From Amyelois transitella (taxonomy: Eukaryota > Arthropoda > Insecta > Lepidoptera > Pyralidae): 64,000 bases of DNA. The stretch spans positions 9,796,001 to 9,860,000 of the forward strand of contig NC_083513.1 of assembly GCF_032362555.1 (NCBI RefSeq), in the 5' to 3' direction. The notes under the pieces were generated by a model, which made no database searches, was not told the DNA's origin, and saw only the letters and a list, made by a program, of their open reading frames with translations. The position numbers and the translations under genes are program-made. Below, piece by piece: positions 1 through 64,000 of the stretch (within the stretch, counting starts at the first letter, position 1; each line of letters opens with the position of its first letter).

Positions 1-2930
1 CATTTTGACCACTCTCCAAAATTCATATCGTATTTACAGCCGAGGGATTAAATTAAATAATAATAATTAAAAAAGCAACAAAATGAAATAGCGAAATCAA
101 TATGTTTAATTTGTATATAATTTTAATAAGTATAATGTAATTTAATAAGTTTTTATAGAAACCCAAATTTATTCAATAGAAGTAAATATATAAAATAAAA
201 TCAACAAAAAACAAATCAATTACATAATATAAATTTGTACATGTTTATTTACAAATATACATTGCAATCGATCATCACATAGTACAATTCAAAATAAAGG
301 ATTTAATATTTATTTGCGATTAATCTTCACACTACAGTTTCAAAATAATAATGAACTTGTCAGGCAAAGGTAAATAGCATAAAAACTTAATGCAAAACGG
401 GTATATAGGTAGATTTTGGAATGTACAATTTTTACAGAATGCATTCAAATCAATTTAATGACAACAATTTCAAATGACACTATAGGCCGAACGAAATGTA
501 ACATTTAAAATTACAATAATCATTATTTTTTCTTATCAAATACTATAAACGTTTAAATTATGTACAATTCGCGCCATTTATAAAATATGAAAAGAATATT
601 GTCATTTACTTTGCTTGATAACAACTGTGCAAGTGATTTGCCGCCATATTGAATATTGATTGAATTATCAATGAAAGCTTGCTTTCTAGAGCGGCAAACG
701 CGCGGGCAGGAAAGTATCTTGGATGTTCCCTTGAGAAATCTTTTTTTTTTTTTTTAATACATATAGCCAAACCTTAGCCCCATAAAATTAAAAATGAAAA
801 TAAACACTTGAAAAATATATTAATTATTATCTAGATTATGCAAAAAATGTGTCATATCAGGTTCCTCTACAGCAAGGTGAGGATGTAAATCGGACAAACG
901 GCAGGAGGAAAAAGAAAATATAACTATTATTTTTCACTTAGCCATTTTGTACGGAACTTGCCCGCGCGACATTAGCCTTTCTCAATCAAAATACACACGT
1001 AGAATAATTTCCCTGTTTATTTCCTTTCATTTAACAGTTTTACGTTAACTAAACACCAATATTTTATAGTTATCTTAACACGAAAATAAGCAATATTGGC
1101 TAGACATTTATCACAATTTTCTTACCAAATAATCTGTCTCAAAATTGCAAGGAGCGTCCCGTCCATTTTAGAAGATTTTGACCATAGTATAATAAGCTCC
1201 TTGCGTCTCAAATGAACTCTATTTACAACGAACAATTACTACCTAAATAAATATTTTTATTTTATTTTTGGCTTATTTTATATAAATTATTTTAATATTT
1301 TTAAACATGGACAAATATGCGTTTAAGCATTACATTGTAATGGATCTAAAGTTCCTTGAAAAGAATAATAGTTTTTTTTTTTACCATAATATATATGGCC
1401 TTAATCTAAAACATATATTATGAACAATATGCAGCACTTAAACTGTAAACACTTACTTTATAAAGTCATAGGTTAGCACATTAAGTGCAATTCTATTTTA
1501 ATACTAACATCTATAAGAAGGAATTTTTGCAGGGCCAGTATAGAAGATAAAGCAGATTCAATATATTTTTTGCAAAAGTATTTTTAGTTTATTAGCTTTT
1601 TGTTTAGCTGTATTAATGCATTTTTTTTTTGCTGTTTCTGTGCATTTAATTTATTTAAATGTCAATTCGCGTTTATTGTGTAGGTAACTAAACCAATCGG
1701 GATAAGTCCGCCATTGTTCATATTCTTCTAAATCCAACAACTGTTTTGAAAATTGTTATATTTATTTTTATGTGCAATAAAGAGTTTACAAACAAACAAA
1801 CAATTTGTACTTTAAACGAAATGTGAGTACTATAAAAATTATTTTTAAATATTCGTACCAACCAATTGTTCTGTTAATTTAATTTTTTAGGCCATTTACA
1901 GAGTTTGAAATAGACTCAATCGAGCTGCATATTTACTATATGAAATGCAATCACTAAAAAAAATCTATCAATACATACATCAAGCGTAGAGTTGAAGCGC
2001 AATGTTTCTTACATCCGTTACGTCCGAGATAAAATAAAGGTACGTTATGTGCGCGTGTAATACCTGTATTATTTATAAATAAGCAACTGCTTACATAATT
2101 CAAGCCTAGAGATTTTCTTTAGAGACACAGAGAGAAAGATCTTACCATGATCATGATAATATAGGTTAAATTTCACTGCAAAGGTGGTGGAGGTCAGATC
2201 AGTCATTTCGTGTAATAACCTGACTAACTCAAACCAGGATCATGGTCAAAAAGCGCACCCCAGGCTCCTCTCTATAAATGCAACCGGAATTAACGAAAGG
2301 AGAAAGAGAAAGACCTTATAATATCTTCTGGAAGACGTGCTGTCTTGCACACTATTATTCCAGAAGAAATTATAGGCATATATTTTTGGCGATTTCTATT
2401 ATTATGTAAACTTTATTATGTTATGACGCTTCAACTCTTTTATGGATGAACCTAACAATTCATCACCTTCACTATAAGGAATCACTCAATCCACGTCTTA
2501 TTTTACCACAGCCAATAATGTGACCATTTTACCAATTCAAGGTCTGGTGATTTCAAGATTAATCCAATACACACGCACATCTTTTATCACATACATTTTT
2601 TTCACTTTAGTCGCACACTTTTTAAGAAAACTTAGCCAATTTCATTTAACCAATATTCAAACAGTCTATCGTCAATTTGTTTTTCTCTTATCAATCAACT
2701 GGAGGTATACGAAAAAAAATTAAGAACAGATTAATCACTTGAGTAGAAGACTACAAGAAGATGTAGGATAACGTAAGAATTACTGGCAAAATTTATACTA
2801 AAAATATTTTTTGTGAAATGTAACCTAATGTACGTAGGTAGAGTCGTACATATTACACTGGGGCTCAATTAGAAGTTAATATAATAAATAAACACACCAA
2901 ATAATGTATAAATGAAGGTGTGAAAAAAAT
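1..2930. other. AT-rich spacer, no gene recognised
   Basis: I see no exon with conserved protein sequence on either strand; open frames are short and of low complexity. Near 1765 there is a poly-adenylation-like motif in a TGTGCAATAAAG context, which recurs near 22140 and probably marks retroelement 3' ends. At about 2248-2290 a short block (GCGCACCCCAGGCTCCTCT) recurs at 48755 and, reversed, near 26810, so it belongs to a dispersed repeat. This may be the spacer downstream of RNFT or an intron of a gene to the left. Confidence 0.6.
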
Positions 2931-3199
2931 ACCGTGCCGTGTGGTTCCCGGCACCAATACGAAAAAGAATAGGACCACTCCATCTCTTTCCCATGGATGT
3001 CGTAAAAGGCGACTAAGGGATAGGCTTATAAAATTGCGATCCTTTTTTTTAGGCGATGGGCTTGCAACCTGTCACTGTTTGGATCTCAATTCCATCATTA
3101 AGCAGAGCAGCTGAATGTGGCCATTCAGTCTTTTCGGGACTATTGGCTCTGTCTACCCCGCAAGGGATGTAGACGTGACTATATGTATGTATGTATGTG
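2931..3199 (+). mobile_element. ATGT-tailed SINE-like repeat, near full length
   Basis: This is the reference copy for the commonest repeat here. In order it shows a GTTCCCGGCACC motif, CCATGGATGTCGTAAAAGG, a TTTGGATCTCAATTCCATC stretch resembling a degenerate tRNA B box, a short hairpin-like CAGTCTTTTCGGGACT, GCTCTGTCTACCCCGCAAGG, and a tail of ATGT repeats. It codes for nothing recognisable. Size, tail and copy number fit a SINE; the tRNA origin is inferred. Confidence 0.7.
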
Positions 3200-3204
3200 A
3201 AAAA

Positions 3205-3951
3205 AATATGAAATGGATAGACTGCCTAACCTGTTTTGATATATCAATAGAGCTGAAAGTTAGTAGTGGATCTGTCCTTCCAAGTTGAATCATTGGCCGG
3301 CAAACGCGGCAAGTATGCTCAAACCAGGCCGATACACACAGTCCGCAGAAGTAACATATACCTATAGTCTGTCTAACTGCCTTAAAATATATCAATGCAG
3401 CTGAAAATAGTGGATCCGTCCCTCCAAGTTAGCTCACCGACCACTTTAGCCCGGCAGAGGGGGCAATTACCATGCCTAATATGTCAGGTTTAAATACACA
3501 GTTCGCTAAAAACGTGGCTACATACATAGACTGGCCAACCGTTTTAAATATATCAATACAGCTGAAAGTCATACGTAGTGGATCCGTCCCTCCAAGTTGG
3601 TTCATCGGCGACTTTAGCCCGGCAGAGGGGGCAATTACCATTCCTAATATGTCAGGTTTAAATACACAGTTCGTGGCTACATACATAGACTGGCCAACCG
3701 TTTTAAATATATCAATACAGCTGAAAGTCATACGTAGTGGATCCGTCCCTCCAAGTTGGTTCATCGGCGACTTTAGCCCGGCAGAGGGGGCAATTACCAT
3801 TCCTAATATGTCAGGTTTAAATACACAGTTCGTGGCTACATACAAAGACTGGCCAACCGTTTTAAATATATCAATACAGCTGAAAGTCATACGTAGTGGA
3901 TCCGTCCCTCCATGTTGGTTCATCGGCGACTTTAGCCCGGCAGAGGGGGCA
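3205..3951 (-). repeat. tandem partial copies of the RNFT terminal RING exon
   Basis: The unit joins the last 81 bp of RNFT coding sequence (from the second CPLC cysteine pair to the stop) to about 78 bp of 3' flank. The authentic copy is 3793-3951. Near-identical copies are 3634-3792 (159 bp) and 3466-3633 (168 bp; an extra 9 bp near 3506). A more diverged tail copy ends near 3465. A still older one at about 3205-3360 keeps more of the RING, readable in part as FCGLCVSAWF and then CRVC. The copies lack an AG directly before the coding block, so they do not look like alternative terminal exons. Because 159 is divisible by three, two false open frames of about 200 aa run through the array. Confidence 0.85.
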
Positions 3952-6900
3952 AGTGTGTTCCCTATCGAGCCAGGCCGAGATGCACAGTTCACAGAAGATA
4001 TGGCTGCATCCCAATCGTACTGGGGTGGTGTAATCATCGTGGCAAATGGGGCAGGAGTCGCCGGCGGATAGAAGCTGCTCACCAGTCGGTTTCGTTCCGA
4101 GATTCTGTAAGAAATGTTGTTGTCAATACATGTAATGACTCAATAAACTGAGTAGCTTTGATGAAGGGCAAGGGTAGCTGTGCCCGCGACTTCGTCCGCG
4201 TGTTTTTTTGGGCATCATTGAAGTCCTCAAGGATGAATAATTTTACCCGTTTTTTTTTTCACATTTTCCATTATATCCTTGCTCCTTATAGTTGCAGCGT
4301 GATGTTATTTAGCCTAAAGCCTTCCACGATAAATGGTCTATTCAACGCAAAAAGAATTTTTCAAATCGAACCAGTGGTTCCAGAGATTAGCGCGTTCAAA
4401 CAAACAAACTCTTCAGCTTTATAATATTAGTATAGATAGTATAGATTATAATGCGTTTGCCTTCATCTGTTGGTAAGCAAGATGAGGCGTAAGATGGTGC
4501 CTATTCACTCTTGCCTTGAAAAAACCCAAGTTGTATGTATCGGGGTAGATAAATACATACATACCACCACGCCTATACGTCTACATACCACCACGTCTAT
4601 ATCCCTTGAAGAGAGATGCAGGGAGGGAATTGTAAATCACGGCATTTCGCGTGATAAAATATTTGGTGATTCACCAAGGTGCAAAGGGTGGGTTTATTGA
4701 CCGTTTACGGGTGGAATCCCTGTCCACGCGTTTGTTCTACACGTCTAAATGGATAAAACTATTCAAAATATTTATTATGTGAAGATATGTAACTATCTTT
4801 TTACAAAAAACCATGTAAATTCATCCAATTACTTAGCACTAACGTTTGCTTTTATCTCAGAAAATTAACTTATTTCCAAACAAATATAATATAAATCACT
4901 TTTTTGAAAATCAGAAATACCATTTTACAAAGATATTATATCAGGCCGCAGTACGAAGTTGCAAGTAACGTCCATATTATAAAAAAAAAACCCACCACAC
5001 TCTGCAACAGAGTCCAAGTGGCGTTCTTGAAGAGTCGCAGCCGCATCAGCACCTCTATAATCTTGGCGATCACGTACACCGACGTGAGGAACATCCCCAC
5101 CATCTTCTCTGAACCCTCGTAGGACTGCATGAGGAAGAAGATCCACGGCTGGATGGTCAACAGGGAGCGGTACAGTTGGGATATCGCCTCCACAAATAGA
5201 TAGACTTTGCCCTGGAATAAAAAGAATTTATTATTTCAATTTGACCACCTGTCACTATTTCAGTCACCTGTCACCTATCAGTCTATTCAAGACGGCTGGT
5301 TCTGTCTACCACGTAAGGGATATAGACGTGATAATGCGTATGTGTGTGTTAAATTTAATGCACAAAATTAACCATTACAATTGTCTGGATAATATATCTC
5401 TCTCTCCTTTCCGCGTGTTCCCAGTTGCACCCCCCGCAACGATGCTTCGGGGCCGGGGTCCGCCTATCAATCAATCATTCAGTATAATATGTACCCACAG
5501 AATGAACTGTGTATGTACCACATGTGAAGTAAAATAAAAAAATAATATTTGTAAGAGTTTACATAGAGTAGCACTAATAGTTTATCTCTTAATTTGTAAT
5601 TTCATCAAAACTGGCTTACTATTAGTGTGCTTATAAGGCAGAATCCCTTAAACATAATACTAACCCTTTTCTGAAATGGCAGCAAAAAAGCCGGCATCAT
5701 AGTGACAAACACTTTGATATCCACCGTTATAATCTTCACGATGAGATCAGTCAGTACGACAAGCCACAATAGTTCCCAGACGTTGATAGACTCCCGGTAG
5801 CCGGGAAACATCACCACATTGGGCAGGAGTTTGTCGTGGCCAAACAAGTAGTGAACTATGATGATACAGCTGCTGGTGAAGACCAGCTCGCTGAATAGAG
5901 CCAGTATGCTCCTGTTCATCTGTTTTCCATGTTCTCTTAAAAATTAAAGTGAAAGAAAAGTTAATATAGGAAAATAAGGCTTTTATTTTTTGTGGTAGAT
6001 AATGGTAAAGGGACAAGACAGAGAGAGAAATAAGATTTAAAATGGACATGTATTATAGCATGGACATTGGTCAAGATGTTAAGCCATTTTGCTGTCAGTT
6101 TTTGAAGAAATAGAGTTAATACTACTAGATACCTACGAAATTGATATATATTTTTTTTATCTTAGCAATTGATTATTGAAAAATGGTCAATATTTATCTA
6201 TGTTCAAGAAATATTTACATAAAAATAGGAATTATATTTTTGTTCCCCTTAATTGAGGAACAAGAATATCAATAGAAAAAAACTTACCTTCTAACAAGAC
6301 TGTTAGCATGTGTGAACGTGCAGAACAGTACAATAAATGTGAACAGTCCTTCCCGACTGTCGTACATGAATTTAATGAATAATATGAAATAGAAGGGAGC
6401 GTATCTAATCAACAGGTTCAGTGTCGACCTGACGTCCACTACCTGAAAATAAATATTTTGTATATGATATATGTATATTTTTTTACAAACTTTTATAATA
6501 ATAGTTATGTTTTCTTTGTATAAGTCATTAAAAAAATTAAAGATTCTACAAATTTATTTACATTTATTATAAATATTGTACAAGAGGTGTTGATCTAAAA
6601 TATAGTATAGAGATTAGTAACAATTACATGTTATAAAATTTCATAAAACTGTAATAAATTTATTTATGAACAACTCTTGTTGGCTACTATCATTTGTAAA
6701 ATATGTTCTTCATCCTACTCTCTCCTCTTCACTAAGCACTACCATGCAGCTCACTCTTTGAAATGAAAATATCACTCAAGAGAAATGATAAATATTTATG
6801 CCTACCTGTTGTGTCCCGTCGTCACTCTGGCTGTCATTGTCAGCGTTGTCATGGATATTATTATTATTGGCCGGGTTCACTGACACATTGATCTCCTGGT

Positions 6901-7504
6901 GATCCTGTTCCTGATCTGAGAGATTTGACTCATTTGTACTACTATTCACAGGGTGGGACACAGACAGCGCCCTTTGGGGAGTCACACGGTCAGTCACTAC
7001 AAATGTCTGAGATGCAGGACCCAAATTCACATGAGCAATTGAACTCTGAGGTCGCTGTACATTATTTTCCCCAATTTGATGAGTTCCAGGCGCATTTCGA
7101 GGCAGCCATGTAGGAAGAGAAAGCCTGGCATTGTTACCCTTAAAATAATACACATTATTGAATTCCAAACTACAGTAAGAACAAAATAAACAGCAAAAGG
7201 TTAAGGAGTGATAAGGGAATAGGTCAATATTTTGTATAAAACGATGACTAACAAAAAACCTATTGCACCATATAAAGATGGAATAAAACAAAAAAAAGGA
7301 CTACTTTACCATGCGCGCATGTTCGACAAATGGCCTGATCTCCCTGAAAACACTATTGAGCCGATCTCCAAGACCTAGGTTGTTCCTATTTGTAGGCACT
7401 GTCCTGGAAACGGAGTCCAATCTGTGCAAAGGGTTGGAACGAGGAGTACCCTCAGCTGGCGCCTCGTCCTCTATCTCTAAGTTAACTTGGTTCTGTTGAG
7501 ACAT
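3871..7504 (-). CDS. RNFT1/2: RNFT-type RING and transmembrane domain E3 ubiquitin ligase
   Basis: Six coding exons: 7504-7310, 7138-6806, 6442-6288, 5935-5665, 5211-4996, 4104-3871; 467 aa, close to vertebrate RNFT1 and RNFT2. Residues 1-176 are polar and probably disordered. Residues 177-390 hold several hydrophobic segments (for example RYAPFYFILFIKF and VWELLWLVVLTDLIVKI). A C-terminal C3HC4 RING follows: C408, C411, C423, H425, C428, C431, C442, C445, then the tail WRDGSTTYDFQLY typical of this family. These proteins are membrane-anchored ubiquitin ligases; an ER location and a role in ER-linked protein turnover or autophagy are known only for relatives. The start at 7504 is the ATG beginning MSQQNQ; an in-frame ATG eight codons upstream (7528) is the alternative. 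The exon 4 acceptor (after TTAAG) and the exon 5 donor (GTGGGT at 4995) were chosen by phase. The symbol cannot be narrowed to 1 or 2. Confidence 0.92.
4174..4437 (-). mobile_element. Lep1-type non-autonomous Helitron
   Basis: On the minus strand it starts CTATACTAATATTATAAAG and ends GTCGCGGGCACAGCTAC, with the shared internal motif GAACGCGCTAATCTC, here slightly changed. It sits in the last RNFT intron, just upstream of the RING exon. Classification rests on these termini and on similar copies at 38745 and 50834. Confidence 0.7.
5249..5350 (+). mobile_element. 3' fragment of the ATGT-tailed SINE-like repeat
   Basis: It keeps the CTGTCAC, TCAGTCTATTCAAGAC and TCTGTCTACC blocks and a GTATGTGTGTG tail. 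It lies in RNFT intron 4. Confidence 0.55.
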
Positions 7505-8822
7505 TACTGTACACTTAAAACAAAACAAAAATGGGTAATAACTGCACTTTTAATGTTCAAAATCCATTATTTCCAAATATTTATGAACGAGGAGGAATGT
7601 ATATCACAAAGGTGCCGAAGGTCAAAATACACTTTGACAGATGACATTTTGACAACCTTTGACATTACACTTTTCCGTTCAGAAAGTATGTAGGCGACTC
7701 TGGTAGGCGATAATACAAAAATTCCTTCAGAAACAAAGCAAAAAGACATGTCTTTATTGATTTTTGGCTCGCCTGTTGAACGAACAACTGCCCACCTCAG
7801 ATATCACTCACAGGATGGAGCAAAGTAGCTTTACTATTTATGTCTACAACATTTAATCAATTCTTGCATTTGACGCTCTATAAAACTTCTAGTCACAGAT
7901 TTTACAAACAACCTTGGGTTTTCTTGAATTTTCAACTCATATTTTTATATTATTACTTGCCTTCGCCCGCTCATATGGAATAACTTTATGCCATTATCTG
8001 TAGAGACCATACTATATTAGTGGTAGGTGGTTGGCTTAGCTTGGTGGTGAAGCAGAAGAAGCCTTAAGTTAGACATCAGTATTTACTTTAAGAACAAGAA
8101 ATAATAAAACGTCTTCAACCAACAACCTGAGTATTACTTATTACGTCGTCACCTATGACATGGTGATGTCCATGTCCTCGCCTGAACGTGAGAACCATAT
8201 TAAATCTTTTTCTAATTGACCCAGTTCAGTCTTTAATGTTCAGTGGCTTCCTTTAGTGAGACCGTGATCTCGCAGTAAATGGCTGCTGTAATTTATGTAG
8301 TCGGGGCTTCAGAAGGTTCGAGCACTAGCGTGCCCTCTTTGTACCTCATTAGGACCACCCCGGTCCTCGCTGGCCAGTAACTTACTGCCGGGGAGCCAGA
8401 GGCCATCATGTTTCTTAAAGTTAAAGGATATCATAAAAAAAATAACAAGTAATGACGTACTTAATTTAATATCCTTTTAAATAATAGTCAATAGACCGCA
8501 ATGAATTTCTAGCCTTTTCATACGATGAGCAAATATTACCCAGGAAAGGTACATGCACGTAAATAGACGTACGACACGTTTATTACATACGTTATTCAGT
8601 CTTTATTTAGGCTTTAGACCACCGCTTCAACGCGACCGACAAATCCAATCGTTGCCAAAAAGGATGAATATTATAATAACACACCACTAAATGTAATTTG
8701 TGCTGAAAATATTCATAAATCAAATAAACCTACAAATGCAACTGGACTGCTTTCTTCGTTAATGAAGAGAACCCTTTAAAATGATTCCGCACGATCTTGG
8801 CACTTGAAGTGTTTGCGTCTCC
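7505..8822. other. spacer between RNFT and the CHK-kinase-like gene
   Basis: No gene recognised. The stretch just above 7505 should hold the RNFT 5' untranslated region and promoter (minus strand). A GC-richer block at about 8215-8416 looks repeat-like but has no second copy here. A TTTATT (AATAAA on the minus strand) near 8579 is a candidate poly-A signal for the upstream kinase-like gene. Confidence 0.5.
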
Positions 8823-11800
8823 TCACGCTTCAGTATCGGGCCGTAGCGCGAGCACTCCCTGCTCGTGGAGGTCTCGCACTGCTTCCAAAAGACGTCTCTC
8901 AGCTCTAGGTTCTCCTAACGCAACATCTACGCTGCCAGCACATAGCAACAACGCTCGTAACGCCGCTCTAGGCCAGTCCGGCCGCAACCCTCGTCGCACA
9001 GCTGCCCCTGCAGCGGACGCCCCTAATCTCGCACACTCAGCTTCCAAACGATCCCCATATTCTTCTATCAAACTATCGCCCACCGATCTTCTCATTTCAG
9101 GTGTCAGAGACGAAAGTAGCAACAGCGCTACGTCATCCATCGGTCGTCCAAGCGATACCATTTGCCAGTCCAACGCCATACACTCGCTGACACCATCTCT
9201 TTCTCTAAACAATAAGTTTCCGCTCCAAAAGTCGGCGTGGGCAAGTGGAGCGGGCTCGGCAGGCCGCAGTAGGGTTCCTAGCAAGGAAGGCGCTCGTGAC
9301 ACTAATTCTGACACTGCTGCAGCTTCTTCGCAGCAGTCTGTTCGCCCTCGTAGAAACGACTCGAGTTGTGGAAGACCTCGTCGAACAAGACGGAGATATC
9401 CCGCTGCCGCTCTCTCACAAGGAAAAAGGAAGTCGAATCTTTGGTCTAGGGGGCCTTCTCTTTCGCGGAGGGCGAGGGAAAGGGCGTGAAGACGAGCAGC
9501 TGCGTGAAGCGCAGACCTCGCACGCTCTTCTGTGAGACCTTCAGCGAAGTCTGCAGACTCAAAACCTTCGGCTGTAACATCTTCCAGAACTAATTCGCTA
9601 TCACCTCCTATTTCATCTGCAAAGAGATAGAAGAATTTTATGTACCTACGTTATGATTTTTGTTTAGGTAATGTCACTTGGGTATTGAACGAGGAGTCAG
9701 ACTGATTTGTTTTTCTGTTACATACATCCCTTGTGGGGTAGAAAGCCAACAGTTTTGAAAAGATTGAAAGGCCAATACAGCCGTATCAGCAATGATGGAA
9801 TCGAGATTCAAATAGTGACAAGTTGCTAGTCCATCGCCTACAACAAGAATGCCAATTTTATTATCCTTTCAATTAGTCGCCTCTTACGACATCCATGGGA
9901 AAGATATGGACTGGTACTATTCTAAAGTGTATACCGTGCGGGCACCATACCGTATTAAATTCAATATAAAAATATCGGATCTCAACTTCATTCCAGTTAT
10001 TTTTTTTTCTGGTTAAAGCAGAGAAAGAAGCTTCAAAAATACTGGAACTGTAAGTTACATAGCCAAGTCAAGTTAAAATTAGGTCATATAAGTACATGAT
10101 AGTAAAATAGGTCGAGGCACGACTGCGTCATCATAAGGTGACCAGTCAAGTGCTATTCACATCTTATTGTGCTATCCTCTGGTGCTATGGCACTTTTTAA
10201 TAAGGTGACAAAGTGAGCAATACTTTTATTTAAATACGGAAGTAAGTTTTTTGTATTCTTTCCAGGAAACCCACTGAACCGATTCTGAAGAAACTTGGTG
10301 AAAATATAGTTTAGAACTAATTTATGTAACTAGTAGATGTTTGATACGGCTTTCGAAAGAAACTAGGTAAATATGGTATTCTTTTCAGTCACTTATCTTG
10401 ATCTAACGTCTATTTTGCGTCAGTTATTCTTTGTGGTTATAAATAACAGTGATGACTAATTAATTACAAAAAAACATAATTAGAATAAATAACAGTGATG
10501 ACTAATTAATTACAAACAAACATAATTAGATCATACCATTACCTGCATTTCTTGTGCTATTTTGTGAGTCATAACCTTTTCTACTATGTTATTCTTAAAA
10601 TTACACCCATTCATCATTTTCCCGTGGCCATCGTAGGAGGTGCCTTAGGGAATTAGCAGTTCCACCTATTTGAGGTTAAACAAAGACCTTTTCAATGGAT
10701 TCCCACGGGAACGGTAAATCTGGTATTTTGGTTTAATGTGGAGAAGGGGGCTATAGGGGAATATTTATTTTACACAAACCTGGTAATCTCGCCTTCACGC
10801 ACCTAGGCACCGGCAAGCCCATACCGGGTCCAAGTTCTTCTTCGGCCAACCTGTTCAGCGCTGGTGCCAATTCAGTATAAAACAGTATTTCTCTGGTGTC
10901 AAATTGGGCCTCTGCCACGAACAGTCTCCCGAAAGGGTCTCTGGGAGGCAGCTTGACAACGAGGGGCAAAGCCCTACGCTCGCCGGCGCTTTCATAGCGG
11001 ACTGTTACGGCGAGCACCCTGCTCAGGGCGCCGGCGACTCCTGCACGCGATTCCACGCGGACCTTTAAATTAATTATAGATATTTAAAACCACGCCTCGT
11101 TTCTGAATTATACGCAGAGACTACATATTTACATTTGTCAAGTACAATAATCGCTTTATGCGCATTCATGCAAGATCGTCGATTTCGCCAAAATGTTCCC
11201 AATAACAAAATTTGTTATCAACAATGTACCTATGAGGTTGATGTCGAACTTAATTATTAAAGCGCTTTGAGTTTAAATTCTCAAAGATATACTTAGTGTG
11301 ATTTTCGACAATAATGAAACAAAATGAATTCACAACTCCAAATTTTATTCAATATTATGGGACATTTCGAAGATCAAAACGTGCTGTGTGGTTCCCGGCA
11401 CTATTAGTAAGAGAATAAGACCACTCCATCTCTTTCCCACAGATGTCGTAAAAGGCGACTAAGGGATAGGCTTATAAATTTGGTATTCTTCTTGTAGGCG
11501 ATGGGCACCTGTCTCTATTTCAATCTCAATTCTATCATTAAGCCAAACAGCTGAATGTGACCTGTCGGTCTTTTCGAGACTGTTAGCTCTGTCTACCCCA
11601 CGAGGGACATAGACGTGTTTATGTATGCACCTATGTGCATTTCGAACATCACTTATTAAGTTATTGTCATAATTTTCAGCTTCAATTTATTTCCATACCC
11701 GGCCAACAGATCAAAGAATTTTCTTACCTACAGGACCAAATTTGGACGATATGACGAATGTCACCTCTACAATCGTGGGCCAAATAACGTGCATGTTAGC

Positions 11801-12311
11801 GTTGATTTGTCTACGTTGTTGAGGTGTGTATATACCTACATTTTGCACAACTAATGATTTCACGGTAGTTGCTTTGTATAGTCGACTATCTCTCTCATCT
11901 TCGCTGCGTACCAAGTAGGTATTAAAAGCCACATAGGTAATCACTTTTGGTGCTCGATGTTACATAGTGCTTAGAATGTATTGAAGTAAATATACTATAA
12001 ATGAGAGCGAAAGGAAACTATTAATTTTTTTTGGTTGAAATACATGTAAGTAGGTAAGTTGATAATACATGAACTGAGGTCTCGCGTCAGCGTCGAATTA
12101 AGAGTAAACCCTTAATGCAAACTAGGCATGCTATGATAAGTCATCAATACAGCACCTCGTTAGGGTTTGCCACGCCCGCTTCAGCCAACAATTCGCGCGC
12201 CCATTCCTCCGTGAGAGCCGCATCTGCATCCGCGTCAGCCTCCTGCTCGCAATCAGACTCCTCGCTCCCGCTGCTAGGTGCCTCCGACACCGCCGCACTG
12301 TCCGCCTGCAT
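8823..12311 (-). CDS. ecdysteroid-kinase-like (CHK-kinase-like) protein
   Basis: Three exons: 12311-12156, 11062-10780, 9616-8823; 410 aa, usual for the insect EcKinase/CHK-kinase-like family. The N-terminus is acidic. The N-lobe has LPLVVKLPP (probable ATP-contacting lysine) and an FDTREILFYTEL helix; LVLEDV at about 155-160 is the family hinge motif. The catalytic loop is HADFWSGN (H273, D275, N280) and the metal-binding motif is DWQM (D296). Relatives include silkworm ecdysteroid 22-kinase and many uncharacterised detoxification-associated kinases; the substrate here cannot be deduced. The coding sequence is GC-rich, with alanine- and arginine-rich C-terminal helices. The usual Gly-Glu-Asn of the glycine loop is not obvious (GVAGALSRV instead). 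The exon 1 donor GTGCTG is weak, so a missed small exon within 11063-12155 is possible, though phase closes without one. Confidence 0.87.
9719..9951 (-). mobile_element. ATGT-tailed SINE-like repeat
   Basis: A diverged copy, reversed, running from TACATACATCCCTTGTGGGG to GGGCACCATACC. It lies in the second intron of the kinase-like gene. Confidence 0.6.
10442..10529. repeat. 46-bp tandem duplication
   Basis: AACAGTGATGACTAATTAAT and the following 26 bases occur twice with period 46, differing only in an A-run (AAAAAAA versus AAACAAA). Intronic, with no evident function. Confidence 0.85.
11381..11632 (+). mobile_element. ATGT-tailed SINE-like repeat
   Basis: A near full-length copy from GTGCTGTGTGGTTCCC to ATAGACGTGTTTATGTATG, inside intron 1 of the kinase-like gene and on the strand opposite to the gene. 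Confidence 0.65.
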
Positions 12312-13362
12312 GGTCACTACTAAAACACACTTATAACTCGCTCATTCTCTTTTTAAAACGATTCTCGTCATTTTTATTGCACAGAAAGAATGCAAGTGAT
12401 TAGCGGAGCGCCCGGCCCCCGCGGAGTCGCGCATGCGCGTCGCTATTTCAATTATTCATCGGGAATTCGAGATTCCCGTGACGTACCGTATCCCTCTATT
12501 TATTTCGCATGTATGTAGGTAAATAGTTAGCGTTCACGTACAGTGCATTGAAGATTTTTTTAAGGTATAGATAAGTAGGTTGAGTAGTATATTTTTATTT
12601 ATTTATTTACTAATTTATGTATACAGAAAATATCGAGACTGGCAAAATTACATAGGTTCTGCTTATATCAGCTTATTTATGCGATGAAATTTTTTTATTC
12701 TGATTTTAATATTATATTGTGATTCATATATGTATAAATTTTCTCTTGCCAGCTGTTAAAAACTTTGGTTTATGCTATCCGGAAGAAATAATCTGAATTT
12801 ACATAGATAAACGCATCAATTAAGACCCTTGGTTTATCATTCTTTTGGCGTATTCTATTCTAGGCCTATTCTACCAGGTAGTTAAGTCATCTTAAGTTAG
12901 TCCTATTCGCCTAGGTAAGTACCTAAGAGGTCGGAAATCGAGATTTACCCGTAATGTCAATTGTCCATTCACGTCTGACTTACGTGACCCTGCTAACACT
13001 CATAGTAACATATTAATTTGCCTGATGCACATGAGTTTCCCCTCTATGATTTTTCTTGTTGCAATATTGAGAAATGATTTTGAATTGGGATTCAATTCAA
13101 ACCTTCGTACGCATTTCGAGTCGGATACCTCAACTCTTCAGCTTTTGCTTGTGCCAAAACCTGAAGACTAGAAGCAGATCATAAAAATTAAAAAGGATTT
13201 CAAAATTTTTTCATATTTTGAGAATAATTGGCCATTATTAATTTAGCTCGGCGTTTGAATACCGTACAACCTAAATCTTGGCCTCATACTTTTGGAGAAA
13301 AAAATTGTTGATCGATTTGACATTGACAGCTGATTGTTTTCAAAGGTTTTCTTTTCTTTCAC
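12312..13362. other. divergent upstream region of the CHK-kinase-like gene
   Basis: No gene recognised. The first 150 bp are CpG-rich (GGAGCGCCCGGCCCCCGCGG near 12404) and probably hold the minus-strand promoter. The rest is AT-rich spacer. Confidence 0.5.
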
Positions 13363-13370
13363 CTTGCCAA

Positions 13371-14404
13371 TAGCGATGGGCGATTCTTGCTAAATATACG
13401 ATCGACTGAATCGAAAATCGCTCGCTCGCGCATTCGATTGTCGATTTAGTAGTTCCTCAGGCTGATTATTCGAATAACAATCGACAAACTACTAATTTAA
13501 TTACTATCCATAACTATACTACTATCTCTATACTCATCGCATATCAGCTAATATTCGTGTGCGTTAGGCGGCGTATTTTTCTGATTTGCGTGTGCGTGTG
13601 AATGTTAATATAGCATGTTGTTGTTGATATGAAATGAAACAGAAGACAAATAATCAAGGATTTTTTTTTGCTAAATAAAGTAAATGATATTGAGTCTACT
13701 GATCCGAGTCTGATCTGAACTCTGAATATTCATGCATGACTTTACAAACGATTTCAACGCGAAATATTACCATTTGTTTTTAAAATGTAAATCATATGAT
13801 TAATTCACGCACACATTATTACAACCCACAGTGTTACAACCCTATTGAATTGACAGGAAACAGGATATTTTATTCTGATTGGTTGATAAATACTTTGTTC
13901 TGATTGATTATCGTGAAAATAAGAACATCCGGCGAAAATTTAAAAAATAGAAGTCAAATTTGTTTTACGTAAGAGTATTTTAATAATTAAAGAAATAGCG
14001 TGGATTAATGTTACCCTGGGAGGCCAAAGTTACCCCGATCGACTGTATCCGATTTATTAAACTTTTTTACTATATAACTCTGGCCTATTATTCTACAGAA
14101 TAATGTATCAACACAACATCCACATAAACTACGATGTCGACAAACGATTGAACGTTCCGTTTATTGTAAGAACGTAGCGCAGGGCACGCACGCAACGCAC
14201 TTGGTAATCTTTTATACTACTATTTAGTAGTAATTGATTCGGTGCGCTAAAAAATAGTATTAAGGTAACCGCAGTCGTCGTCGCCCGCCGCACGCGTCGC
14301 ATTGGTCGATAACAATCGATTGACATCGATGATTATCGACTTTTATCGACTGCATTAAACAATCGACTGATTCGATAACTTTTAGTAGTAATCGCCCATC
14401 GCTA
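13371..14404. mobile_element. non-autonomous hAT-type DNA transposon, 1034 bp
   Basis: The ends are perfect 15-bp inverted repeats, TAGCGATGGGCGATT at 13371-13385 and its complement at 14390-14404. They are flanked by the same 8 bp, CTTGCCAA, at 13363-13370 and 14405-14412. An 8-bp target duplication with a TAGCGATGGGC-like terminus is diagnostic of the hAT superfamily. Both ends carry many ATCGAC/ATCGATT subterminal motifs, which could be transposase-binding sites. No transposase reading frame is present. The right end lies 152 bp before the ARL6IP4 start codon. Confidence 0.88.
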
Positions 14405-14555
14405 CTTGCCAATGGAAATTTGCATAGTAGGCAGAATAAGTTTTGATTTAGATTTTTTAGGAAGGATATTTATTTGTTCCCTTTAGAATATTGGCTTTTA
14501 GTGCTGTTAAATTTCGGTTACAAAAGAGTTATGCTCGTACATTCTCTGTATCGAT

Positions 14556-15441
14556 ATGGGAAAAGAAAAATCTAAAAAGCGGCATCGAAGTTCTAGCGAA
14601 GATAGTTCTAGTTCCAGTAGCTCAGATTCTTCTCATGAAAAGAAAAAGCTCCGGAAATTGAAGAAGAAATTAAAAAAGGAACAACGAAAAACTGAGAAAG
14701 CGTTAAAGAAAAAGCTGAGAGAGGAAAAGAAGAAGCTGAAAAAGAAACATAGGAGCAAGAGTTCGAGCGGCAGCCGCGATGAAAGCAATCTCGAAGAAAC
14801 GCCGGCGGATATACCGATAGGTGGAATTAAGCATTTCATATTTTCAAGTTTTTTATAACTCACACTAGGTATACAGTGTCAGTTGGTCATACACAGAATC
14901 TTGATTTTTTTTCAATCATGAAAACCTACATACTACTACTAAAACTACACTTAAATATATTTTCAGAACTAATGGAGAAATCTAAAGCTATGGCACCAAT
15001 GACCAAAGAAGAATGGGAGAAAAAGCAAAGTGTTGTCCGAAGAGTTCTGGATGAAGACACAGGAAGATATAGGTTATCCTATCTGTCTTATTTATTTAAA
15101 TCACATAATCGGTATACTTTTCTCAAAAGGACTTATAGGGTTTTTGCAATAGTTCACATATATATGCAAAATTTCATCAAAATCATCATATAAAAAAAAC
15201 ATATATATTTTCAGTTTATTAAATAATAATTAAAACTTTCATGAAATGTTATTTATGACATATATGGATGGATTAATTTGCTATCTCTCAGTGGTCCCTT
15301 GTTTTCAGGTTAATAAAAGGAGATGGAGAAGTTTTAGAAGAAATTGTGTCAAGAGATAGGCACAAGCAGATCAACAGACAAGCCACACAGGCTGACGGAG
15401 AATTCTTCCAATCCAACACTGTCCATAAGAAAGCTTCCTAG
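14556..15441 (+). CDS. ARL6IP4: ARL6IP4 (SR-25-like) nuclear protein
   Basis: Three exons: 14556-14820, 14967-15072, 15309-15441; 167 aa. The N-terminus is a serine tract followed by a very lysine-rich, coiled-coil-like stretch (residues about 25-72), expected to direct nuclear or nucleolar location. The C-terminal half carries the conserved family block: [19 protein letters not shown], then [19 protein letters not shown], ending in [17 protein letters not shown]6IP4 proteins are SR-like splicing-associated factors, named for binding ARL6. Here the arginine/serine region is short compared with vertebrate forms. Phases 1 and 2 at the two introns match exactly. An AATAAA lies 150 bp after the stop. 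Confidence 0.93.
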
Positions 15442-16410
15442 CTATTAAATAAGCTATTGTAAATAAGCAAACTTTGTTAGTCTTAAGACTGTCTTGCAAG
15501 CATTTATTAATTCTCTTTTTCAAAGAATGTGGTTTTGTTCTCTTTATTTCTTTTTCATTTTATTAAGTTCAGTTTTATTTAATAAATGTACATAGGATTT
15601 TAATGAAATTTTCCTGAAGGTAGACCATATTATCTAGTCTATAATTGAATTCTGAAATTATTGTTTTGCAAGTCTTGCTGACACCATCCTTCCTGGAGAG
15701 GCGCACAGTGTACAATTTTTTGACCATGATATTGCATTGTGAGTCTTTTTACATTAAACAACTCCCATCAGATATCAGCAACTTTTCCTTACCCATCGTT
15801 ACAATTCTAGTTGCCTGAAAGTGCAGGTTTCCTTAACCATGTTTTCCCTCATGTAGCTAGTGAGGATTGTAATTTTTCTTATATTTAAATTTTTCCTTAT
15901 TTTAGTTTTCATATTTTGCTAGAAAGTAGACTTATTTAAAATAATTCATGACGAAGAATTAAGTTGGTTGCAGACTGTTCTGAACCATCCACTCGTTTTC
16001 AATGGTAGGTTGGTTTCCAGCACTGAACTAAAAACTTACTGTTTACAGAAGTTACCGATGTCACTTTCATATGCTTTGCTCAGCCTATTTCCAAGTTGTG
16101 TCCGAATAATGTAAAGATTATTCACATTTGTTGAAATAAATCATACAATATTATGAAAATGTTTTATTCCAGATTGGCTTTATACCTAAATATCCTTAAT
16201 AAGACAACCAGGAAACTGAAATCAACTTTTTACACACCATGGCTTGGTTACCAAACGAAAGGGTTAAAAAAATGACAATATCAATTCAAGATATTTTTAA
16301 TCTCTTTACATACATACATTGTCTAATAAATAAATAAATTTGGTTCTTAGAACAGTAGCAAATATGTATTTACAACTTTAATTTCTCTACCTATATAAAT
16401 ATTACGTCGC
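15442..16410. other. convergent 3' region of ARL6IP4 and TXNDC5
   Basis: No gene recognised. It holds the 3' untranslated region of ARL6IP4 (+) and, from the other side, that of the TXNDC5-like gene, with TTTATT at 16163-16168 as a minus-strand AATAAA candidate. Confidence 0.5.
15591..15596 (+). terminator. poly-A signal of ARL6IP4 (candidate)
   Basis: AATAAA about 150 bp downstream of the ARL6IP4 stop, followed by TGTACATAGG. No other plus-strand AATAAA lies nearer the stop. Confidence 0.55.
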
Positions 16411-19400
16411 TTATAGTTCGTCTTTGGCTGTCGTTGGCTCCGAGACAACTTCGGCCTCTGTAGCAGCCTCGCCGCTCTCAGATAGTCCTAGCTGCTCATT
16501 GATTAGTGTAATAAGACTCTCCAATGGCCGTCCGCCGTGTTCCACTTGGATAATTTTCTTATGCTTGTATAATATTAGCGTTGGAAGACTGTTTATCTGT
16601 AAATAGAAAATGACACATATAAGTGCATTGTGATGTTAGTCTACGGGAATATGAACTTTGATGATTCTTCTCATCTGAAGTTGTTGCAGATCTTATCAAC
16701 TCATCATCATGATTATAGGCTTACCAGGGGCTCTTTAGCAAGTAGGTAAGAATGGGAAAAACAAGTGATGAATGATGACAGATATAAAAAAAAGCCTATG
16801 TCAAACCGGAAGATCTATATTTAACTGTTTTAATTTCTGAACTCAATATATTGCAATGGTTCTTGAGTTTATTCATTACAAAAATACAAACCTCTACTCT
16901 TTAATAATTATATTTGATAGTTAGGCTGTCTACTCCGCAAGGGATAATATTTAAGTATGTATGTACATACATATGGTCACGTCTATATCCCTTGTGGGGT
17001 AGACAGAGCCAACAGTCTTGAAAAGACTGAATGGCCACGTTCAGCTATTTGGCTTAATGATGGAATTGGGATTCAAATAGCCCATCGCCTAAAAAAAGAA
17101 TCCCAAGTAAGTAAGCCTACCCCTTAGTCGCCTTTTACGACATCCATGGGAAAGAGATGGAGTGGTCCTATTCTTTTTTGTATTGGTGCCGGGAACCACA
17201 CGGCACGGTATGTATGTGCATCTAATCAAATTCATCTGCCTCCACTTGTAATCTAGCCTTCACCTTTTCAGTGTCGCAGACGGGTTTGGAGCGCACGCAG
17301 TCCACGTCGGCGATGAGCACGCGGCTCTCGTTCAGAAACCGCTCACCCAGCTTCAGCCAGAGCGGGCTCAGCTGCATGCAATGTGCGCACCTGGAACAAA
17401 ATACACTTTGATTGTATTTTGTTCTTTAAATTATCAAATGAAATAACCTACTATGATTATATTTCTCTAATTTTGTTCGCAAGGTTCGCAAAGAAACTAG
17501 TAACTTTCTAGACAAAGAAAAAAAAAATTTGGAAAAATTTCTTTGGAAAACTGTTGCATTTGTAATTAAACTGTAAACTATGACATCCTTACTTCTTCTG
17601 TTATTCAAAAGCAGTACAAGTCCACAATTTCCCATTGTACCATGAGACTAATTTAGAAATTGATACCAGTGTAGAAAGGAAGCTGAGTAGAAAATTATGC
17701 TGTCAGCCAATACAAAAACATGAGAAAGAGAATGACTTACCATGGGGCAAAATAATTTATGAAAACCAAATCTTTTTCAAGGAATGTTTCGAACGTCTCC
17801 TCAGAAATCCTGGCCACAGGCAATGCTTTCTTTTTCTTCATAAACTTCTCTGGGTCGTGATTCTCCGCTAATAACATTTTCTCCACATAAGCCTTCAAAT
17901 CTTCTATGTTCTTACCCAAGTTCATATTGGCGTCGCCCATCTGTTAAATTTATAAAAAAAATTGTTGGACACAGCCGACCGCATATGAACATAGTGAGAA
18001 AAATCAGTCGATAAATAAGTTGATTTATAAGTGCATACTCCATAGGTTTAAAATTCAATAATTTTAGTTAGCGATCCAAATACACATTGTTCACTACGTT
18101 CTTTTACTTCCCCACATACTAGGTCATAAGAAATATAGTAAATATCATGTTTTCCTATTAGAATCTTATTAGAATTCATCAACTAAACTAAAAAACTAAA
18201 ACAAAGGTAAGTTTATGTCAGCTACCTTAGTGCAACTTCATCAGGCACTGAGCTTTGAACCTAAGAATCCTATGATGACAGGATTGATAGGTATACTCAC
18301 AATTCTTCCATTGACTATCCACAATAACAGTGGGTACTGTTTGATATCAAAGTTCTTGCACGTCATGTCATTCTCCATGCAGTTCACTTTGCCAATTTGA
18401 ATGTACTCATTGTGTGCATACTGTACTGCCAACTCGGCCCAGAGAGGAGCCAGTTTCTGTAATCATAATATAAACATAATTTATATGGAACAAATCACAC
18501 AGAGACCATCAGTGTTCGAATCGATAAGGAGCCCTATTTATAAAATGCTTAATATGCACTTGGGAGGCAGAAGTACAAATCCCACCTATACCATATACCA
18601 ATGACTCCTATAGAAAACCTTAATTTCTGAATAAAATATTGATTGTGACTCTATTTTTCTGAGTTGTTCGAGTGGTAATTAATCTTAAAACATCTTAAGG
18701 AAACCTGCACCACATTCAAGCAACTGAATGTCTGCTCAATAGTAAAAGTGGAAACTAATATAATAAAAATAGAATTTATGCAAATTGTGAGTACTAAAAT
18801 TACCTGCGACGCCTTGCACCAAGGTGCATAAAACATGACAAAATGTTGCCCTTTTGATATAAATTTCTCAATGTTCTGATCAGTCAGGTATGCCATGCCG
18901 CTGTATATCTTAACTTCACTGGATTCTTTCCTCTTCATTTCCTGATATGTGAAATAAATATGAATATTTTTTTTTAAGAATTGGACATTATTAATTTTGA
19001 CAATACTTGATATTTTGCTACATTTATAATAAATGTATTTATATTTTTTATTCAAAGATGAATTAAGTATTTATTTCTTTCTTTCTACTTTATTCACTAT
19101 TTTTCTTTATTTCATGGCTTATTTGTGTTCAGTATAAAAGAGGCTGGGATGAAAAATGCCAGCCTCTCTCTCTCTCCTTTCATCTATACCTCAAGAATAG
19201 GAAAAGAATATAAACAAGACTAAGCCAGGGCAATGTTTTAGAACAAATCTTTAGGATAAGTTACACATTATAAGTTATACCTCTAACTTCATAGTGAAGA
19301 CATCACTCAGGAACAAAGTCAAAGAAGGCAGGTCCCTTGTTCCTTGGTACTCCACTGGGGTAAATGTGTTCTTGTGGAAATAAAGCAATGTCGGGTATCC

Positions 19401-20074
19401 TGAAATGTTTGGGTCAAAAATAAATTATTGATAATGTCAACAGCTTAATAGTGACTCTACATTTATAAGTAGTGGTGTTTGATGTCATTAAGTTATTCAT
19501 ACATACATACATATAATCATGTCTATATACCTTCCTGGGTAGACAGCCAACAGTCTTGAAATTACATTCAGCTGTTTGGCTTATTGATAGGATAGAATAG
19601 ATATTGAAAAAGTGACAGGTTGCTAGCCCATCCCAAAAATCCCAAGTTTATAATCCTATCCCTAGTCCGCGCTTTACAGTTCCTATTGATTATTATTATT
19701 TGACAAACCTGTGATATCGTTATCATTGCATAGTTTTGGATGCACAGTGCAGTCCACTTGAGCTATTGCAAATTTGGATCCTTTCGTATTTACAAGTTCA
19801 GCTAACTCTTGCCATATTGGATAGAACGAGGTGCAATGACTACACCTGGAATTATTGTAAGAGTTAGATGCTGTAGTTCAAATCAATCATCATCACAATC
19901 AAGCACAATAACATGAAAACCCTACCAAGGGGCGTAGAATAAGATGAAATTTCCGTCCATTTCTTCAATTCGTTGTTTAAAATTATTTGAGTCATATTCC
20001 AGAACAATATTTTCTTCAGGTGCCACAAAATACGGTAAAAATAGAAAACAAATTGCTGCCAATTTGTTACGCAT
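16411..20074 (-). CDS. TXNDC5: three-domain thioredoxin ER protein (TXNDC5/ERp46, Pretaporter type)
   Basis: Eight exons: 20074-19926, 19845-19709, 19399-19281, 18941-18804, 18456-18301, 17940-17741, 17390-17264, 16596-16411; 403 aa. A short hydrophobic signal peptide (LAAICFLFLPYF) is followed by three thioredoxin domains with active-site segments WCSHC (C51, C54), WCKAS (C177, S180) and WCAHC (C301, C304). The C-terminus is KDEL, the ER-retrieval signal. Relatives act as protein disulfide isomerases in the ER lumen; the Drosophila orthologue Pretaporter is also reported as a ligand of the phagocytic receptor Draper. The middle domain has lost the second cysteine, so it should not complete a two-cysteine redox cycle. 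Two of the exon junctions split the Trp-Cys of an active site. The gene is head to head with warts, 1.35 kb away. Confidence 0.93.
16955..17213 (-). mobile_element. ATGT-tailed SINE-like repeat, full length
   Basis: A reversed copy with tail ATGTATGTACATACATATG at its left and GTGCCGGGAACCACACGGCA at its right. It sits in the last TXNDC5 intron, in the same orientation as that gene. Confidence 0.7.
19499..19679 (-). mobile_element. ATGT-tailed SINE-like repeat, truncated
   Basis: It has the CATACATACATA tail and GGGTAGACAGCCAACAGTC but breaks off after the ATCCCTAGTCCGCGC segment. Located in TXNDC5 intron 2. Confidence 0.6.
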
Positions 20075-21427
20075 TGTGGTTTTTGAGAAGTGTGAAATCT
20101 TTAAAATTTGTATTATATGTCCTAGTTTACGTACTATAGTTGATGTACTTTATTTTAAGTCATTTTATTTTGCAATACTTCTTTAGGTTTCACAAATTTT
20201 TATTTCATACGAATACGAAAACATCGATTCAAGTTCCAAATATCTACAATGTTTTCATTTTCTTTGACAATGACATTTGCTTCACATACTATAATAGACA
20301 AGCAAAATTTTTTAATCTTTGCTTTGCTTCTTCAAAGAAAAGAAATGTAGCCTCTTTTCTATGAACGGCAAATATTTCTCGTTTAGGAACCGGCGCTATA
20401 TAATTTTTGTCAGAATTATTATTTTATTCAACCCAAAATTGAACAAAGTTTAACCTGTTCATAGAAATTATAACATTATATAATAATTATATTGCAATTA
20501 TAATTATCAATTTGTTTAACTTTCTTAATTTTATTTTGATTCAGATTGAAAAAATTTAACTTTTTAAATTGCCTATTTCTGAACATAAAAAAATGGTAAT
20601 TCTTCAAAATGGTCGCTTTGTATGGTTTGCCAACTTGCATGTCTGTGTTTCAGAGTTCTTTGTTTTCATGACTTGTTTTAAATTGTAACATTTAGATCAA
20701 TGTATATTTGATTTCTCCGTTGCATGTTTCATAAATGGACTTTCGTTCCCAAATCAATAATAGTGCAGTGCAAGAAAGATGTCATCGGTAATGTGAGAGC
20801 TCCAGTCTATAATTTTTATTTTACGGGATTATGACGTTTGTATTTCTAAATCGACATTAAAGCAAGTAAGAATTAAAAGGTAAATCAATTATTTAATGCT
20901 ATCTATTGCGAAGAACATACCAAACAGGTATACGAAACAAAGCAGTCTCTAATTTTGGCATTCCATAGTTCTATGTCATGATAGAATCGTGTTGAACATT
21001 CTTTTCGTTTGTTTAGATTGTCTGCCTCTACTAGAATAATATGTGTGATAATATAATTTTGTGTTCACTAATTCAATAGCGACTAGGCAAATTTGTTTGT
21101 TTTGAAGCTGCATATGTCTGGGTGTAGTTTCAAACATCAGTCCATACATTTATTTCTGAAAGTCTGAACTGTAATCAAGTATTGTATAATTTGTTTTGTT
21201 TCAGTGCCAATCAAGATATTTACTGTCATGAGCTAAAAACAAACTAACAAGAGATTTCCAGAAGAAAACAATAAATCATCCAATAACTAAAGCTAACGTG
21301 ACTGTGAACTGCATATGTGTGATAGTGTATAAATGCGTGACAAATTAACTGTTATGTGTGAATGGTGTAGTATGTTCATGTGATGGGAGGCGTGGGGTAA
21401 GAGGTGAGGCGCTCGGGCGCGGGCGCC
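20075..21427. promoter_or_regulatory. shared upstream region of TXNDC5 and warts
   Basis: Head-to-head spacer that must contain both promoters. A plausible untranslated warts exon ends at the GTAATG donor after 20787, spliced to the acceptor TTTGTTTCAG at 21204. This is inferred from the splice motifs only. No TATA box or known element could be assigned. Confidence 0.4.
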
Positions 21428-27882
<6,455 letters not shown>

Positions 27883-28621
27883 TTTGTCAGGTAGGAGGGG
27901 CGGAAATATATCTGATGATATAGACTCTAATGCGAATATTATGCAGAAAGTTTATATCAATTTTGGTTGTATGATTATTGTTCGAGTAGCTTTTGATGAT
28001 AGATTACCTTTTATTGGAACATGAAAATATATACAATTTGTTATAAAGCCATTCACATTTGAATTGAATAAAACTGGCTGTATATTGTATCACAAAATTA
28101 CTGAGAGGACACATGCTTATGTCAAATTGTGTTGAGAGCAATGATCCCACTTCTGATGGCTAAAAATAATAATAAAGATACTTAATAAATAATTAGATAG
28201 CAAAATATATGATCGGAGAGTTAAACACCAGTGTTCTAGAAAAGGCCTGAAGTGTGATTGAGATTCATGTAGTGACAAGATTGGGATCATCGTTGTATTG
28301 GATGACTGGGATGTATTTTTTTTTACTCAAAATAGGGTTTGTACAATGAGAGATATTTTCGCCTCGTACATCTGAAACAAGCGTTCGCGCCTTATCGTCG
28401 TGGCAGTGACAATGGACACTTGACAAATAGAACTTTACAAAGTGTGTGTGCCTAAACTCTCTCTCTATTAAAACATTAGATATTTGTAACGTAACATATT
28501 TAAAAATAATTAAAAACGTATTGTTAATAATCCCGGTGATAATGCTGTAATATTGTATCGTTATGTATTTGTAAGAGTATTCGTATTCGATTGTAAAATA
28601 ATGTGTAACGGATGGGCGCTG

Positions 28622-28627
28622 AATAAA
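28622..28627 (+). terminator. candidate warts poly-A signal
   Basis: AATAAA in GCTGAATAAAGGTGACA, 740 bp after the warts stop. An earlier AATAAA at 28067 and a later one at 30122 are alternatives. Confidence 0.35.
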
Positions 28628-28854
28628 GGTGACATTCACGTCATACCTCCTACTCGGAAAATAATTTGATTCCAGGAATGGATGCTGGCATGGTCGCCAT
28701 GTAGTGACGGATAACTGAATGATGCAAGGTTTTGTTAACGTTAAACATACGTTAACAATTGTATTAACGGACTTAAAATTGGGTCGCTGCATAATGAGCT
28801 GCTAGCTCAAGCTAATGACACCTATATTCTCAAATTCAGTAACAAATATTAGTA

Positions 28855-28990
28855 TAGGACCAGCCTCCGTAGCAAGGCACGCGCGACGCCCTTTTTTATC
28901 GCGCCAAAATCTGTCTCTGTCCAGTTTCAAGTCATAATAAAAGTGAAAAAGCGGTAGTTTTTCGCGCGATAGAAACGGCGTCGCGCGAAT
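28855..28990. mobile_element. palindromic MITE-like element
   Basis: The ends GCACGCGCGACGCC and GGCGTCGCGCG are inverted, with inner TATCGCGC and its mirrored counterpart. The whole block can fold on itself. A second copy is at 52395-52523 and a half copy is near 47095. Confidence 0.65.
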
Positions 28991-30185
28991 TATGCCCCGG
29001 AGACAGATGTACATAAAAAGTGACTGAAACTTCAAATTATTTTAATTTCGATTTTGTTAGTTGGAAACTCTTTTGATTCTTGTGGTCATATAAAGTTATG
29101 ATTTCTGACTACCATTTTTGCTTTAAAACAAGTTTGACACTTTAGTGTAACGCCAAATTAGAAAGCTTGTGTATTTGGCGTGAGTGGTGGCGTTACGTTG
29201 AGACACAAGTTATCTTTTTTTAATGCATTAAAAGCTTAAGTTAAATTACCAATGTTTAATATGGTTAGGATTTATTTATTTAACAGTCTATGAACTCAAG
29301 TTTATAAGTACAGAAAAGAAATGAGTACAAAGGTGAAGCTAGATTGTGAAGAAATTTAACTTGGCTTCTATATTTTGGTGTTTAAATTTTTAGTATATTT
29401 TCGAGTAGGAGAATGGTCGTGTCGCTTGTACTTTTAAAGTGTTGGTGCTTGGCGCGGCAACGCCGCAGTCCGTTCAGTGTATACTATTTTTGTAATTAGA
29501 GAAATTATTTATAAAATAAGAACAAGCTTATTTGAATTAGCGAATTATTTGATATTGTCATTATATTTTCTTATGTATTTATCGAGATAGTTCGCGAATG
29601 TGTGTTTGTTTATATTATATAAAACGGTAAATCAGTAATTTATGAAGTCACCTTACAGTACGGGCGTTTTTCGCCGGCTCAACGCGTGTGCCTTATATTC
29701 AACGTATAAATATTTATACATACATATATCTGTCGGTAGTTTAATACTTTCGTAAAAAAAACTAGAATATATTTTGATAAATCATGCAGCGAGTGCAATA
29801 TAATATTTATTAACACAATTCGTACTCACATTAACTTGTTGAAGCATATTTAGTTGTCGACTGAATCTGTAGATGTATTCTCAAATTATTTATACTTTGA
29901 TGTCACATAGCGTTCATCGTCAGTCATTTTTTAATATTATTTATAAACAAACAACTTAGTAATGTTTTAACTAACAATATCCATAATGTAGATGAGAAAT
30001 GAACATGAAACAACAAGCGGTGAGATGTGTACAGCGATTCAAGTCACTTCAACATTGATCGTGTTACTGAATGTAAATTGTTTTATTTTGAAATAAGACG
30101 TGCTTATAAGGAGTAAATGAAAATAAAATATGGGATTTTGTTACATTTAATCGTTTGACCCTACACCGTTTTAGATTTTTATAGA

Positions 30186-32960
30186 TCATTGCAGTAGAAA
30201 CTCTTGCACTCTCTTGTTGAAGTCTTCAGCGTATTTCAAGTGGATGTTGTGCTTGCCCTCTGGGTACAGATGTAGTCTGCAAAGATTGTTGCATTTAAAT
30301 GTAATTTATTCCAGTGATCTGTGAAGTAAGAGCCTCTCAGGCAATGGGTTCGAGTACCGTAAACTTGTGGGGCTAGAAGCAGTTGGTTGTAAAATATTAT
30401 TTTGCAACTAGACTAGATCACTGAGCGATAATACGTTTTAATATAAAACCGGCCTTATGCCGAATTTTTAATACAACTATATCTTTACTATTCCTAAACA
30501 GCTTAAATCAAGCCTAAATAGTTTTACGCTCAGTATTCAAAAACATGACCTCCCCATACCACCAAATTCTAATTCAAGTCATAGAAAATCTAATTACCTA
30601 AATAATAAATGCATTTACCTAGAGCCCTGTATATGAGTGTGCAAATGAGACGCGTGGACATTGTCTACCATTGGGTCTTTCTCTCCATACAAAATCAACG
30701 TTGGACATTTTATATCCTTCAACACTTCTGAGCAGATGTTGCCATCTTTAGCTTCAAACAGAGCTACCATGCCGTCCACCCATTCTGCCCAGTATTGGGC
30801 GAAGAAGTCGCCGTAAACTTGCTCCATTGGTTCCCTCATGCGCTTGGACCATTTGCTTACGTCTTTTACATCTGAAATTAGAATTATATTGAAGTACGTA
30901 TTTGAAAAAGATAGGTAGATATACATAGGTACATTTTACCCAAACCAGTCATGTATGACATACTATAGGTACTAGCTTTTTCCAGCAGCTCCATAAAAAG
31001 TAGTATGTTTGACCTCAAACAACAAACTATATTCACATACAAAATTTGATCGCAATATGTCCAGCCCGGTTGGGTCTAACCGTGAAAGCTAGACAAACAG
31101 GTGTTTTACCGCAATTGAAGTATTATTGATTTTCTTTTAATAATGTGAATGGTTTTTGAAATATTTATCGCAATTCAAACTTACTTTTATACAGATCCAC
31201 CTCGTGGGGCAGTATGAAGGAATTGCTGCCCCAAATTACCATTTTGTGAACAGCGTCCGGGAACTTGGCGGCGCAGATCATGCTGGTAATGCCGCCGTCG
31301 CTCCAGCCCAGTAACGAGTATTTAGGGAGTTGGAGAGCCTACACAAAATATATATTACCACATCTTTATCCTTTACGGGGTAGACAGAGTCAACAATCTC
31401 GAAAAGACTGGGAGAAAGGCCATGTTCAGAAGTATGGATAGCGACGGCTAGCTATATACATTGCCTTGAAGAAGAATCACAAGTAAAAGAGACTGTCTCT
31501 TGATTGGCTTTTATAATCTGTACCTACAGGAAGACAAGCTAGTAGGTACACTGTTTTTTCTTCGCTATCAAGCTAGAATGGAAGCTTGCACTAGATCAAT
31601 GTGCGACTGTCCCGTTTGCCGGATTTTATTTATATGATAAATTGGAAGGAGATGGAGTTGTTCTATTTTAAAGTTTCGGGAAACACACAAACAGCTTGCC
31701 GGGCACGTACTCGTAATTTGAATAAAGATCTACTCTTTGGCAGATGCAATTTTTCATGAAAAAATCTAACGTGCAGTGCAGTGCATTAGATTCTTTCATG
31801 AAAAATTGCAATGGCGTTAAATAAAAAATTTAAGGGGCAACTTATTGATATGTAAAGCACCCGAATAATCACGTCGGGCTCTTGCTCAGAAGAGATGTGC
31901 TAGAATAAAACAAAAGTTTTTATAATACGCTTACCTTCATAAGCTTATTCGCGTAATTAGCGTCATTCTCATAAAACAAAGTTTTGTCGTCAAACTTCTT
32001 ATTTGGGGGTCTACTTTTGCCATAGCCAGGGGGGTCCCAGGCTACCAGCGTGAACTTTTCCCTGTCAAATTGTTCTATTTGGGGTTTGAAGTCCGTCCAA
32101 ATACTTCCCAGTGCACCGGGCATACATATTATGTTGTGTGGTCCATTTCCAACTTTTAAGTAGTTGATGTTATAATCTCCTATTTTTATTTTTTCCTCCT
32201 GCATATGGATAGATGTAATGTTAACTATTTTTCTGTTCGCTCGAAGTTTATTTAAATCTACCCCTGACTTCTGAGGTGGCGGCAGTGGCTTGCCATCTTT
32301 TGACTCTAATCCCTTGGCAAGGACACATGTACAGAGTAACTTCCGAGGCGACTAAAGAGCAGTTAGGCTAACAACTATTGCAAGAAAAATCCCAAAGTCA
32401 GATTCGCCAATGATGAGCAACAGTCTCGGAGTTTTTTTTCAGTTAAATTAAAAATGCATGTGTTACAAAATTAGAAATTATTTTTAAGCTACCTTTTAAT
32501 TTATTATGGTCCTTCGAGCTGGATTGGAGAATCGTCCATCATTAGGTATAATGGAAATTGACAAAATGAATCCTTTACAAATTAAACATTGAAACAAATA
32601 TATAAAAAAATTTGCTACTCTCTTTGGTTGCTTTGCTGTGTGTCGCTCAAAAATCTAAATAATTTAGTCAAATAGGTATAGTCGCAATGTACCTATTATA
32701 ATACCTACGTTTTAATCTGTGGTTAACTCAGATAAGTTTTTTATCTTGTGCATATGTAAACAGTACGTTCAGTTATAGTTTCGGCGAGTTAATTAGATTT
32801 CTTATTTTTTTTAGATATATGAAGTAGGTAAATGAAGAATAAAATAATTTGTAGGTATCTTTACCTTAGGAACAGCTGATGTTGACAGACCTTTGCATCT
32901 CATGACACCATTTTCAATATTTATTTTATTTATCACAGTTCTTAAACACCTAATTAACAT
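30186..32960 (-). CDS. BPHL: BPHL-type (valacyclovir hydrolase) alpha/beta hydrolase
   Basis: Five exons: 32960-32865, 32198-31935, 31338-31185, 30871-30619, 30276-30186; 285 aa, close to the vertebrate length. Residues 1-32 (MLIRCLRTVINK through STSAVPK) are basic and hydroxylated, like a mitochondrial targeting sequence. The hydrolase core has WDPPGYGKSRPP, the nucleophile elbow GWSDGG (S133), the acid in YGEKDP (D237) and the catalytic histidine in EGKHN (H265). The conserved DVSKWSKRMREP segment is typical of biphenyl hydrolase-like proteins, which hydrolyse amino-acid esters and homocysteine thiolactone. The first exon is assigned from phase, the GTAAAG donor and its targeting-like content; without it translation could begin at the ATG at 32204. 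Confidence 0.92.
31365..31500 (-). mobile_element. ATGT-tailed SINE-like fragment
   Basis: It starts at CTTTACGGGGTAGACAGAG and decays after GCTAGCTATATACATTGCC. A related 5' end (AAACACACAAACAGC) near 31680 may be its separated remainder. Located in BPHL intron 2. Confidence 0.5.
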
Positions 32961-34136
32961 TGCAAATTCGCGTAATTACTAACAATAAAGTCTTCTGCTC
33001 TTACAAATAAAATAATAAATGTTATCGAGCCTTATCATATCTTTTGTAGTCATGTCATATAGTGCCGAGTTTGACATGTCGGCTATAAACATTGTTTGGC
33101 GGGCTTTTTGAACTGCATTGGCGGTCCCAAATTTAAATACGAGTACGAGAAAGATTTTTTATTAAGATAAGCTACTATAATATACATACTCTTATAAATT
33201 TGTATAATATATCTAGACGTAATTATATGTAAGTATCAAGCCTAGATTACTTGCAGGGTAGATAGAGCCAAGTCTTACAAAAGACTGAAATGCAACATTC
33301 AGCGGTATGGCGTAGTAATTGTTATTCCTTTAGTTGAATGTAATTTTAAAATTTTGAGATGATTATGTATGTTAAGCACGCACAAATTCCAAACTATACA
33401 TAAAATGAGCGGATGAGGCGAAAATACTGACTGGGAGAATAGGTAGCCGTAAAATACGACTAAATAAGTAAATTTATCTCAAACTTGCATGCTGGTCTGG
33501 TACGGAGCGTGAGAATGGCATAGTGTCTGCTGCTTTTCCTCCCGCGCAGAGCATAAAAGTGGATCAAGGGACAAGCTTATCGACATTAGTTCTTTACTTT
33601 GCGATTGCGTCACTCGTGAAAAGGAAAAGATTGAAGCAATGGTCAGATAGAGATTCAAACAGTGCGAAATTTCTAAACCATCGCACAAAGGAAGAATCGA
33701 ATTTTACGACATCCATGGGAACGAGATGCGAGTGATCCTATTCTTTTTTTTAAGTGTGCCGGGAACCACCCGCCTTCATTTACATACAGTATTTTATCAG
33801 ACGTAACTGCGCTCCGTCTTATTTTTTTTTTATTGCGACCGCGTAACTGCGTCCTCTTGTTATGCTCGCTACTTTTCTGATACCTTTTGTACTGAAAGGA
33901 CGAGGAGTCTTGAAGTCCAAAATACACATTTAGTTCGTAAATTATTTATTTTCGTACACACACTTCAAAATATAAAAGCAAAAGGATACTGATATTCATT
34001 ACAAACATACAGACTTCTATTAATATAAAATATATATTTTTGTTCATTTCTCGCCTCGTTAATATATCATAAAGTAAAATAACATTCACCATAAGGCAAA
34101 ATATCACTTTACACAGAAGTCTTTTTTGTATGGCGC

Positions 34137-34188
34137 CAAAATATTTGAGCGGATGAACCTTCATAGGTTCATCTGCTCAAATATTTTG
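34137..34188. repeat. 24-bp inverted repeat with 4-base loop
   Basis: Left arm 34137-34160 (CAAAATATTTGAGCGGATGA then ACCT) pairs with 34165-34188 with a single G/A difference, which would be a G-U pair in RNA. The loop is TCAT. Short outer arms TGGCG and CGCCA extend it imperfectly to about 34131-34202. Confidence 0.85.
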
Positions 34189-34761
34189 TTTTTGTCACGC
34201 CATTTTGTTTTTGGAAATTTTTTATTTCGTATTTTATTAAGTTTGGGGAGGCGAGAACGTGATAGTATTGTACCTAGCTACAAAACCTATTTTGTAGCCA
34301 CACCGCAAGTCTTATCAACTCTGTTTTGCATCCAATAAGAGCAGGCAGTGGATTAATTAAAAAAATATCTGTTCACATTATAAACCATAATATAATATAA
34401 CGAAGTTAAATAAAGCAAGTGTATACGCAACAGTATTAATTCTAGCGTTTTACGTGTACAAAGATATAAGTCTTAACAGGCACAATTTTTTTTTGTGATA
34501 TCAGTGTGGATTTTAGAATGTTTATCACCTTTATAAATCCATTTGCTGTGTGACACGATTGCAATAACCTACTCAATAGCATGGCTACGTAAATAAAAGT
34601 AAATTTTAGAAGAAGATTATATGTATGTAGCATATAGCATATAGTATGTAACATAGATTAAAATAAGTAAAGGAACTATCTTTGCAGATTTTAAACTATT
34701 GGCGCTTTGATGTATATCTGGAAAATACAATTAACAAAACCAGTTTGAGAAAACTTAAAGC

Positions 34762-34767
34762 TTTATT
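34762..34767 (-). terminator. candidate CCT1 poly-A signal
   Basis: Minus-strand AATAAA about 555 bp past the CCT1 stop codon. Confidence 0.4.
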
Positions 34768-35321
34768 GTTAAAAGTACTGTAACATGGACAAAACTTAAG
34801 ATAGGTTATTGAGACCGCACCCGGCGGAGGCGTTAAAATAAACTTCCATCACTTCTGTCAATGTTCATTGTTTCATCTCAAATTAACTATAAATCTGAAC
34901 GATTTTATCGACGCTACCATGCCAGTAGAATATCAAATAAGATAGAAGAGACGTATGCACAAATTGTTTGGTCCATACACAAGCTCTCTATACAAAAGCT
35001 ATCGATCGCATCATTTCAAAACAGGCGGAAAAATGCTCAAACACATTGTAACTGACAATTTAAATATCAAACCTTGTTGGTAAAGTAATAAATACCACAA
35101 GTGCTCAAACAAAATTTAAGTAAAACCCTATAAACCGTCCAGAATTAAGTTAATCAAGATGACACATAGAATTCTGAACAATATAAGACAATAGAAATGC
35201 CATAATTAACGATGTGCCACACTGTGTTCCACGCAGTTGTAAATACCACCACAACCACTTCTACAGTATCACATTATTCCGAATGCTATGTTAACACAAT
35301 AACTGACACAAAAATACTGCT

Positions 35322-38300
35322 TTAAAGTTCGCCCGCGTTACACGCGTCTTCGTAACTCTTCCCCTTCTGTTCCGGATCTAGTTTGATCATGTCGTCGATG
35401 CGCAGGATCGTGATGGCGGCCTCCGTCGCGAACTTGAGGGACTTTATCTTGGAGACGGCGGGCTCGAGCACCCCGGCCGCCAGGTTGTCTCGCAACGTGC
35501 CCTCGGTGAGGTCGAGGCCGACCCATTTTAGGTTCGCGTGTTCGACCTGAAATACAATTATTATTAATTAAATTTTAAAATATTTTTTTAACTCACTTTT
35601 AGCTAAATTATTTTAAAATATGTAATTTTGGAATGAGCCAAATTAAACTTTAAACTAATAATAAAATAAAAAAAAGCTGATTTCAAACTAAAATTAAAGA
35701 TAAGAAGAATATAGAAACTATAAAAATATTAATAAACTTAAGCTTCTTCTTTTAGACGATGGGCTAGCAACCTTTCACTAATTGAATCTCAACTCTATCA
35801 GCAAGCCCACTAGCTGAACGCTGCCTATTAGTCTTTTGGACTGACTGTTAGCTTTCTACCCCGCAAGTGATATGAACATGACTACATGTATGTATATATG
35901 TACCAACAAATCCTGATATAAACATGACTATATATATGTATGTATATATGTGCCATGTGGTTCCCGGCACCAATACAAAATAGAATAGGACCACTCCATC
36001 TCTTTCCCATGGATATCGTAAAAGGCGACTAAGGGATAGGCTTACAATTCTTTTTTAGGCGATGGGCTAGCAACCTATCACTATTTGAATCTCAATTCTA
36101 TCATTAAGCCAAATAGCTGAACGTGGCCATTCAGTCTTCTCAAGACTGTTGGCTCTGTCTAGCCCACAAGGGATATAGACGTTACCATATGTATGTATGT
36201 ATGTATGTTTGTACCTACAAAACCACCATTAACTGTAAAGAGACTTCCATACCTTGGTCTGTGAAGAGTTGTGGTACGCCCGCAGCTTGGCCACGAGGTC
36301 GGTAGCGTCGCGCGCAGCGTTCACTGCCAACGTCTTGGGGATCACGAGCAGCGACTGAGCGAACGCTGCTATGGCAAGTTGTTCGCGGGAGCTCTGTTAA
36401 TAATTAATTAATATAAATATACATATAGGACAAATTACACAGATCGAGTTAGCCTCGAAGTAAGTTCGAAACTTGTGTTACGAGATACTAACTCAACGAT
36501 ACTATATTTTTTTTATAATAAATATGTACCTAGCGGGAGCGATGATTCGGCTCGACCGCCACCAAAGGGAAGATCTTCCGCCAGGCTAGGTGTTATGCCT
36601 GGGGAACCGCGGCTCCAACGATGTTGTGTCGGAGGTTGTATATATAGCTCCAATCCGTGAAATCTCTGAAATCGCGATTTATGTTCTTCGCTGCTATTGG
36701 CTGAGCGCGTCAATTACTACGCGATGATTGACAGTTGTTGTGTGATTTGATGTTGTTGACGAGTGGCGTAGAGATGTCGCCATAAATACTTATATAGATA
36801 AACATCCAATACCCAGACCAATCAGAGAACGTTCCGTTTCTCATCATGCCCTAACCGGGATTCGAACCCGGGACCTCCGGTGACACAGACAAGCGCACTA
36901 CCGGTGCGCCACAGAGGCCGTCAAATAACATTGCATGGTTAGTTGTTTGTGACAAAGCTTTAGAAGTTACGTTCTAAAAATGTAAATACATTATGTTCAA
37001 ACTATTTATGACTGAAACTGGCCACTTAGAAAAAAAGAAAAACCAAAATAGAATGTTAAGTCAGATGTTGTTTAAAAAAGCATATTATTGTGAAATATCA
37101 GTCCATTGTCGTTCATATTAGTTCAGTTCATCAATAAATCTTAATTGTATTGTCAAACTACCTTAATCAGTTATTACAGTTCAGTGTTATATTCAAGCAA
37201 GTGCATTTTTACTTTTACCATCATAAATTCCCACTGTAAATTTTTCAAAATCAAACCAAGATCAGCTTTAACACATTAGTTAATGTGTAAACCAGGGACA
37301 TTAAACCATGATGCGGGCCTTACTCGCTGTATATTTTTCCTTACAGAACTTTACCAGTGCCTGCACTCTCATTATTTTTTCGTGCATATTCGATGATTAC
37401 AGGTATTTATCGATTGCATCGATTACTCTTAACATTTTCCTTTTTGAAGGCATAAAATATTCGTATATAATATTCTTACATAGGTCTGTAAGGATCGTAG
37501 TAAGTGGAAATGCATAGTCACTGCCTACCCCAATGGGAGACAGGCGTGATGTTATGTATGTAACCTTATAATAATATAATGTGACCAAATATCGTAATAT
37601 TGTCTAATAGATATTCATGTGAGGTCTTCCTCAAAGCTCTTCAGAATTTGAAGTGCAACTAATCAAATGGACCTTTCTTATCTATCGCGCTTCGAATTGC
37701 TTTTAAAATACTTAAGATTTTATTCTTCGAAGCGCACCCACTAAGAGGATCCCCTCTATGTTTAAGCTCTACGGAGCGGAGACACAAGATGACAATACGG
37801 AGATTATATTTTTTTTTTAAAACTGCCTCCATTGGATATCTTCCTTTTATGAAGTCGGTTAAACCTCTAAAACCTTCTAAGCATTACAGACACTTTTAAA
37901 AACCACATCAAAAACCGCTTCAGCGAAACGCGACATAATCACGGACAAACATATATATATATATATACAGGTCAAAAAGAGAATCACACCAACCAGCGTA
38001 GTTGAATAGTTGTTCATAGAGCGAGTAAGACATAGAGCGGATAGTTAATCAAAAACTCACTAAAATTTGTAAAGGTAATAATATTGTAAAATAAAACTTA
38101 AAACATTGAAATAAAACGTGAATTCTAACATGTCCTAACTTTTGCGTAAATAATGTGAAAAAAAAAAAAAAAAACAATTGACATTCATCTTTCAAAATTA
38201 AAATTAACTTTTTTTCACAAGCTGCCAGTGCGCTCAAACAAAACAAAACAAACGGCGGTCCCGCACAGAGCTCAGCAGCAGCACTCACCAGCGTGGTGGC

Positions 38301-41300
38301 GAAGTTCTCCAGGTATATGGAGAGCGCGGCCTCCACGGCGCCGCCGCCGGGCGCCAGGCGGCCCGACTCCAGCACGCGGCGCACGGCGCACAGCGCGTCG
38401 TGCGCCGAGCGCTCCATCTCGTCGCAGTACGCGTCCGTGGGCCCGCGCAGGATCAGCGACGCGGCCGTGCGGGCGGACGGGCTGTGGAGCGATCGAATGA
38501 TGCAGTGTTTGTTTTTTTTTTTTTTTTTCTCTTTGAAGGCAGCATAGAATAGAATAGATTTATTTTCAAAATTGGATACAAGGTATCACTTATTGACGTC
38601 ACATAACTTAAATCTAATTATAACTACTACCGCTTCCAAAGCGCAGTTACAATACTAATAGTCCAAGTGACATCATTAAGACCTAAATTACAGCTGAACG
38701 TGCCGTGTCTGTCTTTGCGAAACGTTTCGCTCTGTCTACCCCATCTATACTAATATTATAAAACTGTAGAGTTTGTTTGTTTGAACGCGCTAATCTCAGG
38801 AACAACTGGTTCGAATTGAAAAAATCTTTTTGTGTTGATTGGACTATTTATCGAGGAAGGCTTTAGGCTAGATAACATCACGCTGCAACTATTAAGGGCG
38901 GAGAAATAATGGAAAATGCGAAAAAAAACAGGTAAAATTATTCATCCTTGAGGGCTGCAATGCTGCCCAGAATAACTATTCCACGCGGACGAAGTCGCGG
39001 GCACAGCTAGTGTATGATAAATGTATCAAAATTTCAAAGTCACCTATTACCAATTCACCTGTTATTTGATATGGGTACCAATAATGTAGTGTTAAAAGTG
39101 CTGTGTGGTTACTGGCCCTTTAGAATAGGATCACTTTAACTCTTTCACATGGATGCCGTAAAAGACGATTAATTAAAAGATTCTTCTTGTAAACGATGAG
39201 CTAGCCACTTGTCACTATTTGAATCTAAATTACATCATTAAGACATAAATTACAGCTGAACGTGCCCTGTCAGTCTTTGCGAAACTCTGTCTACCCCATC
39301 TATACTAATATTATAAAGCTGAAGAGTTTGTTTTGTTTGTTTGTTTGTTTAAACGCGCTAATCTCAGAAACTACTGAACCGATTTGAATAATTCTTTCAC
39401 TGTTAGATAGTCTATTTATCGAGGAAGGCTATAGGCTACATTTTATCCCGGATTTTCTACGGGAAACGTCAACAATGCAGGTGAAAGTTGAATGAGTCGG
39501 CCATCTGCGAGCTTTCCACGCGAACGCTGCGCAAACCAACAAAGATATAGTAAAACAATGTACTAAAGATGTGAAGTACTCATTTTTTGCTACAAAAAAG
39601 TCCGCGAGAGCATATATCTATCTCTTAAGGTTTACTTACAATAACCACTTTTATGTTCATTTTTTAAGATTATTTTTTCATTATAAACATAAGTTATTTT
39701 GAAACCAATTTTCTTTAATACAGTATTAATCCTTATCCAAATAAATATGTTTATTACTTTCGGCTTTTCATGTAGACTAAAATTGCCATTTACAGTATAT
39801 AAATCAGACGAATAGGTTTTGAGATATAGTCGTTATAAGCAATTTGCAGCGAAACATTTAATACGGCGAACCAGCGTTCTTTCTAATACGCGTGACCGCC
39901 TGACCGACCCCCCTTGATAAAGCCGAGGAGGATATTTGCAAAAATAAATATGATGCCCAAAATAACTTTTCCACGCGGACGAAGTCGCGGGCACAGCTAG
40001 TAAGGGATATAGACGTGAATACATGTATGTCAAGACAGTACTGCTTACCCTTTGATCAAAATGAGTTGGTCATCACAGATTTGTTCTTGTACCACTTCGG
40101 CCGCTTCACCAATCATACTGGCCTCAAATACTTCTTCACCTGAAAATATTATCAACGTTTAGCAAACTATCATAAGCTATGAATTTTTCAGTCAAAATTT
40201 CGCGTGTTCTTGACGATTTTATAATTGAATTGTCGCTGTACATACAAATAGATACCTCTAGATTCTTTGCAGCTATTATTAAATATGGAATTTCACCTAA
40301 AAATTAACCTTATCATTGCCTTTATATAATTGTGTCAAAGTTGTGGATGCCGCCATAACGTAGGAAATTACCATTGCTTATAAATAAATATATACGGGAC
40401 AAATTACACAGATTGAGTTAGCCTCGAAGTAAGTTCGAGACTTGTGTTACGAGATACTAACTCAACGATACTATATTTTATAATAAATACTTATATAGAT
40501 AAACATCCAAGACCCAGGCCAATCAGAAAAAGTTCTTTTCTCATCATGCCCTGGCCGGGATTCGAACCCGGGACCTCCGGTGTCACAGACAAGCGTACTA
40601 CCGCTGCGCCACAGAGGCCGTCAAATGTAATTGTTCAATCAGATTAGAAGCCAAAAAATTGACTTACCTTCCATATTAGTAAGGGAAGTTAGGAAAGTAG
40701 CTCCCGTAGCCTTTGCGATTCTCTTCAGATCAGCCTTCTTGCATCTCCGGACGCCCATAGCACCGGCCTCTACAAAGTACTTGAGACAGAGGTCATCGAT
40801 TCCACCGGAGCAGAGGATCACGTTCACTCCGGTGGCGAGGATCTTCTGTAACCGCTCCTTTGTGATGTCCAACTCGCGGGCACGAATTGCTTCCAGTTTC
40901 TCGGGATCGGTGACCAGCACCTATGGGAAATATCAATTAAGCTGCAATTTTTATGCACATTTCTTACGTTGTGATTTGGTTCTACATAGAAAATGGTATA
41001 ATAAAGTTTGCCCTTCACCCCGAGGTCAATACTATTATTAGGGTATAACGCGGGTGACAGCTAGCATAAAAATGAGACAACGAAGATGTTTCATTCAACG
41101 CCTTTAACAAACAATCTAATAGCTAGCTTTATTTCCCTCTGAAAATTTTTATTGGACGTAAAACTGGACAGCCTTAGATTTTTCGCGCATAAATATGAAG
41201 GTATGTATGGAGTTGAGTGACTGCCATTTGACCTATATTACTTTTTACTGGTCCTTTCATTCTTTACATACAAACACACTATCTATCCTTGTATTGTAAT

Positions 41301-43602
41301 CTTAAGGGTTAAACATTGTTAAAAAAATAACTTTACCTGAACACCCATCTTCATCTTAGTCTTCTGAAGCGAGAAGTCCAAACATGCTATTTTAGCATTC
41401 ACGATCTTCTTAGGCATAGCTTGCGATGCCACAGTGCAATTCAGAGCGTACCCCTTGACTAGCACGCTCTCCCGGGCGCTCCTGCCGTGGGCCTTCAGAA
41501 TGTTTACAGCCTTGATCGGATACTGAGCGTTGCCTTTCGAGTCTGTGATCTTGATGGCCTGGGCAGCGTCTACTACCATCTCGGAGAAGAAATCTGCGTC
41601 ACTGGATGTGGTGTTAAGGAATTTTTGGGAGAATTACAATATTGGTTAAATTATTGAATAAGAATTTTTTTTTTATGAATTTTTAGATACAGAATTAAGT
41701 TCAAAGTTTCTATGTATCAGACAAATTAAGTGAAATCTCACAGAAAACATTTGTTAAGCCTAGAATACACTACATGGAAAAGCAGATCCCAAGCTCTGAA
41801 GCTTAATGGCAGAGGGTGCAACTGGGAACACGCGAACATGAGAGAGAGAGACACACTAAACGAGAAAGATTCAATACATTGAAATATTTCACTCCTAGAT
41901 AATATAACAATTTGTTATTTTCATACATATATTTTTATTTTATTAAAGCTTAAGTCGCGCATGGCTAATTTACCAGTCTTACAAGACTTTTTTAATTTGC
42001 AAAAGGATACGCTCCAATAAGCTTTGATGACATAGTAGTCTTGGCAGCATTGACGATGGACGGTCTGCCTAGGGACTCCACTGTGACTGTAAGGTTATCC
42101 TGCACATACTTCACGGCCTCCTTGCATGCGAGACGGTACCCAGAGATGATGCTTGTTGGGTGAATCTTGTTTTTCACCAGTTCATCGGCACTCTGATGAA
42201 ATAAATTCAAATTCAAACTTTTATTTGCATAATATGAGTACAACAATATTTTCCATAAACTCCTGTTCTCATTCTCAATGCTTACTTAAGGATATCAACA
42301 GACAAGCAGATAAATTAATGGGGACTTACATAATCTGAAACTTGGTTAACAGGAGGGCGAAAGAGATAGAAAAGTATTTCAGTTATTAAATACTTTCCCA
42401 AAACACATTTTAGATTTATTTTTGAACAATGCCAGAGTGAAAAAGAAAACTAGTAGTTTCGTCATCTGTTTTCAAACAAATTTAGATTTATTTTTGAACA
42501 ATGCCAGAGTGAAAAAGAAAACTAGTAGTTTCGTCATCTGTTTTCAAACTGAACTTTTTGTCAACTGTGTGTGAAATTTAGGCCCATGAATAAGGTCAAT
42601 TTCTTAGATGATCAGATTTTTCTAATAAGAAAGCTAACATGTTGCTAACTACCTACCTTTAGTAGTTCAGCAGCGATGATGACAACCGATGTGGTGCCAT
42701 CTCCGACCTCCTCATCCTGCAGCTGTGCCAGCTCTACCAGAACTTTCGCAGCCGGGTGCTCAACTTCCAACATTCTGGAAAATGATTTAAAGATTTATGG
42801 AAAAATTATGAATGTAGGTATATTTCATTTTGAAAATAAATAGTGCGTCAGTATAAATGTGCTTGTGCCGATTCATGAAGTGGTTCACAAGTCATAATGA
42901 AAAAATTAACTTTTTTACTTGAACTTTTGCCTTATTGTTGAGTGAGTACGTATTCTGTTGTAGTACAAGCAAATAGGGTAGCAAATTCACCCAGTGTTAA
43001 TTAACATTTCTGATATATTAATTCAGTAGTACCAGACAGTAATAGGTATCATGGAAACTATTGTGTTTGGTTGTTACTTACTTCAAAATCGTGGCTCCAT
43101 CATTTGTGATAGTAACTTCTCCAATTTCATCTACAAGCATTTTGTCAAGCCCCACGGGGCCTAGCGAGCTTTTGACAATATTTGCTATGGCTGCTGCTGC
43201 CATCACTGGAAATATTCATGATTTGTGCTTCAGTGAGTCAGTTTATAGATAAATACTATTATGCTAAGACGAAATGCCAAATTTTGGGCAACTATTTGAC
43301 TACTAATTCGAATACATAGGTTATTTTACTTGTAAGCAAACACAGTAATTCAACAACAATGATATATTGTGTGCAAAATAAATTATTTAGGGATCCCATA
43401 ATATTATGAAAGTTAAAATTACCGTCAACGATAGATATTTATCGAATTATAAACGTAATTGAAACCATAAGTGGGGTGCATGTGATCTACCGGGGTAACA
43501 TCGCGTGGGTTTTCACATAAATTTTTTACCATTTTGGGTTCTAACTGGAGCTCCTGATGTTCTGGTTCCAGCGACAGATAAGGGTGCTGCTAATGTCGAC
43601 AT
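35322..43602 (-). CDS. TCP1: T-complex protein 1 subunit alpha (CCT1)
   Basis: Ten exons: 43602-43530, 43205-43082, 42774-42657, 42192-42011, 41601-41337, 40920-40668, 40139-40049, 38481-38289, 36393-36253, 35546-35322; 554 aa, two fewer than the human protein. It is one of eight paralogous subunits of the cytosolic CCT/TRiC chaperonin, which folds actin, tubulin and other proteins using ATP. The N-terminus [12 protein letters not shown] and the block [20 protein letters not shown] identify the alpha subunit. ATP-site motifs are [22 protein letters not shown] and GDGTTS (90-95); D397 lies in ERSAHDAL and GGGAVE is at 414-419. Phases fit at every junction. Introns 36394-38288 and 38482-40048 are loaded with transposable elements. 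The tail [12 protein letters not shown] ends at a TAA. Confidence 0.96.
35748..35900 (+). mobile_element. ATGT-tailed SINE-like repeat, 5' truncated
   Basis: It begins at the AGACGATGGGCTAGCAACC block and ends with TGTATGTATATATG. It lies directly before a second copy in the same CCT1 intron. Confidence 0.6.
35950..36210 (+). mobile_element. ATGT-tailed SINE-like repeat, full length
   Basis: A complete copy from GTGCCATGTGGTTCCCGGCA to a clean ATGTATGTATGTATGT tail. It ends only about 45 bp before CCT1 exon 9. Confidence 0.7.
36411..36918 (-). mobile_element. tRNA-derived SINE (family B) split by an insertion
   Basis: The reversed SINE runs from TTAATATAAATATACATATA to the A-box complement near 36900 (CTACCGGTGCGCCACAGAGG). 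Its B-box complement is GGATTCGAACCCGGGACC. The element is interrupted at 36524-36781 by unrelated sequence. Confidence 0.8.
36524..36781. mobile_element. 258-bp GC-rich insertion inside a SINE
   Basis: It interrupts the SINE between ATAAAT at 36518-36523 and ATAAAT at 36782-36787; the intact copies at 40386 and 54077 have this site only once. No terminal inverted repeat or coding sequence was recognised, so its class is unknown. Confidence 0.6.
38545..38645 (-). mobile_element. very short LINE 3' end
   Basis: About 100 bp essentially identical to 25750-25850, the 3' end of the retrotransposon in warts, including the TAGAATAGAATAG tail. It is a severely 5'-truncated insertion 64 bp before CCT1 exon 8 (transcript sense). 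Confidence 0.8.
38665..39011 (+). mobile_element. SINE fragment with Lep1-type Helitron (first copy)
   Basis: A SINE-like piece (38665-38744, CATCATTAAGACCTAAATTA to TCTGTCTACCCC) joins a Helitron at 38745 that starts CTATACTAATATTATAAA and ends GTCGCGGGCACAGCTAGT. The same junction recurs at 39297-39300. Confidence 0.7.
39100..40030 (+). mobile_element. ATGT-tailed SINE-like repeat split by a 0.7-kb Helitron
   Basis: The SINE part at 39100-39297 stops at CTGTCTACCCC and resumes at 40002 with AAGGGATATAGACGTG and ATGTATG. Between them (39300-40001) lies a longer Helitron-like element with the same ends as the Lep1 copies. Confidence 0.7.
40386..40623 (-). mobile_element. tRNA-derived SINE (family B), intact
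   Basis: Best-preserved reversed copy. The B box is GGTTCGAATCC and the A box is TGGCGCAGCGGTAG on the minus strand; the downstream part contains ATAAGTATTTATTATAAAAT and the AAGTCTCGAACTTACTTCGA block. Located in CCT1 intron 6. Confidence 0.85.
42409..42550. repeat. 72-bp tandem duplication in CCT1 intron 3
   Basis: TTTAGATTTATTTTTGAACA and the next 49 bases occur twice with period 72 and no visible difference, implying a recent duplication. It does not touch an exon or a splice site. Confidence 0.9.
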
Positions 43603-46023
43603 TTTTAACTATAAAATCAACACAATAATCACAAAATAAAGCCCGTCACACTTCTTTTGATTCTCGAATGGCAGAGTGTTGCCAATTTAAATTTATAGAT
43701 GACACATGAGATTAATGTTGCCAGTATCTAATGTAAATAATATACCAAACCAAACTCCCACGTCAGTTCTGAGTCGGCCATACAAACAAGGACTAACAAG
43801 GACATACGAACCAAAAAAGTTATCAGCGGGATAAATATGTACATATTTTTATTTAATTGAATTTCATTACGATGACATAGTATTATTTGGTATTTATGAA
43901 TTGACTTGATCATCCCAAATCCACCGAGCTTAACTATGTTTTCTGTTTACGACTTTCGACTGTTTACCCGTAAAGTAAAAAAAAAATTTTTCCGTGGTCT
44001 AAAAGTAGGAGGCAGAAATCTGTTCAATAGGTAGGTACTAAAGTAATAAACTGAAAACGGCAGGTGGCAATTTTTTTACTACCTTAAGCAGTGATATAAT
44101 ATACAATACAATTGTAAATTATTATTATTCCGATTAATGTACAATTATTGCTGCTATTAAGTACATTTATTGCTTAGAATATTATGGCTTTTCCTCCCTA
44201 ATACGTTCAGGTCTTTCTTTCAAAAACTTTCCCTGCTTATCGTAGGTTTTACGTGCGTGTTTACGTCCCACGTACGAACAAGACGGGGGTCGAAACGTGA
44301 CTAGTCCCCTTCCATTATACTTTTAGTTTTTACATTGTTTGTATTAGGTACTTTCCCTGAGGCTTTATAGAAGTACTTTGGATCATAATAATCTTTCTGT
44401 CATTGAAACACCTTTTACCGATGATAAGTAGGTATACCTACGTCTGTTCCAGTTGCGTCCCCTCCGGCTTGGATTTAGCTAGTCCGCGGGATCGTGTATA
44501 ATTGTCTAAGTAGGTAGGTCCGGAGATATCATACGAAAAAAATCACGTAAATATTTTAGTGTTAAATAAAGTAATACAAACGTGACAAATTACACAGATT
44601 GAGTTATCCCCGAAGAAAGTTCGAGACCTTTTTTATTTTCAGTTTCTTTATTACTTTTTTTTTGTTACGATATAGGTACCAACTCAACGATACTATATTT
44701 TATAATAAATACTTATATAGATAAACATCCAAGACCCAGGCCAATAAGAAAAAGTTATTTTCTCATCACGCCCACGCTGGCTGGGATTCGAAACGGGATG
44801 TTCAACGATGCTTTTTTCGCTCCACCCCTTATGGTGGTTGCTGTTGAGAAGTCATATTCCACAAATACTTTTACTTGTGTTTAGGATACAATCCAATTAA
44901 GGACGTTTGGCCTGCCAATAATCCTGGCGGAAAATCAGGTAAAGAGTACCTAAGTACTCGAAACCGCCAAGTTGGTATGAAGAGAGTTATGAATGTACAC
45001 GGGCGAAAGAAGTAGGAATGGAGGGATTGTGGCAAGTATAAAGATGTAGTCTCTGTGTCCCTCTATATGAGAAACAGGTATGATTTTATGTCTGTATGTA
45101 GATATGATAGTTAGTGCGGGTACAGTTCAACCAAGCAAAAATTGCCATTGCCACGAAAAAAAATGTTGAAGTTGTTTATTTACCTACGATGTTAACTGTT
45201 ACTCTAAATCACACTGCACCGTGTTTTGCAACTGTGTTTTGTACTATTTTTTTTACATTTAATTATTGAATTAAAAATAAGTAATTATTATTATTACTCT
45301 AGAAATAAAATGAGTGTTATATATAAAAGTACCTAAGTAGGTACCTTTTTAATTTATGTTATTTCCTAGTCATTTCTGCGAATATTGTTGCAGTAGGGGG
45401 TCAATTAAATATATCTTTATAATTATATAAGCTTATTAATTATTGAAGCAACTAAAGTCATGGAAAGGTTCTTTACCTAACATCTTTTAGGTTATTAAAT
45501 AAGTTAATATGAACATAACGACATAAATATTTATAATGATCTCAGAGCTATATAAATAATTAAATGGATTCCATAAATCTATTTCAGTTTGTAAAGAGGA
45601 GAATGTCCGTAAAAAAATATCCAAAGGCGTATAATATTTGCAGATACAATCTAGCATTCAGAAGAGTGAGTAATTTTTCAGAGCGGGCTTACAATCCCCG
45701 CGGTATACCTACTGCAATTCATGTCAAGCTTCGTGAATAAGCGTCGACAATATCTCTGGGAACTTTAGCCGACATTTATTGGAATGCTCCGCGTGCCGTA
45801 TCTATCCGAAAGCATAATTTTGTTCTCTGTGGCTTTTAGCAAAGTCCGATACAAGACCCTTACTTCGAAATGTTACACTTACAAGATACGGTAAAAGGTT
45901 TTTTTTTTGGACCCTAAAGCTTCAGTCAGAAGGTGCGTTTTTGATTGTTGTTTAAACCACGTAGCAACGAACGGTTCACGTTTAACTTCGAAGAAGCGCT
46001 AGTCGTGGAGCAAAACAAATGAG
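43603..46023. other. spacer upstream of CCT1
   Basis: No gene recognised. The first 100 bp should hold the CCT1 promoter. It includes a decayed family-B SINE at about 44576-44800 (minus) and a retrotransposon scrap at about 44970-45100. The scrap reads MKRVMNV on the plus strand, as does the fragment at 55776. Confidence 0.5.
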
Positions 46024-46187
46024 CGGGTAGTTTGCACATGCGCGAGAATCTTCTATACGCACGCGCTAGGTTTCAAGACGGCAGTCGCGCGCCGTCCGTC
46101 GTCGCGGTCCCACCTCCGCGCGTTCTCTTTACTTTGCGCGGCTACCACGCGCCGAATGGCGCCCAAACCGGGGCATCACTCTCGCGG
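46024..46187 (+). other. CpG-rich candidate first exon or promoter
   Basis: This short block is far richer in CG dinucleotides than its surroundings (CGCGCGCCGTCCGTCGTCGC near 46086) and ends at a strong donor, CGG|GTAAGTCC. It is followed by another GC-rich stretch to about 46350. It could be the 5' exon of the plus-strand gene whose signal-peptide exon is at 57757. That link is inferred from orientation only. Confidence 0.3.
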
Positions 46188-47254
46188 GTAAGTCCTTACG
46201 TAACCATATTAAGTAGCAATTTAACTCTGATGCTGATAACCAATATGACCACTGGTCCATGTCGCAGCATCCTCGATCTCCGAGGGCGTGGTAGGCCATC
46301 GACTCGGGAGGGGTACGGAGTCGGCGTGTTCGCGAAGGCGCTGATAAGGTTGCAGCCCACCCACTGTCAACAAACCTTTGCATTATATAAAGTGGATATA
46401 AGGATGTTGGCGAAAACTGGAGAGTCATCTTGGAGTCTATTGATTTTCATGTCACGTTTTGGAGATTGTGCGATGGTTTGTGCCTGAGGGGCAATTAGGT
46501 ATATCTTTTGCCGCAGTGTCTTTGGCATTCCGCCGCGGTGCCGACGAAATGTGATCGCGATACGATACTCGAATCATTTCGCGATAAGTTTGTCGTTTCC
46601 TTGAATTTGGAAGACTTTCTGAATGTATTAAATATTTAGAGTTTACAACGTTGGTCTTTGAAATGATTTATTTTATATTTGTTGTCCTTCTTGCTGAGCG
46701 AATGAGCACTTTGTTGAGGGAGAGGTACTGAATATTTAAAGTTCTGCAGCAATGCACTTACGTAGTTAAATTTTAGGCTAAGTTATTCCAGGAGCTTTTT
46801 TGCAGCTTTTATTTACTTGCTACTATTAGTTCCATTGTTTATGAGAAATGATTACGTTAGTTGATTTTCTTCCTTTTATAGTGAGACTTGTCTCTTCTAT
46901 AGTCAGACTTATGTTGACAGCTCAAGTCCAAATTTGGGTAAATAAAAGTATGTGACCCAAAAAGGCTTTTGGCTCTGTCTACTCCAAAAGAGATTTATAC
47001 GCGAAATATTTATATGAATGTCAGGATATGTAAGTATATCTGTATGCTGACGGCAGTCCTGTTTAGATCCTCAAACCTCTTACTCTAACTCGGGAGTTTA
47101 TAATAAGTGAAAGTATGATAGTTTATCGCGCGATAAAAACGGGGGCAGATAATTCAGTTACCGGAAGACTGCAACTTTCCTCATAATGTATTTGTTGCCA
47201 TAAGAGCTTTAGTTGCACTTAATATACAAAATGCACTTAAGTAACTCAGAAAAG

Positions 47255-47345
47255 AGTAGCCACGACTTGCGTCAGGATTTGAACCCGTGAAATCGCCCTT
47301 TTTTTAGTCGCGCACCACCAACGCTCTATCAAATACTTTTAAATG
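47255..47345 (-). mobile_element. tRNA-like SINE fragment of a third type
   Basis: On the minus strand it has GATAGAGCGTTGGTGGTGCG (A-box-like) and, 40 bp later, GGGTTCAAATCCTGACG (B-box-like). The acceptor arms do not pair, so it is not a functional tRNA gene. Confidence 0.5.
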
Positions 47346-47399
47346 CAAGAAGGAGTTTCATTGATCCCGTACCGTAAAGGAAAGTAAAAACAATAACAT

Positions 47400-47605
47400 G
47401 CATTCAATCATATCTATATCCCTTGCGGGGTAGACAGAGCCAACAGTCTTCAAAAGACTGGAAGGCCATGTTCAACTGTTTGGCTTAATGATAGAATTGA
47501 GATTCAAATAGTGACATTTTAGCCAATACCTTAGTCCCCCTTTACGAAATTCATGGAAAAGAGATGGGGTTGTCCTATTATCTTTTTTATTGGTGCCGGG
47601 AAGCA
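47400..47605 (-). mobile_element. ATGT-tailed SINE-like repeat
   Basis: A reversed copy from CATATCTATATCCCTTGCGG to GGTGCCGGGAAGC, with an internal deletion of the GATGGGCTAGCAACC block. Confidence 0.65.
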
Positions 47606-48594
47606 AACGGCAAACAATTAAAATAACTTATATCGCATGAACGTCAAGGATATTTGACGAAGGTCTGGTTGTTTGAACGAAGCAACCATTAATCTTTCCA
47701 CTGTAACCGTTCGGGATACAGGGTTTACTATGTAATCCCTTCTTTTTGGCGTGGGTACATTATACTTTGTAACGTACTAGATGCCGCCCGCGGATCTGCC
47801 TGCGACAAATGTAACTTATATCCTTCTTCGTACTGCATAGGTACTAAAAAAGTATGATTTTAAGAAAAAAATATTATAAAGAACTGTTCAGTAGTTTTAA
47901 CGTTGAAGACAGAATAACACACTTTCATATTTATAATATGTGTGTGGATCACCTATGTTACGTCTTTATCCCGTACGCGGAATAGACATATATATTTATA
48001 AATAACAATTAATAATATAAAGTAATAATATTCTATGCATAGACTTTATAAATACTAAAACTACCTTACTGCTATTTTCAATTTTTTCATGACTGTTAGC
48101 TCTCTCTACCCCGTAAGGGATAGAGACGTTATTATATATACTACTGCTATTTTATAGAAATTGCGACGCGTAGTCCCAAATCAAAACTAGTTTATATACT
48201 GTTTATCCGATACAAAAATATATCGCAAAGATCTTTCACGAGTCAATCCGATCCCGCAAATAGGTTTTCTATCGTTCGCAAACTATCCACTGCGGGTTAT
48301 ACAATTTTGAACTTAATTCCTTAGGACATAAGGGCTATATAGTTGTCAATATAAAGGGTCCGTCCGTCCTTTTATTCTTGAGGGATCACTTTTACCACGA
48401 CGGGCGAATGGGATTGGAACTTCGTTTTTACTTATGTTTTGTTATTTTTCTTAAGGGGATTGTGGTAATGTGATTTGAATTATAATTTTTGAGGTTATGT
48501 TTTTTGTTTATGAGTTATCGTAAGTATGATAAAGTGGTTAGGTATTAAATAAGCCGACGATATGTGAGAGGAAATGGGGAGTAGTGAAATTACA

Positions 48595-48720
48595 AACTTC
48601 TTTTTTTTTCTCGGAAGGTAGACAGATATGTAGATCCACTTGCCACGATGCCTGCGCATACGTCTTTCGCAACATCCACATGGATCCCTTTTCATGCAAG
48701 CTCGTCGGCTTATGGAATTA
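48595..48720 (-). mobile_element. RTE-like retrotransposon 3' fragment
   Basis: TCGGAAGGTAGACAGATATG with CACTTGCCACGATG and CATGCAAGCTCG matches, in order, the better-preserved fragment at 55720-55830. Coding sequence is broken. Confidence 0.55.
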
Positions 48721-49346
48721 TTCTTATATTCTATAATATTTATTTTCATTTCGAAAAAGCGCACCCTGGGCTCCTCTACAAAGAGGTAAAGTTGTAACCG
48801 GGATAAGGATCTTCAATTGGGAGGAAAAAAAAAACAATATTTCTCCAGACAGACATACTCTCTGACTATATATCTATTAGACGAATAAAACTGTAGGACA
48901 GATTATTCAAAAAAAGGACATTCGAATTGACTGAAAAGACGACTTGAACGAAGATCTGAAAATCTTTTGTTTCTATTGTGACCTTAGGAGTTAGTGCTAA
49001 TTTGTATGTGATTTAATCAGCGCCACCTCGTAGTAATACAATGACATTAATTCAGTCATACAGATTCGCCTTTACTCGCTCGACGCGTTTCATCGAGTAA
49101 AACTCGCACTAACCCCTCTAAGTGACTTACCAGATCCTCTTATATTATTTGATATCGCGTAGCACATAGTTACGAGTGCTACGAAATAATGGCTACAAGT
49201 TTGGTTCGTAGCCCGAAGCTACGTTCTACGAGCTCTACGACAATTGGTACAATATAATAATTCACTTGGTAGTTGATAATAGAAAGAAAGAATGGCTCGT
49301 AACTGTGAGCTACTGGTACTGTTATATTGGTTTGATTAAAAGTATA

Positions 49347-49545
49347 AATAAATATATACGGGACAAATTACACATATCGGGTTAGCTTCGAAGTAAGTTC
49401 GAAACTTGATTAAGAGATACTAACTCAATGATATAGGTATGTACTATATTTTATTATAAATACTTTTATACTAGACCCAGGCCAATTTAGCCTAAATGTT
49501 TGGGATTCGAACTCAGAACATTGTCACAGACAAGCGCATATGCTT
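49347..49545 (-). mobile_element. tRNA-derived SINE (family B), diverged
   Basis: The 3' portion (TATATACGGGACAAATTACA, GTTAGCTTCGAAGTAAGTTC) is well kept. The promoter half is shortened, with GGGATTCGAACTCAGAAC left of the B box. Confidence 0.65.
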
Positions 49546-50454
49546 TGTTTTTTCTGTCTATGCTCTAGATGGACGTGCTTATGCCCTTTATTGTCTTTTA
49601 CGACTATCACAAGATGGAATGGCCCTGTTTCTTAGTACTGAAAACAGTGTGGTTTGCAGGTTGGGAACTTAGTGAAATTCTAGTAAAATTGTATTAGGGC
49701 AGTGTGTAATTTGTGTAACTTCACACCCAGGTGACCAAAGTGGAATAAGCCTAAAGTACATTCAAACCCAAAAAAATATTTATTATTATGGGACACTTCA
49801 TATCACTTAATAATTGTCATATCTTTTGGTTTCACAACGTTGGTTGACGTCAAATAGATTACTTAAAACTAAGTTTACAACTTGTCACGATCCTTTCATA
49901 AACATTTCGCTTCCTTCCTAATTTTATCATTCTCTACAGTGTCGGTTTTATACAGTACCTACCTAAATACTTAAGACCTACATTGTAACCATATTCAAGG
50001 AATAAATGATAATGATTATCTTGACTTGACCTTTCGCCAAATCGTCCCCGATTTGAAAGAGGTACATAATAGATACGTTCGTTTAAACCTTTAAACAACC
50101 TGCCAGTACATACCTACATCTCTGGAAACCACACGGCACTAATACAGTTTAACAGGCATTTCACCAAAGTTTCCGATTCCCATCAACTCTGGAATATTCC
50201 AAATAGCTCAGCTGTCGGTATTCGTATTCCAACCGCTGCAATGAAATTCCCCTCTAATTATATGCTGGATGCGATAACTTGCCGCATAACTAGGAGCCCA
50301 AGGAAAATATTAGGATGCAGATAGATATTATGGAAACTAATTGACCGACTGACTGACTGAACTATTGTAATGTTACTTTGGATTAAGCTTAGAGAGAGGG
50401 CATAAATAAACTTGTACTCAGTACTGACTAACCTACTTCGCGACACCAAAGAAA

Positions 50455-50690
50455 AAGAATAGAAAAAGATTATTTCTCTTTACCATAGGCTGTCGTAAAA
50501 GGCGACTAAGGGATAGGCTTACAAACTTGGAATTCTTCTTTAAGGCCATGGGCTAGCAACTTGTCACTTTTTCAATCTCAATTCTATCATTAAGCCAAAC
50601 AGCTGAACGTGGCCTATCAGTCTTTTCAAGACTATTGGTTCTGTCTACCTGACAAGCGATATAGACGTGACCATATGTATGTATGCATTA
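50455..50690 (+). mobile_element. ATGT-tailed SINE-like repeat
   Basis: Near complete except for the 5' GTTCCCGGCACC block. It ends GACGTGACCATATGTATGTA. Confidence 0.65.
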
Positions 50691-50833
50691 ATATATCAAG
50701 TAAATTTGTGCAAAAAGCTTGTATTCTGTTTAATATCTCATCTTTTTAAGCGGACTACCTACGAGTATCAGTACATCTTGCAAAGTTTCCAATTCCTACG
50801 AACTCTGGTACATGTATGCCAGATTTGAAATTC

Positions 50834-51108
50834 CTATGTATACTAATATTATAAAGCTAAAGAGTTTGTCTGTTTGTTTGAACGCGCTAATCTCGGGAAC
50901 TACTGGTTCGAATTGAAAAAATATTTTTGTGTTGAATAGACCATTTATCGAGGAAGGCTTTAGACTATATAATATCACCTTGCAACTATAAGGAGCAGAG
51001 AAATAATGGAATATGTAAAAAAAACGAGGAACATTATTCCTACCTTGAGGGCTTCAATGATGCCCAAAATAACTATTCCACGCGGACGAAGTCGCGGGCA
51101 CAGCTAGT
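50834..51108 (+). mobile_element. Lep1-type non-autonomous Helitron
   Basis: It starts at TATACTAATATTATAAAGC and ends ACGCGGACGAAGTCGCGGGC with ACAGCTAGT. About the same length as the 4174 copy, which it resembles throughout. Confidence 0.75.
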
Positions 51109-51454
51109 CTAATTATATATAGCTGGATACTATAACTTGCCGCATAATTCCAAGCCCGAGGCAAGGTTTACGCTGGAGCGAGTAATAATTATGGATTTTA
51201 ATCAAAATGTTTATTTTCCACTAATTAATATCAATATTTACAAATGAGCAAGGCTTTGTGTTACACGTTAACGGCTAAACTAGCGCTCGGTCGCAGTACA
51301 TTATTTCACACCATATTTTAAGTGGTACTTCGCTACCGTGGGATTTTCTAGAAAAAATTAGCTTACGTTCCTCCCGAAGATTACCTATGTTTTGCCAATT
51401 ATCTAGACTAGATCTAGTGGTTTTTAGGTTTATTCATTAAAACATAATCTAACT

Positions 51455-51630
51455 TAGTCGACAAAGGGATAGGCTTATAAGCTTGGGATTCTTCTTGGGC
51501 TAGAAACCTGTCACTATTTGAATCTCAATTCTATCCTTGAGCTAAACAGCTGAACGTGGTCTATCAGTCTTCAAGACTGTAGGCTCTGTCTACCCAAGGG
51601 ATATAGACGTGATGATATGTATGTATTGCC
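51455..51630 (+). mobile_element. ATGT-tailed SINE-like repeat, 5' truncated
   Basis: It begins at AAGGGATAGGCTTATAAGC and ends GACGTGATGATATGTATG. The GGCGATG part of the central block is missing. Confidence 0.6.
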
Positions 51631-51979
51631 GTTTGTGATAGCTCGATACACTTGTCCCGCTATGAAACCGGAATCTTTTATTAGTGTGGATTGCTGTGAG
51701 TACTACTAAGTTCACATCAGACTCTATAGAGTTTTAAATAAATAAATTAACAGAAGCTGTGTCAACTTTCCATTGAATATTACAGCGGGCGCGGATCCCC
51801 TTGTTGTAATATTAAAACGAGCCTCCCACGCAGCTCTGGATCATTTGTTATTCCCACTGAAGCGGTACAGGTTGGAACGAACAGAATGGGTATATATGTG
51901 CGTATGTAGGTCAGTGTACTAATAACGAATAACTTTCTCAATCCCTGTGAAATGCACAAGGGTAAATTCTGAATATTAA

Positions 51980-52130
51980 AAGAATCTCATTTCCATGGAT
52001 GTCGTAAAAGGCAATTAAACTTGGGATTCTACTTTAAAGTGATGGGTTAGTAACCAGTTACAACGTGACTTTGAAAAGACTGTTAGCTTTGTCTACCCCG
52101 AAACGGATAAAGATAGCAGTGGTTATATGT
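51980..52130 (+). mobile_element. ATGT-tailed SINE-like repeat, decayed
   Basis: CCATGGATGTCGTAAAAGGC and TGTCTACCCC are kept, with a large internal deletion. Confidence 0.5.
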
Positions 52131-52394
52131 AATGTAAAAATACTGCAAAAGTAAAATAATGATCTATTTTATCGATGGGTAATAAAATTGAAAATGGACC
52201 AAAGTCGTGGGCGGATGTCGCTCGCCCTTAGGTTTTATTGACATTAAGGCGGCGGTCGAAAACAAATATAGGAAATTAAATAACTTTACTGTGATTTATT
52301 GGGGAAAGTGGAAAAGTTTCGGACCAAAATCAATTTGAAGGTATTGGAAGGTGCACTATGAATGAGACATTTAAATCATTTCAGCTCCCGTAAC

Positions 52395-52523
52395 ATGGTA
52401 CGCGCCACGTTGTTATTATCGCGCGAAAAACTATCGCTGTTTCGCTTTTTATTATGACGTGAAACGGGACAGCGATAGTTTTAAGCGCGAAAAAAATGGC
52501 GTCGCGCGTGCTTTTGTCCTATA
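52395..52523. mobile_element. palindromic MITE-like element, second copy
   Basis: The arms around GCTTTTTATTATGACGTG are inverted (AACTATCGCTGT against ACAGCGATAGTT; TATCGCGCG against AAGCGCGAAAA), flanked by GGTACGCGCC and GGCGTCGCGCGTGC. It aligns along its length with 28855-28990. Confidence 0.7.
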
Positions 52524-52679
52524 GGTGCCTTGAGTATCACTGTTCTCTATGCATTTAGGATATTTACATTAATATATCACGCCTCTCTAAAATTTCGGTG
52601 TCAGGATTTTTACTTTTTTATAAATATACACGTCTTCAGGATAGAAGGTTCGAGTAGGTATGCGATAATTGCAATAATG

Positions 52680-52820
52680 GATTCATTCACGTCTATATCC
52701 CTATCGAGGTAGATAGAGCCAGCAGTCTTGAAAGACTGATAGGTCACGTTCAGCTGTTAGGCTTAATGATAGAATTCAGATTCAAATAGTGACAGGTTGC
52801 TTGCCCGTCGCCTAAAATCA
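52680..52820 (-). mobile_element. ATGT-tailed SINE-like repeat, truncated
   Basis: A reversed copy from TTCACGTCTATATCCCTATC to GTCGCCTAAAATC. The 5' half is absent. Confidence 0.55.
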
Positions 52821-52894
52821 GCGGCGCATATTGTTAGCTTTGTTAATTTGAACTTTTTAATTCTATACTGTTCTTATGATCCTTGCCAGCGGAA

Positions 52895-53100
52895 ATAGAA
52901 TGGAATAGATTTATTTTCAAAATTGGATAAAACTGTCATCAACATAATTCTAATTATAAGCACTACTGCTACCACAGCTCATGAGTAGAAGAAGCGGCAG
53001 AACAAATCACAATGCAGCACTCACCGGATGTCAATTTAAAAATATAGTCAACATAAAAAGAAATAGTGCATAGTTATAAAATTAATACAAAATAAATAAG
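52895..53100 (-). mobile_element. LINE 3' end, older copy
   Basis: It shares AATAGATTTATTTTCAAAAT and GTAGAAGAAGCGGC with the element at 25742 but has several small deletions. A further related piece lies at about 53697-53800 (GCGCATGTGTAGAAGAACAA). Confidence 0.6.
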
Positions 53101-54076
53101 GAATCCATATTTTATTAAATTCACGTTGACTTCTCGGCTGATTCCCTTTTCCTCTCCGGTTGATTGCTTCGTGACGTATTAATGAAAACCCTGCCGAAAT
53201 GAAAGAGCTGCGTTTGATAACAGAAAATCTATTTAAGATTATGCAGATGACGCCTTTTATCAGTAAGAGTCTTAATGACTTTTTGGCGGGTTCTCATAAC
53301 ACAGGTTATTATTTATTTAAAAAAAAAACCGTGCTCAATTTCTGTCTTAAAACCTTTTTTATATTAATGAGTTGAAGATTTAATGAGTTAATGACTTGCA
53401 ACAAATTTTCAGTGTCAAGTTTTGGATATAATTAATTAAGTATAAATTAATTCCGCCTTGAAAGCGGCAATAAATTTAGTTTGAAGTAAGTAATTTATCC
53501 GACGTCAACCAGTGTTGTGAAATCAAAAGATATGATAATTAAGTGATGTGAGATATGTATTAAGTTCTATACAGCAAGGTAAGTGACAGTAAGTAAATGC
53601 TTTATTGTTCAAAAGGAGTACATTACAAATATAAAACAGTATAGTACAGAGTGTTACTTACCTTACAACGTTAACAAAAAAATGGGTAATACTTCCAAAG
53701 CGCATGTGTAGAAGAACAAATTACATTGCAGCATTTTCACCGGACGTCAATTTACAAATATAGATCTCTCAAATCTAATTCGTGGACGAATGCATACAAA
53801 ATACTTCTCCGAATCCCCCTTCATATAGGCAGTTTGGTTAAAACTACCGATGTGACGTGGCTTTGCACAGTTCGTTAGACGTAGGTCGGCCGTGCGGCAT
53901 CAAACATCACGAGGAAACTCACACGCTTCAACGAGTGGAAAATTGACTGGTTGATTTGAATTTAGGCCTCTAAATGTACACGTTGAAGTGGAAATGTCAA
54001 CGTGTTTCATAGTTTGCGCTTTGCAAAAGGGCAAAGTAGGAAAAGAAACCTGGTATAAGTAACTTTTTTTTTAAAA

Positions 54077-54320
54077 ATTGTATTTTGACGGCCTCTGTGG
54101 CGCAAAGGTAGTACGCTTGTCTGTGACATCGGAGGTCCCGGGTTTGAATCCCGGCCAGGGCATGATGAGAAACGAACTTTCTCTGATTGGTCTTGGATGT
54201 TTATCTATATAAGTATTTATTATAAAATATAGTATCGTTGACTAAGTATCTCGTAACACAAGTCTCGAACTTACTACAAGGCTAAGTCAATCTGTGTGAT
54301 TCCTCCCGTATATATTTATT
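54077..54320 (+). mobile_element. tRNA-derived SINE (family B), forward copy
   Basis: Starts GACGGCCTCTGTGGCGCAAAG with A box TGGCGCAAAGGTAG and B box GGTTTGAATCC, then CCAGGGCATGATGAGAAACG. Ends CCCGTATATATTTATTAAG. The only forward copy of this family seen here. Confidence 0.8.
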
Positions 54321-54835
54321 AAGTTTTATGCCTACTGTGACAAATTTAATTTTAATTTATAAGATTGACTAAATTGATAATATTAAACTTTGAATGTATT
54401 TTCCTATGCCTCAGCTGGTATATATTATACATTATTTGACATTTAATATTTACTGACCATTCCTGTATACACTTATTTTACAGGAATAAATGAATTTTGC
54501 TGTTATAGCATTGTTTTTCTGTAGTGTGATATCTTGTGTAGTGGCCTATCAGTCTTTTCCAGACTGTTGGCTCTGTCTACCCCGCAGGTATATAGACATG
54601 ATTTATGATATCTCGTAGCATCTAGCTACGAAACCAATACATATCATATCATATCATTTCTATGCAATAAAGATATTACAAACAAACAAACAAACATATA
54701 TTTCTTCATGACAGTTCGTAGTTACAAGCTTAGTAAACAGTGGATCACATAGAAAAGGTGGTATACTTTTTTAGTCCACTGTACTATTTATGGCTTGACT
54801 ACGATTGTGCGTAATATCACATAATATATGTACAT

Positions 54836-55040
54836 CCTACTTAATATTATAAATGCAAAAGTTTGTGAGTATGTCAGTATGGATGTTTGTTACTCTTTCA
54901 CGCAAAAACTACTGAATCGATTACGATGAAATGTGGTATGTAGGTAGCTGAAGACCTAGAATAACATATAAGCTACTTTTTATCACAGAGTTCCCGCGGG
55001 ATTGATAGGGTTTCCATGCGGACGAAGTCGCGGAGGTAGT
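54836..55040 (+). mobile_element. Helitron-like element, second subfamily
   Basis: Contains TTTCACGCAAAAACTACTGA, TTCCCGCGGGATTGATAGGG and ATGCGGACGAAGTCGCGGAG. It shares these in order with 63631-63836 but differs from the 4174 type. Confidence 0.65.
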
Positions 55041-55689
55041 ATAACATAAATAGGACTTTGCGAGTGGTTTCAAAACGATAGTGTACGAAAGAGTAAAAAC
55101 ACCATATGTCAATTTATTGTTGTACTGACTTATTGCTCGCGACTTAACCGTAAAAGTTCACTGACATTCTCAATACATAAATAACTTCTGTAAAAAGAGA
55201 ACCGCCTACAACCTATTTTTAAAGCCGGTTAAATTTTTAAAATCTTCCCCTTAGTGTAAAAAACACATTTCTGGAAACATCAACAAAATCGGTTCAGCGA
55301 AACACGAGACAAATTCGGACATACATACATACAGGCCAAGCTGAGAACCTCCTTTTTTGCGAAAGCGATTAACAAGACCCCTTTATTGCCCTTAAGAGGG
55401 ATGGGAGGATAGATTTTTGTATATCAGTAATTTCTCGTAGCAATAAGCTACGCCGTAGCATATCATAGTACATTGTAGTAGACGTTTCGTAGCAACAAGC
55501 TACGAGTGCTACGACACTCAATCATTTTCATCGTACTTGCGTCTGAGGGGTCTCGAGTTTCTGACACCTTAGAATAGGAATACTTTATCGCTTTGTCGTG
55601 AGAGACAGCAAAGGGAATAAGAACTTTAACCTAGTGCAATAAACCTGATTCAAGCTGGTTTAGGTTTCCTAAAAAAAGTGTTTTAAAAT

Positions 55690-56010
55690 ACATACATACA
55701 TACATAAAATCACGCCTCTTTCCCGGAGGGGTAGGCAGAGACTACCTCTTTCCACTTGCCACGATCTCTGCATATTTACTTCGCTTCATCCACATTCATA
55801 ACTCTCTTCATGCAAGCTCGGCGGTTTCGGGTACTTTTGACCTGACCCTTTACCAGGACGTCCTTAATTTGATCAAGATACGTTCGTCTAGGTCTTCCCA
55901 CTCCGACCTTTCCCTCCACACCCTCCATGTATATCTGCTTAGTCAACCTGTTTTCATTCATCCTCTCCACATGACCGAACCATCTCAACATACCCTTTTC
56001 TATTCCTGTG
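55690..56010 (-). mobile_element. RTE-like non-LTR retrotransposon 3' fragment
   Basis: Minus-strand 55991-55776 encodes 71 aa of a reverse-transcriptase C-terminus (LRWFGHVERMNENRLTKQIY, VGRPRRTYLDQIKDVL, NRRACMKRVMNVDEA). This stretch is widespread in RTE-type elements of insects. The 3' end is a run of TATG at about 55690-55705. The upstream endonuclease and polymerase parts are absent. Confidence 0.75.
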
Positions 56011-56050
56011 TTTTAAAATATGTATGTTTATTTGTTTAATTTTGTTGCAG

Positions 56051-56105
56051 GTGATCTGTGGTGGGCTGTGACGGCCGCGGCGCTACCGCACATGTTGACG
56101 ATATG
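56051..56105 (+). other. probable 55-bp untranslated exon
   Basis: Bounded by a good acceptor (TTTGTTGCAG) and donor (ATATG|GTAAGT), GC-rich within AT-rich flanks. In the frame leading to the next exon it contains stops, but it holds an ATG at 56092 that stays open across the junction to 57749. Confidence 0.45.
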
Positions 56106-56354
56106 GTAAGTGCTTATTTTATTAATTAATTAAAACATTTTTTGATAATTTTTTTTGCATAACAAGCAATATCCGAAATTCTATTTAATCAAATATAAAA
56201 AAAATTGTAGGGTATGGAAAAGCAAAATTGTGTCTACTGCCGTGGGGAATAAGCATGATTAATATAACATTTCCTATAGTACATAATGTTTCTTTCTTTT
56301 TAAAGATCTCTGTAATAGTAGCTAAGAGTAAATCCTAGTAGTCATACTTCACTA

Positions 56355-57531
56355 CATAGTATAAAACAAAGTCGCCCATTTTGTCTGTAGTCCCTTCGTA
56401 TGCATAAAACTTTAAAACTACGCAACGGATTTTGATGCGGTTTTCACTAATAGAAAGAGTATTTTCTCCGACAGGTTTTTATATATAATTGAAATACATT
56501 GAAACTATATTAGCTGAGTTATAGCGATTTATGTCCAAGAAGTCAGAAAAAAAATCTAATTGAAGATTGCATTTGTGCGTGCGCCGTTTATACCGTTGGA
56601 TACAAGTAAGAACAATGTATAGCAAAAACATTGGTCTTTATTAGTTCTACAAAAAAGTCCGCGATGACATATATCCAGCTTTTTTATTTAAGTCACAAAA
56701 ACTACTTTTCTGTATTAAAAAAAACATTTAATTCGTTGGGTGATGTTTAACTGGTGATATAACCAATAATACATATATCCTTATCAAAATAAGTAAGTTC
56801 ATCATCACGAGCATTTAATTTAGATTATTTTTGCAGTTTACAGTGTGTTATTTACACATATAGTTTAGGAGATATCACGATATTAGTATTGCGGCACGGT
56901 ACGGGCCGGCCGCGGCGGCGGGGGCAGCGTCCCTATAATTAGCGCGTCGGCGGCAGCGGCTCCCCAAGGCTGTTAGGAGGAGCGTCAAGCCCTCGCCTAA
57001 AAACGTCCCGCTGTAATAGTGAATGCCCCTCAGGCAAACTATGTTCTCATAGTCAAAAAAAAAAACAGCGGCTCCCCATTAGCACTTTGAAATTGGAAGC
57101 GATCGGACGCGTTTATTTATCGCAGCTCTTTGAGAAAAATAAAACGTGCTTTTCAGCGCGACAACAATAATTGTATGATAATAGTAGGTATTGTATTCTA
57201 AGGTTAGTATTAAATCGCACTTATTAGTAAGATTAGTTTTTTAAAATATAAAAACCGTAATTTATGGATTGATATTTTCTATTAAGATTTTGGTTAAAAT
57301 TTAAAGTTAGGTCAATTTAATATTAGGGAAATAATTAAAAAAAAATCGTAATTTAAGGTAAGATAAGTTCAGAAAAAGAACTTAATAGAATAGGTATCTT
57401 TCTTTTGTTTCTAAGTACATATTTAGATATTTTTTTACTGAGGCACATGCGAATAATATGGGAGTTAGTGTCATAATGTGTGTGTAATAAGTAGCGGGAT
57501 ACACGCAAACGAAGTTGCGCGGGTCAGCTAG
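56355..57531 (+). mobile_element. Helitron-like element of about 1.2 kb
   Basis: Left part CATAGTATAAAACAAAGTCG and AACTACGCAACGGATTTTGA; right end ACGAAGTTGCGCGGGTCAGC with TAGTA, typical of another lepidopteran Helitron family. It includes a GC-rich interior at 56895-56970 and a nested retroposon. No Rep/helicase coding sequence is seen. The intron it occupies lies between the untranslated and the signal-peptide exons. Confidence 0.6.
56967..57065 (+). mobile_element. 99-bp poly-A retroposon with target duplication
   Basis: Flanked by CAGCGGCTCCCCA at 56954-56966 and again at 57066-57078. It ends in a run of about 12 A directly before the second duplicate, the mark of LINE-mediated insertion. 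Inserted inside the GC-rich part of the larger Helitron-like element. Confidence 0.8.
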
Positions 57532-57756
57532 TATGATAGAATGTCAAAATTTATTCCCAACTCGAGCTTTTCAGTTTTTCAGGTCGGTAGCGCCATCTAT
57601 TAATCGTTCTTATATTTAAAAAGTATCTACTCTGAAGAGCAGTTATCACTTAGTTCAGACGCCACCCGATAGATGGCGTCCGTAATACAACGCACGTTAG
57701 GTGGCTATTAGTAGAACTAATTAAATAATGGTTGTGTTTTTGTTTTAGGATACAGC

Positions 57757-57844
57757 ATGGCCGCGGCATATTGGCTCAACTCGCTCGGATGTCTGTCGCT
57801 TTCGCTGCTATGCCTCTTCGCAACTACTCTTCAAGTCACAAGCG
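57757..57844 (+). CDS. signal-peptide exon of an unidentified secreted or membrane protein (partial)
   Basis: The acceptor TGTTTTAG precedes 57749 and the ATG is at 57757. The exon encodes 29 aa plus one base and ends at the donor AGCG|GTAAGT. The peptide (MAAAYWLNSLGCLSLSLLCL, then FATTLQVTS) has a short N-region, a long leucine-rich core and a small-residue cleavage region, as in a signal peptide. I do not recognise the protein; the remaining exons must lie beyond 64000 or be too diverged to see. The long intron and separate untranslated exons are common in neuronal receptor and adhesion genes, which is only a hint. Confidence 0.6.
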
Positions 57845-59239
57845 GTAAGTATTTTAGGTAATTTATAAGTAGGTAGGTAGTTCGGGAGTAGAATTCCCTT
57901 ATTTTCCTGCTAATTGCGTTAGTAAGTATATTCTGTGTTGTGCGCTAGATGGCGGTATGGTTTCGGCAAATTAAATATTTCGGTCTTCGCCTACGACGGT
58001 TGTTATAAAATTTTAATTCTCAATTACACAATACTTGGTATCGTTGTTTTTAGGTTATTTTTGTAATTTCCTCAATTTTCAATACAATTGATTTTAGTAA
58101 GTACCTATTGTTACTTTGTGGTGAGTAAATTGAACATGAAAACACACAATTTTCTATATAAAATTATAATATAAGTAATGGTATGAATTTTCTGAAGTAC
58201 TTAACGTTTATCCAGCTTCTTAGCACTTCATTCAGAATTAATAGCAGCAGTTTGCGACCATTAGCTGTAAACCTCCTTAGAGGTACCAGTTGGGGAAGTT
58301 TTAGCATTTACGGGTAATTTGCAACGGTGTTGCTATATTTAAAGCAAGAGACGACGAAAATACTTTATAAGTTAGTTTTAAGGCCCTGGACACAAGTCTC
58401 TTTAATCCTTTTTAGGGGTTAAATTTTAAATGCTTAATTAAGGTTTAAATTCAAAGGAGTACTTATATGGCTAAAACTGTCATTCACAAAACACTGATCT
58501 TCACAGAAAATAAGATAGGTATATATAACATAAAATGTACACAACAAACTTGTATATCTACTTCAAAAAATGTCGTCTTTCTGAAAATATGGGTAAAGTA
58601 AAGACATAAATTTAGACTAAAATGGATAATTTCAATCCAAACACTGTACCAAAATGCTTTCATACTTAAGTATTTATGTTCTTAAGCCCTTTAGTAAAAC
58701 CCCTTAAAATGTTCGAGCGTATGCGTGATCCAGATACTTTAACAGGAGCCCGCGTATCCTGCGGGAAATAGATCTGTCCTTATCTTATGTATGTCGAAGA
58801 TGGCATTTTGTCCCCTTCTGTGGCCGTAAGACGATCAATAAAGATCCGCCGGAGAAAATATAGCGTATCTGAAAGTAGAAAGTGCCACTCGTTACTAAAA
58901 CGAGAGGGGATGAAATTTACACTCATACTTTAGCTGTTAAAATGCGTGTGCACTATTTTAAAGTTGATTAGAGTTTTGTCCCATTTTTTTTGTTCCAGAC
59001 TACTTAAAACAACGTGTGGGATTACACTTTAAATCAGATTAAAAAAATATTTATTTATCCATTAACAGATAATTCCATTTTCAAAAGTCTTTTTTTTATG
59101 AAACTGGCAGGATATTTCTTCGATTATATATTCAACGTTTTTATCAAGAAATAAAGTGTGAACAGTGTGTACCTAACTATTATTGGTACGGCTATTTTAC
59201 CTAAGTCTGTATGTATGTCACTCTATTCTAAGTATAATT

Positions 59240-59452
59240 TAATATTGTGAAGTTGACGTTGTTGAAGAAAATGCTGCAGTGCAGTTTGTTACCGCTTCTT
59301 CTGCACTGACGCCTTGGAAGCGGCAGTAAACTTAGTTTTTAAGTACATAATTTATTTGACGTCAACCAATGTTGTTAAACCATACGACAATTATTAAGCG
59401 ATATATAGTATCCTATAATAATGAATAAAAATTTTGAATTTGAATTTGACTC
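59240..59452 (+). mobile_element. LINE 3' end with TTTGAA tail
   Basis: CTTGGAAGCGGCAGTAAACT, GACGTCAACCAATGTTGTTA and TTATTAAGCGATAT precede the hexamer tail. Related pieces occur at 53455-53560 (+) and, reversed, at 49795-49880. Confidence 0.6.
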
Positions 59453-60774
59453 AGATTATAATTTCGCTCTGCTACAAGGAAAGAATGAAAATTCGCGTAA
59501 TGGTGTTTTACGGTTCATTGCTTCAGGGACGGATTCTTTTTGAGTTAGGTATGATCAAATGTAATACTTTAAATGGTTTAAGCGAACTCTGACAAAAAAC
59601 AATCGGGACTGATTTTGATGATTGAATATATTTTTTTATAAATTGTAGACATTTACGCGTACTTTTTGCAGGTTATCAGATCTTAAAACTAAGAGTAGGA
59701 AAGCTATGTAACATTATATTGAAATATAGAAATGTCAATGGTCTTTTTTATATGAAAAAGTTTTTATTTGGAAATACCTATAGATTTATTCTTTAAAGTT
59801 GAGCAAATCTGTGGTAAGGAGTATTTTTAATAAAATAATTACTCTGCAACTGGAAATTAAGTTTCCAGAAAAAATAACTGAAAATTTGGCCATTAAATTG
59901 ATAGAGAAAGCTCAATTCAGACACCTTACGTCTCCCGGCATTGTTTGTTCGTTCTTTGTTTGTCCTACTTTCATTACCATTAGCATAATTACAATTTACA
60001 TTCCTTCACAAACTAGTGTGTGAACAGAAGTGGCATTTCATAAGTTTACTTACCAATGATAAGTTGCAAACGGCGACATTTTTGCTGACTTCAAGTTTTT
60101 CATAACTTTTCAACACATTTGTCGTAATTTTTTTTTATTTGTATTCTCTTTTTAATCTTTACTCTATTCAAATCTAATGTTATACACTTTTCCCCAGCGT
60201 TCAATCGTGCCTTTCTGATCAGTGGAACACCAATGTGGTTTAACTACTCTTACATAGGTGCTCCACAGTTAACATTTTGTACACTACATTTCAAGACATA
60301 AAAAAATCGAAATTCATCTGGGTGTTTCGTGTTGCGGCTAATGCTCATCATCCATGCATTCATCGCCATTTTTTATATACTAGTTAATTAATACGGTAAA
60401 AGTATTTAAAAATAGTTTTTCTGCATAATAATAAAATTATAATTATAGAATTTACTGTCCCTATTTGTGTATTAATTTTGACGGGAAACTAGCTTGAATC
60501 TCATCTACATGTTTTATATTTTGAAATTCTGCCCGCCAGAGAAAAATCCATTTCATTTTTGCTACTAACGAATTTCCACAATAAACCACCCAAATTGAAA
60601 TGAGTTTTTTAATTGTGCGAATCATCAATATTAAAATTGTGCTAGATATATTTATAGAACGTTCTTGTTTTAAAAATAGAATATGTCCGTAAAAGTTGAT
60701 ATTCATGACAACTTTTTGGTAAACTTTGTCATTGCTGCAATAGGTAACTGTTCTTATGAAAATAAAGTCTAAAT

Positions 60775-61030
60775 TGGCGTGTGGTTCTTGACACTTTAAA
60801 ATAGGAGCACTCCATATCTTTTCCATGGATGTCGTAAAAGGCAACTAAGAGAAAGGCAAATAATCTTAGGATTCTTCTTGTAGGCGATGGGCTAGCAACC
60901 TGTCACTATTTGAATCTCAATTCCATCATTAAGCCATGCAGCTGAACGCGGCCTTTCAGGCTTTTCAATACTGTTGGCTATATTTTCCCTGTAAGGGTTG
61001 TAAAAATGATCATAATCATAGTATGTATGT
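60775..61030 (+). mobile_element. ATGT-tailed SINE-like repeat
   Basis: A full-length but diverged copy, from GGCGTGTGGTTCTTGACAC to CATAGTATGTATGTG; the CTACCCCG block is changed to TTTTCCCTG. Confidence 0.6.
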
Positions 61031-62144
61031 GACAGGCTATGAACCTATCTATAAGAGTATTAAAAAAATAATTAATATCGAATATTCCTTTCAATAACTT
61101 TCCAAATTCGAAATTAGTAATTCCACTCATGTTCTACAGGATAAATGTGGGCGAATTTCTAGCTGCTCTCGACCGGCCTTCAGATCTAAACAGGACTCTA
61201 TTGCAATGGAAATAGGATCATAAATTTCTAGCAATCTTGTGATAGCGTGGGTGGATCTCCGAAATATATAGATTATACTCGTGTTGCATAGGTGCAGCTA
61301 GGGTTACCAAATGTTCGAAATTGTTCCGAAAAACCGCGGCTTTTTTTGTTTCATAACAAAAAAAAAACTTAATAAAATATGCTTGTAAAATATACATATA
61401 AGCAGCTTTATATAAGTATGATTTTTAATTTTTCCTTGTCAAAGTGGTGTTTTTTTTCATGTCGTCTTTATAAATTTGAGTACCGTATTTGTTTAGTTTG
61501 CTAGGTTTTTTGTTGTTGTATGGATTAAAATTGAAACATAGATTGAGTAACATTAAAATATAGATTAAAAAAATATGTTTTTGTTTTTTTTTTTTGGATT
61601 TGTAGACTTTTACAATTAAGATTTATCTAGTGTTTTTGATAATCCAGAAATAGACACTTTTGATCTAGATATATACGTCATGTCATTTGGTGACCCTAAT
61701 TGCAGCGGGGGCAAAATATTTGAATACATTGCTGATTCCAGCGTAACTGTTATTGAAATTTTTAGTAACGTTTTGTGAAAATTCCGATTGAATTTTATAG
61801 CGTGTTTATGTGTGTTGTATTTTTTTTTGAATACTCTTTTGTTAGTTTACAGCCTCTTTATATTTGTGCATTTCTATAGAAATCATCTTAATGCAACAAT
61901 TGATACCGAACTTGTTTAACAGCCTTCTTAAAAGGAGGATATAATGCCTTCATTAAACAGAAACAGAAGAAAGGAACTGACATAAAAGATCCAGAGCTGG
62001 TAATGAATTTATACAAACAGCTTTTTATGAATTTATCTGTATATATGATTCACATATATGATTTGTTAAGCGTCGCACGTTACATCGCAATGAGATATAT
62101 TACTAGCTTGAATTCCGTCTACTAATGCGTTTCATACATACTTA

Positions 62145-62210
62145 CGTACAAAAGTCACGTCTATATCCCTTGCGGGGTAGACAGAGCCAACAGTCTGATG
62201 AAAAGACTGA
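62145..62210 (-). mobile_element. 3' fragment of the ATGT-tailed SINE-like repeat
   Basis: A reversed piece CACGTCTATATCCCTTGCGG through CCAACAGTCTGATGAAAAGA, then abrupt loss of similarity. Confidence 0.55.
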
Positions 62211-62264
62211 TAGAATTTTATTTTTAACAATACACAATATAACACATATGTATGTATGTGTATT

Positions 62265-62332
62265 CTAGATAATTAAGGTAGAAGGTACTATATCAATATA
62301 GGTATATAGTGCCTCCTATCTTAATTATCTAG
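62265..62332. repeat. 29-bp inverted repeat, hairpin-forming
   Basis: CTAGATAATTAAGGTAG and the following ACTATAT mirror ATATAGT and CTTAATTATCTAG at the far end, with a few mismatches and a loop of about 10 bases. It sits between two SINE-like pieces. Confidence 0.75.
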
Positions 62333-62817
62333 TCTTTAAGGAATGCAGGTTACCTATTTTATTCACGTCGACAAAGCATACCTAAGTCTATCTCTAACTC
62401 TTACTCCCTCTATCTCTAACTCTAAGGTTGTGCAAAAAATATAGAAAGAGAAAGAAGATAAGACTTTTGTCTTGTCAACATTCGTGAATAGGCCTCCGGG
62501 TCAGTTCCCAATACTTACGCGTGTATGTCTCGTAGAAAACGAGTATATTTCCTAAAGTCGACATGAGGAAAAACAACAAAGCAATAAAAATAGTGATGAG
62601 CCCTTAAGGCATGTTGCCAAGACCTCAACTTCGTTCTTCATTTAGAATTTAGATTACTTTAGTTCACTAAATGTATAGCTACACCAAAATCTCAATAATT
62701 GACTGATTGACTGACAAAATACGTGCGGAATAGAATAGAATAGATTTAAATTTCAATATCTGATAGTGTACCATTAAAAAGATTTCCACTTTGTCCAATT
62801 TGATAACTATTGACTTG

Positions 62818-63075
62818 CCGTGTGCCGGCATCAATACAAAAAAGAATAGGACCACTCCATTTCTTTCCCATGGATGTCGTAAAAGGCGACTAAGGGATAG
62901 GCTTACAAACTTGGGATTTTCTTTTAGGCGGTGGGCTAGCAACCTGTCACTATTTGAATCTCAATTCTATCATTAAGCCAAATAGCTTAACGTGGCCATT
63001 CAGTCTTTTCAAGACTATTGGCTCTGTCTACCCCGCAAGGGATATAGACGTGACCATATGTTTGTATGTATTGAT
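62818..63075 (+). mobile_element. ATGT-tailed SINE-like repeat, full length
   Basis: A well-preserved copy from CCGTGTGCCGGCATCAATAC to ACGTGACCATATGTTTGTAT. Within a few percent of the 35950 copy by eye. Confidence 0.7.
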
Positions 63076-63630
63076 TTATCTATTACCAGCTCAAGAGAAG
63101 ATTTTAATTCGCTGTTTGGTAACTAGTTATGAAAGCAGATTTCGAGCTAAATTACAGCGTAGCTGATTGCCAATCTTTATAATTGAAGATGACATGACAC
63201 CCCAATGAAAAACATTTCTACAACTTTCGTTAAGGTAACTAATTACCCTGTCAACTGAAAACCTCACCTCATTCCGTCCCCTTCAAAGTACAGTGACAGC
63301 AACAAATGACGTGTAGGACCCAAATTTAGGAGTTCGTGGCATCTCACAAATCGCCCACACCTGTTATTGGTTCATAAATATACTTATATACTAACGATAC
63401 GATACTTAGGGATCAGTACGTGCCCTGAATTCTGGATTCCTATTTGGAGCTAGAATATTTTTGGGGAACATTCCGAGCCGACATATTGGAAATTTTTATT
63501 ATGCTTCGTTGTTGGTCTGGTAGCCAGGAAAAACGTAGCCTGTGCTAATTGAAATAGCATAAGGGTCAGTGCTTGGGAATTTTCTTGAAAAAACTCAACA
63601 TAGTCTTCTGATATATTTTAAATTTTAAAT

Positions 63631-63836
63631 CCTACTACTATTATAAAGGCGAAAGTTTGTATGGATGTATGGATGTTTGTTACTTTTTCACGCAAAAACT
63701 ACTGAACCGATTACCATGAAATTTGGTATGTAGGTAGCTGAAGACCCAGAATAACACATAGGCTACTTTTTATCCCAGAGTTCCCGCGGGATTGATAGGG
63801 TTTCCATGCGGACGAAGTCGCGGGCGGCCTCTAGTT
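63631..63836 (+). mobile_element. Helitron-like element, second subfamily
   Basis: ATCCTACTACTATTATAAAG at the left and GACGAAGTCGCGGGCGGCC then TCTAGT at the right. Better kept than the 54836 copy. Confidence 0.7.
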
Positions 63837-64000
63837 TTAAATATAGGTTTATTCCTAAGGATAAACGGTAATAACTTTAACTATGTAACTTTTTTCGAAG
63901 CATATTTATTCGATGAATTATTAAGGTCTTTAAAATCTCTAAAAGTATAAGTATCTGGGTCTGCGGGAACGGCAGTAGACCAAGTTGGACAATAAAGCGG

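Follow-up and report, generated by a model that had tools for sequence, protein, structure and literature searches.

Tandem arrays shaped by unequal crossing over and concerted evolution have the unit boundary at a common tract, hybrid units, and identical neighbours. A head-to-tail array found in a stretch of 64,000 nucleotides of the Amyelois transitella genome (positions 9796001-9860000 of contig NC_083513.1; below, the window) resembles them: its boundary lies at a common tract, its hybrid units join the tail of a gene to the RING half of an old copy, and neighbours are identical. It differs from such arrays in being very small and in having the 3′ end of a living gene as one of the partners.

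Partial gene duplicates are reported to be frequent in worm, fly, and yeast genomes (PMC3449122). Like the partial tandem duplicates treated there, the array consists of local, incomplete copies of one gene with a broken frame. Unlike them, it involves just about 160 bases of a last exon, copied four times downstream, and the copies fall clearly into two classes of age. We are fairly confident that the array arose by partial tandem duplication of a gene and has no function of its own.

Among described proteins, the transmembrane RING E3 ligases RNFT1 and RNFT2 are the putative closest counterparts of the gene product. RNFT1 is reported to be responsive to ER stress and to have at least four transmembrane domains (PMC4971459). 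The parent gene of the array is similarly built, with hydrophobic segments and then a C-terminal RING, as in the RNFT family. In contrast to these ligases, the downstream copies have neither a complete RING nor a transmembrane part. The gene lies on the minus strand, its exon-like frames running from about 7504 down to 3871. In six of these frames joined by eye, hydropathy rises above 1.6 in five peaks, two pairs of which overlap, and this corresponds to about three separate segments; two of the frames have no Pfam family. An acceptor-like ...TTACAG stands immediately ahead of the last exon, which begins at 4104. The RING of this exon matches zf-RING_2 (E 1.1e-11) and exceeds the cut-offs of seven more Pfam RING models, and by sequence its best solved relatives include the RINGs of RNF4, RNF126, AMFR, and synoviolin. 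These PDB and Pfam matches are generic, and the name RNFT is absent among the best 60 of 153 PDB matches. We assume this name here from the earlier note and from a tail and layout that look like those of the family. Stop-codon read-through in the gene was rejected, as a second stop lies in frame two codons past the TGA. A set of alternative last exons was also judged unlikely: the RING sits in one exon, and every copy begins within that exon.

The gene is followed on its 3′ side by four partial copies (c1 to c4), all in the orientation of the gene. In order of transcription, the gene tail with its flank (3951-3831) is succeeded by c1 (3830-3672), c2 (3671-3513), c3 (3512 to about 3352), and c4 (about 3351 to 3217). 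The features are as follows:

3871..4104, minus strand: last exon of the RNFT-like gene, with the complete RING and a tail ending in DFQLY and the TGA stop (3871-3873)
3831..3951, minus strand: the tail of the gene itself, 81 bases including the stop, and its 3′ flank; apparent source of the near-identical unit, 119/121 bases identical to c1 and to c2
3672..3830, minus strand: c1, in which a decayed RING half precedes the tail, the stop, and the flank; 159/159 identical to c2
3513..3671, minus strand: c2, the same letters as c1
3352..3512 (approximate), minus strand: c3, older, with nine extra bases in RING-codon register and a 7-base deletion in the tail
3443..3466, minus strand: 24-base tract in c3 at the border of the 159-base unit, with the same letters as gene positions 3929-3952
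3217..3351 (approximate), minus strand: c4, older, with the RING remnant and the tail now out of a common frame
2932..3196, plus strand: SINE-like dispersed repeat, which bounds the far side of the array and has a direct repeat of 12 bases on its two sides, at 2920-2931 and at 3197-3208

The gene tail (3871-3951) and 78 further bases recur with a period of 159 bases through c1 and c2, and the spacing to c3 is 168 bases. Tandem Repeats Finder reported a single array at 3408-3952 with 3.4 copies and 95% matches. (Another tandem repeat of the window lies at 42401-42549, where a 72-base unit is present in about two copies (2.1) with 97% matches.) Local alignment against the gene gave scores of 232 for c1, 232 for c2, 108 for c3, and 84 for c4; the top scores among 200 base shuffles of each segment were 27, 22, 23, and 25, respectively. 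The four copies are confirmed as real repeats, and each of them aligns to the last exon and its flank, so that the match to the RING exon on which the earlier note had staked its reading was found. Its description of the last 81 coding bases and about 78 bp as present twice more in near-exact form also held. It had taken all of these 78 bp for flank, but only about 26-30 bases are true 3′ flank and the rest belongs to the next copy, as its decayed RING half. Judged by its letters, each unit is a decayed second RING half, a tail, and a flank, set head to tail. The 39 bases ahead of the tail in the unit align to the second half of the RING with no gap and with 23/39 identities to the gene. Nine of the 16 changes in this segment, counted on c2, are G to A or C to T, as would be expected of decay.

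Where does the unit begin? Its identity to the gene drops sharply at 3951/3952, inside the RING codons: 20 of 20 bases match at 3950-3931, 9/20 at 3970-3951, and 15/20 at 3990-3971, after which the count is 3/20. The 24-base tract that the gene shares with c3 is likely to be the crossover tract. The RING halves of c1 and c2 are of the c3 type (38/39 to c3, against the 23/39 to the gene), and their tails are of the gene type (83/84). Such hybrids are what a crossover between the gene and c3 predicts, which would explain this combination in c1 and c2.

The older copies match the gene unevenly. If the tail is counted as 3868-3951, i.e., to three bases past the stop, c3 agrees with the gene at 23/39 positions of the RING segment, 69/77 of the tail (7 gap columns), and 18/28 of the flank. 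For c4 the RING segment agrees at 25/33 positions with 6 gap columns, the tail at 60/71 with 13, and the flank at 19/28. Together the identity of c3 and c4 to the gene is 85-90% in the tail and 59-76% to either side. The nine additional bases of c3 complete the string CSHVFSELCI (CSHIFCELCI in the gene), which is followed by two in-frame stops, and they are absent from c1 and c2. The RING remnant of c4 reads YFCGLCVSAWFEHTCRVCR in one frame. Two older, decayed copies do therefore follow, as the earlier note had proposed, but its remark that one of them keeps more of the RING needs correction: both have such remnants.

In c3 the RING segment (3466-3504) differs from the gene at 16/39 positions and the tail (about 3380-3465) at 8/77 (Fisher P 0.0002). 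In c4 the contrast, 8/33 against 11/71, is not significant (P 0.29). The pattern in c3 is unlike even decay after a single duplication, and we therefore assume either an extra conversion or crossover, or constraint on the tail; probably the gene has at some point renewed the tail of c3. When the comparison was extended upstream into the RING head, a weak additional match appeared for c3, one that 40 of 2000 shuffles also reached, and none for c4 (846/2000), which leaves it uncertain where the oldest unit starts on its 5′ side.

These observations suggest the following history. In an old event, about 145-170 bases of the last exon, from within the RING through the stop, with 26-30 bases of 3′ flank, would have been duplicated head to tail. 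The products may be c3 and c4, which would have decayed afterwards. In a recent event, the gene tail probably mispaired with the homologous part of c3 at the 24-base tract. This mispairing would have led to unequal crossing over; slippage or template switching is an alternative route to the same outcome. Two identical units would have been added, in each of which the tail and 3′ flank come from the gene and the decayed RING half from c3. At some time the SINE-like element may have entered on the far side of the array. The direct orientation, the period of 159, the junction at common sequence, and the hybrid units are those of an unequal-crossover array, and slippage is also compatible with them. 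All copies derive from one parent gene and contain only part of it, as in partial tandem duplication.

The surroundings of the array are rich in repeats. The SINE-like element has both dispersed copies and a target-site duplication, its 12-base direct repeat having two matches in the window against 0.05 expected. Its family is dense here, with 15 other full or partial matches of 70-89% identity to the copy at 2932-3196 (e.g., 11380-11637, 16964-17211, 35950-36204, and 62816-63071). An Rfam scan of the 64-kb window gave four tRNA-type matches (22285-22356, 36847-36918, and 40547-40618 on the minus strand and 54091-54162 on the plus strand), and none of its matches fell at the array. Two of the four are tRNA-His by ARAGORN. 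The stretches around them are alike beyond the tRNA itself in the self-comparison, among the matches listed, and they seem to be copies of a dispersed repeat with a tRNA-type head, not tRNA genes. Other frames of the window include one at 8823-9650 (minus strand) with a match to the ecdysteroid kinase-like family (EcKL, E 6.6e-27), and a long one at 22950-25650 (plus strand) with a protein kinase segment behind it (25231-25647, Pkinase E 1.1e-16), which we take to resemble the Warts/LATS kinase.

The copies apparently cannot code for a working RING. Each of c1, c2, and c3 has one TGA and one TAA in the RING frame, and in c4 the frame is broken; an open frame with the full set of zinc ligands is thus lacking in all four, and coding copies were rejected. 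In a minus-strand frame of 236 codons across the array, all Pfam models stayed below cut-off. A plus-strand frame of 212 codons gave 22.5 bits for the z-alpha model against a cut-off of 21 (E 0.00012), with no single stretch passing and the best having 15 residues; we read this match as an effect of the repeats. Two of the six frames of the 159-base unit are open throughout, and two or more were open in 118 of 5000 base shuffles. This excess is mild, and we grade it as weak because part of the unit is genuinely coding and copies with the same letters amount to a single case. Neutrality of the array is the most likely conclusion.

The alternative with the most in its favour is that the array lies in the 3′ UTR of the RNFT-like gene and regulates its mRNA. 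It could do so by supplying protein or microRNA sites as repeated sense elements, or because a facing neighbour gene yields an antisense transcript with which it pairs. On the minus strand, none of the 12 polyadenylation hexamers scanned occurs from the stop down to 2793. Beyond this point there are TATAAA at 2792, AATGAA at 2641, ACTAAA at 2606, GATAAA at 2583, and CATAAA at 2439, with the first AATAAA at 2412. The transcript may thus run through the array, and given this hexamer-free stretch a position inside the 3′ UTR seems quite possible. The earlier note had expected such a transcript to carry antisense-identical RING segments; the copies are direct repeats, so a read-through mRNA would hold sense repeats instead. 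A facing gene is possible as well, since a plus-strand open frame about 4 kb before the window start has an IBR match (E 0.00017, 22.0 bits) that is weak, below the Pfam cut-off of 24.3. However, the two further plus-strand frames of this facing stretch have no Pfam family. All three presumably resemble parts of an RNF19-type ligase, and if so, the array would stand between two convergent genes. The c3 tail is better preserved than both its sides, which speaks for this reading, but the flank, a possible seat of UTR elements, is poorly preserved in both c3 and c4 (the 18/28 and 19/28 given above). Also, the RNA fold of the unit is no better than chance (z -0.55; 62 of 200 shuffles folded equally well or better). 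We therefore regard a regulatory role as improbable.

Ongoing gene conversion, in which the downstream copies would be donors and keep the functional RING tail of the gene homogeneous, is very improbable. It would account for the near-identity of the gene tail to c1 and c2 (119/121), for the 24 bases shared by gene and c3, and for the higher identity of c3 in its tail than in its RING. However, a recent duplication by itself yields near-identity, and any conversion that the data favour runs from the gene to c3. Furthermore, the gene and c1/c2 differ at two sites, 3913 (synonymous, ACA/ACT) and 3845 (in the flank), and in the alignment both c3 and c4 carry the c1/c2 state there. The agreement of the old copies with c1 and c2 places the changes on the side of the gene, which keeps its own state at both. 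On these two sites, the changes in the gene probably postdate the expansion, and no later overwriting has removed them. Of the duplication or local conversion at the 3′ end that the earlier note had offered, repeated duplication is thus retained, the mosaic of ages fitting recombination between copies, and conversion of the gene by the array is set aside.

An assembly artefact, in which the identical c1 and c2 were over- or under-counted, appears very unlikely too. The two are the same letter for letter, and the near-identical part is just about 0.5 kb long. Nevertheless, the contigs are chromosome-sized (33 in 327 Mb, that of the array being 12.0 Mb), c3 and c4 are diverged and hardly artefacts, and c1 and c2 differ from the gene at two sites.

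The array was found at one locus in the genome, within the limited sensitivity of searches that score best candidates only. When the assembly was searched with the DNA of c2, four matches were obtained, every one at this locus. The same search with c4 found c4 itself and missed c1, c2, and c3, so it is blind to copies diverged to this degree. With the protein of the last exon, 11 matches were obtained in the genome; four are here (the gene, c1, c2, and c3, with c4 not reported), and the other seven, on other contigs and with 31-50% identity, are presumably other RING genes. A scan of viral contigs gave no relative. A literature search found no report of this array among the papers listed, which does not imply its absence in print; the single paper with both RNFT1 and Lepidoptera deals, judging by its listing, with iridoviruses. 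The least probable suggestion is that the array serves as a standing cassette swapping tails with the gene through both crossover and conversion. Individuals would then differ in copy number and perhaps in the final 26 residues of the ligase, and the 3′ UTR would carry the repeats as sense elements.

Read as a partial tandem duplication, the array is a small, legible record of how the 3′ end of a gene may have been copied, decayed, and then re-expanded via a short common tract. Should the apparent age of the old copies be right, they are expected in related moths too, and their presence there would give the process a date. The array is probably irrelevant to what the ligase does.
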